In this document: positions 1 to 64,000 of the stretch, piece by piece | Layout of the letters: each line of letters begins with the position of its first letter | Numbering within the stretch: the first letter of the stretch is position 1 | NCBI GenBank assembly: GCA_037043455.1 | Contig: JAWPHD010011500.1 | Coordinates: 19,367 to 83,366 of the forward strand | Source of the DNA: Cyrtodaria siliqua | Taxonomy: Eukaryota; Mollusca; Bivalvia; Adapedonta; Hiatellidae | Length of the DNA: 64,000 nucleotides | Reading direction: 5' to 3' | Made by a program: the position numbers and the translations under genes | Notes under the pieces: generated by a model | Databases searched by the model: none | The model's input: only the letters and a program-made list of their open reading frames with translations | Told to the model about the DNA's origin: nothing

Positions 1-800
1 GAACAATTCATCAAACAGCTGATGACATATAATACTTGTTTAATTTTAACTCGCGCGTATTTTTGCCATAAGCGCATTGTCTTTTTCATTTTTACCAATT
101 ACATATTCTAAATTTAACGTAAAGTTTCCCAGTAAAGTTAAAAACAGTATAAGGTCATGGAAATAATTTACAACTTCTGACTGGGAACCACTATAGGTCC
201 ACACATCACTGGTCCTTATAGTCCCTCGCTTCTTAAACACATATACAATATATAGTTTATACGTACATTTAAAAACGTAAATACTTGCTTAAGAGACACA
301 CAGCAGTCAAGAAAGCATTAACATAAGCATCTCAATTGATAAAAACAGTTTCCTTTTTGCCCTGTCCCTTTACAGTTAAAACAAACTTGTTCGACACCCA
401 AATGTTGAAAATAGGGTATCCCCTACCTTCAAATATTGCTCGTCTCCCCATCAAGTTCGTGGCTTCAGTTCCCGAGAGTGGAACTCGTCCTTGAATATTT
501 CACCATCCCCTTCTTTATAAGCAACGCTCATAATCATCCAAGGGGCCTTAAAGGGACACTGTCCGAAAGTAAAGCATATAGTAAACATAAGCAAATAACT
601 GTCTGATTGTTATTCAGTGAAATGTATCAATTGAAACATGAGTACATACCTATATAAGTGTGAAGCACTATTTTCTTTCTTTTGAAAAATGAAGAAGGCT
701 TTATTTATTGTTTTGTAAACATAGCTGGGACCGCAATATTTACATTTATGTTGCTCACGTGACATCCAGTGGCGCATTAGGATATGATTACAGTATATCT
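1..800. other. AT-rich sequence, no gene recognised
   Basis: Only short open frames lie here and none resembles a known protein. I see no repeat shared with the rest of the window except a short TTAAAGGGACACTGTC-like string near 548, of the kind found at ends of some invertebrate DNA elements. No matching second end was found. Confidence 0.5.
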
Positions 801-812
801 TCCATCACATGG

Positions 813-885
813 CTGGCCCGTCTAGCTCAATCGAGAACGTTTTCGTCTTACCCGCATGTGTAGTTTCAATCCAACGAAGTGGTAC
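813..885 (+). mobile_element. tRNA-like head of a SINE
   Basis: The segment has a tRNA-like arrangement: an A-box-like TAGCTCAATCGAGA about 40 bases before a B-box-like GTTTCAATCC. The acceptor arms do not pair convincingly and no mature tRNA fold is evident, so this is read as the degenerate promoter head of a tRNA-derived SINE rather than a tRNA gene. The body and tail of the element could not be delimited. Confidence 0.4.
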
Positions 886-889
886 TGTT

Positions 890-1795
890 TGTGTATGTCC
901 CGCAATTAAATTCCTTCAAAACATGTTGTTTTTGTTTAGTAATTATTCAATAATGGTATTCGTGTAATGTTTGTCAACTCACACACGGCACTCGTGAAAT
1001 AATTATCAAACTTTAAAATTGGCACCAATATGAATAAATTCCGTATCAGTTTGACATCAAACTGCTTGCATATAGTTTAGTTAAACAGTTTTGGATTTTC
1101 GAAATTTTCAATCTTAACTACAATATATTTAAATAAATAATGTATAAACTATAACCAACATTTAATAATATGCAAAAACAAATTGCTCCGAATTATTCAA
1201 ATAATAAATTATAATACTAATGATTTGTAAATATACATGCCGTGTCGAAAAACTAACAGGCCTCAACGTGTTTTAAAAGAAAAATTAAGATTGCTATGTG
1301 TTCCTCTAAAAATTGGACCAACTGTAGCAACGTATTCTAGTTGTCCCTTGCCATTTACACAGACCCCATTTCGATACATAGTAAGGCAAGCCGTTTCTTT
1401 GAAAGAAAATTATTTTGTGTAGTCTAAATCATCTGCGACGCTTGCTTGCTTGCTTCAGAACAGTTCTCCTAAAAAAAGTTTGATTTTTGCCGAGATACTG
1501 TTATCGTTTCTGATTAGCTGAGACAGAAACACCTGCTATCCAAGATATACAGAAAGGCAGAAAGACAATACATTTACAAAGAGGGAAACTTCGTCATTAT
1601 ATCGACGATCTAAATGCGAATAGTCAGAAATACTTAAATCAAAACATATTAATTACGGTCACGTGCTTCCGGTTTCAAATTTGTTTCTGCACAAACGGTC
1701 AAGACGTTTGTACTTACAATCAAGCGTCGAAGATGATCAAGCCGACTAGCTTTTGTGTTAAAAATACGCATGATACTGATTTAGTGTTTCAATCT
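890..1795. other. No feature recognised
   Basis: AT-rich sequence with only short spurious open frames (longest 61 codons). No repeat or RNA structure was recognised. Confidence 0.5.
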
Positions 1796-1799
1796 TTCG

Positions 1800-2065
1800 T
1801 CCATAGAAATGTAATAAATCGATCCGAACATCGGTAGGTATCAAAGGCGAACAGAAAAGGTAGCATTCACAAAACAACTAAATCACAAAAAATAGAAGCA
1901 AAGGATGCGACACAACACATACAGAAGGGTTGACAATAGGGGTACAACATTGGAATGGTCAGTGGCAGAAAGGCCGGTGGGGTGTAGGATGTTTAAACCA
2001 GGCTCTAAGGTGCACCAAACGTCACTCTTATCCTAAACACGTGTCAAGCTCTATCTGTCACAGTC
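1800..2065 (-). mobile_element. Naiad (Penelope-like) 3' tail fragment
   Basis: Read on the minus strand this is the same 3'-terminal sequence that follows the Naiad reverse transcriptase at 18.4-19.0 kb. Shared landmarks are the block around AACGGTCAGTGGCA, the TTTAAACCAGG block and the GGTGCACCAAAC block, in that order and spacing. No protein-coding part is attached, so the copy is a 5'-truncated insertion. It is one of at least nine tail copies in the window. Confidence 0.65.
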
Positions 2066-3070
2066 CACTTACAAATGTCGCCCATGTCAACAAGCTAGAT
2101 CATCTAGTGCAGTTCTATCCTTAATGTAGAACTTGTGTTAACGTTGTTTTTTACACCTAACATCACTGATACTGCCGGTGTCAATGTCATATGTTGTTCC
2201 TCACTAGGTTATATATAGCCAGGTAACACGTAATGCTCATACTACCTGCGTTTTTTTTTTATATTAACCTGTCTTCAAAGTTTGTTTATGGCAATAATGC
2301 CAACTAAATAGTTCGATCAGCCTTTAATTAACTAAACTAAATCATTTAAGTATTATTTACGCACCTAACAATTCTCGCCCAACTTAGGATTTGTATTGAC
2401 AACGTTGTTCCATATTAGGAAGAACAGCGTAATTATAGGTGTACTTATAAGATTTAATTGTGATTAACGTTTCGGATACAGAAAACAATGCGTTATTAAA
2501 ACACATGTTGACCAACATATGAGTACATATAGTGACGGAAAAATAAGTACTTTGAATATAATATGAGTCACGGATGAAGTAGTTTCAGTTCGACGTACGC
2601 TCAATAAAGCGGTATATAAGCCAGAAATCGATGTCTCAAATATCACAATCGATGCGACTTTCGAATTTATTTTAGGAAACATATACTTGAGCAGAGCGGT
2701 ACGGAAACGTATATCGGCCACGTCATGTTGATATATTTTACTACTAAAATCTGTTGCAAGTCATATAAAAATTGACACCTTTTTAAATTTTATTGTTGAA
2801 AATTATTGTTGATGTGTTATTCATTATCACTATAATCGACTATTTTTTGACGACAAGATAGAAATTAGTACATAATGAAGTGATCTTTTTATTTTATGTG
2901 GACAATAAGTCGACATATATAACTTGTTTGAAAAAGGCATCCCAAAGAATGCGTATACTTAAAGCGAATTTAAAGGGGTTACTTGTTGGACATGGTTACC
3001 TTTTATTTTCCTATAAACATTAAAATGTGTCACTGAAAATAATTCAAACATCGCTTTATACTTTACAAAG
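2066..3070. other. No feature recognised
   Basis: AT-rich DNA with no recognisable coding region or repeat. An open frame of 85 codons on the minus strand (2464-2721) has no recognisable motif and is not called. Confidence 0.5.
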
Positions 3071-3075
3071 GATAA

Positions 3076-3585
3076 GGCTTGGCCCAGTAGTTAGCTCGGT
3101 GGGCTGGAAATATGGAGGAACCGGGTTTCAAGCCACTTAGTTGTGTCGGTATATATCTTGGGTTAGACATATATCTTGGGTTAGACACTTTTCATTTGCA
3201 TCATCCTTCGGATGAGGACGTAAACCGGGCTGTCCAGTGTATTGAAGTCTATCCTCCAAGCACGTAAACGAACCATAAGAATATATTCGTTATTAAGGGT
3301 AGCGCTGGATCCCGGGCTCCTTTGTATCCTTCACCTCTCTCTGGAGCTGTTTAAATAATATAAATGTGTGGATGTGCCCCATTGCAGAGAACTCCTTTGG
3401 AGACTTCTGTCCATCGAGTGGGGACGTAAACCGGGCGAACCCGTGTATCGGTGGAGGCAATCCATGAGCTTCTTTTAATTATAAAGTATCATAGGAATCT
3501 ATTTGTTAAGGGTAAGAGATGGACAGGTTCCCGGATTCCCATGTATCCTTCCCCTCTCTCAGAGGGGGCTCTAAATATCAAAAGC
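3076..3585 (+). mobile_element. tRNA-derived SINE with a doubled 3' domain
   Basis: The head (about 3077-3137) has an A-box-like TAGCTCGGTGGG and a B-box-like GGTTTCAAGCC. It is followed by a conserved domain containing a small hairpin (CATCCTTCGGATG, about 3199-3211) and GACGTAAACCGGGC, ending with a CCTCTCTCTGGAG motif near 3350. A second, diverged copy of the same 3' domain follows at about 3390-3585, with GGGACGTAAACCGGGC and CCCCTCTCTCAGAGG. The layout is that of molluscan tRNA SINEs with a shared core domain. The doubled tail suggests either a dimeric element or two adjacent insertions. Family assignment is not attempted. Confidence 0.55.
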
Positions 3586-3589
3586 TGTT

Positions 3590-4415
3590 AAACAATTCAA
3601 TCAATTCTCTGATAATGATATGCATATTAGATAGGACACCAAATACTTATTAAGCTTTCGTGTCACATAAAATAACCTCAATGAACAATTTAAATGTAAA
3701 ACCTTTTTCGTACGGACGGACAAGAGTTATGCACGTTCTGTGGCGGGGGATAATCGTTAATCGTCTGATGAAATTAAAATTCTAGACCTTTAATTTGAAA
3801 CTGAACAGTTAGGTGTAGATATTTCATATACTTAAATAAGAAGTGACAATATCTAAATCATTCATTTAATTGTAGGTAACCAATAAAAAACAAATGTGCA
3901 TTGACACCTGAATATATATAATTGTCTAAAGAAAAACAACCCAGTAGCTGTGCTACAAATTCTTGATCACTGACCAAATGGTTTCAGTTGTTCTAACAGA
4001 GTCCTTCTTTTCTATGATGGCAGAAGGGATCGACGACTTTTACAAGACTCTTTTTGAAAATTGTCCATAATTAATCGACTTAACTAAGAAATGAAGAATT
4101 AAAAACAAAATTAATTAACAAAAGAATGTGAATTAAAAAGCATATAAACTTATTTTAAAGACATATTCGCATAATTTATTTTCAGAAAGCGGTTATGATA
4201 TCGTAATTTTGTCAAAGAAATGCCTTTGCGATCAAATGAACATGATGAAGGTGTCTTTAATACTTTAAGACGAAGACGTGTTAATTAAGTAATGTTAAAC
4301 CAACAGGTATCTCAACAAGACGAGGCCGACATAGGTTTCCGTAGAGCGGTATTAGAACCAGGGATATTCCGTTGGTATTTTCGTTTATTTGCGGTTCAGG
4401 ACCGAACCGTAGGTT
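3590..4415. other. No feature recognised
   Basis: AT-rich sequence without a recognisable gene or repeat. Confidence 0.45.
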
Positions 4416-4417
4416 GT

Positions 4418-4620
4418 TTTATAAGCAAATAGTTTGCCAAACTTGTCTCAGCTCCTCGTCTCACTTAGCTCTGCCAGTTTTCTAAGAAAACACCATTCAG
4501 CGATACGGGACCGAACCACCGATAATTGTTGTAGCATTTCTAACACTAACAAATTGTACAAAAACTTGCGCATAAGTGCGCAAAAACTAACTACTAACGA
4601 CATAACAAAAACTTGACATT
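4418..4620. repeat. Dispersed repeat, copy 1 (pair with 5143-5285)
   Basis: Shares with 5143-5285 the ordered blocks TTTTATAAGCAAATA, TTTGCCAAAC, TGTCTCAGCTCCTCGTCTCA, CTTAGCTCT and TTTTCTAAGAAAACAC. The two copies are diverged by substitutions and small indels. Nature unknown; the 60-codon open frame across it is not conserved between copies. Confidence 0.55.
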
Positions 4621-4749
4621 TCGAAAGGTCAATGTATATATGCGATATGATGGACTATATACTGATACATCTTAAGGTGTATTTTTTATTGTAATAAATG
4701 CTGCTAAATATAACATGTTCTGAAGAAATTCCAATAGCCCATTGGGTAG

Positions 4750-4985
4750 AAAAGGTGAGGCCCGTAGATTAATAGTTAGCACGGCGGCTTAGTTTTAACC
4801 TTGCCAAGCATAATCTTCAGCGGTCTCAGTAACTTCGAGACCCACGTGGGTTCGCTCCCCGTCGATGGCATGTCTGTTTTGGAAACTCCCTCCTCCTTCA
4901 CATCTTCCTCCGAGTTTGCTCACACAGTATAACATAATATGATGTGCTACCAGGATGTAAACCACATTGTAAACCACATTTCGTT
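4750..4985 (+). mobile_element. tRNA-derived SINE
   Basis: Begins with a tRNA-like stretch with A-box-like TAGTTAGCACGGCGG near 4775 and B-box-like GGGTTCGCTCCCC near 4848-4860. It is followed by a non-tRNA body and ends in the repeated phrase TGTAAACCACATT. It sits between the two copies of the dispersed repeat at 4418 and 5143. The element is degenerate; no target-site duplication was found. Confidence 0.5.
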
Positions 4986-5142
4986 TTAGTTTAAACCGCT
5001 CAAAATATGCTCACCGTTTCACAGTATGTACCAAACTCTGCGAACCTGGTTTATTCCTGGAGATTAAACAAATTAATTTATTGTCTTGTTTACCTGTATT
5101 TTTTAAATGTTTTAGACCCTGGAAAAATGAAGGTTGTTTTAC

Positions 5143-5285
5143 ATGTTTTATAAGCAAATATTTTGCCAAACAAAACATCGTGATTCTCGTTTCAGCATCT
5201 TGTCTCAGCTCCTCGTCTCACTTAGCTCTAGTAGTGCCAATTTTCTCAGAAAACACAATTCCCAGGCCAAGCTGATTTCAATTCT
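5143..5285. repeat. Dispersed repeat, copy 2 (pair with 4418-4620)
   Basis: Same orientation as the copy at 4418-4620, with the same ordered blocks but a longer spacer between TTTGCCAAAC and TGTCTCAGCTCCTCGTCTCA. No function can be assigned. Confidence 0.55.
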
Positions 5286-5289
5286 GACA

Positions 5290-5662
5290 CTAGTATTGCT
5301 TCTGTTGATGTTGATAATATTCGTGCCGTACTAATTTTCTTTAAAACCTGGAAATGTGAATAGCTTTGTGTGATGTTTAATATAAAACGCCTCATTGAAA
5401 AATAACACACATTGTACCGTAGGTTAATATCTTATTTCAAAATCAGTTGTGAGTATAAATCTCATTTCATTTTCAATTCCGCTTCATATAGCGCAACTTG
5501 ATTATTGTGGGGGAAAGTGGTTTTGAATAGGCTATATACAAGGACGATCGCAACATTATTTTAAAAGTTGTGTGTGAAAATTATTGAAACTATATATTAA
5601 ATGAGGCGTTTATTAAGTCCTTGAGTATATTTTAAAAGTATATATATTTAAAAACGCAATAT
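5290..5662. other. No feature recognised
   Basis: AT-rich sequence leading into the microsatellite; nothing recognisable. Confidence 0.45.
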
Positions 5663-5663
5663 C

Positions 5664-5664
5664 A

Positions 5665-5699
<35 letters not shown>

Positions 5700-5740
5700 C
5701 GTGCGTGCGTGCGTGCGTGCATGAGTGCGTGTGTGTGTGT
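5664..5740. repeat. TG / TGCG compound microsatellite
   Basis: About 27 bases of alternating TG pass into a GCGTGCGT run, a short interruption (ATGAGTGCG) and a second TG run that stops at 5740. It is alternating purine-pyrimidine, a pattern able to adopt left-handed DNA. The Naiad fragment that follows starts directly at its edge. Confidence 0.95.
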
Positions 5741-6430
5741 TCAAGACCACAGTCAACAAAAACACGCACAGAAACAATACTTACAAGATGAATCAAGCGA
5801 AAGATATGATGTCACAAACATAAAAAGGTTGAAAATAGGAACAAAAGAGCCTCTGGTGGTTTAAACCAGGTTCTAGGTTGCACCAAACCTCTTTCTTACC
5901 CTATTGTCAACCCAATAAAACGGGACAGTGTAAATAAAGATATCCCCGCCATGTAATATTCTCTAACAAACAAGGCAGCATTACTAGACGATACAAGTAT
6001 AACATATAAAAGAGCATGTATATATGAATATAAAAACAAGAGCCTAGAACACCACAAAGCAAGTACTCAATGACTTGGCAGAAATCAGAGCAATAAGAGA
6101 ACAAACTGTTAAGGGTACGCCAGACAAGATTTAAGACAAACAACAAACGCTACTGTCCTTTGAGGATTTACGTAGACAGGTCCACAATCCGTCAGGTCAT
6201 TACTTTCATAGAAACATAGACGCCATAAGAAGTAGCTCCGGGAACAGACCGATCTAAGTTGGAATAATTAACAATATCAACATTAAAATCATCTCTCTTG
6301 TCATAGATTATACTAATTATTTCACCATTTTCAACAGAGAGATGTAAATCAAGAAAAGAAGCGACAGTATCAGAAATGTTAGATGGGTCATTTTCAAAAG
6401 ATCGAGAGATAGCTGTCCGAGGCAATCTTC
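5741..6430 (-). mobile_element. Naiad (Penelope-like) copy A, 3' fragment
   Basis: The minus strand from 6425 encodes the C-terminal part of a Naiad reverse transcriptase, with the diagnostic phrases FLDLHLSVENGEI, IYDKRDDF and TSYGVYVS. It is joined to the conserved 3' tail (5741-6180). The join at about 6190 skips roughly 60 codons of the C-terminus that are present in the copies at 19 kb and 41 kb, so this copy has an internal deletion as well as 5' truncation. The tail ends exactly at the TG microsatellite, consistent with the reported insertion preference of Naiads for microsatellites. It cannot encode a functional protein. Confidence 0.8.
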
Positions 6431-7336
6431 TCTTTTCAGCTAGTTTACATTACTTCTGTTTCTTGTTTGATTTATATACGGATATATAATATATAAATTC
6501 AAAGAAAAAAACTAACAGTGCATTTAATGAATTGTATATGGTACTGAACATGTAAAATCTACATTGAGAGCATTAATCGTTTATGAAAGGAGGTGGTATT
6601 TTGTTGAAGTTTGTTCTGGTTTACTAGTTTTATGTGTTCAGTTTACATATATATAATAAAAAAATTGCCATTTGTAAATTGTTCATGAAAAGTTACCAAT
6701 TTATATACTGTCCCACGGATTTGTGTCCGTGATGTTACTTTTATATAAACAATGAAATACGAGTAATCTCCCTTTAGTTATTCTGGCAAATAACGAATCC
6801 TCCCACAGTTTTAACTTCCAGTGTAAAGTTGGATAACGTTTGGGGTTTTTTTTGGAAATATGTACAAAAGGTTATGATATTATATTTACGTATTCGTGTG
6901 TTATGTATTCGAAGTTACCAGTATTAAAGATAAATGCAATATAATATTAAAAACATTATACGGTACAAACAATCGTCTTGTAACGATAATGTCGTCTGCA
7001 AAAATAATCAATGCCCCGGGGAACATTTGTTAAATATATTTATTTATTTCGTCGAAATTGTCATTGATGTTACTGTCTTTGGTGTAACCAACAATTTAGT
7101 AAATCATATACATCATTTTGTAACAGCCAATACATCATATTGTTATTACTGGATCAAATTAATTTTACAGAAGCATTACACAATTATCTTATCAAAATGC
7201 ATTCTTAATATGAATGTCGATCTTGTATAGCTTATAAACAAAGTTGTAATATGATCAAATTGATAGAGTTCATATTGAATTAAAGCAAAAAGTAACACCA
7301 CAGACACCAGAGGTAACATCAATGACAACTAGTTTG
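6431..7336. other. No gene recognised; left flank of the satellite
   Basis: AT-rich. A 98-codon open frame (6934-7230, plus) has no recognisable motif. The phrase TGATGTTAC (near 7065) and AACATCAATGACAACTAG (near 7316) resemble half-units of the adjacent satellite and of the repeats at 10.4-10.9 kb, suggesting that the satellite arose from this local sequence. Confidence 0.45.
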
Positions 7337-10283
7337 TAACATCAGCGACAATTGTTTGAACATATGCATATATAGTTATGTTTGTGTAATGATGTTTAAG
7401 ATGTAACATCAGGGACAATTGTTTGAACATATGCATATAGAGTTATGTTTGTGTAATGATGTTTAAGCTGTAACATCAAGGACAATTGTTTGAACATATG
7501 CATATATAGTTATGTTTGTGTAATGATGTTTAAGATGCAACATCAGGGGCAAATGTTTGAACATATGCATATATAGTTATGTTTGTGTAATGATGTTTAA
7601 GCTGTAACCTCAGGGACAATTGTTTGAGCATATACATATAGTTATGTTTGTGTAAAGATGTTTAAGATGCAACCTCAGGGACAATTGTTTGAACATATGC
7701 ATATATAGTTATGTTTTTGTAATGATGTTTAAGATGTAACATCAAGGACAATTGTTTGAACATATGCATATATAGTTATGTTTGTGTAATGATGTTTAAG
7801 ATGCAACATCAGGGGCAATTGTTTGAACATATGCATATATGGTTATGTTTGTGTAATGATGTTTAAGCTGTAACATCTGGGACAATTGTTTGAACATATG
7901 CATATAGTTATGTTTGTGTAATGATGTTTAAGATGCAACATCAGGGACAATTGTTTGAACATATGCATATAGTTATGTTTGTGTAATGATGTTTAAGATG
8001 CAACATCAGGGACAATTGTTTGAACATATGCATATACAGTTATGTTTGTGTAATGATGTTTAAGCTGTAACATCAGGGACAATTGTTTGAACATATACAT
8101 ATAGTTATGTTTGTGTAATGATGTTTAAGATGCAACATCAGGGACAATTGTTTGAACATATGCATATATAGTTATGTTTGTGTAATGATGTTTGAGATGC
8201 AACATCAGGGGCAATTGTTTGAACATATGCATATATAGTTATGTTTGTGTAATGATGTTTAAGCTGTAACATCAGGGACAATTGTTTGAACATATGCATA
8301 TAGTTATGTTTGTGTAATGATGTTTAAGATGCAACATCAGGGACAATTGTTTGAACATATGCATATATAGTTATGTTTGTGTAATGATGTTTAAGATGTA
8401 ACATCAGGGACAATTGTTTGAACATATGCATATAGTTATGTTTGTGTAATGATGTTTAAGATGCAACATCAGGGACAATTGTTTGAACCTATGCATAAAT
8501 AGTTACGTTTGTGTAATGGTGTTTAAGCTGTAACATCAGGGACAATTGTTTGGACATATGCATATAGTTATGTTTGTGTAATGATGTTTAAGATGCAACA
8601 TCAGGGACAATTGTTTGAACATATGCAGATATAGTTATGTTTGTGTAATGATGTTTAATCTGTAACATCAGGGACAATTGTTTGAACATATGCATATATA
8701 GTTATGTTTGTGTAATTATGTTTAAGCTGTAACATCAGGGGCAATTGTTTGAACATATGCATATAGTTATGTTTGTGTAATGATGTTTAAGCTGTAACAT
8801 CAGGGACAATCGTTTGAACATATACATATAGTTATGTTTTTGTAATGATGTTTAAGATGCAACATCAGGGGCAATTGTTTGAACATATGCATATATAGTT
8901 ATGTTTGTGTAATGATGTTTAAGCTGTAACATCAGGGACAATTGTTTGAACATATACATATAGTTATGTTTGTGTAATGATGTTTAATATGTAACATCAG
9001 GGACAATTGTTTGAACATATGCATATATAGTTATGTTTGTGTAATGATGTTTAAGATGTAACATCATGGACAATTATTTGAACATATGCATATATAGTTA
9101 TGTTTGTGTAATGATGTTTAAGATGTAACATCAGGGACAATTGTTTGAACATATGCATATAGTTATGTTTGTGTAATGATGTTTAAGCTGTTACATCAGG
9201 GGCAATTGTTTGAACATATGCATATATAGTTATGTTTGTGTAATGATGTTTAAGCTGTAACATCAGGGACAATTGTTTGAACATATGCATATAGTTATGT
9301 TTGTGTAATGATGTTTAAGATGCAACATCAGGGACAATTGTTTGAACATATGCATATATAGTTATGTTTGTGTAATGATGTTTAAGATGTAACATCAGGG
9401 ACAATTGTTTGAACATATGCATATAGTTATGTTTGTGTAATGATGTTTAAGATGCAACATCAGGGACAATTGTTTGAACCTATGCATAAATAGTTACGTT
9501 TTCGTAATGGTGTTTAAGCTGTAACATCAGGGACAATTGTTTGGACATATGCATATAGTTATGTTTGTGTAATGATGTTTAAGATGCAACATCAGGGACA
9601 ATTGTTTGAACATATGCAGATATAGTTATGTTTGTGTAATGATGTTTAATCTGTAACATCAGGGACAATTGTTTGAACATATGCATATATAGTTATGTTT
9701 GTGTAATTATGTTTAAGCTGTAACATCAGGGGCAATTGTTTGAACATATGCATATAGTTATGTTTGTGTAATGATGTTTAAGCTGTAACATCAGGGACAA
9801 TCGTTTGAACATATACATATAGTTATGTTTTTGTAATGATGTTTAAGATGCAACATCAGGGGCAATTGTTTGAACATATGCATATATAGTTATGTTTGTG
9901 TAATGATGTTTAAGCTGTAACATCAGGGACAATTGTTTGAACATATACATATAGTTATGTTTGTGTAATGATGTTTAATATGTAACATCAGGGACAATTG
10001 TTTGAACATATGCATATAAAGTTATGTTTGTGTAATGATGTTTAAGATGTAACATCATGGACAATTATTTGAACATATGCATATATAGTTATGTTTGTGT
10101 AATGATGTTTAAGATGTAACATCAGGGACAATTGTTTGAACATATGCATATAGTTATGTTTGTGTAATGATGTTTAAGCTGTTACATCAGGGACAATTGT
10201 TTGAACATATGCATATATAGTTATGTTTGTGTAATGATGTTTAAGATGTAACATCAGGGACAATTGTTTGAACATATGCATAT
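7337..10283. repeat. Satellite array, ~66-bp unit, ~45 copies, 991-bp higher-order period
   Basis: Units of 65 or 67 bp run head to tail for about 2.9 kb; the two lengths differ by one TA in the GCATATATAG block. Each unit carries two dyads: TGATGTT ... AACATCA across the unit junction, and AACATA ... TATGTT around ATATGCATAT. Rare variants mark a higher-order repeat: the variant CCTATGCATAAATAG lies at 8489 and 9480, ATATGCAGAT at 8621 and 9612, and a TTACATCAGG variant at 9191 and 10182, each pair 991 bp apart (about 15 units). Stops occur in all frames, so no protein is encoded. Confidence 0.97.
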
Positions 10284-10439
10284 GAGTGTATGACCTTGGT
10301 AGCCAAATTCGCAAAGTATGATTAAGGTAACATTATATACACATACAGCAACATTAAAGTCAAGTTTATTATAGCACTAATCACTGCTTTTCATGTTAAA
10401 TATTTTGAATTTTTTGTTTTTGAAAAATATGTGAACGTG

Positions 10440-10965
10440 TAATAAGCTTCCCAAAATAACGCCACAAAACAACTACAGTCATAACTTTGATGCAAAATTG
10501 ATAACAACTCTGGAGTCGTATTTTGTGTAACAAAATATGTCATTGATGTTACCTAATGTTACAATAACACAAGTGAACGATTTGAAAATAGTAAATGGTT
10601 TTCGTTTGCTTTAAAACTGATGTGCACACATTTCGTGAATTACAAAATCTTGCCATTAATCGTATACCGTCATGATAACTGTGATGCAAAACTTATAATA
10701 AGTCTGGGGTTGTCTTTGGTGTTACAAAACGTGTGGTTGATGTTACCAGTTTTCACAACAACACCAGTTTTACGGTTTAAAAATACCAAATGGTTTACTG
10801 CTTGTGTTAAAACAGATGTGACAATGATACATTCATTCCAAAATGACGCCACTACACCTCTAACGTGATAACTTTGACAACTAATAATATGTCTGGAGTG
10901 GTCATTGGTGTTTCAAAATATGTCCTTGATGTTACCGCAGTGTACATGCTGTTACCGTTACTTAT
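10440..10965. repeat. Degenerate ~190-200 bp tandem repeat, ~3 copies
   Basis: Three diverged units share the order CCAAAATRACGCCAC, GATAACTTTGA, a GTCTGGAGT-like block, TTTGGTGTT or its variant, ACAAAATATGTC and TTGATGTTACC. They start near 10452, 10650 and 10836. The TTGATGTTACC phrase is also half of the dyad in the neighbouring satellite. The open frames on both strands at 10620-10868 simply lie inside these units. Confidence 0.6.
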
Positions 10966-10969
10966 TTAT

Positions 10970-11515
10970 CATATAGTGGTACAGTGGGTATTGTCATATG
11001 TTTTAGCTTGCCATTTTAAAAATGTTTTGGTTTGAGATTATTCGAATAGTATTCAGGACAAGATAATTTTAATATTTTTATTTTGTTAAGTTATTCAATA
11101 TTGTTATTGGAAAGAAAGCAGTTTTTGACGGAATTTGTCACTTTTAACAATGATAAAGAGACAACTATCCCAGTATTTAGTTTTGATGTAAACACAGTAA
11201 TGTATCTGTCATATTAGTGTTCTATTTTTACTTTATACTTTTGTTTTCACCGTTTAAATTGATCAAACAAGTTCGGTAACATCACACACACACATGGCAG
11301 GTTGTTGCTGCTTTAAATAGTAATAAAATATTTATTTGAACGCTCTGTGTTTGCATCTGTTACGTTTTAACTGTCCACATCCTCTTTTATGCTATTATTA
11401 TAATAAAATTTAGTTTGACGCATATTCGTTTAACAGCTTTGTACCAAGTCTGATCTCTTTATTTTATGAAAACCCAGATAAATTGATGTGTTGAGTTGAA
11501 ATGCTTTAACATATA
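10970..11515. other. No feature recognised
   Basis: AT-rich sequence with no recognisable gene or repeat. Confidence 0.45.
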
Positions 11516-11519
11516 CAGT

Positions 11520-12180
11520 ATTAACTATAGCAGAAAAGGAAGGGTTGCCAATTTTCATTAGGTCATCCCATCCAGATACCGAGAGGTGGTCTTAATTTGT
11601 TAAAGGCTAAAGTTCATTGACAGACTGCTATTTACAAAAATTAGGGTATCCGGTGAAAGACTCAACATGAAATCTCTTTCATAGTATTACAAGAACGAAT
11701 CTGCGACAAGATATATACAGGGATACCAACAATTTGCTATAAACATGATATAAGATAATTCCATACCTGACGAAAATAGTATCTAATTGGAAAATGAAGT
11801 GCTTCACAAACTTCTTAGCAAGTCCACATAGTGCAATCATCTAAACTGCCGTTAGTTGGAAAAAAACGTTATAATATTGTTACAGACCAGAGAGGTAGTT
11901 GTTTGAATGAAAGCAAAATGTTTCTCTTTGAGAAGGTGATGTGGTAAGGTTGTATATAGTGTTGAAAAGTCATAAGTACTTATAGATTAAACTTGACGTT
12001 TATTGCAAGTTTTATGCAAAACACTTCCTGAATTTTCAATTGACCAAAATAAATTACTCCGGAGTTGTCATTAGTTTTAGCGCAATATATTTAACGGCAG
12101 TAAGTCAAGAAGTTAAAGTTTGGAGATGTTTATAGTGGTGTAGGCACTGGAATTAAACATAATGGGGTCTTCATGACGTT
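11520..12180 (-). pseudogene. Naiad reverse transcriptase fragment (copy B)
   Basis: Read on the minus strand, this matches the central reverse transcriptase region of the Naiad copies at 19.6-21.2 kb and 41.2-41.7 kb. Seen are the segment before the STYDF-type motif, the stretch with ILC/CNNI-type residues, the degenerate equivalent of the GIPIGT motif (near 11722-11742) and the ERDFM phrase (near 11670-11690). Many stops and frameshifts are present. Neither the endonuclease nor the 3' tail is attached, so this is an isolated internal piece, with no trace of function. Confidence 0.7.
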
Positions 12181-12184
12181 TTTT

Positions 12185-12690
12185 AACTTTACGCCACCCC
12201 TATCATCGTATTCTTCCGAACGCTTATTCTGAAGTAAACAAACGTCAGCCCAAATAAATGATTGAAACAACCTAAGCAGTAAGAGAGGCAACTTTAACTT
12301 TGGCCAAACCCATCAATGCAACTTAGTTATCTCCCCTAGTCAGAAGTAATAATTCCAGTTAAACGTTTAATTAAATTACAGAAAGTATTCACAAAATCGG
12401 ATAATGTAAAATATTGTCTCCAAACACTGGCGATTTTAATATTATTATAGTAATCGACTTTACAGATTAAAACCGTTTTAAGAGTTGGATTCGGTCTTAA
12501 AATTCATAAACCGATTTGTGCGACTTAAAGCTACGGACGCTATATTTAAATCGCATGCCGGTTTGTAAGCGGGGATTCATTTGTAATTTCATAATCACCA
12601 GCTCATGTCGAAATCGGGTACTAAAGCGATCAAATTTAACACAGATGACTTTGAGCAGAGCACATCATACCTGTACACAGGTATAAGTAT
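12185..12690. other. No feature recognised
   Basis: AT-rich; no coding region or repeat recognised. Confidence 0.45.
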
Positions 12691-12694
12691 AATT

Positions 12695-12787
12695 TAAAGA
12701 GAAAAAAATGCTTGCCTCTCTCGGGACTAGAACACACGAACTTCTAATTTACAGTCAGTCGATCTAACTACTGATCCATAACGACTT
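12695..12787 (-). mobile_element. tRNA-like head of a SINE (minus)
   Basis: On the minus strand the order is an A-box-like CAGTAGTTAGATCG and, about 40 bases on, a B-box-like GTGTTCTAGTCCCG. Arm pairing is poor, so it is taken as a decayed tRNA-derived SINE head and not a tRNA gene. Confidence 0.35.
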
Positions 12788-12789
12788 CT

Positions 12790-14325
12790 TGCGAAAATAA
12801 TATATTTAGTACCATATATTAAAAAAGTATGAAAGGAGAAATTAGGATATCGTCGCCGGAAGACCATAGTTACAAAACATTTTAAGTTGCAAAATAACAA
12901 GATTACGTCTCAAAGCAACTTCCATCTCGATATTTTATTGGGCGGTTGATAATTGTGTGCACGTGTTTGCGCTAGTCATTACGTAATGCCTGTTTAGTGA
13001 TAGAAATGCTAATCTCCGTGATATAGTCGTTATACCTTCAGGTATTAAAGAACAAATAAGACCCCAAAGTCGCGTTCCGGGCAAAAAAGGAAAATTATAT
13101 GAAATATAATCGGACGTCGTATATTTATCGATTTTAATTGCGCAACGGCTAGATAGAATGTGTTATTGAGAGTACTGTAATAACAACACGTAACAATATT
13201 TTTTAAACTTTATTTTAATAGATTTTGCAAATAAATTGGGCGTGGCATGGCCTCAAGCATGGGGCTTAACAATTGGGCTGCCGGTAAGCACACAATATCA
13301 TTATGGCAAGCCCTTAGAGTAGAAAACATTAAGCAATAAAGCAAATTATTACAATATTAAGGACATAAATACATGTGCACCAAATTAAATGTTTATTATA
13401 AAAGCAACTTTTCAGATAAGATAAACAAGTGTTGAAAGCACGGTTAATATTCAAGCATAATTACAAGTGCAATCAATTCAAATGGTTTGTAGCAATACGT
13501 ACGGACAGCAAATTTGTATATAATTTATGTTTAGATAACAATTCAGTCTCTTTGTATACAGGAGCTGAATACAGTTAAACTGAAACTTATATGTCCTTCC
13601 TTTCACACCTTCGCTGCCCGCCTTATGGATGGGAGACCTCGCACTCCAAGTCATTGAGTGTCCAGAGTGATATTGTAAGCATCAATTTCTGGCTTTTTAC
13701 CTCTAAGTTTAAAATAGCTGACCCTGATGCGTAACCATAGAAATACCTTCGTTGGGTCCTTGTTTATATATGTAATGTAATTTCTTTTTGGGGTTTATGG
13801 CTCATTTAGTTTATTGTTTATCAATGTATTACTAAGGCCATGTATTTATATAACTCTAAAAATGTACCAATCCTGATGTACGAAAATCCTTTAAAACCAG
13901 TTTTTGTCAATAAATAGGTACTATCGAGGATAACGTAGATTTATCAATTGAATACTCCAGTAACTTTTAAAACCGTTTTGGAAATTTCATTCGATTTTGC
14001 GACTTAAATAGGATTTAAGAGAAATAATATAGTTTTAAAGAGTTAAAACCGTCTTTTACAGTTAAATTCGTTTTTTAAAATATAAAAGTTAATTAAAAAC
14101 ACTTTTGAGACAAGGATTAAATGTATCTCAACCTGATTTCAATGGTAACCTGATATAAAAATCATAAGATCGTTGGTCATATTTTCAAACAATCTTTATC
14201 AAATTTGCTAGACAGTTTATCATACGAGGTTATTACCTTAGCATTTTACAATGAACTGCATGTTAGTGGTTGACCCATGTACAATTAGACGGTATGTTTT
14301 CACTCTCATTGTGCGAAGTCCCGAC
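12790..14325. other. No gene recognised
   Basis: About 1.5 kb of AT-rich sequence with no protein-like open frame, no tandem repeat and no clear similarity to other parts of the window. Possibly old, unrecognisable element remains. Confidence 0.4.
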
Positions 14326-14329
14326 ATAT

Positions 14330-14790
14330 TGTGGATCCTATGATGACGTCTACCTAAATCCTGAAATAAATGCTAATGTTTAATGTTTGTCTTCAATCTT
14401 GTCTGTGGTATCTTTAACGATATATTTTATTGCCGCTCTGTCTTCTGCCAACGTAGATACATACTTGCTGTGTTGCTTTCCAAGCTTTGACTTTTTATGT
14501 TCATATACATGTAAGCATTGCCATCTTTGTGTTATATTTATATTGCCTATTACCTATGTCTAGTTTGCTAGAGGATATAGCCTGGTAGGGATTTCTTGGT
14601 TTACACTGTCCCGTTTAATTGGGATGATATAGGGTAATAGTTAGGTTTGGTGAACCCTAAAACCTTGTTTAAAACCCCAGAGCGGCCTGTTTGCCACAGA
14701 ACGTCCCAAGGCAGTACCGCTAATGTCAATAGTTTATGTTTGAGTTGTCGCACGCTTTGATGTTAGCTTTGTATACGTGTACTTTTGGTT
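14330..14790 (+). mobile_element. Naiad 3' tail fragment (plus)
   Basis: Same 3' tail as at 5741-6180 and 18.4-18.96 kb but in the opposite orientation. It runs from the TTCTGCCAA block, through the block corresponding to the heart of the tail near 14570-14600, TTTACACTGTCCCGTTT and GTTTAAAACCCC, to GCGGCCTGTTTGCCAC. No coding sequence is attached. The foldback element at 14868 follows shortly after. Confidence 0.65.
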
Positions 14791-14867
14791 AAATTTGAAT
14801 GTGAAGTTTTGAATGTGAGGTTTTGGTTGACCGTGTTCTGTGAATCCTAAATTTACTCTTCGTAGTA

Positions 14868-15103
14868 CGGTGCTCCGTCAGTGTCATCGTACTATCGCGT
14901 CTCGACCTTTACAAATCGATGTGCGATGGTACGATGGTACGATGGCGATGGTACGATGGTACGATGGTACGATGGTACAATGGCGGTGGTACGATGTTCC
15001 ATCGTGTCATCGCCATCGTACCATCGCCATCGAACCATCGTACCTTCGCGCATAGACTTGTAACGGTCGAGACGCGATGGTACGATGGCCTAACAGAAAA
15101 CCT
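14868..15103. mobile_element. Foldback/MITE element with GATGGTAC-rich arms, copy 1
   Basis: The two arms are long inverted repeats: CATCGTACTATCGCGTCTCG on the left faces CGAGACGCGATGGTACGATG on the right, with further imperfect pairing inside made of repeated GATGGTAC / GATGGCGATG units. Comparing the two copies in the window places the outer ends at CGGTGCTCCG (left) and its inverted counterpart (right), each flanked by TA (14866-14867 and 15104-15105). The TA flanks suggest Tc1/mariner-type mobilisation. No transposase is encoded; the overlapping open frames on both strands are by-products of the short repeat. Confidence 0.8.
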
Positions 15104-15105
15104 TA

Positions 15106-15475
15106 ACAAAGTGTACACTTTCATTTATGATTCGGCTTTAAAATGCTTGAACATTCGGTTAAGATTTAAAATCGGTTGCGGGATCAAAATCGTTATCTTT
15201 CTCTTTTTTTTAACAAATACAGTGCTTTACACGCATCCGTCTGTTTAGACCTTCATAAAATTGAAGTGAGATAACCGTTAATGACGGAATATGCGCTGCT
15301 GCATGCGAGTTGCTGGCCTTATATTAAATGTATTAATGTAAGGTGGCTCGTTTTGTGTGTGTCGCCGGGTTTCCGCGAACCCGTATGTGCAGTTAATTTC
15401 CCAATGTTTGTCGGAATTTGCATTACAACATGACACCCTAAACATGCTAAAGCAAGGAAAGCTTGTGGTATCATT
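15106..15475. other. No feature recognised
   Basis: No gene or repeat recognised between the foldback element and the next Naiad tail. Confidence 0.4.
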
Positions 15476-15479
15476 AAAG

Positions 15480-16060
15480 TATATATTCTTGCTTCTATGT
15501 CTTCTGCCAAAGTAGATATAAAAGTCATTACATACTTGCTGTGTTGCTTTCCAGGCTTTGACTTTTTATGTTCATATATGCATGGTCATCTTTGTGTTAT
15601 ACTTATATTGCCTATTTCCTATGTCTAGTTTGCTAGAGGATATAGCCTGGTAGGGCTTTCAATAAAATTACAAGGAGAGGAACTTTATAAGATTGCTTTC
15701 TTTCGTTCCAGTCCTATTAACTTTGTACTATTTATGTATGCATGTTGTATAATATGGAAATAAAATATGTTTCAAACAAAGCGGACAACCGGTTAGAGTA
15801 AAACATTTATATTGTCATCTGATTATATCTGAGTGGATGCTGTTAGACCTTTGATGTGATGCTGTACAGACTTACTGTAAACCCCGAGCGGCCTTTTTTG
15901 CCACTGACCGTTCCAAGGCGGTAGCCCTATTGTCAACCATTTTGTGTTTGTGATGTCTTATTTGGCCTTTTATTCATCTTTAAAGTTGTTCTTTGTTTCT
16001 GTGTGTATTGACTTTATATAAAGATATAACATGTTCCACCTGTAATGGAACTGCTAACCA
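15480..16060 (+). mobile_element. Naiad 3' tail, interrupted (plus)
   Basis: The first part (about 15480-15665) matches the tail up to the GGATATAGCCTGGTAGGG block, almost identical to 14400-14595. The second part (about 15860-16060) carries GAGCGGCC, TTTGCCACTGACCGTTCCAA, GTAGCCCTATTGTCAACC and TTTATTCATCTTTA. The intervening 190 bases are unrelated, so the tail has been split by an insertion or rearranged. The close match to the copy at 14.4 kb suggests local duplication. Confidence 0.65.
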
Positions 16061-16309
16061 GGTAGCTAAAGTAGCTACTTTCAATTTTAAGTTTATGAAG
16101 TAAAAAAGCAACAAATTAACAAGTTGGCTATATTAAATACTAAACGTTGTTGAAAATTCGTTGTTTTGAGAACAAAAATAAAACCAAATCACAAATAATG
16201 AAATTCGTGCTTTTATCTTTTGATATATTGTCTTTATACAAAAGCTTTATTAGGAGGACCTCTTCATATGATACAAAATTGAATAAAAACATTATCTAAT
16301 ACAATTGTC

Positions 16310-18362
16310 TAACATGTAAAGTTACCTGTGAAAATTTCTCACCGCCATGATAGGCCGACCAGTCTTAGTACTCCCATGGCTATGCTGAACATCAAGCAGG
16401 GGACTACTAGAACCGTTTATGAAGTCTTCGATATGACCCGTCCGGTAATTAAGCCGCATGCGGAACGTACATTCTACTATTACGCCACCGTCGCGTATTA
16501 AAAAAGAAGTTACGAATACCATGAATACGAGTCATACCTCTTTACAGAAAGTAATTCAATGGGGACGTTTACGACAGAATAAGTTTGCTTAGTAGTCTTC
16601 TACCTCTCTCTGTGAGAACTTTGTTGGTGGGCCCTTAAACAACAAAACATTACTTCTTAAACGATGTACATGACTGTTTGTATCGTCTTTGGGGTTGTTA
16701 ATGCAGTTGTGTTTTTGTCTTTAACGAATTCCAAAAACATCTTTATATTAAAAGCGAACAACCCGAAAAACACATCAACTATACTGCGCCGTAATTCTCA
16801 GAAATTACAGTTTGAGGTAGTTAGTTGTTCTACTCAGACGTTTATGTCCAATTCGCGTGATATGTATTACTAAAGCCGCGGGACGACGTTACTCAATCTC
16901 CCATAAATTATAGCATTGATCTCCCAAGATATCTAAAATTCTGGCAATCGATGATTTTGATATGCGTGAGTTTTATGCATGGTATCTTGTCATCCTTTGT
17001 CATTCTTTGTAAGAAAATGTTGACGCTTCTAAAGACTGAAGTATTAATTTCTTGTAATGTTTCAGATATTAATAATAACGATGTTATGTTTTTTTATTGG
17101 CATGGCCCTACTAAGGATATTGCAGCCTGTTAACAGAGGGGCAAAACCATTGAGTTAGAACATCTTCATGGTAGGAGGTCGAGGAGCCATGTGCATGATT
17201 CCCTTAACAATCTTTACTATCAAGTACTTATTGTGGGTTTAGGAAGATAAAAAACACTTTCCCCTCCTCCAAAAGAAATAAATGAGTCACGTAATAAGAT
17301 AAGACCGAACAGTCCTAGCACTAGTCCTTATATGCTGAGCTTCAAGTAAGGGGCTTCCAGTATCATTATGAGGTGTTCGATATGATCCGTCCGGGTATGC
17401 GGGGTGTACATTGTACATTCTACCATTACCCGATCGCCGCGGTATTAAAACAAATAAGGGGATGTAAAGCAAGCAGGAGATGTTTACAATAGTATGTTTG
17501 CTTAGTAGTCATCTACCTTTGCCTGGGAATAATTTGTTGACGGGCGCTTAAACAACAAGACATTACTTCTTAAAAGATGTACATAATAAACGGCAAGTGA
17601 ATAGACAGTTTTGCATAATTATTTGTATCCTCTTTGGTGTATTTATGGATCTTGTCATATTTTGTTATTTAGTCTTAATAAGGAATGTTGACGGACTTCT
17701 AAAGACTGAAAATATTCATTTCTTGTAATGTTGCAGATTATACCGATGTTATGAGTTGGCCCTACCAATGATAGTGCAGCCTGTTAATAGAGAGGCAAAA
17801 CCACTGAGGTAGAACATCTACTTTACTTGTTCTACTCAGACGTTTATGTCCACTTCGCGTGATATGTATTACTTCAGCCGGGGCAAGAAGTTACTCAATT
17901 TCCCATAAAATATAGCATTGATCTCCCAAGATATCTAAAATTCTGGTCGATGGTTTGAAATACGCTAGTTTTATTTGATGGATCGTGTCGTCTTTTGTCA
18001 TTAATACGTATGTGTAAGAACATTTGACGTACTTCTAAAGTCTCAAATTCATTTAATTTAATCGATTAGGTTGCTGATAATAGCGATGTCAGTTTTGGTT
18101 GAGTTAGAGGCTCTTTACCAAATGCAAAATCATCATGGTAGAACATCTTTTAGGTAGGAGTTCGATGGGTCATGTGTCGGTTTACCCTTTATACAATGTA
18201 TTACCTAGTATTTAATGTAGTTCAGGAATACGAAAAACACGTCTCCCCTCCCCCAAAAGAAAATTAATGAGTCACATAATCAGACAATGCCAACAAGTCC
18301 TAGCACTACCCTTTGTATGCTGAGCTTCAATTAAGGGGCTTTGGTATGATCCGAGACTTGAA
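16310..18362 (-). repeat. Family B repeat, ~1-kb unit, tandem (two units plus a partial)
   Basis: Blocks recur at about 1.0-kb spacing: the block CTCCCAAGATATCTAAAATT lies at 16922 and 17925, and GAGTCAC(G/A)TAAT lies at 17284 and 18269. On the minus strand each unit holds a tRNA-like stretch (for example 18355-18412, with a GGATTCAAGTC-type B box), followed by a GCTGAGCTTCAAGT-type block on the plus strand. One unit also holds a short conserved open frame on the plus strand (about 16700-16872). Further copies lie at 22990-24136, 32590-33480 and 45995-46232. The tRNA-like part hints at a SINE-derived or composite non-autonomous element. Family name unknown. Confidence 0.6.
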
Positions 18363-19099
18363 TCCGCGAACCTCCCGCACGTACCGTACGCCACTGCTAC
18401 GGTACCTAAAAGTAGATATAAAAATCGAACAGGAAATGTAGCATTCGAGAACGACAGTCAACCACAAACACACAATACAACAAAGAACAACTATATATAA
18501 AGATGAATAAAAGGCAAGATAAGACATCACAAACACACAAGGGTTGACAATACGGCTACCCCTTTGGAACGGTCAGTGACAAAAGAGGCCGCTGGTGGTA
18601 TAAACCAGGTTCTATGGTGCACCAAACCTCACTCTTACACTAGTTTCATCCCAATAAACGGGGCAGTGTAAATAAAGAAATCTCCGCCAGGTTATAATCT
18701 CTAACAAACAAGGCAGCGTTAATAAGCAATATAAGTAAAACACATAAATAATCATATATATATAATATGAAACACAAAAGCCTAGAAAGCCACAAAGTAA
18801 GTACTCAATGACTTGGCAGAAGCCAGAGCAACAAGTGAACAAACCGTTAAGGGTACGACAAGACAAGATTAAAAAGACATTAAACGCTACCGTCCTATAA
18901 GGATTTAGGTAGACGTCATCATAGGGTCCATACTCTGTCCGGTCATCGCTTAATCAAAGAGGAAAGCATAGTGGCGAACTGTAAATGGGTCAACCACTAT
19001 ACATACAGTACTTTGCAAAGTGATAGGGTCATAACCTCTTTTGATAAAGTTTTTAACAAGTTAATAAAGATTGCATGAAAGTGATTATGACCAAGAATC

Positions 19100-22000
19100 T
19101 TACGAAGTTTGTAAATCACATCACCATAGAAGTCCTTGTCGCAGAAAAGTTCTTAAATTACTTTTATATTTTAAAAGTAGATCAGGGTTAGGATAATAAA
19201 ATTTAGCAAAGGTTTTTCGAAGTTTATGGTAAGGTAGCCCTGCTGGAGTACCTTTTTAATTATACAAATATTACTAAAGTACTCAACACGACTACAAGCT
19301 CCAGAGGAACAAATAAGTTGAGAAACATTAGACCCCATAAGAAGTAGAACGGGGAACATCCCCATCTAAATGAGGATAATTAACATTATCAAAATTTAAA
19401 TCATCTCTCTTGTCATAGATTTTACTAACTATTTCACCATTTTCAATAGAGAGATGTAAATCAAGGAAAAAAGTGACAGTATCAGAAATGTTAAATTTGT
19501 TGAGTTGAAGTTCCTTAGGATAGATATTATTAACCATAGTAGAAAAGAAAGGATTGTAAATGTTTAATATGTCATCCAAATACCGAGAGATGTTATTAAA
19601 GGCTTCACCATGAAATCTCTTTCATAGCAATAAAAGAACAAATCTGCAACAATAGGTGCACACTTCGTACCTATTGGGATGCCAACAAATGAAGAATAAA
19701 AAAAGAATACCTCCCGTGGGGTCTGAACCCAAGGCCTTAGATTCCCAGTGTACAAGAAGTAATTTAAAGATATTTCTATGGCGGCCATCCTGGATGTCGT
19801 GTTTACCTAATTTTAACAAATTTGAAAAACAGGCTCCTAAGGATCATCCATGTGAAGTTTGGTCAAAACTGACCAAGCTGTTTCTGAGAAGAAGATTTTT
19901 TTTAAAAAAAATCCCTATGTAAGTCTTTGCAAAACATGTGACCTTTGGGGCGGGGCCAAATGTGACCACATGATCGCCATCTGAACAGGCTTGGTAGAGG
20001 ACCATAAGCGTATAGTTAATGCAAAATATTAAACCTCTGGCTCTTGTTGTTTTAGAGAAGAATTTTTTCCCCCCCTATATAAGTCTATGTAAAAATGGGA
20101 CGCCCGGGGAGGGGCCAAATATGACCCCAGGTCACCATTTGAACAAATTTAGTTGAGGACCATAATCTGATGCTACATGTAATATATGAGAGCTCTGCGC
20201 CTTGTGGTTTCAGAGAATAAAAGTTTTTTCCTATATAAGTCTATGAAAAACATGCAAAATCTCAATATACAAACTTTGGACCCCCGGGGCGCGGCCATTT
20301 TTTTACCCCGGGGACTTTAAACAAACTTGATAGTCTAGGCGTTGGCGATCATTTTAAAAGAAAACTGTCAAAATCTGACCATGAGGTTCTTTTTTTTTTA
20401 AGGTTTCGATAATATATGGTAATGGCAGCCATCTTGGATGTCGTGCTGACCTAATTTTAACAAATCTAAAAAGCATTCACCTAAGGATTATCCATGTGAA
20501 GTTTGGTCAATATTGACCAGGCGATTTCTGAGAAGAAGTTGTTTGAAGCAAAAGTTACCGATGGACGGACGGACGGGACGAAGAGTGAATCCAATAGATC
20601 ACCTTGAGCATTCGGCACAGGTAATCTAAAACACGTTTTGATAATATTACAGGCCGAAAATGTAGTTTTTTTCTCCAGCCAAAGTATTTGAATGAGAGCA
20701 ATAACCTTGTCTTTGATAAGGTAAGATGTGGTAAGTGTGGAGAAGTCATAAGTACTTATAGATGGCACTTGACGTTTATTACAAATGTTATCAAGAACGT
20801 CTCTTGAATTTTTAATAGACCAAAATTAATTAATCCCAGAGATCTCGTAAGTTTTAGCACATTATTGTTAAATGTCATTACGTGGTCCGAGTATTAAATT
20901 TCATAACCCATCCAACCCCTTCTCCAAGAAGCGAAAACGGGGTTGGCTGGGGTTTAAAACAAAACCTTAATTTCGGCTTAAAAGGTTTGCACATTGTAAA
21001 ATTAAAACATGTAAAGGGTAATTTTAAACAGGTTATCACATTTGTTCAGTAAAAAACATGTTTAAAGGTATTTTATTGTTAAACTATCCGTTATAAAATT
21101 AAGTCAGGACCGTGTAATGGATTTTTGCCAGCAGTAAGACAAGAAGTTAAAAGTTTGGAGATGTTTCTGGAGGTGCATGCACTAGAATTTGAAATAAAGC
21201 GGGACTTATACGGATGTTCATGTAATTTAGGAATCCAGGACATAGTTTATTTTGCTTTTCGTCTACCCCAGCCTTGAAAGTAGTGCACCGAGTGATATGA
21301 GTGGAAACAACATCATCCTCAGTAGCTTGAACTGGAGCATACGAGTTCCAACGATAAAACATTGACGTAATGTAGGCGTCAAACAATACTTACATTATTA
21401 GCTGCTTTATCAGCAGGAACTAAAACAAATTTATTATGAAATTTTTAATTCCCATCTAGGTCTCGGAGGACATACTGAGGGTTAGCATTATAAAAGTAAT
21501 ACGTGTATCTATAATTTTTAAAATTTACTTTTTCTTTAGTAGAAAGAGAGCCTGAGTCCGCCGCATGTTCTCTACTACATCATTTTATACTAAAATCCTT
21601 TATGGATTAGGCGATCTGAGCACGACATGCATTAAAATCAGTAAGTAAAGGTAATCTATACTTAGGACCTTTAGAAAACAAATGCCGAATATGTTTATCT
21701 ACAATATCAAAATTACTCTGCTGGAGCATAACAAAAGTTTGATGTATTACACTCACATTCATTAGGAGTGTTATTTACTATATCAAGGTCAGAATCTATT
21801 TTGTTATAGTTGAAAACAATATTTCTAATTTGTGTTTTTATATTTATAACAAATTGCAGGACTTTCTGTTTTTTTTTAAATATTTAGGAATAGAATCAAC
21901 TACATGATTATCTCGAAAGATACTTGGCATGTCAATGAAATCAATACCCTTATTAAGATATAGAATTTTTAGAAAATGCCTGACGTGATCAGACTTCTTA

Positions 22001-22690
22001 TCAATATGGGGTCGGAGAACATGGTGTGTGCAGCTTTGAATTATGGAAGTAGTGTTATACAAGGGATCTGTACGAATGAAACTGTTGTCTACTTCCTCGT
22101 CAATAAACTTAAGTGAGAAAATGGACAAAGAGGTAAGACGTGAAAGCTTAGAGTGCTTTCCAGACTGTTTAAAAATAGTATGCAAATCAGCGACTGATAT
22201 GACATAGTTACACGCGATTTACGTTTGATGTTACCGTTACGCCTACGACCATGAGACCTAGAGTTACGCTTTCAAATACGAAATACAGAAACAATGTCAA
22301 AATTAGGATCATTTTAAATATTTTCATTTTGATAAATATTGTCATTAAGGCCGAGTGGATATGGTGTCTGCAAGTTTTTCATCCACTTAAGTTCTTCAAT
22401 ATGTCTAGCTTTTAATTTTTATTTTTAGTAATATTATTATCATAAAATATATTCAACCGGTTGAACAGTAACGTCACTAAAAGTATGACCTGATTGGCAA
22501 AGGTGTTAGAATAAGTGTTTTTTTTAACTTTTTAGGATTACCTGCATTATATTTATGTTCACGAAATCGAAATCTTTTAAATATCGAGATTGTGTACCAC
22601 AACGTGCTGCATTTCAAGTTAAAACATAATGACGTGAGATGTACGTCAATCAACACTTGAAACTAGACATATATTGAACATTCTACCATT
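19100..22690 (-). pseudogene. Naiad ORF of copy C: GIY-YIG endonuclease + CxC linker + reverse transcriptase
   Basis: Order on the minus strand: (1) endonuclease remnant at 22690-22360, with the Cys/His lead-in, RCGTQ in place of the GIY start, a damaged core, and KARHIEELKW at the end; (2) basic linker with KRNSRSHGRRRNGNIKRK (22270-22215); (3) the conserved region with FIRTDPLYN and HVLRPHIDKKSDHVRHFL (22090-21960); (4) CxC motif as NECECNTSNFCYAP (near 21730-21770); (5) reverse transcriptase with VPADKAANN (21420-21385), WIPKLH (21240-21220), VGIPIGTKCAPIVADLF (19690-19640) and the catalytic YLDD (19571-19582); (6) C-terminal FLDLHLSIENGEI and HLDGDVPRSTSYGV. TGA codons at 22646-22648, 22614-22616 and 21379-21381 coincide with those of copy D. 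Frameshifts and the insertion at 19.69-20.62 kb make it inactive. Confidence 0.85.
19690..20622. mobile_element. Non-coding repeat inserted in Naiad copy C
   Basis: The sequence breaks the Naiad reverse transcriptase just after the GIPIGT motif and replaces about 150 bases of it. It consists of several diverged sub-units of about 150-200 bp. These share the blocks GTGAAGTTTGGTCAA, TTTCTGAGAAGAAG, TATATAAGTCTATG and GGGGCC, and GGCGGCCATC/GGCAGCCATC TTGGATGTCGTG appears at both ends of the series (about 19781 and 20421). A GGACGGACGGACGGGACG run follows near 20562. No open frame resembles a transposase. It looks like a non-autonomous dispersed repeat; class not determined. Confidence 0.6.
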
Positions 22691-22760
22691 AACAACATGG
22701 GATTTAATGGTGGACTATTGCAACAACTGTACTTCTTAGCATTGCATTAGTATTATTAAT

Positions 22761-22988
22761 AGAGGGAAACATCCTGCGTCTTGAATGAACTAAATGATTT
22801 CTGAAAGGAGACTTTTTACTGGTCCTTTAGGGACCAACGAGCCCAATATTGGTGGCTTTGAAGTAGAATACCGCTTAAGCCGGTGCTACGGGGCGTGAGA
22901 AGTGTTGCTGTTTTCATTACTTCTCATGAAAACCGCGTCTGCTGCTTTATTCTCTTAATTGTGTTTTTTGCTCCCAAAGGATCACCTT
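22761..22988. other. Junction between Naiad copy C and family B
   Basis: Contains a GGGGCGTGAGAAGTG ... CATTACTTCTCATGAAAACCG hairpin-like stretch (about 22890-22940). It resembles in layout the hairpin of the 606-bp repeat at 29.2-30.5 kb (GGGCGTGAGCGGTAG ... CTACCGCTCATGA). The relation is suggestive only. Confidence 0.35.
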
Positions 22989-22989
22989 T

Positions 22990-24136
22990 ATCAGTATTTA
23001 TTTATAGGGTATTTCCTCAAAACAGGTGATCGAAGAGGAAAAACTGAAACGTTTGAGCCGTTATTAAAAGTCCTGGTAATATTATTAGAAGGAACATTAA
23101 ACGAGGTTGCCGAATGAAGTTGGTGTAAGGCGTACATATGGTTTGCTTCTAAGAAATGAAGAATATAATCACCTTTTCAGTATATATTGTATTGATGACG
23201 CATCGTGTAACCGAAGAGCTAAAGTTAAGAACTTGAGCCATATATCTTTACTAAAAGGCAATGCAGTGAGGATGTAAAATAGCCAGGGGACGTTTACGAT
23301 AGTATAAATTTGCTAAGTAGATACTACCTGTCTCTCTGGGATTACTTTGTTGATGCAACAAATCATTAGTTCTTAAAAGATGTACATGCAAACCGGCAAG
23401 TACATAAAACATATCGCTAAAAGTGTGTATCCTCTTTGGTGCCTTGGTGTTGATGGTGTTGTCTGTTTGTCTTATCGAATTCCAGAAACATGATTATATT
23501 AAAAACGAACAACCCGAAACAATCGACAATACTGCGCCGTAATTCTCAGAAATTACAGTTTAAGGTAGTTAGTAGTTCTATTCAGACGTTTATGTCCATT
23601 TCGCGTGATATGTATAACTTCAGTCGCGGGACGATGTTACTCAAATTCATAACTGCATGAAAGCCAGCAGGAATATATATCCCAGAATCCCCATGAATTA
23701 TAGCATTGATCTCCCTAGATATCTAAAATTTAGTCAGTCGATGAGTTTGATATACGCGAGTTTTATTTATGGGATCTTATCATCTATTGTCATTTGGTCT
23801 TTGTGAGAAAATGATGATGTACTTCTAAAGCCTGAAAATAATTCATTTATTGTAAATGATAATTTTGCAGAAAATACCGATATGTTCGATTGTGGTACAG
23901 GCTCGTTACTGAAAAGGCAAAATCATCAAGTAGAACACTTAATGGTAGCAGTTCGATGGGGCATGTGCCGGTTTACCCATTTAAAAATGTACTACCTAGT
24001 AATTAATGTGGGTTCATGAAAACGAAAACCACGTCGCACCTCCCCCTAAAGGAAATAAATGAGTCAAATAATAAGATAAGACCGAACAGTCCTAGAACTG
24101 CCCTTTATATAATGAGCTTCAAGTAAGAGGCTAATC
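22990..24136 (-). repeat. Family B repeat copy
   Basis: Carries the family blocks in the same order as 16.3-18.4 kb and 32.6-33.5 kb. These are TTAAAAGATGTACATG, a TTATCGAATTCCAGAAACATG start of the short conserved frame, TACTGCGCCGTAATTCTCAG (near 23531), TTTCGCGTGATATGTAT (near 23598), and GATAAGACCGAACAGTCCTAG (24084 region). Its left part (22.99-23.29 kb) also matches 45995-46232. The short frame is broken by a single-base shift at its start and a TGA near its end. The copy is cut at about 24136, where LINE sequence begins. Confidence 0.6.
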
Positions 24137-25836
24137 GGGGTTTTTACCAGGTAGATTCATGAGAGTAAATATACGACTTTTATATGACAATTAAAATACC
24201 GTATCCCTGGGCTTCTACTATTGATTGACTTTGTAACTGCTTTTGATACTGTATCATAGTCCTTCATGTACAAAGTTTTATAATTTTTCAATTTCGGACC
24301 TTCATTTATAAGTTGGATAAAACCTTGTTATCTTAATACTGAATCCTGTGTTATTGTAACCAGCCACATGTCTGAATGGTTCTAGTTACAGAGAGGTTGT
24401 CGTTAGAGCGATTCATGGTCACCTTGCCTGTGCATTCTTTGCGCCGAGAAATTAGAGATATTACTCAGAACCAATCCGAATATCAAAGATATTAATATAG
24501 ATGACAAAGAATAGTTCGTTTCACAATATACAGATGATACAAGTTTCACTCTAATGGCTCCAGAGAATTACTGTAACACTGTAACACTAAACTTGTATGC
24601 AAGAATCTCCGGCCTTAATATAAATAGTGATAAAACAAGTCACATGGTTTGGACCGAGAACAAATAGTAATGTTAAACTATGTCCTAAATACAATCTTTG
24701 TTAGGAAAATGGTATGTTTACCGCTTTAGATGTGGAATAAAACAACAAACTTAAATTCATTAGTAAATATTAATTACGAATCAAAAATAGAAGAATTAAA
24801 AAAACTACTTACCATTTGATCTAAAAAAAATACTCACTCCTATTGGTAGAATTGTAATTTTGAAAAGTTTGGCCCTGTCAAAACTTAATCATTTAATTAC
24901 TGGATTGCCAAATCCATCAGCGGATAAAATGAAATTAATTCAAACACTTTTTTACAAATTTCTTTGGAATAACTCGAGGGACAAAATAAAAATAAATACC
25001 AATATTCAAGACTATAAATATGGCAATCTTAGAATGGTTAACCTGGACAAGTTTATACCCGCTGTAAAATAACATGGATCCGTCGAATATCTCAATTATT
25101 AATATCGACACAGATTACATTAAACAGAATTTAAATAGAATACACAATCCTTTTTGGAAGGATGTTCCAATTAGTTACAAAAGTTTTGCGGATCAAGTTA
25201 AACCAAGGTCTTGGTAACAGTTTCAGTCAGTCAGCATATGGCATAACCCGGATGTTAAGGTCGTAGGTTCTAGTGTGTTTTACAGAAGATGGTATGAAGG
25301 AGGAATAATTGTTATCAACTACATTCTAAACAAAAATGGAAATCTTTATTCATATATAGAATTCAACAAACTCTGTAATATTCAGTCTAACTTTCTTGAA
25401 TATGAAGGCATTATAACTGCTGTCAGGAATTATTTGACTTAATTGCACATTGTGCATCTAGCCTGTAACGGCCCAAACCCTATACTCCCACTAATCCTAT
25501 TGTTAATTCAAAAAAATGAGAACGGCTGTAGAATCATATATGACATAATGATTAGGAGCAATGTATATCCCATTTCATTAAGAAAATGGAAAAATTAAGT
25601 TATGAGTGATCCATATTTTGAATTAGAAAGAGTATATGCCTTTCCTTATACAATTACAAAAGATCCTGAATTACAAAGGTTCCAATGTAGAATCAACCAT
25701 AGGATACTTGGAACAAATCACCTATTATCAAAAATGAATATTATTAATAGTTATCTGTGCAGCTTTTGCAATGATGCACCTGAAACTATCCAACATCTCT
25801 GTTGGACATGTGGAATAGTAATCGAATTATGGTTAC
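24137..25836 (+). pseudogene. LINE reverse transcriptase remnant (L1/Tx1-like), plus strand
   Basis: A 5'-truncated non-LTR retrotransposon. Reading with frameshifts gives in order: GFLPGRF and RLLYD (24137-24180), LLLIDFVTAFDTVS (near 24215-24260), FFNFGPSFISWIK, a QRGCR-type motif (near 24400), and the catalytic region QYTDDTSFTLMAP with YTDD at 24527-24538. Then come SGLNINSDKTSHMVW, the thumb/connection segment LALSKLNHLITGLPNPS through FLWNNSRDKIK (24860-25072), and a C-terminal CxxC...H...C knuckle (LCSFCNDAPETIQHLCWTC, 25755-25815). Multiple stops make it non-functional. The L1/Tx1-like call rests on the LSKLNHL...FLWN...DKIK segment and the zinc knuckle. It abuts the oppositely oriented LINE at 25836. 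Confidence 0.75.
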
Positions 25837-27058
25837 AACTCACCTTGTAATAAATATGAATGAATATAACGTATATGCCCTATCCTGCACCGGCTAGGAC
25901 AACTTCCTCTCGACGAATGGGTCTACTAGAAGAACGCCATTCTCCGAGTAACGGTATAATTGAATGGAGTTTATTGTTAACTGACAAATCCCAAGCGGCT
26001 TGCCCATATATGTGTTAATACAACTTTTAAAATCAGTATAAGGTAATTTGGTATTAGATATATGTAAACCTAATGCTGCTTTAGCAGGACTATCAGCTCT
26101 ATCATTACCACGTATTTCCACATGGCTTGGAAGCCAGCAGAAAATAATAATATTATCAACTATAAGAGAATTGTACTTTTCTAAAAGTTGAAGCACAACT
26201 GGGTTATCATGTTTCATATTACCCAGTGCTTGAAGAAATGAAAGGGAATCAGAAAAGATTATAAAATAGTCATCATCAAATTCCTGAATATAATTTAAGG
26301 CAAGTTCAATTTAGAACCATCTGTTTATATATGTTGAAAGTTACTGTATTTCGATTTAATTTCATTAAATTTGCTTTGAAAGACAGTAGGGTATTGGATT
26401 TGTTACTATTACAAAGATCGAAAATAATTGTTGGTGTTTCCAAAGTCTACGGTGGAATTTGTGATAATTTGTACTTGGCAATCAGATTTAGGTCGATTTC
26501 AGTGTCTCCTAATTTTGGTTTAATACGAAGACCAAATGATCGAATGGCCTTCATTTTTCGATCAAAAAGAGGTTCATAACTAGGATTAAAAACATTATCG
26601 AAAGTTGGGTTTGAAGGGTTAGATTGTAGTTTAATGGCATATTGAAGGGCTAATTTGTCCCGTCTATGAGACAGTGATGGTTCATTCGCTTCAACGTATA
26701 GACTTTCGGCTGGTGATGTACGAAAGGCACTTAAGGCGAGTCGTAATCCTTGATTATGTATAGGATCGAGCATGTGCAAATATGATTTGCGTGTCGATCC
26801 ATATACTATTGAGACGTAGTCCAGCTTGGATCTGATAAGAGATCTATAAAGTTGTAAAAGCACTTTACGATCTGCTCCCCAATTAGTGTTTGCAACAACT
26901 TTAAGTAAATTAAGAGCTTTAAGGCACTTGGTCTTCAAGTATTTAAGGTGTGGTATAAACGTCAATTTACGGTCGAAAATAAGACCAAGGAATTTTGTTT
27001 CATCCACGTCTGGTATTGGTGACCCATCCGGTGTTAGATGAGGGTCTTCATGATGTTT

Positions 27059-27733
27059 CGACTACATCACACCAGTGTTAAAGGAGCTTCACTGGCTCCC
27101 AGTGCAATACCGGATTGACTTTAAAATATTGAGTCACATCTATAAAGCCTTAAATGACCAATCTCCAAGCTACATCAAAAACATGTTAAAGGTGTATAGA
27201 CCAAAGCGTGACTTAAGATCCCAAAGTGACACTCTGACTCTTGTAGTACCAAGATCTCGTACAGTTACATACGGTGACCGTAGCTTTGCAACTGCTGTTC
27301 CAAAGTTGTGGAACGCGCTTCCAGTGGAAATCCGGAATTCCAACACACTTGACTCTTTTAAGAGATCACTGAAAACTCATTTCTTTTTAATGATATATAG
27401 TGGCTGATGTGTATTTTAAGCTGGACTATTTCATAAATGATTACCATTGTTTTATCATCTTATTATGACAGTACTATTTTTTTTTAAACATGGATTTTAA
27501 TTTTAGTCAGTATAATAATAATGTCTTAACTTTATCTTAGCAATATAATCTATATGTTGTTTTATATTTTACCACTAAATATTTTCGCATATCTTAGAGT
27601 TAATACATGTATTGTTCTTTTTTAGTTTTGACTGTGTGTGAATGTATTATTGTTTTACTTGTAAAGCACTTTTGAACGTATGTTATATATGAAAAGAGTG
27701 CTATATAAATATGGTATAATAATAATAATAATA
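27059..27733 (+). mobile_element. L2/CR1-like LINE, 5'-truncated, nested in the I-like LINE
   Basis: Encodes the last part of a LINE ORF2: ITPVLKELHWLPVQYRIDFK, then IYKALNDQSPSYI, TYGDRSFATAVPKLWNALP and SFKRSLKTHFF, with a stop at 27405-27407. The 3' UTR ends in GTGCTATATAAATATGG and an AATAAT repeat, the usual tail of L2/CR1-type elements. It lies opposite to and inside the minus-strand LINE. ATGTTT flanks both sides (27053-27058 and 27734-27739); removing the insert plus one copy rejoins the host frame as ...QLRK-HHEDPHL.... It is younger than the I-like LINE and 5'-truncated, so dead on arrival. Confidence 0.85.
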
Positions 27734-29160
27734 ATGTTTACGTAGTTGACAAAAGTGCATACAGTTAGTTTTAGATTTAGAAAATTTAAAACCATTTTCA
27801 TCCGACCAGGTCTGAAGTTTATTCAGACATTGTTGCAGTTGTCTTTCAATAGTGTTCATGTTTTTTTCACGATAACATACAACAAAGTCATCAACATATA
27901 GAGAGCAATCCACACCAGGAATGATGCATTTACCTATACTGTTAATTTTTATATTAAAAAGGGTGACAAAGAGTATGCGTCACTGTGGAACACCCATCTC
28001 CTGTTCATGGATGTCAGAGAGGGTCGGACACGAAATCTATCCTCTAAGAAGTTTTCTATGAACATTTGTAATCGACCTCTAAGACCAAGGTGGTCATAAA
28101 GATCATTCATGATACCGTACTTCCATGCAGTATCATAAGCTTTCTCCAAGTCAAAAAATACAGCGACTAGATGTTCTTTCTTTACGAAAGCTTCCCTAAT
28201 AAATGATTCAAATCGAATGAGATTGTCTGCTGTGACTCGTTGGCGCCGGAATCCACTTTGATACTTTGTTATCAGCTTGTTGGATTCCAGGTACCAAACG
28301 AGTCTCTCATTAATCATTCGTTCCATGGTTTTACATATACAACTCGTTAAAGCAATAGAGCGATAATTTATTGGGTCCGTATGATCCTTTCCAGGTTTGG
28401 GGACTGGAATAACGATTGCTTCCCGCCAAGAATCGGGGAAGTTTCGGGTCACCCAAACCTTATCAAATATATCAAGAAGTGTAGAGAGACAGGTTTCAGG
28501 TAAATGTTTTAATAATTGATAATGGATATCTTCAGGACCAGCGGATGTATCATGAGCCTTTTTAAGGGACTCTCGAAGTTCTTTGAGAGTGAACAGTTTA
28601 TTGTATTTCTCTAAATGTTTAGACTTGAAATTCAGCTTCTTCTGTTCTTTTAGCTTCTTATTTTTTAGAAAATTTGGTTGACAATTTTCAGAAGAAGAGT
28701 TTTTAGAAAAGGTTTCTGCCAAAGTATTTGTAATATCTTTGACAGATGTAATATCATCATTATCAGTTTTAAGATGATTTACACAACTAGAATTACCATT
28801 ACCGTTTATTTTCCGGACCATGTCCCACGTCTTCTTAAGAGATGAACGATAGTTCAGTCTAGAGACATAAGATCTCCAGGATTTCCTCTTACTATCCTTA
28901 ATTGTACGACGGGCTTTCGCACGAAAAACTTTAAAAGTATCTTAATCATTTTGAGTTGGCCGCAAATTAAAAGCATTCAACGCAGCTTTACGATCGCTGA
29001 ATGCCTTTTTGCAGTCATCATCGTACCATGGTTTATGTGGGCGTTTTGGATTTGCCGAGGTTTTTGGAATAGTTTGATCAGCTATATCATGAAGGGTTTT
29101 GGTAAAAAGAGCAGTTGCGTCTTCGACATCCTCGAAAACGGTAGGCTTAATTTTGTACTA

Positions 29161-30545
29161 TTGATTTTATTAATATTGAGTTCTGCTCAACCCGGGGCTA
29201 GAGGGCGTGAGCGGTAGCTAGCATATTTTACTACCGCTCATGAAAAACCGAGACTGCAATATTTTGTATGTGTCGTGCTCGGCCGTTTCCAAAGGTCTAT
29301 TATCATATTCTTTTTTATAGCACAGTGGCGTTGCTTGTGCAGTGTGGCGGCAGTAAAACGTCTCCAGCGCTTGCAATCAGTACTGTTATTCATTCGATCT
29401 TTGGAGATCGCTGAGCCCGATACTTATATTTAATTATCGGTGGTACTTTTTCATTTCTTTTTGTTTTCTTACTTAATTTTCGATTCAGTGGTTCCACTAC
29501 TCCGGTCGATTAAAGGCTCTGCGTATTGTTTAACCACTTATAGGATATGTTTTCTGCTTTTTAATTTAGTCTATTGACTGTTACTTGTGATATGCAGGCT
29601 TCATAACGGCTGCTCCCAACTAAATTCCATTATGTTTATTTCGCTCTTCGGGGCATTTAATTTTATTAGATACTGGGACCATACGCCGTACGACATGGGG
29701 AAGACAGACTCCATGTCCACCGCCATATGCATGCCATCTTCGGGATGGTTAAAATTTTGTAATATTGATTTTATTAATATTGAGTTCTGCTCAACCCGGG
29801 GCTAGAGGGCATGAGCGGTAGCTAGCATATTTCACTACCGCTCATGAACAGTCTCAATCAAACCGAGACTGCAATATTTCGTATGTGTTGTGCTCGGCCG
29901 TTTCCAAAGGTCCATTATCATACTCTTTTTTATAGCACAGTGGCGTTGCTTGTGCAGTACGGCGGCAGTAAAACGTCTCCCCGCGTTTGCAATCAGTACT
30001 GTTATTTATTCGTTCTTTGGAGATCGCTGAGCCCGATACTTATATTTAATTATCGGTGGTACTTTTTCATTTCTTTTTGTTTTCTTACATACTTTTCGAT
30101 TCAGTGGTTCCACTACTCCGGCCGATTAAAGGCTCTGCGTATTGTTTAACCACTTATAGGATATGTTGTCTGCTTTTTAATTTAGTCTTTTGACTGTTAC
30201 TTGTGATATGCAGGCTTCATAACGGCTGCTCCCAACTAAATTCCATTATGTTTATTTCGCTCTTCGGGGCATATGTTTATTATATACTGGGACCATACGA
30301 CGTACGACTTGTGGAAGACAGATACTCCATGTCCACCGCCATATGCATGCCATCTTCGGAATGGTTAAAATGTTGTACTATTGATTTTATTAATATTGTG
30401 TTCTGCTCAACCCGGGCCTAGAGGGCGTGAGCGGTAGCTAGCATATTTCACTACCGCTCATGAGCAGTCTCAATCAAACCGAGACTGCAATATTTCGTAT
30501 GTGTCGTGCTCTGCCGTTTCCAAAGGTCCATTATCATACTCTTTT
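29161..30545. repeat. Tandem ~606-bp repeat (2.3 units) inserted in the I-like LINE
   Basis: The phrase TTGATTTTATTAATATTG starts at 29161, 29765 and 30381, giving periods of 604 and 616 bp; the longer one is due mainly to a CAGTCTCAATCAAAC insertion present in units 2 and 3. Each unit has a hairpin, TGAGCGGTAG (29812-29821) facing CTACCGCTCA (29835-29844). Each unit also carries about 70 bases of the host LINE (from GAGACTGCAATATTT to the TATTCTTTTTT block), so the duplication happened after insertion and took LINE sequence with it. The open frames of 72-101 codons are repeated copies of one another and match nothing recognised. Confidence 0.75.
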
Positions 30546-30849
30546 TTAAATTGTTCCTCACAAAGAGATTGAAACGTATCCCAATCAGCTTTGCGAAGTT
30601 TCCATCGTTGCGTTTTTTCGAGAAGTGGAGGGCCGATATTTTCAAGAAATAAGGGGAAGTGGTCACTTTCACATAGGTCGTCACCAACACTCCACTAAAA
30701 ATCCATCAAGAGCGTTGGATCGCATATTGTTAAATCAGTGGAAGAATGAGAGCCTGTAGCAGGATGTAAATAAGTATGTGATTTGCTATCATTAAAAAGA
30801 CACAAAATATTATCCTAGTACTTTGAGAAATAGTATGGCACCTGCTACA

Positions 30850-32585
30850 AATAAATACACAAGTTGATGAAAAGAAAGTGCTCAGTTCTACTACCAACAA
30901 CAACAAGGTATGAAAAAAGTTCGTAATTGATGGTATTTCGATTGAATGTTTGTGAAATTTCCGGGCCGTAAAAGAGCGGTGTCATAGTAGTTCGGATGGT
31001 ACATAAATTCGGATAATCTTCTCTTTTTTTTTACATAATCAAATAAGAAAAAACTGTCCTTTACAAATACATGTTGGTGAAAAAAATATAAATATATGTA
31101 TATATACAGATATAAAGTATATTTCTATTCATTATTTAAGGTGTGAGGAGTTCCTGGAATCCTACTTTTAAATGCATTCTAATCTAGGCTCCTAATTCTT
31201 TAACTTGTAGAAAGTGGTGACAAAAAGGAAAATATAGCCAGAGGAGGCCCTGATAGTCTAATAAAACCTGATTAAAAATTTGGCTCCGAGTTTGGCTCCA
31301 GTTTCACCAAGTCGGCTCTATTATCGTTCGGCAAAAGTGCTAGTACTCTCCTTTGCATCGGTTATAAATTACTATGTAATATTCTATTCTAACTTATTTG
31401 AAACAAAGTAGTAAATACGTCACTAACCAGGAGCATAAAGTGGTAGCAAAAAGAAAAATATAGTCAGGAGATTCTGAGTTTGATTACTACTTATGTAACG
31501 AATGTGTGGTATGAAAGCGAATAAAGACTAATTTCCAATAAGAAAAACATATTGGACCTTCCATTTTAAATCAGGGCCTGTCCATTTTCAGAAGCAACAA
31601 GCCCTGGGCCTGTCTCTTAAAGTAATTGCCTGTGAGCACTGACATACACTCGAAAACCAAAACCGACGAGGTTGCAAAAAATAATTCCGTCCCAAGCATT
31701 TTTCAGTACAAAAAAAGCTCATGTTCTAAGCATCAACATTTCATTTTAATACGCCACACCTGTAAAATTTAACATAACCTTTAACCTCACCAAGAAGACA
31801 GACACTGTTCAATCTTGGCGACTCTCAGGACCTTCAGTCCTTTGATTTCTCTTATCATCAGTTTGTTTTCTCCTTTACTTTTAGTATCAACCACTAGTAA
31901 ACAAACTAAACCTTTACATTCTGGAAAAAGATAATGACAAATAACACACCTTGCCTATGTCTTGCCCTTTCTTAATTGGAAGTTTTTTTGTCTCCTTTGG
32001 AAAAAACACATCCTTAAACAATTACCTGATAAATGATTTACTATGTTGTGTTACAAAGAATGGATTATTATTAATAAAAAATTCCAAAAACGAAAATATG
32101 ACAAAACTCATTGAGTTGAAATGCACACTTCTCACAACCAATGTTTTAATCTGGGTTTTCTGTTTTGAAAAAAAAAAACATTTATTAATGCCTTTTTCCC
32201 TAGGTTTAAAGGGACACACTCAAATCCGGTAGAGCCCAGATAACGGTATTCTCTTATAAAATGTCTATAATCATTCTTAATAAATTATTTCAATACTACT
32301 AATTATTATTTTTTGCACCATACTAGTGGCGGAATTAACTGCTCCCAGATTTTTTTAAACACCATGGACTGCAGTGTGGCCCCTTGTGTAGCTTTAAATC
32401 AGAATTATAATATGTTAAATCTATAAATGTAAGGAAAACGAAAACCTCCCATGTATGCAGTTTCTGATTATCCATGTATACAGTCTCTGAATATAATATG
32501 CATTGGTCATTCCTCTTTTATAAACAGCCTTTGTTGTACATTTGCTTCTATAAACTTGATGCATATTACATGTATCTTTTGTAAG
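30850..32585. other. No gene recognised; two short related repeats
   Basis: AT-rich. GGTGACAAAAAGGAAAATAT (about 31213) and GTGGTAGCAAAAAGAAAAATAT (about 31440), each followed by AGYCAGAGGAG/AGTCAGGAG-like text, indicate a diverged pair of repeats. An open frame at 31951-32232 has no recognisable motif. Confidence 0.4.
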
Positions 32586-32589
32586 GTTT

Positions 32590-33480
32590 GTAGAGGGATG
32601 ACCCACCCCGACCCTCACAAACCTATGACGGGTTGAATAAACGGACCGCCATGAACTTGGTGAGCGAAATGGAAAAAAAGAGGCAACTAGTACCATTTTT
32701 ATGAAGTCTTTGGTATGATTCGGCCGATGATTGAATCCACGACCCTCCCGCATGCGGAACGGATATTCTACCGCTACGGTATCTAAAGTTAAGAACATGA
32801 GCCATACATCTTTACTAAAAGGCAATTCATGGAGGATGTGAAGAACGTGTATGATAGTGTAAGTTTGCTTAGTAAATTCCGCCTCTCTCTGGAAATACTT
32901 TGTTGATGCTTAGACAACAAGCCATTCCTTCTTAAAACCTGTACATGAAAACGGCAGGTGAATAGAAAATTCTATCCTCTTTGGTGCCTTGGTGTTGTCT
33001 TGTTTTTGTCTTTATCGAATTCCAGAAATATGTTTGTATTAAAGGCGAATAACCCAAATAAATCGAATATACTGCGCCGTAATTCTCATAAATTACAGTG
33101 TAAGGTAGTTAGTTATTCTTCTCAGACGTTTAAGTCCATTTCGCGTGATATGTATTACATATATCGCGGCAAGACGTTACTCAAATTAATAACTGCAAGA
33201 AAGCCAGCAGGAACATATATCCCAGAATTCCTATAAATTATAGCATTGATCTCCCAAGATATCTAAAATTCTGGCAGTCGATGAGTTTTATTTATGGGAT
33301 CGTGCCATCTTTTGTCATTTAGTCTTAGTAAGAAATGTTGACGTACTTCTAAAACATGAAAATATTTATTTATTGTAACTGATATTGTTACAAATATTAC
33401 TGATGTTATTTTTGGTTGAATGTCCTATCAGTGACATTGCAAGCCCGTTAACATAGACGTAAAACGTCGCGGCAGAGCAT
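32590..33480 (-). repeat. Family B repeat copy
   Basis: Contains the minus-strand tRNA-like stretch (about 32712-32790, reverse of ...GATTGAATCCACGACC...), the CTAAAGTTAAGAACATGAGCC block shared with 23.2 kb, and the best-preserved form of the short frame (33009-33236, plus). That frame reads LSLSNSRNMFVLKANN, then ILRRNSHKLQ, ISRDMYY and KPAGTYIPEF before a stop. The same frame is recognisable at 16.7 kb and 23.5 kb. It ends with the CTCCCAAGATATCTAAAATT block near 33250. Confidence 0.6.
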
Positions 33481-33489
33481 CTAAAATGG

Positions 33490-34165
33490 ACAGGGCAATA
33501 TTAATCTTTGTAAAACTCACGGCGTCTGTTAGGTTTCCTACATAACTTACATACTTATTTGCAAATCATTCATTAAAATTTTTTGAATAGCAAAAACCAA
33601 ATTGCGTTTGCATATTACTAATTTCTGATTATATTGTACAAATGATATCAAATAAACGTATAGTAGAAAGACGAAAAATTGGAAACTTCGAATTGCATTG
33701 TGTTTTTTTTTAAAGTATATGCAGGTACGTTTTAAGGTAGAGTGACACTGGATATCTGCAGGTGTCCAGTCCATTTAAACTTTACTGTTTAGTATGTAAT
33801 GTGATACAATTTTGATACGTTTAGGGAGAAGTAAAATACGTCCCTCTTCCCCATCGCCGCACACACAAACATATACTTCGCAAGTAGGCCTTTAATACTG
33901 AAGTTTCTAATAAAATTTCTAATAAAGGTAAATGCAGAGCGATGATGACCAGTAGCGTTTCATACCAGAGTCTGATAAATTATACGTGTACAAACAGCTA
34001 ACAGCGAATACTCTATTGAACTGGGCCATGTGGGTTCAACGCCCTCCACCACACCACCAACCAGCCCCACCCCCAAACACACCCCAAATATACATTTGAA
34101 ATAACTGCAATCTGCTTTCTCAAACATTTCTGAAGTGATCCAAAACGTAAAGGTTGTTTAACGGG
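33490..34165. other. No gene recognised
   Basis: AT-rich with a C-rich stretch (34030-34090: repeated CCACC/CCCC). A GTGGGTTCAACGCCC string near 34030 resembles a tRNA B box but no A box was found at the right distance. Confidence 0.4.
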
Positions 34166-34169
34166 TTTT

Positions 34170-34262
34170 CAACATAGAGCCTCCCCAGAGATAGGGACTG
34201 ATACATAGGAATGCGGGAGTTTGCCTTACTCTTACCGACGAAAATAATTATATGGTTCTTAA
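34170..34262 (-). mobile_element. SINE 3' domain fragment (minus)
   Basis: The reverse complement carries the same ordered elements as the SINE tail at 3300-3360: a GTAAG/GGTAGC block, CCTATGTATC and CCTATCTCTGGGGAGG. Only the 3' domain is present. Confidence 0.5.
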
Positions 34263-34264
34263 AT

Positions 34265-35065
34265 GTGCTTGGAGGTTTCGTGATAAATTTAAATTTCGGG
34301 CCATTGATCCATTGTTAGTGATTAAAAGTGAATAAATTGGCAAAAACATTTGAAAATTTATTTTTGTAGTTTTGGGGCAAAATATAGAATTTTTTGAAAT
34401 GCTCAAAAATCCCGGATACAGTGGGTTAGGGGTATATATCTTCTGTTAAATATCTAAATATAAAATGAAAGGAAAATATCTATTTAGTTTCTGAATTAAA
34501 TTTACCCTTTTAGTTGTACAATAGCAACATTTCTTAACATTATTGTCCTATAACCGTGAATTTTTAGTTGTTGTTTTTCGCACCAGTATTTACATAATTG
34601 CATTGTAACCCTAAAAATGCCACTTATTTCATGATTACATTTAGAATTTTGTTCCTAGAATATTGTTATAACAGCAAATATGTATAGCTCAGTCTATTGT
34701 TACAGTATGAAATTTTCGTTTCAAAAGCACTCTTCATTTGGGTAGTACAAAATATGTTGACCGTAGTGATACATTTTGCAAGAAAACATGCACCAAATCA
34801 TTTCGCAGTTGCATTAATGTGTGCTTATATGATATATGTTCAAGCCTGGAAATTTTAAAATAATCTAAAATTCATGAGCTGAGAAAAATTAAACAGAAAA
34901 TGATTATTTAATGCATATAATTCTATACTCCCCAATGCACTGTATCTTTAGATTTACAGAACAAAGTTTAGTCTAAGTATCTAAATTAATTCAGAATATC
35001 TGTACAATTCGATGCACCATTGCTTGTTCTCTTTGAATAACCGTTTGAAAATGGCATACAGCCAA
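34265..35065. other. No feature recognised
   Basis: AT-rich sequence with nothing recognisable. Confidence 0.45.
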
Positions 35066-35068
35066 TTC

Positions 35069-35187
35069 TAATGGTAAGTCTATGGAGAAATAATCTGGTG
35101 GTCCTTACTAATGGTAAGTCTATGGAGAAATAATCGGGCGGTCCTTACTAATGGTAAGTCTATGGAGAAATAATATGGTGGTCCTTA
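35069..35187. repeat. 40-bp tandem repeat, 3 copies
   Basis: TAATGGTAAGTCTATGGAG starts at 35069, 35109 and 35149, a strict 40-bp period. Copies differ by only a few substitutions (TCTGGTGG, TCGGGCGG, TATGGTGG), which indicates a recent duplication. Confidence 0.95.
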
Positions 35188-35189
35188 AA

Positions 35190-35730
35190 TTAGTTTGAGG
35201 AATATATTTGAAATTGCCTCGTTGTGCACGCGATTCAAATTGAACTGGAAAGTGTGCGTGATATAATAGCATGAAACTGTCGTTATTTTGTCTGTAAGCA
35301 TTATTATCTATTTTGGCCCGCCACTCGGATTTTGTAAATCAAGATAAAATGAGTGGCTATTATGTTCCTAACAATATTTGCCGAAATATCCAGTCAGTGA
35401 TAATCTAAGAAAGGAACGTGCTTGATGCCCTTTACCTCTCCTGCCAAGTGGATATCCCCGCCTGTAAGGCGAACTCATTTGTTTATTTATGTGCCTAAAT
35501 ATACCACGAATTTGTATTTTCAGTAGAAAAACAACTCTTCTCCTTCAATCGGTGGTCTCATCATATTGAGTTCACTCATTCCTTTTTTAAACGTTTTTTT
35601 TTTAATTCGTTTGCAGACAGCATTTGCATAAAACGGCTCGTACTTTTACAGGACTCGTATCTTTCTCCTAAATAACAAAGTATAGCGTATGTGTGTGTAT
35701 GTATGTTTAACAAACACAAAGAGAACTTCA
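35190..35730. other. No feature recognised
   Basis: No gene or repeat recognised. Confidence 0.4.
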
Positions 35731-35734
35731 TGGG

Positions 35735-36080
35735 TGTTTTCTTTCTGGAACTCGGAATCACGTGTTCGTATTCTCCAGTCCAATATACTGAGGAGGATGT
35801 TGTTTCCACGCATATAACTCCGAGCATCGTTTTCAAGATCAAGGATCGATGAAAATCAAATTAAGCCTTCAACTGTGTACTGGATTTCCAAATTTAAAAA
35901 GACAACGTTATTTCTAATTCTAGTGCATGTACCATTACAAACAACTTCAAATAATGTTTCTGTTTTATTACAGATAACGTTAAACAGTACTGTTTTAAAG
36001 TTTATTATAGCACCGGGAATAATTCGTTTTCGTCAGTTAAAATATCAGAAGACGTTCTTGATTAAACATGTTAGTTAGCG
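35735..36080 (+). pseudogene. Naiad reverse transcriptase fragment (plus)
   Basis: The plus strand reads SYSPVQYTEEDVVSTHITPS, then after a gap ISNSSACTITNNFK, QYCFKVYY and SVKISEDVLD. These align in order with the part of the Naiad reverse transcriptase that follows VPADKAANN in copies C (21.2-21.4 kb) and D (41.6-41.8 kb). It is more diverged from those two than they are from each other and has several stops, so it is an older insertion or another subfamily. The minus-strand open frame at 35576-35842 is only its shadow. Confidence 0.65.
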
Positions 36081-36084
36081 TCAA

Positions 36085-36555
36085 GCAATTTTTTTTTAAT
36101 TATTCGTTTTTGGACGGTGCCGTCAGGCCTATGTAGTGGGAAATCTGGCGAACAAGAATTTCTACTAGAAACCAAAGATCACCAGATTACAACGCGATAC
36201 AGGTATTACCATTTGCAAGGTTGTTAATGGGCAAAAGATACGTATTGTCAAGATGTAAGCTTGAATTAACCATATTTATATTAATTCCTATAGCTCTTGA
36301 ACTATAAAACGGGTACTTCCTTGAGGTAACAATGTTTTGACTGGATGAGCCCAATTTAACTATAAACTTATTTCATATGTTTCTGAGCTATACAGCTTGA
36401 AACATTACATAAACTTTTTCTCAGTCTACCTGATTTGTAAACTAAATACAATTGTTCGAAACAAAGATTCTTTAAAAATCATATCATCAGCACAAATCAG
36501 CTTGAAGCATACAATGAATGATTCCAAACTTTGATCTCGAACAATGATTCTCAAA
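36085..36555. other. No feature recognised
   Basis: AT-rich; nothing recognisable. Confidence 0.4.
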
Positions 36556-36557
36556 CA

Positions 36558-37262
36558 ACCAAAATGGTTTCAACCATAATCACAACAAATTAATCACTTC
36601 AGACCTTATGATTAATCTATATATCAAAATCTTGTTTGAGCACAATCTGTCTCAAACTATGTTTCAAACACTAGCCCATTTGAAACGACGTCTTCTTCTA
36701 AGCTTCGACGTGCGCTTGAAACTCAACCTAGTTTCTCAAGGGTACTTTGCTTCGCTTCTAACACAAGCCAACAAAGGCTAACTGAAACCATGTGTCCGAA
36801 AAATTCTGCAATTCAAATTACCCTTTCTCTCTTACGCAATTAACTTAAATTTACAGCATTGGCAAAGTGAATCCGAAAAGTCCGAACGGTCCCAATCAAT
36901 TTCGTTTAAACTTGCGCTAAAAAAAACTACCCTTAAGCAGACAGACAATATAATGGCCTAAGTCGCGATTCTTATAGACAACTGAACAACCAAATGACCA
37001 CAATGGTTTCAATCATAATCACCACAAACTAATCACTTCAGACCTTTTGATTAATCTATATATCAAAATCTTGTTTGAGCACAATCTGTCTCAAACTATG
37101 TTTCAAACAACGTCTTCTTCTAAGCTTCGACGTGCGCTTGAAACTTAACCTAGTTTCTCCAAGGATACTGGTGTACGCTTCGCTTCTAACACAAGCCAAC
37201 AAAGACTAACTGAAACCATGTGTCCAAAAAATCCTGCAATTCAAATTACCCTTTCTCTCTTA
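36558..37262. repeat. Direct duplication of ~280 bp (36558-36840 and 36996-37262)
   Basis: Both copies contain GATTAATCTATATATCAAAA, AATCTGTCTCAAACTATG, CTTCTAAGCTTCGACGTGCG and CAAATTACCCTTTCTCTCTT in the same order. The second lacks about 20 bases after CAAAC and has a short insertion before CGCTTCGC. The second copy stops right at a Naiad tail (37268). Confidence 0.85.
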
Positions 37263-37267
37263 CGACG

Positions 37268-37515
37268 CGCGGAAACAAATAATAATTACAAAGATAAATA
37301 AAAGGCAAGATATAACATCACAAACATAAAAAGGTTCACAATAGGGCTACCGCACGGGAACGGTCAGTGGCAAAAAAAAGCCGCAGTGGGTTTAAACCAG
37401 ATTATATAGTACACCAAACCTCACCATCCAAATACTACGGGACAGTGTATATAAAGGCAATCCCAGCCAGGTTATATTATTTAATAAACAAGGCAGCATT
37501 GCTAGGTAATATAAT
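37268..37515 (-). mobile_element. Naiad 3' tail fragment (minus)
   Basis: Tail landmarks in order on the plus strand: AAAAGGCAAGATATAACATC, AATAGGGCTACCGCA, GGGAACGGTCAGTGGCA, TTTAAACCAG, ACACCAAACCTCAC, GGGACAGTGTATATAAAG and ACAAGGCAGCATTGCTAGG. No coding part is present, so it is 5'-truncated. Confidence 0.7.
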
Positions 37516-37519
37516 ATAG

Positions 37520-38360
37520 GCTGAAAAGGGGATCCATAGGAAGCAACAAACACAAACTAAGTTCATTTACACCGCAAACATATAACTCTTTAATTTAAAA
37601 ACGCTTCTTGTCTTTGACAAATTGTTGAACCTCGACAACGGTAGCATTGTCGAAGGTTCGAACTTCACTGGAGCCTTCTTACCTATTAACCCTATTCAAA
37701 TATGTTTATAATTATATTTAATGTTTATAATATTTTGACTGCCATAAAATGAATTCATAATGATTTATGTGTATGGTTATTTCGGCTTATTCGTCAGCAT
37801 ATTGACTGCAGCAGTCTTGGGTTTATGGTTGTTGTACAATGTTATTTCTCATCCAATTGTCGATAACGACATCTGAGGTCCCCATAGGGACGGAAAATTG
37901 ACAGCAACCGCAAATTGTGTCATTTTTTTCTCTCAGTGTATGATGCTCATCTAGTTTTCCAGGAACAATTATCAGGACTAAAACGGAACGTTTATTTAGG
38001 AGTCATCTCTGGGAGACTGATACACATACAAGGCGAAGTATGAGTTTGTTTAAATTTATTTCTCATAGTGTCTGTGCACTATTCACATTAATTGCACCAT
38101 CCACAAGGTCAGCTGACGATATGACGCGGTTCTCTCTGCAGTCAACGAATATTTTAAAAAAGGAAAAGATGCCAGTGTTAATAAAAAATGTCAAACGTTA
38201 CAATTTATCAAAAATCATTGGAAAGACAGACTTCAAACAAGTTTTTCCTCAAATCACTAAGCTCTGCAATGTCAACAAAATTACGAGTCTGACACCTTCC
38301 GCACAGCTACTTCTACATGAATTGTTGTTGTTTTTTCGAGTGTATCCTCGATAACTCAGT
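37520..38360. other. No recognised element; one unassigned open frame
   Basis: Single-copy-looking sequence between two Naiad tails. It holds an open frame of 104 codons at 38040-38354 on the plus strand, described separately. Confidence 0.4.
38040..38354 (+). CDS. Unrecognised 104-residue open frame
   Basis: I do not recognise this frame. It starts with a short basic-hydrophobic stretch (MSLFKFISHSVCALFTLIA, then PSTRSADD) that could act as a signal peptide. The rest is lysine-rich (ILKKEKMPVLIKNVKRYN) without Cys pattern or known motif. It ends where the next Naiad tail begins, so its stop may belong to the insertion. Chance occurrence in AT-rich DNA is the more likely explanation; it could also be a fragment of an exon. 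Confidence 0.12.
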   Translation: MSLFKFISHSVCALFTLIAPSTRSADDMTRFSLQSTNILKKEKMPVLIKNVKRYNLSKIIGKTDFKQVFPQITKLCNVNKITSLTPSAQLLLHELLLFFRVYPR

Positions 38361-38364
38361 GGTT

Positions 38365-38872
38365 GACAATATAAAAGTCGAACAGGAAATGCAACTTTCA
38401 CGGAACACAGTACACCCAAAAAGAAACGAAAAACGACAAACATAAATGGCAATGTTAATACGGAATAAAGGCATAAGAGTCACAAACACAAATAGGTTGA
38501 TAATAGGGCTCCCGCATTGGAACGGTCAGTGGCAAAAAAGGGCCGCTGGGGGTTTAAACCAGGCCTTGAATTCACCAACCATTCTTGAGAATATTCTTAG
38601 ACTTTAGCTCAAGTATGCAAATTTCAATAACAAATATTTCTAGAAATTTACAGAACATTCATAGAAAGCTACTATGTATAAATATGATGCATATTAATTA
38701 ATAGCAACTTCTTACGATTGTTTATCTTTGAACGTCATGGAAATATTTGGGTTCCCAGGTTCTAGGGTGCACCAAACCTCACAATTACCCTACTGTCATC
38801 CCAATAAAACGGGACAGTGTAAATAAAGATATAACACCATGAACTATTCTCTAAGCAACAAGGCAGCATTAA
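38365..38872 (-). mobile_element. Naiad 3' tail of copy D, split by a MITE
   Basis: Tail landmarks run from AAAAGTCGAACAGGAAATGC (38371) to CTAAGCAACAAGGCAGCATT (38853-38872). They are interrupted at 38564-38754 by a small inverted-repeat element and cut off at 38872 by the LINE. Naiad coding sequence resumes at about 40815 after the LINE, so this tail most likely belongs to copy D. About 200 bases of tail are missing at the LINE junction. Confidence 0.7.
38564..38754. mobile_element. MITE of the ACCAACCATTCTT family, copy 1
   Basis: Inserted into the Naiad tail at a CCAGG site that is now present on both sides (38559-38563 and 38755-38759). Its left arm (CACCAACCATTCTTGAGAAT and onward through CTCAAGTATGCAAATTTCAA) matches the right arm of the copy at 59.86-60.11 kb in inverted form. 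The right arm is shortened by deletion. No coding capacity. Confidence 0.7.
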
Positions 38873-40803
38873 TGAATGAATGAATGAATGGTGTTTTAAG
38901 CACGTCGACACATAAATAGGTAATACTGTGCGTAGAAATTGATGAAAAATGAAGAAATGAAGAAGTAATTAAAAATTAATGTAAATATATAAAGATAAAA
39001 CTATTTACAAATAAGGTATGATATTGTAGTAATTTAAACTATATATGTAAATCAACAGATGCCCGTCAACGGGTATATAAATAAGTAAATATATATAAGA
39101 ACATATTATAATGATTTATAAAGTCTAATTTCTTTCAGGAAATCTGAAACAAGACTAAAATCTATAGTATCAAATAACTCTTTCATAGTATTAACATTGT
39201 AGTACCTTTGACGCATAGGATCAAAGTCTACACATTCCAACAATATGTGTTTGACCGTTAGCGGTGCAAACCAGGGTATACATTCTGGTATTTGCTCACC
39301 TTGTAATAAATATTAATGATTATAACGTGTATGCCCTATCCTTCACCGGGCTAGCACAAATTCTCCTCGACGAATGGGTCTACTAAAAGAACGCCATTCT
39401 CCGAGAAACGGTTTAATTGAATGGAGTTTATTGTTAACTGACAAATCCCAAGCGGCTTGCCAAGAGTTACGAACATATGCGTTAATACTACTTTTAAAAT
39501 CAGTATAAGGTAATTTGGCATTAGATATACGTAAACATAATGCTGCTTTAGCAGGACTATCAGCTCTATCATTACCACGTATTCCTACATGGCTTGGAAG
39601 CCAGCAGAAAATAATAACATTATCAACTATAAGAGAATTGTACTTTTGTAAAAGTTGAAGCACAACTGGGTTATCATGTTTCATATTACCTAGGACTTGA
39701 AGTGAAAGGGAGTCAGAAAATATTACAAAATGGTCATCATCAGATTCCTGAATATAGCTGAAAAGATAAAGACCGTGTCAGGCAGGCGGCTCTTTATGCT
39801 GTGTTTGTGAACAACAGGTGCTGCAGCTACCTTATCTCCATCTTTAGAACCATCTGTGTATATATGTTGAAAGTTACTGTATTTCGATTTAATTTCATTA
39901 AATTTGCTTTGAAAGACAGCAGGGTCTGTCCTGGATTTTTTTACTATTACAAAGATCAAAAATAATTGTTGGTGTTTCCAAAGTCCACGGTGGAATGTGT
40001 GGTACTTTGTACTTGGCAATCAAATTTAGGTCGATTTTAGTGTCTCTTAATTTTGGTTTAAACCGAAGAGCAAATGGTCGAATGACCTTCGGTTTTCGAT
40101 CAAAAAGAGGTTCATAACTATGGTTAAAACAATATTGAAAGTTGGGTTTAAAGGGTTAGATTGTAATTTAATGGCATATTGAAGGGCTAATTTGTTTACG
40201 TCTGTGAGACAGTGATGGTTCATTAGCTTCAACATATAGACTTTCGGCTGGTGATGTACGAAAGGCACCTAAAGGTCTCACTACACAGTTAGCTCCCTTG
40301 AAAGCCACGGTATAATTCTTGCGCCTAAAAAGTAGTAGTGTGTTCTTCGGTTTTAAATATTTTTAAAAATTGCGGACAGATATGTTTATTGTTGTTGCCG
40401 GTGAGATGAACAGAGTCTGAAATTGGATGTGCAGCTATTAGATGACACTGTCACCAAAATAAGGCAGCGTTATGGGTGTTGAAGAAGAGTAGGAATTCTG
40501 ATCCAAACTCTGGAGTTAAAGCCCAAAATAGTGCATTGGAGGACACCTCTAATTAAAAAAAAAACCTGGTCAACGTACCAGATTTTGTACAGTTTTGTGT
40601 GAGAAAATGACTTGGTTACATAAAAATGTACCGGTTAGCTTGGAAACTTCCTGTTTGGAATGGCCCTGTACACTGTATTCATATAGGCCAACATAGTAAA
40701 AATGAACTGTGTAGTGAGACCTGAAGTGAGTCGTAATCCTTGATTAAGTATAGGATCGAGCATCTGCAAATATGACTTGCGAGTCGATCCATATACTATT
40801 GGG
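38873..40803 (-). pseudogene. I-like LINE copy 2, 5'-truncated, with TTCA-repeat tail
   Basis: Same family as the LINE at 25.8-30.8 kb. On the minus strand it begins (truncated) near 40803 within the IVYGSTRKSY region, is interrupted by a TIR element at 40273-40722, and continues with YVEANEPS-like sequence. RNase H follows with HIYTDGSKDGDKVAAA (near 39865-39820) and CWLPSHVGIRGNDRAD (39600-39555). The C-terminal segment has SFSRPIRRGEFVLAR, and then, after frameshifts, a Cys-containing end (CIPWFAPLTVKHILLECVDF, near 39280-39220). The 3' end is an AATG/CATT repeat at 38873-38892. This copy preserves the RNase H and 3' end that copy 1 has lost. Confidence 0.85.
40273..40722. mobile_element. 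450-bp TIR element nested in the LINE
   Basis: Ends are perfect 18-bp inverted repeats: AGGTCTCACTACACAGTT (40273-40290) and AACTGTGTAGTGAGACCT (40705-40722). Comparison with the uninterrupted LINE near 26722-26750 shows the target was around GCACTTAAGGCGAG. The flanks now read CTAA and GAAG, so a TTAA-like duplication is possible but not proven. There is no transposase; it is a non-autonomous DNA element of uncertain superfamily. Confidence 0.85.
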
Positions 40804-40814
40804 TGACTATTAAG

Positions 40815-43220
40815 CCATATGAACGTGATCATGACCAATGATCTTACGAAGTTTGTAAATCACGTCACTTGTCGCAGAAGAGTCTTAAATTAAATTACTT
40901 TCATATTTGGAAAGAAGATCAGGGTTACGATAATAAAATTGTGTAAATGTTTTACGAAGTTTATGGTAACAGTAGCCCTGATGGAGTAGCTTTTTAGTTA
41001 TACGAAGATTACGAATATTAAAGTCCTTAACACGACTACCAGCTCTAGAAAAACGAATAAGTTCTGACACATAGACCCTATAAGAAGTTGTTCGGGGAAC
41101 ATCCCCATCTAAATGGGGATAATTGACAATATCAAAATTAAAATCATCTCTCTTGTCATAGATTTTGCTAATTATTTCACCATTTTCAATATAGATATGT
41201 AAATCGAGAAAAGAAGCGTTAGTATCAGAAATATTAGCTTTGTTAAGTTGAAGTTCTTTAGGATATACCAACAATTTGGCTATAAACGGTAGTTCCGTTC
41301 CATACCTGATAAAAATATTATCTAGTAGAAAAATATGTGATTCACAAACTTCATGGCAAGCCCACATAGTGTAATTGTCCAAACTCATGTTAGTAAAATA
41401 CGCTTTAATATTGTTACAGGCCAAAAACGTAGTATTTTCGCTAGCAAAAGTTGTCTTCGATAAGGTTGTGTGGTAAAGTTGTATATAATTAGAAAAACCA
41501 TAAGTACTTATAGATGAAGCTTGACATTTATTGCAAATGTTATGAAGAACGTCGCGTGATTTTTTACTAGACCAAAATAAATGTTTCATAAGCTTTAGTA
41601 CAATAATGTTTAACGTGATATTTAACGGCAATAGGACAAGATGTTAAAAGATATTTGTAGTGGTGCAAGAACTAGAATTGGAAATAAAACGGGCGTTATA
41701 CGGTTGTTTGTGTAATTTGGGAATCCAGTACATCATGCTTTTCGTCTATTCCAGCCTTGAAAATCTTGCTCTGAGTGATATGCGTCGAAACAACATTATC
41801 TTCAGTGGATTGAACTGGAGTAAACGAATTAGTACTCCCAAGTTCCTAAGATAAAAAATTGACGTAATGGACGCGTCAAACAATAATTATATTATTAGCT
41901 GCTTTATCAGCAGGAACTAAAACAAATTTATTATGAAATTCCTGAATTCCCGATTTTAAATTACGAAATGAAAACCTAGGTCTATGGGGCGGTATTGGGG
42001 GGTTAGCCGTATAGAAGTTAATACGGGTATCTATGATGCTGAAAATAGTATTTTTCCAAGTAGAAATGGAGTCAGGGTCAGCATGTTCTCTACGACAACA
42101 TTTAATACTAAAATCCTCAATGGATTGGGTGATCTGACCACGACATGCATTAAATGTATCACAGAAGGCAATCTATTCTTCGGACCTTTTGAAAACAAAT
42201 GCCGAATACATTTATCTTTAATACCAAAATTACCAGTAATGACGTGACCGGCGGAGCATAGCAAAATTTAGATGTTCTACACTCGCATTCCTTAGGAGTG
42301 TTATTTACTATATCAAGTTCAGACACTATTTTGTTGCAGTTGAAAATCATATTTCTAATTGGGTTTTTGTACTTGTAACAAATTATAGGATTTTCGGAAT
42401 TTTTGAAATATTTAGAAATAGAATCAACAACACGATTATCTCGAGAAATATTTGATATATCAATAAAAATCAATGCCCGTATTACGATAACGAATTTCTT
42501 AGAAAATGTCTGACGTGATCAGACTCCTTGTCAATATGGGGTCGGAGAACATGCTGCGTGTAGCTTTGAAATAGGGAAGCAGTGTTATACAAAGGATCTG
42601 TTCGAATGAAAATTCTGTCTGCTTCCTCGTCAATCAGCGTAAGTGAAGAAATGGATAGAGAGGTGACACAAGAAAGCATCGAGTGCTGTTCAGACTGTTT
42701 CAAAATAGTATGTTAATCAGCGACTGACATAGTAATACATGATTTCCGTTTGATGTTACCATTACGTCTACAACCATGAGACCTAGAGTTACGCTTTCGA
42801 AAGGAACATACAGCAAAAATGTCTCTTTTGAAATATATCCTTGTTGATAAATGTTATCATTAAGGCCCAGTGGAAAGGTGTCAGTTTTTGATCCACTTTA
42901 GTTCTGCTATATGTCTAGCTTTTATTTTAAAGTTTTTGGGTGCATCATTATCATAAATTATATATTCAACAGGTTGAACAGTGACGTTACTAAAACTATG
43001 ACCTGACTGACGAAAGGGTTGGTACAGGTAATTTTTTAACTTTTTGAGATTGCCCGCATTATATTTATGCTCACGGAATCGAACTTTTAAGGAACGACCT
43101 GTTTGTCCAACATATTGTATACCACAACGTGGTGCTATTCAAGTCAAAACATAAATGACGTGAGAAGTACGTCAATCAACATTTGAAGCTAGACATATAT
43201 TAAATATGCTACCATTAACA
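40815..43220 (-). mobile_element. Naiad (permuted Penelope-like) copy D
   Basis: Minus-strand element with the endonuclease upstream of the reverse transcriptase. Its 3' tail is probably the split tail at 38365-38872, separated by the nested LINE. The reverse transcriptase core has lost about 240 bases between the LDNIFIRYGTEL and YPKELQLNKAN phrases, which removes the GIPxGT and YLDD motifs. Confidence 0.85.
40830..43215 (-). pseudogene. Naiad ORF of copy D with in-frame TGA codons: GIY-YIG + CxC + reverse transcriptase
   Basis: The endonuclease is well preserved: CGIQYVGQTGRSLKVRFREH (43125-43066), then KYNAGNLKKLKNYLY, FRQSGHSF and KARHIAELKWIKN (to about 42882). Upstream, NVD-TGA-RTSHVIYVLT-TGA leads into PRCGIQ; the TGAs are at 43172-43174 and 43139-43141. 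Next come the basic linker RKRNSRSHGCRRNGNIKRK, FIRTDPLYN and HVLRPHIDKESDHVRHFLRN (42600-42490), and the CxC motif KECECRTSKFCYAP with CEC at 42279-42287. The reverse transcriptase N-part has VPADKAANNIIIV followed by TGA at 41876-41878 and RVHYVN, then WIPKLHKQPY (41730-41700), ACHEVCES and the C-terminal KIYDKRDDFNFDIVNYPHLD. Other damage includes several frameshifts, a TAA in SVAD-HTI, and deletion of the catalytic core. Inactive copy of a probable selenoprotein-encoding element. Confidence 0.85.
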
Positions 43221-43224
43221 GTGA

Positions 43225-44330
43225 CTTGCAATATAAATCGAAGGTACTGAGAGCATGGTGAACTATGATGCAATTGCGTCTTAGAATAAGGTCGTGTTTG
43301 ATTACAATGAAACCGGAACTGGATTCAAAATCCATACTGTTTGTTTACAACAGTTTTGATAAATCTTGAACAAGATTTGAGAAACCGCGAATCCTGCTCT
43401 CGGGATGGATTCGTGCAGATTCAAGACGGATCATTCGGAACACTTCGGCCAATGATGCTACGAATGACAACAGATCAGGCCTAAAAAAAGTGTTTTTTCG
43501 GGTAACATCTTCAAAAAAATTAGGTAGGGTTGGGATTTTTTGTTTATTAATTTGTTTTTTTCCTCTAACTTTGGATGGCTAAAACAGAACCTTGGATGGC
43601 GGACCTTGGAACAAGGTGTGTGTTGAATGTTCCATGCGTTAACTGTTATTTCATTAAATAAATAAAACATTCAATAGTAAATAAACTTAATAAACCTGAC
43701 AATCCTGTATTACTTATCAAAAGCTGTTCTTGTGTACACTGGTCACAGATAATGTTTTGCCATTTGCAGGCTTTGAAGGACAGATTTAAATTCAATGATT
43801 TCAAGACATATTAAGTCTTTTAATATTAAAATTTACCCAAGGGTTAAAATATTCATAAAGACCAGGCATTCACAATTTATTTTTATTTACCAAGTAATTT
43901 ATATTTTTGACTAGGGTTAAACAACAAACCACATTAAAAATACACTCATAAAAATATTGATGACTATTAAATATTTCTGTGTGTTTACTCAATTTATTAT
44001 TTTGTTCATGATGACTCTGACATCATTTCATTCATTTATATTTACATTTCTAATGTAAGTACACATACAAAACTAGAAACATCCATTTGACCATGAATCA
44101 CATTGTAATTGCTTCACGCGCAGTTAAAACTATGACGTTTCAAGAAAAAACAAGTGAGGTGTGACGTGAGTATACCATAAAAGGTTAGGAAGGCAAGGCT
44201 TTACGTACGTTTACGCGGTCCCATTTGCCGTGATAAATATAGGTGTTATTCTGCATTTTTATCAATTTAGAGAAAAAAATGGTTGAGAAACGGGATATAT
44301 GGGTATTATTGAGTACAATAATAATATAAA
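43225..44330. other. No feature recognised
   Basis: AT-rich sequence upstream of Naiad copy D; the minus-strand 70-codon frame at 43458-43670 has no recognisable motif. The pseudo-LTR or 5' leader of the Naiad could begin here but I cannot define it. Confidence 0.4.
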
Positions 44331-44333
44331 TAT

Positions 44334-44484
44334 AAGGAATACATTTTATTTTTTTAACATTCACGGGACTATGAATAGCATCAGGTCACAAGCAAAGTTT
44401 ACAATCCCTTCTGGATTCACTTACTTATCACGTGACCTGATGTTATTCAGTGCCATGAATGTTAAAAAATAAAATGTATTCCTT
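44334..44484. mobile_element. Foldback MITE, 151 bp
   Basis: Nearly the whole segment is a palindrome. AAGGAATACATTTTATTTTT at the left faces AAAAATAAAATGTATTCCTT at the right, and the pairing continues through AACATTCA/TGAATGTT and AGGTCAC/GTGACCT. The loop is about 45 bases. Flanks AAATAT and AAATAC could be an eroded target-site duplication. Confidence 0.85.
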
Positions 44485-44489
44485 AAATA

Positions 44490-45990
44490 CATTGGATTGA
44501 GTAATAATATAGTGGTTTAGTGGTAAATGTATATTCTGATGAAGGCCTTTGGCCGAAAGCTAATAAATTGAGTAAACATAAAGAAATGTTTATTGTACAG
44601 ATCCCTATGGGTCACAAAAATAGAAGCAAACCTTTCTTTAGGCCGTATATTATTGAGATAAGGCCAAAAAAATAGGTGTGTAACTTTTTTAAGCAAAAAA
44701 AAAAAATCCCTACCCACCTACTCTATTTTATTTAGAGCTGCTAGGGGAAACACACCTCTTTTTTAGTCTAATACAGATTGTGAATCTTATGTGTGTTTTT
44801 TTAAATATCACTCATTGTTTCTTATTCATTCAGATTCATTTATAATATCAATAATTCAATGCTATACAGAACTACATTATGGCTAAAATTTATTTTCATT
44901 TAGCATTTGATTATAACGTACGGATTTACCAAACCAGATTCATCAAACCGGTTTCGGTTTTATTTATTTATTTATTTTTTTGCATGGTGTTTTAAGCCAT
45001 TTATCAACAGAACAATTAGGTTATGTATGGCGGCCAGTTTAATTGGTGGGGGAAGACCTCAGCTATTTGAGACGAACTCAGATACAAAATTCCCCGCCAT
45101 TCTGTCTAAGCTACGCAATTTCATCTAATGGGATTCAATTTCGGTACAGTCTGGCACAATCACGCGTTCTGTTCTGTTACACATGTATTCATAAAACATC
45201 AAACACCACATAGCTTTACGATTACATTGTTCAGAATGTAATGACCACCTCTCAAAGAGACGCGCGGGAATGGTTACCGTCCGTGTTATCGAGGTATAGA
45301 CAGGCGATGTGTACCTGTAGGGTACCAGATGAAATTTCGCGCGCAATTGGGGAAGGAATTACAAAGGATAGTTGCTTATGCGATAACCATTACTGACCAA
45401 ACCTATTAAATATTATATGAAGACTATACAGGCCAGGTCACAACATATATGTATAGTTCTTAAATATATAAATCCAAGAAAGATGGAAGATATCCGTTTG
45501 ATGGTGTTGCAAGAGAAATAAAGTATAAAAATTATCTGGTTACAAATCTCAATAAACTATCCTAGGAGATCAATACGGCGTATGAATATATTGTTGGACA
45601 TGTTATGCAAGATCACGTGATGATCACGTGATGATGATGATTGATCTATGTATAGACCGCACAGCAAAACGATGGATAGCTATATAAACAATATATAACT
45701 TAAACAATGTGTCGAAGAAATTATTTGAAATTTCTAAATGACATTACCTTATTTGTATCCGCACTAGAAAAGAAGAAACACCTGTTAAAATATGGGTCTT
45801 CTTTTTCAGGCAATGCGTCGATTCATCAGTGAGGCTGTAGTTAGGATTCGTGAAAAAACACGGTAACTATAGCTTGATAAACAAGTTCACCATGCTAAAA
45901 ATTGCAACAAATGCATCTCTTAGCAGTGCACTTACTTATAGAAGAAAACACTCTGCGTCTAGATTGAATAAAACGATGTCTGAATGGAGA
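44490..45990. other. No gene recognised; short palindrome pair
   Basis: About 1.5 kb with only short unrecognised open frames. At 45611-45632 the 11-bp palindrome GATCACGTGAT occurs twice in tandem, each holding an E-box CACGTG; regulatory meaning is unknown. Confidence 0.4.
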
Positions 45991-45994
45991 CGTT

Positions 45995-46232
45995 ACGTGA
46001 TGTTTTCTCAAAACAGGTGATCCAAGAGGTATTAATGAAAATTTTGAGCCGTTATTAAAAATCCTGGTAAAAGTATTGGAAGGAACATGGCATGAGGTTG
46101 ACGAATAAAGATTTAAATGTGTAAGACGTACAAATGCTAAGATCTAAGAAATGTAGAATTATTATGTGGAATTTGTATAGATGACGCAGAGTGTAACCGA
46201 AGAGGAGACATATATATTTTAAGTGTTTTTGT
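45995..46232. repeat. Family B fragment
   Basis: Matches 23.01-23.25 kb in order: TCTCAAAACAGGTGATC, TTGAGCCGTTATTAAAA, TCCTGGTAA, GGAAGGAACAT and GATGACGCAGAGTGTAACCG. The copies are diverged by substitutions and small indels. Confidence 0.55.
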
Positions 46233-46394
46233 TAAAAGACTTTAAAGAGAATTCTGTGAAAGCGAAATAAGGGCCAATTAGTCATTATTAGAGATACTAC
46301 GTCATTATTTACAGCTACAACCACTCTGGCGGAGGCATATCTGATTGTACGTGTTATCTCATGTTCATGGAGGATGAGCCTGGCATGTTCATTC

Positions 46395-46468
46395 CTGTTA
46401 TGCGCCATATAACAGTTCATGTGTTGGTGCGCCTTAAAACCCCAATTCAGTTCAATTCAATTCATCTC
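46395..46468 (+). mobile_element. SINE 3' end fragment
   Basis: GCGCCATATAACAGTTCATG, GTTGGTGCGCCTTAAAACCC and a tail of three ATTCAATTC-like repeats match the end of the complete SINE at 53574-53848. The head is missing. Confidence 0.6.
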
Positions 46469-46689
46469 CTACGCAGCGTGCTGTCCCAGTATATGTCAAT
46501 GGGACGTATAACCACATTTCATACATTAATTATCAAGGAAATATACAATAGGAGTCCAGTTTTCCATTTGAATGAGACAGTTAGCGTCATATTTTTAATG
46601 ACATGCAGTTGTTTGTATTCGACAATAGTGCTGTCAGGCAACGCACCATTTAAGGTACTCCAGACTCTGACCTATATTCATACTCCTCT

Positions 46690-47145
46690 TCAACATCCAT
46701 AAAGCGTCTCCGTGGCCGAATGGTTAACGATGTTGCGTTGTAAACCTTCGCCTCTCACCGCTGCGGGTTCGAATTCCACTGGGAGCTCGACTGTAAACCC
46801 CCATCGGCCTTTTTCACCACTATTGTCAACCCTTGTGTGTTTGTGAGGTCTTATTTTTCCTCTTATTCATTTGTATATATAGTTGTTTTTGTTTCTGTGT
46901 GTGTTTATGGTTGACTGTCGTCCTTGAATGCTACTTTTCCTGTTCGAAATTTATATCTATATTGTAAGTGAGGAAGTGTCGATTCTAACGGATGGCGGGA
47001 GGTGTACAGTACTGGTTCTACACAGGAAGAGTGGGTGGTCTGCCTCCACCACACAAAGAAATGACAAAAAATCGACCGTCATATATAACTTTACACGTGT
47101 TGAAAATGACTTAAACACCATACAAACAAATCAACATCCATAAAG
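46690..47145 (+). mobile_element. tRNA-derived SINE with 15-bp target duplication, split by a Naiad tail
   Basis: TCAACATCCATAAAG occurs at 46690-46704 and again at 47131-47145, a perfect 15-bp target-site duplication. The body starts with a tRNA Ser/Leu-like head (GTGGCCGAATGGTTAACG A box, GCGGGTTCGAATTCC B box near 46768-46782). It continues after an interruption with GTGAGGAAGTGTCGATTCTA and GGTTCTACACAGG (46965-47030), which match the SINE at 53.6 kb, and ends in an A-rich CAAACAAA. The interruption at 46786-46960 is a Naiad 3' terminus. Confidence 0.75.
46786..46960 (+). mobile_element. Naiad 3' terminus nested in the SINE
   Basis: Plus-strand tail sequence: ACCCCCATCGGCCTTTTTCA, ACTATTGTCAACCCTTGTG, TTATTCATTTGTATATATAG, GGTTGACTGTCGTCCTTGAA and TTTTCCTGTTCGAAATTTAT. 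Only about 170 bases of the 3' end are present, so this is a strongly 5'-truncated insertion, younger than the SINE it splits. Confidence 0.7.
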
Positions 47146-47149
47146 GTGA

Positions 47150-48058
47150 CATATTATGTTGTCGGTGTCCAAGAGACTAAAGTCGGTTTAACAGTGCTGA
47201 AGATCTGGTGGTTGATTCACACCCACTTATATTGTTTACACTGCCTAATAATGTGTTCATCTTGCTGCAAGTATATTGGTAGACGCGACATTTGACTTCT
47301 AACTCCGCCCTATGTTATACGGGTCAAGTTGCAATAAACTTAAACATGGAATTACCAAGCTTCGTTGTAGTTTAGAGTTGTTTGTGGGATTACATATTTT
47401 TTACTTACAAGTGTAGATACATAATGTACTTGCAGTTGGCCCAAATCTGTAGTCGATATAAGATAAGTTGCCTGATCGGAACTATGTTTTCTGTATTCTT
47501 TTTGAAAAAGAGAAAATCAAATCAAAAAACACTGCTTGAAATAGCATTTAGATAGTTTGAAGGTAAAATAAAAAAAATGTATAACTGTTGATCAACCACA
47601 GCAATATTCGTACCGTACAATTTGAAATATAGGAGACGTATAACGTTAAATAGCTGTGCATTCGTAAATTAAAAAGAAATAAATATGGAAATTTAGGAAC
47701 ATTCACCAGTTCGAGAATAAATCTCCTAGCTCTGACTTCCTAATGCAATCAATAAAAGACCTTTTTATAAGGCAAAACATGAAGCGTGAAAACACGGCAG
47801 CAATTAATTATATAAAACAGTTATAGCACTGTCAGGCTTCGTAGCAGATATATTTGTGTAAATAGTTTTTTGCTTTCAGTGCTTAATGAGTAAAGATTGT
47901 TCAAAATATGTACATTTGATGATTTAAAAATGTTAATGATTGGCATGCTATTTTTCTTCTTGAATTTCGTTTCGTCAAGAGGATGGTACTGGCATAAGCA
48001 TGATACATAATATCCAATGACCCACAATGACTAAAGATTTTTCACCTTATGCACATTC
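47150..48058. other. No feature recognised
   Basis: AT-rich; a 68-codon minus-strand frame (47821-48027) has no motif. Confidence 0.4.
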
Positions 48059-48060
48059 TA

Positions 48061-49654
48061 CACTCAACAAAATTCCTAATCGGTCACCTCAATAAATTGT
48101 AATTAAAAAAAAGAATAAATTCAATTTCGTGAAATTATTGATCGCATAAGAAAGCGAAATTCATTACAAATCAACAAACAAAATTTCATTTCAAACAAAT
48201 AAAGAGTTGACATCTTCTGCAGGAATGAATAAGGCGACCCGGTAATTCAAAAGTCACAAAATCGTGTTAATTGACGTCTGTAGTATGTTAATAGCGTGTA
48301 TGCCCTCCACCGGCAGCAATCACGGCTCGACAACCACTCCTCATTGATACAATGTATCTGTGAAGATACTGTTGACGGATATTTCTCCAAACGCGGTTGA
48401 CGTCACGCTCCAATTCCCGTAGATTCAGCTGCTGAGGATGGGCCCGTACCTTTCGTTTTAATAAGTCCAAGACACGCTCGATTGGGTTTAGGTCAGGACT
48501 TTTAGCAGGAAAATGGATCTCGTATGTTATTGGCCTGTAACACTGCCAATGTTGCTCTGGCGACATAGCACGGAGCGTTGTCTTGGACGAGTTGCATTCC
48601 ACGGTTTGCAGCAATGTGTGGTATAAGGACAGGTTGAATGATGTCCGTCTGATATCGTCGTGCATTCATGTTGCCTTGTGTGGACACGATCGGTGTTTTG
48701 GTGTACATCGAAATGTCCGCCCATATCATAATGGATCCTCCCCCAAAGTGGTCTGCCTCAAGAACACAATTGGCGCTGTTTCTCTCACCACGCCGGCGAT
48801 AAATGCGTTTGCGGCCGTCGGCACAACGCAATGTAATCCTTGTCTCGTCGACGAAAAGAACATTCGCCCAGTCGGCCCTGGTGAACCGTACCAAGCTAAG
48901 CGAGCTTGACGGTGTCTCCTCGTTAAGATAGGACCTTTCCGAGGTCGACGGCATCGAATTCCGACGTCACGTAACCGGTTTCGTACGGTTTGAGTTGATA
49001 CATGACGTCCATGAGTCCCCCTAGTATGCCTAGATGTCGTTGTAACTGGTAGAAAACGATCACGGAGATGTGATACGATCATGTATCTGTCCTGACGTTG
49101 TGTTGTCAACCTCTGTTTGAACCGTCGGGGTCGATCAGCGACACTTCCGGTTTGGTTGATTTCGCCCAAAGAGCTTGGATGGTGGATAGCCGCCGATTGA
49201 AGGTTCTTGCCACCTGAAATAAAGTTAAAAACGGAAATAGCCACCAAAATAATAGCTACAAATAAATTATATCGATGTTCTTTTGAAATTTCAAAAAATA
49301 AAACTCACCTGTCGTAAAGGTGTTCCGGCATGTAACATTCCGACAGCTCGGCCGCGTTCCTCTTGTGTCATTCTCGCCATGGTATGTGTTTTTCAAGTAG
49401 GAAAATCATCAACAATGACAAAAATGTACATGAACAGGTGCATATTGGTGTCCATGAACTGCACGTGCAACATGTGCTATATTGGTCAACACGCCTAACA
49501 CGCTTAATTTGACAGCGAGCCGGCCAGAAAAAAAATCAATAATTAGCTGCAGTACCTATTCAAATATCGATATGTGAAATTTCGTGTTAATACATGCATT
49601 ATTATAAAAATAGTAATACAATATAAACTGACCGATTAGGAATTTTGTTAAGTG
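48061..49654 (-). mobile_element. Tc1/mariner element, both ends present
   Basis: Terminal inverted repeats of 26 bp with one mismatch begin CACTCAACAAAATTCCTAAT at 48061 and CACTTAACAAAATTCCTAAT, read on the minus strand, at 49654. TA flanks both ends (48059-48060 and 49655-49656), the normal duplication of this superfamily. Total length is 1594 bp, typical for Tc1. The single gene inside runs on the minus strand and is frameshifted, so the copy is structurally complete but inactive. Confidence 0.95.
48288..49380 (-). pseudogene. Tc1/mariner transposase, frameshifted, with a small intron
   Basis: Start ATG at 49378-49380: MARMTQEERGRAVGMLHAGT, then TPLRQ and a GT splice donor (49309-49308). 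After 96 bases an AG acceptor (49215-49214, preceded by a pyrimidine-rich TTTATTTC) resumes in frame as VARTFNRRLSTIQALWAK, the helix-turn-helix region. Further on, GSVADRPRR, HLRDRF and TVRNRLRDVGIRCRRPRKG follow in a shifted frame. The catalytic domain has FVDETRI (first Asp, near 48850-48862), QDNAPC (second Asp, 48570-48587) and SPDLNPIE (Glu, 48477-48500), compatible with DD34E spacing. It ends with GGGHTRY at 48288. At least three frame changes separate the parts, so no active enzyme is made. The splice signals are seen; use of the intron is inferred. Confidence 0.85.
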
Positions 49655-49659
49655 TATGT

Positions 49660-49988
49660 TTAAAAACGATTAATGACTGACATGCTACTTAGAAGTCACA
49701 AATGTTGGAAATATTACTTCCAAATATTAAAATATAGTTCTTACATAAAATAGATCATCCTCCCCCGATGTAGGTACATGTAGTTGTGGGTAAAGTTCAT
49801 CAGTAGTTTAAGTCCTTAAACGAGCAACGAAATACAAATATAAAACATGTTCAACAACTACAGTAATAGTCATGCCTTTATTTGGGTATGCGTGTGTTTT
49901 ATATATGTTTGTTCATCTTCCCATTAAAACGATGCTGTTTGCAATTCGACGTTGAAAAGATAGTATTCCTCGCATCCGTAAGAACTAA
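49660..49988. other. No feature recognised
   Basis: AT-rich spacer between two DNA transposons. Confidence 0.4.
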
Positions 49989-49990
49989 AA

Positions 49991-50834
49991 CCCCTGTCAC
50001 ACTAGGGCCGCGTTCTCACGGCGATCCCACGGCGTCCAAGAAAAATGCAGAACGCCGAGGTGCGCGCAGTACGATCGCAAGCATCGCCGCAGCAACGCAG
50101 TGGCATCGCCAGTAGACGCATTGAGATCGCATAGAACGCCAAGCGACGGCGCGCACTTTGAGCATGCACAAAACAAACGCCGTCGCTCGGCGTTCTGATA
50201 AGAGCGCAGTGGGGTCGCCGTAAGGTCGCCATAGCAGCGCAGTAAGGTCTCCTACAACGCCACAGGAGCTCCGCGGGCGCGCACAGAGGTCGCAGTGCGA
50301 ACGCTGTGGTTGTCGGTGGCGCTTGCACGGAGATTGTACGGCGTTCTCTGAGATGTCACTGCGTCTCTACCGCGCTTATACGGCGCGTCTACGGCGCTTA
50401 TACGGAGTGTTATTTATTTTACTGCGCTCTTACAACGACTGTACGGAGCTGTCACGGCGATCATTGCGCTCCCAAGGCGCTTCTACCGCGTCCATCGGCG
50501 TTTGCATGACAAAAACGAACAAAATAGTATAAATGAATTATAGGTAGTGCAAACGAACGTCTTCAACACGCCGTCAGCGCAGTGTGAGCGCCGTGAAAGC
50601 GCAGTGCACGCAGTGGAAGCGCCGTGAGAGCGCAGACAATCGCCAACAAGAACTCCGTAGGAACGCGATAGAACGCCATGGGAGCTCCGTAGCAACGCCT
50701 TGGTCGCTGTGAGGACGCCGTGACATCTCCATCTTCACGAAAAATATCAGATTTTTCTTGCGATCTCACGGCGTTCTGGAAAATTAAACAACGCCGTGCC
50801 AACGCAGTGGAAACGCGCTATAGTGTGACAGGGG
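49991..50834. mobile_element. GC-rich TIR element, 844 bp, no transposase
   Basis: Perfect 14-bp inverted ends CCCCTGTCACACTA (49991-50004) and TAGTGTGACAGGGG (50821-50834). Unlike its AT-rich surroundings, the interior is rich in G and C and built of short, variable direct and inverted motifs of the type ACGCCGTG, GCGCAGTG, GATCGC, CGGCG and their complements. These leave long open frames on both strands (67-108 codons) with Arg/Ala/Ser-rich, low-complexity translations. Those are not real genes. A target-site duplication was not identified. Superfamily unknown. Confidence 0.8.
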
Positions 50835-50839
50835 CATAT

Positions 50840-51890
50840 ACTAAGCTTTCAGACGTTGTTAGTGGTGGTTGACGTTCGTACATCGTGCCCAGACGTTCCA
50901 CTAGATCAGGGGCTAAAGCAGGCCAATCTCTGATCACTACTTTGCTGTGAACATATGAGCGACGATTGTCATGTGTCTACACCTTGCCTAACATGATGAC
51001 GTAAAAAGGGGAAAACATCAGCTGTTATTAGTTTACTCTTTTGACTTATGAAACAGTTTTCCCCGTTTTATTAAACAGCTTTCAATGTAGACAATTATGT
51101 GTGCAAATAGTGCAGAAATATCACATGTATAAAAAAAAATGAAATCACATTTGAAAAGTGTGTAATTTATAGTGAAGCATTTAAGAAATTGATTTACGAT
51201 CACAATGGTTTAAGTTGTTTCATAAAATGGGGTCCAGATGTTCAATATAAATCAATACATTCAATTGTTCTTACCAACGCGTTGTCTTTGCTGTATCACT
51301 AGATCTTGAGAACCTCTCCCGCCCATATTGGCATCTTGGATATGTGATGTTGATAAAGTGTGTTAATTGTTAGGCACGTGACACTGTAACAATATAAGCA
51401 CGTGCCTTTTAAAACATACCGCCTCGCAACATACAAATGGTCTCCTGTCTGATATCGTCAGGAAGTCGAGTCATTTTTAAAAAAATCTATATTAGCAATT
51501 CAAATTAAAATCGATTGTTTTCGGGAGTACTAACTTGTAGCGCGCCAGTGCAAAACTTGTTTTTCACGACTTAGCCGCAGTAGGTGTTCACGGTTTGATG
51601 ATTTTGATTTTTAAATATGTTATGCCCAGTAATATAGCAAATATATTAACATGTATTATAGTACATTATTTGAAAACGAAACAGATCTATCCCAAGTTTT
51701 GTTTTAAATTGTTGTGTTTTTAAAGTATTTCGGTGTATAACCCCTTCTAGTAAAATGTTCAGTATTCCATGCGTCAATAACTTCGTCAATAACTTCTACT
51801 GACATCCTGAATTAAACAATTTCGAGGTTAAAATAAATATTTGACGTCACAAATTTTACATTGGTTTATGACCTTCCAAAAATATACATT
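50840..51890. other. No feature recognised
   Basis: AT-rich sequence with no recognisable gene. Confidence 0.45.
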
Positions 51891-51892
51891 TT

Positions 51893-52035
51893 AAATTGTG
51901 TATACATCTGAAGCTCGAACCTTGTATACGTCTGCGGTCCAAACCGTGTGTAAATCTGCCCCGAACCTTGTATACATCTGCGGCCTGAGCCTTGTGTACA
52001 TCTGCGGCCTGAAACATGTTTCCATCTGCGTCTAC
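51893..52035. repeat. 24-bp minisatellite, ~5 degenerate copies
   Basis: CCTTGTATACATCTGCGGCC-type units are repeated in tandem with a period of about 24 bp and variable third-position changes. The minus-strand 85-codon frame across them (51856-52113) includes an imperfect repeat of AADVHK/AADVYK but has no other sign of a gene. Confidence 0.7.
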
Positions 52036-52360
52036 AACGTAGGCTACCGCTGATCGATGAAAACTAGTTTGTAATATAAAGAAAAGTATATTGCTAAAGG
52101 CGTCCAGCAACACCTCTTACTGATTAGAACTTCGCTCAATTAACAAATTACATGAACTTAACGTAGCCGTTGGGCAAGAATATTGACAAGTAATGCAATT
52201 AGCTAGCCCTAGTAATGTCAGACGTTCACAAGAATAGACACTTCCTCGCTTGTAATGACCAGCGTTGCAATTTAGGCAAACTACAGGTCAAAGTACAGTT
52301 TTCGTTAGGAAAATGTCCTCAGATTTGGTCGCGAAATGCCAAGTTTAAACATGTGTTTCT

Positions 52361-52418
52361 GTGTGTGCATGGGTGAGTGCGTGTGTGCTTGTGCGCGCGT
52401 GCGTACGTGTGTGTGGCT
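52361..52418. repeat. TG-rich microsatellite
   Basis: Alternating purine-pyrimidine run with TGTGTG, GCGCGCG and interruptions. Confidence 0.8.
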
Positions 52419-52419
52419 T

Positions 52420-53558
52420 CCCTTATGCTGAGCACTGTAATTAATGAACGTTGTATACGTGACAATAAAACAGAAATTAAAGGTTGTGTAGATGTCGCAT
52501 AGCTAATGCATAGATCCGTATACTACTGTAATTGACAACCGAAGGTGTGTTTGTCGAGTCCAAACGTTTATATACATGTCCGCATAGATTAAAAAGCAAC
52601 TCTAAAGTAGGCTACATTAATTGATGCATGCGTAATAATCACAGTACACTAAACGTTATGCCCCCGTCGCATAGATGTCGCATAAATGACAATGATAGCC
52701 CCCGTATGCTCCTATAATTGATACACGCGTGAACCAACAAGTTATGCATATGTCGCATGTATGTCGCATGTATGTCGCATGTTTGTCACTGAGAGTCCAG
52801 TATTCGACTGTAGTCGATGAACGGCCAAAGAAGCTTCTACATACGTGATATGCCATCTTAAGCTAGCGCTAATCTAACAATAATGCAAAACTTTGGAAAC
52901 AAATTTATGTAAATTTCTGTAATCTTTGAGTCATTAGAGGATACCGTCGCCTGATGCAAGTCATTATTTTGTAGAGAAAATTGCTACGTTTACTGTCTTT
53001 CTCGACGCCTACCTCAATTAGGGAATAATGCAGTATAGACATGTACCAATTAAATAGCTTCTCCGTAGATAGATTTAGACTACATGTTCTTACATTGTTT
53101 AGACATGTTAGTATGCAGAATGTAATTGAGAAAAAAAGTATATTTCAGCATGCGTACATAATTTTTTATGAGCTATTCTGGTTTGTAAATATTTCTCAGT
53201 GAATATGATGCTGCTTTATTTCACATGATATTTTATGTTCTAATGATCTCGTTTTATGTAACAGAAAATAATTAAATCCCTTGACAACACAAACCATAAT
53301 TATTTGTGGATCATAACGTAAAAAGCAGTTATCAACACGATTCTTCAAAGTAAGATTGAACGATAGAACACGGTTTTAAGAAATGCAAACAAAACCATAC
53401 GCTTGTCCTTTTCATAACGCACGTATTTTTAAAAGTTGTAATGCATCTGAGAAAGGAGAAAGAAAGAACCATGCTCTACTATTTCTATCAAATAGATTCC
53501 TATGGTTCTTTAAAAGCATCGTTACACGGGACCGTCCCGTGTACATTGCCCGTGTACA
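52420..53558. other. No gene; short ATGTCGC repeats
   Basis: AT-rich. At about 52748-52785 the 11-bp unit ATGTCGCATGT is repeated three times. ATGTCGCATA also occurs near 52491 and 52670, so this small motif recurs over 300 bases. No coding sequence was recognised. Confidence 0.45.
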
Positions 53559-53561
53559 TCC

Positions 53562-53860
53562 CCATCCGACGGAGGGGCGTCCGTGGCCGAGTGGTTAACG
53601 TCTCTGACTTGAAATCACTTGCCCCTCACCGCTGTAGGTTCGATCCCTCAGGGGCCTAGGAATCTTTATGTGAGGAAGCTATCCAGCTGGCTTGCGGAAC
53701 GTCGGTGGTTCTACCCAGGTGCCCGCCCGTGCACGAAAATTGCACGGAGGGGCACCTGGGGTCTTCCTCCACCAATGGAAGCTGGAAAGTCGCCATATGA
53801 CCTTAGCTGTTGGTGCGACTATAAAATCCAATTCAATTCAATTCAATTCCATCCGACGGA
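53562..53860 (+). mobile_element. Complete tRNA-derived SINE with 12-bp target duplication
   Basis: CCATCCGACGGA occurs at 53562-53573 and 53849-53860. The 275-bp body starts with a tRNA Ser/Leu-like head: GTGGCCGAGTGGTTAACG A box (about 53583) and GTAGGTTCGATCCC B box (about 53635). The core has GGTTCTACCCAGGTGCCCGC facing GGGGCACCTGGGGTCTTCC, an inverted pair around ACGAAAATTGC. It then carries CGCCATATGACC and GTTGGTGCGAC and ends in three ATTCA repeats. The intact ends make it the best SINE reference in the window. Internal RNA polymerase III promoter boxes are visible. Confidence 0.92.
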
Positions 53861-53879
53861 CGATAGCATTAACCCAGTA

Positions 53880-53950
53880 GCGCAAGTGTGAGACTTGATC
53901 ACGTGATATCTGAGAGTCGAACGTGCTATCCGCCCACTGGGCAACTGTGG
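53880..53950 (-). mobile_element. Possible tRNA-like SINE head (minus)
   Basis: The reverse complement reads GCCCAGTGGGCGGATAGCAC, GTTCGACTCTCAGATATCAC, then AAGTCTCACACTTG. It resembles a tRNA D-arm and anticodon arm, but the T arm lacks the GTTCRANNC consensus. Weak support. Confidence 0.25.
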
Positions 53951-53954
53951 TCCA

Positions 53955-54828
53955 TTCACACATAAGTTAATACACATAGTGATGATGTCTTATAAGGATT
54001 TACACTCATATATAATTGTAAGTGTATTTTTTGTTTGTTTCTTCAACTTCAACTTCTTTATTTCACTTAGATATATATGAACAGCATAAGCAACATGTTA
54101 CAAGATACATTTACATATGAAATCACATTGGAAAAAACAAAAACATGAATACAGCGGAAAACGACTATATATATGTACAAACTATTAGCAATGAAGTGTG
54201 TAGATGTCTTTTCAATGTATAAGTATACTACTTAGAAATTGCAGGTATTATTAATAATAATAATAATAATAATAATCATAATAATAACGATAATACTAAT
54301 ACTAATATATTTGAAAACAATGGTATAGGTGGTGGTTGACATGATATGATATTCCTGCCTATATATACTAATCTAACATGTTAAAGTAATTACTCAATAT
54401 ATATGTTATGTATGAACATATACATATTATTATTTTCAGATATTAACAAAAACTCTACATCAGCTAAATACGAGTATGTATTCAATAAAGTAATATTCAG
54501 AATCTGCAACTTGACTGCAGACGACAATATCCTGCTGCAAGTTGCTTTAAGCACATAAAGGCACGTTGATCGTTTTAAATAATAACAGACGCAGGTACAT
54601 CGGGAACTGTGACAGCCGACACGTAACTGTAGACGAGAGGCTACACGCCGAGATGAGGTCGGACAAGGTGGTTGCCCGCTCGGACACATGAGTTTTTCCA
54701 GGGTTCTTCTGTTATAGGAGGAAACGGAGAACCCGGGAAAAAAACACACAACGCTGACATCCCCGCCACCGACAGTGATTTGTGTAACCTGTGTAGTTTT
54801 GAAATCGATGCAACATGAAATTTGTACA
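53955..54828. other. No gene; AAT microsatellite at 54250-54312
   Basis: AT-rich sequence with an interrupted AAT repeat (54250-54312). The minus-strand frames at 54390-54829 have no recognised motif. Confidence 0.55.
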
Positions 54829-54887
54829 TTTTTCTTCTTCTTCTTCTTCTCCTTCTTCTTCTTCCTTTTTCTTCTTCAGTGTTGTTG
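54829..54887. repeat. CTT microsatellite
   Basis: Polypyrimidine TTC/CTT repeat with a few interruptions. The Phe-rich plus-strand frame over it is an artefact of the repeat. Confidence 0.9.
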
Positions 54888-54889
54888 TG

Positions 54890-55485
54890 TTGTTGCTTTT
54901 ATGTTTTTTTATAAAAATATCTTTTTTTTTCTAAATTCAGTCGTCAAGTATTTATTCAATTATGCATGTCAGTATCTCCACGTGGTATTTGTTATGCAAT
55001 ACATATCAGTAGCGCTACAAATCCCTCAGTAAAAGCCCGTATATTATTTTGTCATTATCTTTGCTTCTTATAGCGATTTGATTGACAATTTTATAGCATT
55101 CTAAGCTAATGAGACAGAGCGCGTCAAAAGTGAAACATCTTCACCAGTATCACTTCGATCCGTCCATGTTTATGTATTAAAGCAGCTCTGTATAACATCA
55201 GAAACATGTCTAGAAAGACTAGTTTACACTTGGATAATGATACATTCCAGGAAGGAATATTATGTATAAAGACATGTAAAATGAAATATTCAATATTAAT
55301 ACGACTGACGTCGGTTTCACGATTCCATGAAGGAAACAGCACAAATATTCCACTGTCTAATTATAAATCTACTTTTAAATTCAAAACAAATTTGTGATGA
55401 AATGGTGGTTAAGATTATAAAAGAGGGAACTATCATAACTTGACGCATTAACCATACCCATAAATTGAAATGTCTAAAATGATTT
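54890..55485. other. No feature recognised
   Basis: Open frames on both strands (55124-55547) overlap and lack motifs. Confidence 0.4.
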
Positions 55486-55489
55486 TTGT

Positions 55490-56330
55490 TAGAAAATGTA
55501 GTTATAAAAGTGAAACAGAAAATGTAGCTTTCACAGAAAACAGTCAATCAAAAACACGCATTTAAAACAACCGACAATTACAAGGAAAATAGAGGCAAAT
55601 AATGCAAGATCACAAACATAAAAGGGTTGAAAATAGGGGCTTGGGACGGTCAGTGGCAATACGATCATGTTGACTGTGTCAACTTGACAGGTGTAAGTTT
55701 TCTCAATTTGACATATATATTTATATTTCTCAATTTAATTTTGAAAATCCTCTTATTTTCCTCAGTATGTAATTTGATATTGATTTTTTCAATTTGATAT
55801 TGAAAACCGTCTTATTTTTCTCAATATGTAATTTGATATTGACTTTTCTCAATTTGATATTGATAAACTTCTTATTGTTTCTTAATACTAACTCTACTAA
55901 TGTAACGATTCCGTCTGTAACTGTCTGATGGCTACACAATGCATACATTTACATAAAAAAAAAGAAGTTAAAAAGGTCGAACAGGAAATATAGCATAGTA
56001 AACCCAATAACACGGAACAGTGTAGATAAAGAAATCCCCACCATTCTATACCCTCTAACGAACTACTAGTATGCAGTCTTACTAGGCAATATAAGTATAA
56101 CGCAAAGATGATCATGTATATATGAATACACAGAAACAAAAGCAAGGAAAGTCGCGAAATAAGTGCTCAGTAACTTGGCAGAATCCATCGCAACAACAAG
56201 ATATATCATTACGGACACGACAAGACACGATTGCAGACAAACAATAAACGTTACCGACCATTTCAGGATTTATGTTGTCATCATATGTCGGGTCATCTCA
56301 CATTCAAAGACGAAAGCATAGTGTTTTATC
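55490..56330 (-). mobile_element. Naiad 3' tail, rearranged (minus)
   Basis: Two tail portions: about 55490-55660 (ACAGAAAATGTAGC, ACAAACATAAAAGGGTTGA, GGACGGTCAGTGGCA) and about 55968-56330 (AATAACACGGAACAGTGTAG, ACTAGGCAATATAAGTATAA, GTAACTTGGCAGAATCC, TCATCATATGTCGGGTCATC). The second part repeats AGGTCGAACAGGAAATATAG, which belongs to the outer end of the tail. So this may be two tail copies joined, rather than one copy with an insertion. The segment between (55690-55880) is a local tandem repeat. Confidence 0.6.
55727..55880. repeat. ~67-bp tandem repeat, ~2.5 copies
   Basis: TGTAATTTGATATTGA followed by TTTTCTCAATTTGATATTGA-like text and a TCTTATT block recurs with a period of about 67 bp. 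The minus-strand frame over it (55730-55948) is repetitive and not a gene. Confidence 0.65.
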
Positions 56331-56350
56331 ATGCAGATATTCACTTTTCT

Positions 56351-56383
56351 GCCTAATAAAGGGTTGACCTATTCAATTTTGCT
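56351..56383. repeat. Short hairpin GCCTAATAAA / TTTATTAGGC
   Basis: Ten-base perfect inverted repeat with a short spacer. The same GCCTAATAAA string ends each arm of the 42-bp inverted repeat at 56596-56723, so the two structures are probably parts of one element. Confidence 0.7.
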
Positions 56384-56442
56384 TTATTAGGCAATGACCA
56401 ATAGAGCAGATCAATGCGGAATCCCTCGGCGTTTATTGTACG

Positions 56443-56484
56443 TAACGTTATCTGACGTCATGCACGTAACGTTGCCTGACGTCA
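56443..56484. promoter_or_regulatory. Two CRE-like TGACGTCA sites in a 24-bp direct repeat
   Basis: TGACGTCA, the palindromic cAMP-response-element sequence, occurs at 56453-56460 and 56477-56484, each preceded by CACGTAACGTT or TACGTAACGTT. Binding activity cannot be judged from sequence. The pair sits between the hairpin at 56351 and the large inverted repeat, so it may simply belong to a mobile element. Confidence 0.35.
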
Positions 56485-56595
56485 TAAAACAAACAAAAAA
56501 CAACAACATGTCGGCGTCCTCGATAAGCGTAACATTCTGAGAAATAGGTAATAATAGTAATTCATACTAAAATGTGGATAATCTACATGATAAAT

Positions 56596-56723
56596 AGAAT
56601 ATTATGTCAGTGCCTTTTACTATCAAGTTTATTAGGCTCGGCACGAAAACGAGCCTCGCCATTCTCCGTTTTCTAAGCCTCGCCTAATAAACTTGATAGT
56701 AAAAGGCACTGACATAATATTCT
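56596..56723. mobile_element. Perfect 42-bp inverted repeat (foldback element)
   Basis: Left arm 56596-56637 and right arm 56682-56723 are exact reverse complements over all 42 bases; they begin and end with AGAATATTATG and CATAATATTCT. The 44-base loop contains CTCGGCACGAAAACGAG and GCCTCG motifs. Absence of any mismatch indicates recent origin or gene conversion between arms. No coding capacity. Confidence 0.9.
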
Positions 56724-56729
56724 CTATGT

Positions 56730-58465
56730 ATGCACTTTCTGTTAACATATGTGTTACAATTCAGCACTAAATGTGTTAAACAATGTAAAACTCTATGTTT
56801 TTGTATTCTTTTAACATGTATTAAGAATAGGTAACTGTTGTTTATAAATATGAATGATATGTTCCAGACGATACAAATAACTAAATGGGGTAATATGTGT
56901 GCATCCTTGAAGACCAACATGGCATATGCATACATTTAAACGTGTAACCTGTGTTACGTATCAATACACAATGTGTTTACGTTTATGCTAAATGTGTTTA
57001 TATATATCGACCTTGGAAACCAGCATAAAAATACGGTGCAATGTAACATGTTGCATATCAATACAATATGTGTTTAGGTTTATCCATCCTTGGAAACCAA
57101 CATACGACATATGCATTTAAACAGCATTACTGCGTAACCTGTGTTACTTATCAAAACTATAAGTATGTACACTGAACAAAATTGCTAAGTATCAACTTTT
57201 GTATCTTTACTAATTTTCTTATTTTAAATATATTTTAGAATAGATATATGATAAATATTTTGTTTTGACCCATAGTTTGTAAAACATTTATTTTTTGTTT
57301 AAATTGTTACATCTTTTGAGAGTTACCCTCCCTTTATATGAAAACATGAAATGTACTGATAAAACACATAATATGAGTCAAAGATCGATTAAAGATATAA
57401 AATTATTAAAATATGTATGAAATAATAGAAAAAAACATAAAAAATTGACCCATTTATCGCAGATTTTCCGTCTATAAAACAATGAAATATGGATAATCTT
57501 GAATTACCTCCCTTTACATTGAATATTGTTTGAAATTCAAGTAACTGTAATTCAGCGTTAACATTAAATACTTCGAAAATTTCTTTTGCAAACGCATTTG
57601 TAGTGGTAATGCTAGTAAAACATGATGTCAAAATAATTTTAACTGGCATATTTTAGAATTAGGAACATCGAAAGCTTCACTAATTCGAAGTACTTAATAA
57701 AATCCTATATACCCAGTTGTTTAAGTGTTATAACTTATTTCTAAGAAAACACATTGACTTAAAAGTTTTAAAATAAGTTCATGCAATCAGAGCAGACGAT
57801 TTATACTCGTTATTTTGCAGTTTAACCGTATCTCTAATCAAGCTCAAAATACACAAAACAATGAGAATATTATTGACATATTCTTAGGTTGATACTTAGC
57901 TTAGCAATTTGGTTTAGCATATGTGAATGATTCCTTAGAGATCAACTTACACTAAAAAGTGTGTATATGGCATGATAGTTTATGAATATATTAAATTTGA
58001 ATTCAGATTGTCTAAAACGATGTATTTCCTTTTCTCGTTGAATACTCTCTACCGTTACTACGGTGTTCGTGAGTTTGTACTGTTATCCATTATGACTTTC
58101 CGTTTGTTTTATCCTGATTGCAAGGGTGGGTGTATAATGTATGTTAAAATGATAAAAAAAAAAGATATCTAAACTGCAGGCTTGATAGCTCAAGTCATTT
58201 AAACATGTTGTTAAATGCTTTACATTAGGCGAGGGACGTTCAGTTGACACATTTCAACCATTCGAGTTGCATTTATAAAAGCATTCGCAAACATGTACTA
58301 TTAACGCCTTCTTCATTTCAATCTATCTGTCAAATGGTTTAGATTTAAAAAATGAATGTAGATGTACAAATGAATAAAAGTATAGGTATATACGAATATA
58401 AGGTTTAAACGAGACTATGTTTAATTTAACCCTCTTCTTACTTTTCTTGGTGAGGTTAATGAAGT
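56730..58465. other. No gene recognised
   Basis: About 1.7 kb of very AT-rich sequence. Loose repeats of ACCAACATGGCATATGCA / ACCAACATACGACATATGCA with TGCGTAACCTGTGTTAC (56910-57150) suggest a degenerate local duplication. No protein-like frame. Confidence 0.45.
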
Positions 58466-58470
58466 TACTA

Positions 58471-58713
58471 CGACATTCCGTTAGGGCCATCGTACCATCG
58501 CGTATCGACGTTTGCAATCGCACCATCGTGCTGTCACACCAGCGTACCATCGTACCATAACCATCGTTCATCGACTTTATAACGTCGATACACTTCTCCT
58601 TCGTACTATCGTGCCATCGTGCCAACGTACCATCGCCATCGTACCATCGTACCATCGCGCATCGACTTATAAACGTCGATACGCGATGGTACGATGGACC
58701 TGGCGGAACACCA
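58471..58713. mobile_element. Foldback/MITE element with GATGGTAC-rich arms, copy 2
   Basis: Same family as 14868-15103. Left end CGACATTCCGTTAGGGCCAT and right end (minus strand) TGGTGTTCCGCCAGGTCCAT are inverted counterparts. They continue into CGTACCATCGCGTATCGACG on the left and the inverse CGTCGATACGCGATGGTACG on the right. TA flanks both ends (58469-58470 and 58714-58715). An extra internal TCGACTTTATAACGTCGATA block shows the arms have been partly duplicated. No transposase. Confidence 0.82.
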
Positions 58714-58842
58714 TAGATAAGTGGTAATATGTATTGCTAGGATGTTTGGGGTTTACCACTCGTTTTACTATTCTTGTTGACGCGTGTTGGGGAGCCTTTT
58801 GAGTTTGTTATAAGCCTAGGGATGATCTTCATTGACAAAGAC

Positions 58843-59125
58843 ACTCATGGACAATGTTGAGCCAATCACACCGACACTCAGGGATAATGTTGAGTCAGTC
58901 ACACTGACACTCAGGGACAATGTTGAGCCAATCACACCGACACTCAGGGACAATGTTGAGTCAATCACACCGACACTCAGGGACAATGTTGAGCCAGTCA
59001 CACCGACACTCAGGAACAATGTTGAGCCAATCACACCGACACTCAGGGACAATGTTGAGTCAATCACACCGACACTCAGGGACAATGTTGAGCCAGTCAC
59101 ACCGACACTCAGGGACAATGTTAAG
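58843..59125. repeat. 33-bp minisatellite, ~8.5 copies
   Basis: Units of 33 bp (ACACTCAGGGACAATGTTGA followed by a CCAATC, TCAATC or CCAGTC variant and ACACCG) run in tandem. Because 33 is a multiple of three, several frames on both strands stay open: 11-residue repeats such as NVEPITPTLRD on plus and STLSLSVGVIG on minus. This gives 77-118-codon frames without any sign of selection. Variants follow an approximate three-unit order. Confidence 0.92.
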
Positions 59126-59129
59126 CACG

Positions 59130-59790
59130 TGTGTGAGGTGCACGCACAAATAGAACAACATGTGTTTCTTGGCCAAGTCGGCTCATGAGATATTTCAATA
59201 GAATGTTATCATACATATCTCGAATACGAATGGCGTCAACCAACTATAGTGCTAGTGTTATGCGTGTTATCATCAGAACCTTGGAGCAACATCATAAAGA
59301 TAGGGCATTCTCAAAGGAAAATGCTGCTGCATCCAAAATTAAAAAATTAATAATTTATTGTTAGATACATGTTTTGTAGTTACTTTACAAACTAATAATT
59401 TGTTTAAAGTTGTTTTGCTTTAACTATGCTGGCCGCTAGGTAGTCTTGATCATCTTCGAACCTTGATTGTAAATAACAAACGTATTGCCCTTTGTGCAGA
59501 AAAAACGATGAAACCGGAAACCCTGTCTGTAAAAAAAAAAATATAGTATTTTGAGCATCCACATTTAGTTCGTTGATGTAGTGATGAAGTTTCCCTCTTA
59601 GTTATTTATTAATTTAGTGTATTTTCTGCCGTTCTGTACACTCTTCGATAAAAGGTGCATCTGTATTAGTCAATCAGAAACGATACCAGAATCCCGGAAA
59701 CTTTCAAAATTTTGTTTGAAGAACTGTTCAAGACGTATTGTCTAGATCTAGACTATCCGCTAAGGAGAATAAAGAAGTATAGGCAATGTT
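59130..59790. other. No feature recognised
   Basis: AT-rich spacer; nothing recognised. Confidence 0.4.
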
Positions 59791-59860
59791 CTGTGAAGTA
59801 GCTATCCCGCCAAATAAGGGCACAATTAACTACAAAACCGTGAATCAAACCCTATCCGGG

Positions 59861-60110
59861 CCTGGAATTACCAACCATTCTTCAAACTATTCTTAGACGA
59901 CCTCAAGTACTCAAATTTCATTCACATATGTTTCCATGACCTTCAAAGATAAACATATATATGAAGTTGATATGTATTAGTATTTATCATACTTTATACA
60001 TAGCAGCGCCTGTATACTTTAAACTTATAGAACTATTTGTGATTGAAATTTGCATACTTGGGCATAAGTCTAAGAATATTCTCAAGAATGGTTGGCGAAT
60101 GCAAAGCCAG
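59861..60110. mobile_element. MITE of the ACCAACCATTCTT family, copy 2
   Basis: Long inverted arms: ACCAACCATTCTTCAAACTA and the following CTCAAGTACTCAAATTTCA on the left pair with TGAAATTTGCATACTTGGGC and AATATTCTCAAGAATGGTTG on the right (arms about 60 bp, imperfect). Both ends are present, unlike the copy at 38564-38754. Confidence 0.75.
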
Positions 60111-60309
60111 CAGGTGTTCAGGTCATATAATAATGTGTATTGCCGATTAAAAGTAAATGATTATTAACGGGTTCTTAAAAGACCCGTGATATGAAATGAG
60201 TTGGTAACTCGTAATTGACTTCCAGTTTTGGGGGTTTATCCTGGTTGGTTAAAGCCGTTTATATAGTGTCCTGTGGATTCTCAAAATATGTAACTTTTAT
60301 ATATAATAT

Positions 60310-60595
60310 ATACTAAGTTACACTGTCGTCAGTGAATATATATATATACTAGTATACACTGTCGTCAGTAGTATAATATATATACTAGTATACACTGGTC
60401 GTCAGTAGTAGTAGTATATACTAGTATACACTGTCGTCAGTAGTATATATATATATACTAGTATACACTGTCGTCAGTAGTATAATATATATATACTAGT
60501 TATACACTGTCGTCAGTAGTATATAATACTACTAGTATACACTGTCGTCAGTAGTAGTATATATATATATACTAGTATACACTGTCGTCAGTAGG
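60310..60595. repeat. ~35-40 bp tandem repeat with internal dyads, ~8 copies
   Basis: Each unit contains the perfect palindrome TATACTAGTATA followed by CACTGTCGTCAGTAG, in which ACTG and CAGT face each other. Length varies because of the TA run between units. Located inside the 857-bp TIR element. Confidence 0.92.
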
Positions 60596-60654
60596 TTTAC
60601 GAAATGGGTACATACTTGTAAAATCGGACTGTTGTTGGCGGGATAGCTACTTAA

Positions 60655-62038
60655 CTATAAGTGGTTGAAATAACCGAATCGACAGCGTCCTCATTGTGTA
60701 TGTACCATTCCTCATCATGCACCAAGTCAATAGTGTTTACCATATAGAAGTAAAACGTGAGTGTACTTTTGTTTGTTCCATTTTAGAGCACGATGTGTAC
60801 GTGTTTCGTGTTGACGTAGATATTGAAGATTAATATCTGCAAATCAAGCGTCCCATGATAGTATCAGACGAGATATTCCATAGGCGATTATGATGGCTCC
60901 GTGTATTGTGTTTGATTTTAATTGGAAGTAAATGATGAGTGTACTATTATACACATCTGAGGAGATATAAATTATTTAGAATATATTAGTTTAAAAACCC
61001 CTCTATCCGCCACTACGATCGGGAAAAAAATAACTACTCGACGACGTTTTATATTGTATTTGATTTTAATTGAAACCTAAATGGATGAACGGAGAGCTAG
61101 CCGTATGAGTGGACACAGGGTAGAGACATTGCTCGTGATTGCGTCTCAAATACCGCATTAGGTCTTGGGAAAAACAAACACGATATCGATCTTGACGGAG
61201 GGCTTGCGTGCCACGTTTATCCAAACACGGAGGTAAATTATACAGATGTATTGATGCTAAACGGCATAGGAAAATTAGTTTTACAAGAAACTAAATACTC
61301 TCACAACCGACAAGTGCTCTGCTCACATCCAGCACTAGTATTTAAAGCTTTATCGTCGGTACTACCCCTTTCTGGCTGGGTCGAAAATAGATTATGACTC
61401 CTACAACTGGCATCTGAACTAGATAAAATTATGCTCAGTAGATGTCTTACTGCTTAGCACTGAATGATTTCGATTAGAAATGGAAGCTCCTTTTTGTATG
61501 CGATATGGTTTACTTTTTTCAATTTCTAGAATGAGTTTTGTTTTATGTTTACTGTCTCATAGGAGGAATCATTCAGAAAACTAGAGGCGATCTCGAAGAG
61601 GGAATTGGGGGGGGCAATCTTATACAAATGTAACCCCTGCTTAATGAACTCAGTTTCATATGGTCTGTACATATCCATAAAAGTTTAGCCGCATATTACC
61701 TTCGGTTCATTTTAACTGTTTATGAAAATGTTTGATTTGAAAAACTCGAGGATTTTTTTCGTTTTTTGTCGCTTAATCATATACATTGTATCATACACGT
61801 TTTTTTTTTATAGCAAACATAAAGATACCTCGATCACAAAAACAGGAAATTTAAGAGCCTTAAAGCATTATATAAGTACTGTGAATGATCTTTACAGAAA
61901 AAAAAACTAGCCTAGTCGTATAGGTTATCAGAACTATTTCATTAACAATCATACGGATCCTGGGAACATAGGTATCATTGAATATGAACCGGAAACACGT
62001 GATAATGTGTTTTGTAATATAGAATAAACAGGAAATTA
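60655..62038. other. No gene recognised
   Basis: TTGTATTTGATTTTAATTG-like text with flanking bases occurs near 60909 and 61053, suggesting a diverged local duplication (about 144 bp apart). Short open frames only. Confidence 0.4.
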
Positions 62039-62040
62039 AC

Positions 62041-62500
62041 ATGAGTCTCGGACAACGAGGTATGGGAACCGTAATATGCGGATCTCACAACGAGTGTATT
62101 GGGAACCTAATATGCGGATCCTGACACGAGTGTATGGGAACCTAATATGCGGATCTGACAACGAGTATATGGGAACAAAATATACAACTCGGACGAGTTT
62201 ATGGGAACCTAATATGCGGATCTGACAACGAGTGTATTGGAACATGGTATAAGTCTCGGACAACGAGTGTATGGGAACATAATATACATCTCGGACACGG
62301 AGTAATAAGGGAACATATTACGTCTCGGACAACGGGGGGGGAGGTATTTAGGGGGGAACCTAATATACGTCTCAGTCAACGAGTATAGGGGAACCTAATA
62401 TACGTATCGGACAACGAGTATAGGAGAACCTAATATACGTCTCGGACAACGAGTATAGGGGACCACATAATATAAGTATCGGACAACCCGTATAATAGAA
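62041..62500. repeat. ~35-bp tandem repeat, ~13 copies
   Basis: Unit of the form GGACAACGAGTGTATGGGAA followed by CCTAATATGCGGATCT. Toward the right the variant TACGTCTCGGACAACGAGTA is dominant, so the array has two sub-families in order. Minus-strand frames (62036-62263, 62372-62611) are repeats of YTRCxIRILGSP-type peptide and not genes. Confidence 0.92.
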
Positions 62501-62611
62501 AACGTAAAAACTCTCGGGAGACCGAGTACATGGGAACAAAACATACTTTTCAGCAAGAAACGGACGTGATAATAATAAATAAAGTACTTGAGCCTTACCA
62601 AGTACAAGCAT

Positions 62612-64000
62612 TATGAATTGAATTGAAGACTGGAATTGAGGGAACTTTATTTTAAGAGGTAGCCCAGTTAGTAAATAATACTAATCTCCCCGAGGACCTC
62701 TTTACAAAGCATACATAGTAAACAAAAACCATATATACAAGTTTTAGCAACACCAAACGATATTGACAATGGAAACTAAAGTGTTCACAAAAATTAAAAA
62801 ATCTATATTGTGATTCAATACCAATTTTAACGAAAAACTATTTCAGTTATACAGTACTTTTTATCCACTTTATATATTTTTTGAAAAAGATAACTGACGT
62901 GCAAGATCTAATTGCTCTGGGATTTCGTTCCAAATTACTGACCCAGAGTAAGATATACTTGCTTTAAAAAAAACTCCTTATTTGGCTTAGAAATCGTAAA
63001 AGTTAATGTCACAATGAGATTGTAATGGTGTGACCTTATGTTATGTAACTGAAACATATCCAATATATAAGATAGAACAAGTTGCTTAGAAACTGTTAAA
63101 CATAAATGTATTAGAGACAATTCTTTTGTCAATTGTCATTGCATGTATATTGTTCATTGCATCATTTAAACATGGTGAATTCGTTGCCTTATATAATATG
63201 GCAAGCCCTTCTGTGTATTGTTAAAGTCTATTAATGTAATCCTTTTATCGATTTCCTATATATTCAATATAATATTGCAAAAATCTAAATTGGCTGGAAT
63301 ATAAGACCTTATAGTAAATAATTATATAGTTAAGTGGAATGTATTGCTTATCTAGTAATAGCCACAGATATGATGATAATTTCTTTCGATGCGGTATTAT
63401 ATGTTCATCCCACTTAAGGTTTTTTCATTTCAGGTTTACGCTAATACATTATTTCAGGTGTCAATTGATATCAATGTTATTGTAGTTTAAAGACATATGT
63501 GAAGGATTGTAGAACCTGCGTGCCTCTGAGGTGTTGTAAATAATAAGACTTTAGTTTTTTTTCAGTGTTTCATGCCTGTTTTCTAAGCACCTAGTTTTGC
63601 AATATGATGCAGTGCAGCTTGCAGATTATTTCACTGTAATTAACAAATCAATAATATCATATATTGTTATATCGCAGCATACATTCAGTATGACTTTTCT
63701 GTGTCACCCATGTGTAGAGGTAGATCATAATAAATATTAAGAAGACAGGGAGACAAGTAAGGAACCTTGTGGTACTCCACAGATAACACCTTTTAATTTG
63801 AAAAAGTACCATTTAGTTCAATTTTTTGTTCCAGATCGTTAGGTATGATGTAAACCATTTTATGGTCAAATCACTACATTTCTAAAGTCTACATGATTGT
63901 CGACAAACTTTCCTCATTAGGCTTTAAGCCATTTATCTATCATAAGAACAAGTGCTTGTTTCACAGCTGTGATTTTACGAAAACCACTTTTGTGGACATC
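62612..64000 (-). pseudogene. LINE (CR1/Jockey-type) 3' half, continues past the window
   Basis: On the minus strand, entering at 64000: HKSGFRKITAV then ALVLMIDKWLKA (63990-63910), GVPQGSLL (63783-63756) and a DLPLHMGDTEKSY phrase. The catalytic YADD box is damaged by a one-base loss (near 63650), leaving TIYDIIDLL-like sequence. Then HHIAKL, LKWDEHIIPH-like sequence (63415-63395), TIDKRIVSNTFMF (63140-63100), ILDMFQLHNIRSHHYNL (63075-63025), FTISKPNKEF and a 3' UTR with GGGCTACCTCTTAAAATAAA near 62665-62645. Many stops and shifts. CR1/Jockey type is inferred from the C-terminal pattern. The 5' part lies outside the window. Confidence 0.75.

Follow-up and report, generated by a model that had tools for sequence, protein, structure and literature searches.

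In the window, by which we mean the whole 64-kb stretch of DNA analyzed, one Penelope-like retroelement is represented by several decayed copies on the minus strand, together with fragments on both strands (Table 1). In copy D and in copies from elsewhere in the source genome (a 2.88-Gb assembly of 26,948 contigs), a GIY-YIG endonuclease is followed by a linker with a CxC motif and by a reverse transcriptase (RT). The GIY-YIG domain of copy D spans 43228..42884 and precedes the linker and an RT running to 40888 within one ORF. The linker motif reads NNTPKECECRTSKFCYAP in copy D and NNTPNECECNTSNFCYAP in copy C. The order of an N-terminal GIY-YIG domain and a C-terminal RT, which we take to be the hallmark of Naiad elements, is the basis for naming the family Naiad, and the linker CxC motif is presumably a hallmark of the same elements. 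A coverage profile gives an element length of ~4.1 kb in locus L026. Searches with three pieces of copy D returned no Pfam family, a PDB sequence search gave nothing meaningful, and scans of viral contigs and prokaryote genomes found no relatives. Single-sequence structure prediction for the GIY piece reached a pLDDT of 38.5 and was unusable.

Decay is widespread among these copies. Part of the RT middle is missing from copy D when compared with L016, and its 3' end is cut off, the match to copy E stopping at 40819. An alignment of copies C and D, 1652 columns long and with 125 gaps, shows 77.7% identity, which indicates that they decayed separately; the initial annotation had likewise noted their many differences and independent frameshifts. 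No intact copy was seen among those examined, and frameshifts and stops interrupt the frames that were read. When TGA is read through, the longest Naiad frame, in L014, comprises 367 aa; a 728-aa frame in L017, presumably unrelated, is not counted here.

Other repeats share the window. A satellite-like tandem array, in which 65-nt and 67-nt units alternate (about 42 in all), extends from 7303 to about 10100. Minus-strand fragments with RT and RNase H-like frames, presumably of LINE type, lie at 25894-28941 and 39343-39777, and sequence related to them follows the broken 3' end of copy D near 40810, as judged by eye. Overlapping broken frames at 48288-49304, also on the minus strand, presumably derive from a Tc1/mariner-like DDE transposase. 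An in-frame tandem repeat at 58816-59205 is open on both strands (VEPITPTLRDN and GSTLSLSVGVI units).

Table 1. Naiad copies, TGA sites and SECIS regions in the window (positions of the window) and subfamily X copies elsewhere in the genome (positions of the named locus).
Feature	Position	Strand	Basis and remarks
Naiad copy D (GIY-YIG domain, CxC linker, RT)	40888..43228	-	Frame pieces; decayed
Naiad copy C, same three TGA codons	21148..22693	-	Sequence and alignment to D
Naiad copy E, RT C-terminus and 3' tail	18500..19579	-	Sequence match
Putative Sec site 1 TGA, copy D (NVD-U-RTSHVI)	43172..43174	-	Sequence; 32/37 TGA in family
Putative Sec site 2 TGA, copy D (VLT-U-IAPRCG; family xAPRCG)	43139..43141	-	Sequence; 31/38 TGA
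Putative Sec site 3 TGA, copy D (VPADKAANNIIIV-U-RVHYV, RT start)	41876..41878	-	Sequence; 20/28 TGA
TGA sites 1/2/3, copy C	22646-22648, 22614-22616, 21379-21381	-	Sequence
SECIS of copy E (AUGA core, UAAAU loop; 3' core reads UAA)	18870..18932	-	SECIS_1 16.4 bits; R1 79.0 bits, own row
SECIS region, tail copy F	14323..14400	+	R1 73.5 bits, own row; helix II unformed in own fold
SECIS region, copy A	6126..6193	-	R1 45.4 bits, not in model
SECIS region, old tail copy G	56227..56305	-	R1 33.3 bits, not in model
Subfamily X copies	L049:3794-5973, L050:3505-4277	+	Divergent Naiad; one copy each

Conserved in-frame TGA codons

The initial annotation had pointed to TGA at three homologous codons in copies C and D, and all six are present on the minus strand as it described them. 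Site 2 precedes the GIY-YIG core IQYVGQTG, with four residues between the TGA and the Cys that leads into this core. The context of site 3 in copy D can also be given as NNIIIV-TGA-RVHYV.

The family-wide behavior of these codons was followed in 41 sequences, comprising the 40 best-scored places fetched from the source genome, copy D included, and copy C of the window. The query consisted of 761 bases of D and gave 4787 first-look candidates in 2.88 Gb, 40 of which were scored. Protein pieces, seven in all and each taken from a single copy, were located in these sequences by tblastn, and codons were tallied column by column over all copies. The count covers 1091 codon columns with at least 12 of the 41 copies, overlapping query pieces being counted twice; it excludes the N-terminal extremity, the final dozen codons, short stretches between pieces and columns of thin coverage. 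Two pairs of loci of 4.5-5 kb, nearly identical but placed on separate contigs, are allelic or assembly duplicates (L044/L046 at 99.0% and L040/L041 at 99.5%), and L044 and L046 have no codon placed at any of the three sites.

Among the 1091 columns, stop codons form the majority solely at the three sites, and in each the stop is TGA; no counted column has a TAA or TAG majority. With duplicates removed, the minority codons are TAA (2), AGA (2) and TGG (1) among 37 copies at site 1; TGC (2) and TTA, CGA, TCT, TAT and TAA (1 each) among 38 at site 2; and TAA (2) and TGG, TGT, TGC, CCT, CTC and ACT (1 each) among 28 at site 3. Some odd codons are alignment slips, for example the CTC of L042, which by eye adjoins a TGA. 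Cysteine codons occur within the family as TGC in 2/38 copies at site 2 and as TGC or TGT in 2/28 at site 3. All three codons are TGA in 16 of the 28 copies that have all three sites aligned. This conservation is far above chance. The copies were picked by likeness to D over 761 bases, which would bias the sample toward the subfamily of D but hardly toward single codons. At fixed in-frame positions it is UGA that is conserved and not other stops, as expected of a selenoprotein.

CpG decay offers one explanation for such columns, under which the sites were once CGA (Arg) and became TGA after insertion. The process does happen in this family. Opposite the TGA of RI-TGA-KRNS in copy C, copy D has CGA, and this column is not stop-rich in the family, in agreement with the earlier reading of this codon as simple decay. 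An origin of the three sites by the same route requires a share of CGA and CAA like that of CGA-majority columns, which is absent from the tally: CGA occurs in 0/37, 1/38 and 0/28 copies at sites 1, 2 and 3, against 203 CGA, 11 TGA and 9 CAA in the eight CGA-majority columns. In the 33 Cys-majority columns, 498 TGT and 323 TGC stand against 17 TGA (overlapping pieces are counted twice in both sets). Since CGA- and Cys-majority columns keep their codons, neither kind of decay, of CpG or of Cys, turned such columns to a TGA majority. Decay from CGA has next to no probability as the source of the three sites.

The SECIS hairpin at the 3' end

Rfam SECIS_1 (RF00031), with a cut-off of 35 bits, was the reference model for the 3' end. 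The 3' end of L009 exceeds this cut-off at 39.4 bits, as the only one of 20 loci to do so. A search in sensitive mode of 13 of the 20 loci (64 kb, without L009) gave main-family tail matches in 10 of the 13, at 22.8-34.6 bits and all below the cut-off. One of these 10 loci also has a match in a divergent subfamily, here called X, at 30.2 bits. Among the matches listed for these 13 loci, none lies elsewhere in the 64 kb and all are at Naiad 3' ends. The window has no SECIS_1 match at the cut-off; the sub-threshold match of copy E falls just after the RT (E 4.8). A genome-wide Rfam SECIS search found no match in 150 scored of 159921 candidates, control genomes behaved likewise, and the comparison is uninformative. 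A descriptor scan was discarded, as it allowed one bulge where this hairpin needs two steps; its 11 starts in the 41 copies were scattered, and known cases escaped it.

Alignment of 23 tails reveals the elements of a type II SECIS, namely the AUGA..UGA quartet, an AA(A) loop, helix II and a mini-stem. The AUGA core is kept in 21/23 tails, the AAA loop in 21/23 and the UGA of the 3' core in 18/23. The alignment leaves out L022, L027 and a short L046 tail, which have larger changes, and an allelic L046 tail. When the named SECIS structure is applied to the alignment, 91.8% of cells are paired, compared with at most 52.9% when it is slid by up to 3 columns. Covariation in the family is modest, with 3 pairs changed on both sides, a number reached by 63 of 500 shuffles. 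Single folds contain the SECIS helix in 14/23 tails (at least 6 of 9 helix-II pairs), and RNAalifold on the 23 tails chose another fold in which the SECIS helix is absent. By DNA position, the SECIS lies 3' of the UGAs in the same element; in L026, ~3.1 kb separates it from the GIY motif upstream.

A family model, R1, was built from the 23-row alignment. Its search of 43 sources at E <=0.1 returned 34 tails, mostly own rows or alleles, and four in the window. The SECIS of copy A lacks its AUGA core owing to a 9-nt deletion. Shuffled versions of the four window tails fold as well as the tails themselves (z -0.80, 0.12, 1.45 and -1.15).

The checks proposed by the initial annotation included a consensus codon at the three sites and a SECIS search of the 3' tail, and it had named a consensus of TGC/TGT, TGG or CGA, or the lack of any SECIS-like structure, as outcomes that would count against its proposal. 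Neither outcome appeared. Each of the three sites has a majority of TGA, rather than of TAA, TAG, TGG, CGA or TGY, and the 3' tail carries a SECIS in L009, with weaker matches in 10 of 13 other loci.

The divergent subfamily X extends these observations. Its two copies lie at places that L018 and L020 overlap. Over the RT end, X differs from main-family stretches by a pS of 0.71-0.85 in all 27 comparisons (some loci entering twice), and pN is 0.23-0.31 in 21 of the 27 and 0.32-0.42 in the other six. Site 3 of X reads LVPADKASHNINIV-TGA-RLHYI in L049, and a further old copy in L049 has TGA there too. The X match of the sensitive search is at the 3' end of L049, where the stem letters are unlike those of the main family. 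The 3' core is TGA in L050 and CGA in L049, and a SECIS_1 search of L050 gave no match. A diverged subfamily has retained both site 3 and a SECIS, in one copy.

This retention bears on a different account, in which ordinary nonsense mutations gave rise to the three TGAs in a single dead source copy, which the enzymes of an autonomous partner then multiplied as a non-autonomous family. The broken frames read, with no intact copy seen, fit such an origin, as does the choice of copies by similarity to D. Against it, the three stops are all TGA with no TAA or TAG majority, a SECIS is present at the 3' end, and X keeps the site-3 TGA and a SECIS in one copy across saturated synonymous change, with low pN. 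Shared variants point the same way: among 144 single-step variants found in at least 4 copies, 74 are at third positions and 37 and 33 at the other two (59 synonymous, 85 non-synonymous). This distribution suggests selection on source copies, to a moderate degree. We consider a dead source very unlikely.

The UGAs might also be read through without selenium, by generic readthrough or a reassigned UGA, the 3' hairpin being a chance resemblance. The scores of the sensitive search are all below the Rfam cut-off, and the four window tails fold no better than shuffled sequence, both of which would suit this alternative. A reassigned UGA, however, should produce TGA at many columns, whereas among the columns counted it is the majority at three only. 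A chance hairpin is hard to reconcile with listed SECIS_1 matches that all fall at Naiad 3' ends, and with a divergent subfamily that has a SECIS built from other stem letters. Selenium-free readthrough is very improbable indeed.

Overlap of the reading frame with the SECIS

The reading frame of the main family runs to ...VRHYAFLFNCAMTGQAVDPMMTST-UAA and ends inside the hairpin. The AUGA core and the apical UAAA each fall within the stretch AUG AUG ACG UCU ACC UAA A (MMTST-stop); two Met codons make the core, and the UAA stop supplies the first three letters of the loop. UAA stands at the loop position in 22/23 aligned tails. With the frame set by the loop, it is open from a YAFL-like motif to the loop UAA in 14/26 tails, a set that contains one allelic pair. 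In X, the frame of either copy instead runs into a UGA belonging to the AUGA core.

We tentatively propose a dual-coded, stop-codon-bearing SECIS, a reading we consider possible but doubtful. On this view, the different placement of the stop in X, together with its other stem letters, would make the overlap old and maintained. A ribosome finishing the protein would then have to open the hairpin, which would couple recoding to termination, and a conserved protein end may have given birth to the SECIS. Such an overlap would offer a concrete model for the emergence of a SECIS from coding sequence.

The selenocysteine reading and related systems

We favor, with a probability of about 0.92, the interpretation that the element is a Naiad-type Penelope-like retroelement whose single ORF encodes a multi-selenocysteine selenoprotein. 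The TGA tally and the 3' SECIS thus support the selenocysteine-encoding retroelement suggested by the initial annotation. Counted against this reading are the lack of an intact copy, a SECIS_1 cut-off reached by 1/20 loci, weak folding and covariation, and the L050 tail without a SECIS_1 match.

The three UGA codons would most likely be read as selenocysteine by the host machinery, with SBP2, EFsec and tRNA-Sec recruited by the SECIS hairpin that this RNA carries at its 3' end. Selenocysteine at site 1 would stand just before the conserved RTSHVI stretch, at site 2 it would form the first residue of the Cys pair leading into the GIY-YIG core, and at site 3 it would be part of the motif VPADKAANN..IV at the start of the RT. 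As the first member of the Cys pair, the site 2 residue would sit in a zinc-binding cluster, a role suggested by its position. Motif context and the make-up of related elements suggest that selenocysteine would take the place of an ancestral cysteine at the three sites, where a zinc or redox use of the residue is conceivable. Selenocysteine would thereby be placed at the entry of the endonuclease and of the reverse transcriptase, positions at which the consequences of replacing Cys by Sec are open to testing. The number of first-look candidates obtained with a single query, 40 of them scored, makes the family look numerous, which would tie the activity of the element to the selenium supply of its host.

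Selenocysteine Naiads are already known. Naiads of clams and spiders reportedly encode selenoproteins with several selenocysteines. Selenoprotein-encoding transposable elements are, to our knowledge, very rare, and we know of no cases beyond these. Among the papers accessible to a literature search, no other account of selenocysteine Naiads was found. The present family is a further member of this group, and possibly the same family if its host is among the reported clams. The clam and spider elements reportedly have in common with it the N-terminal GIY-YIG domain, the CxC linker, the C-terminal RT and several in-frame UGA codons. Canonical Penelope-like elements (Penelope/Poseidon, Neptune) share the Penelope-type RT, the GIY-YIG endonuclease and the Cys pair before the GIY core, whereas the present family has the reversed domain order and a UGA at the first position of that pair. 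With eukaryotic type II SECIS elements (RF00031) it shares the AUGA/UGA core, the AAA apical loop and the mini-stem. Eukaryotic SECIS elements usually lie wholly within the 3' UTR; in the present family, by contrast, the 5' half of the element is coding and contains the stop codon.
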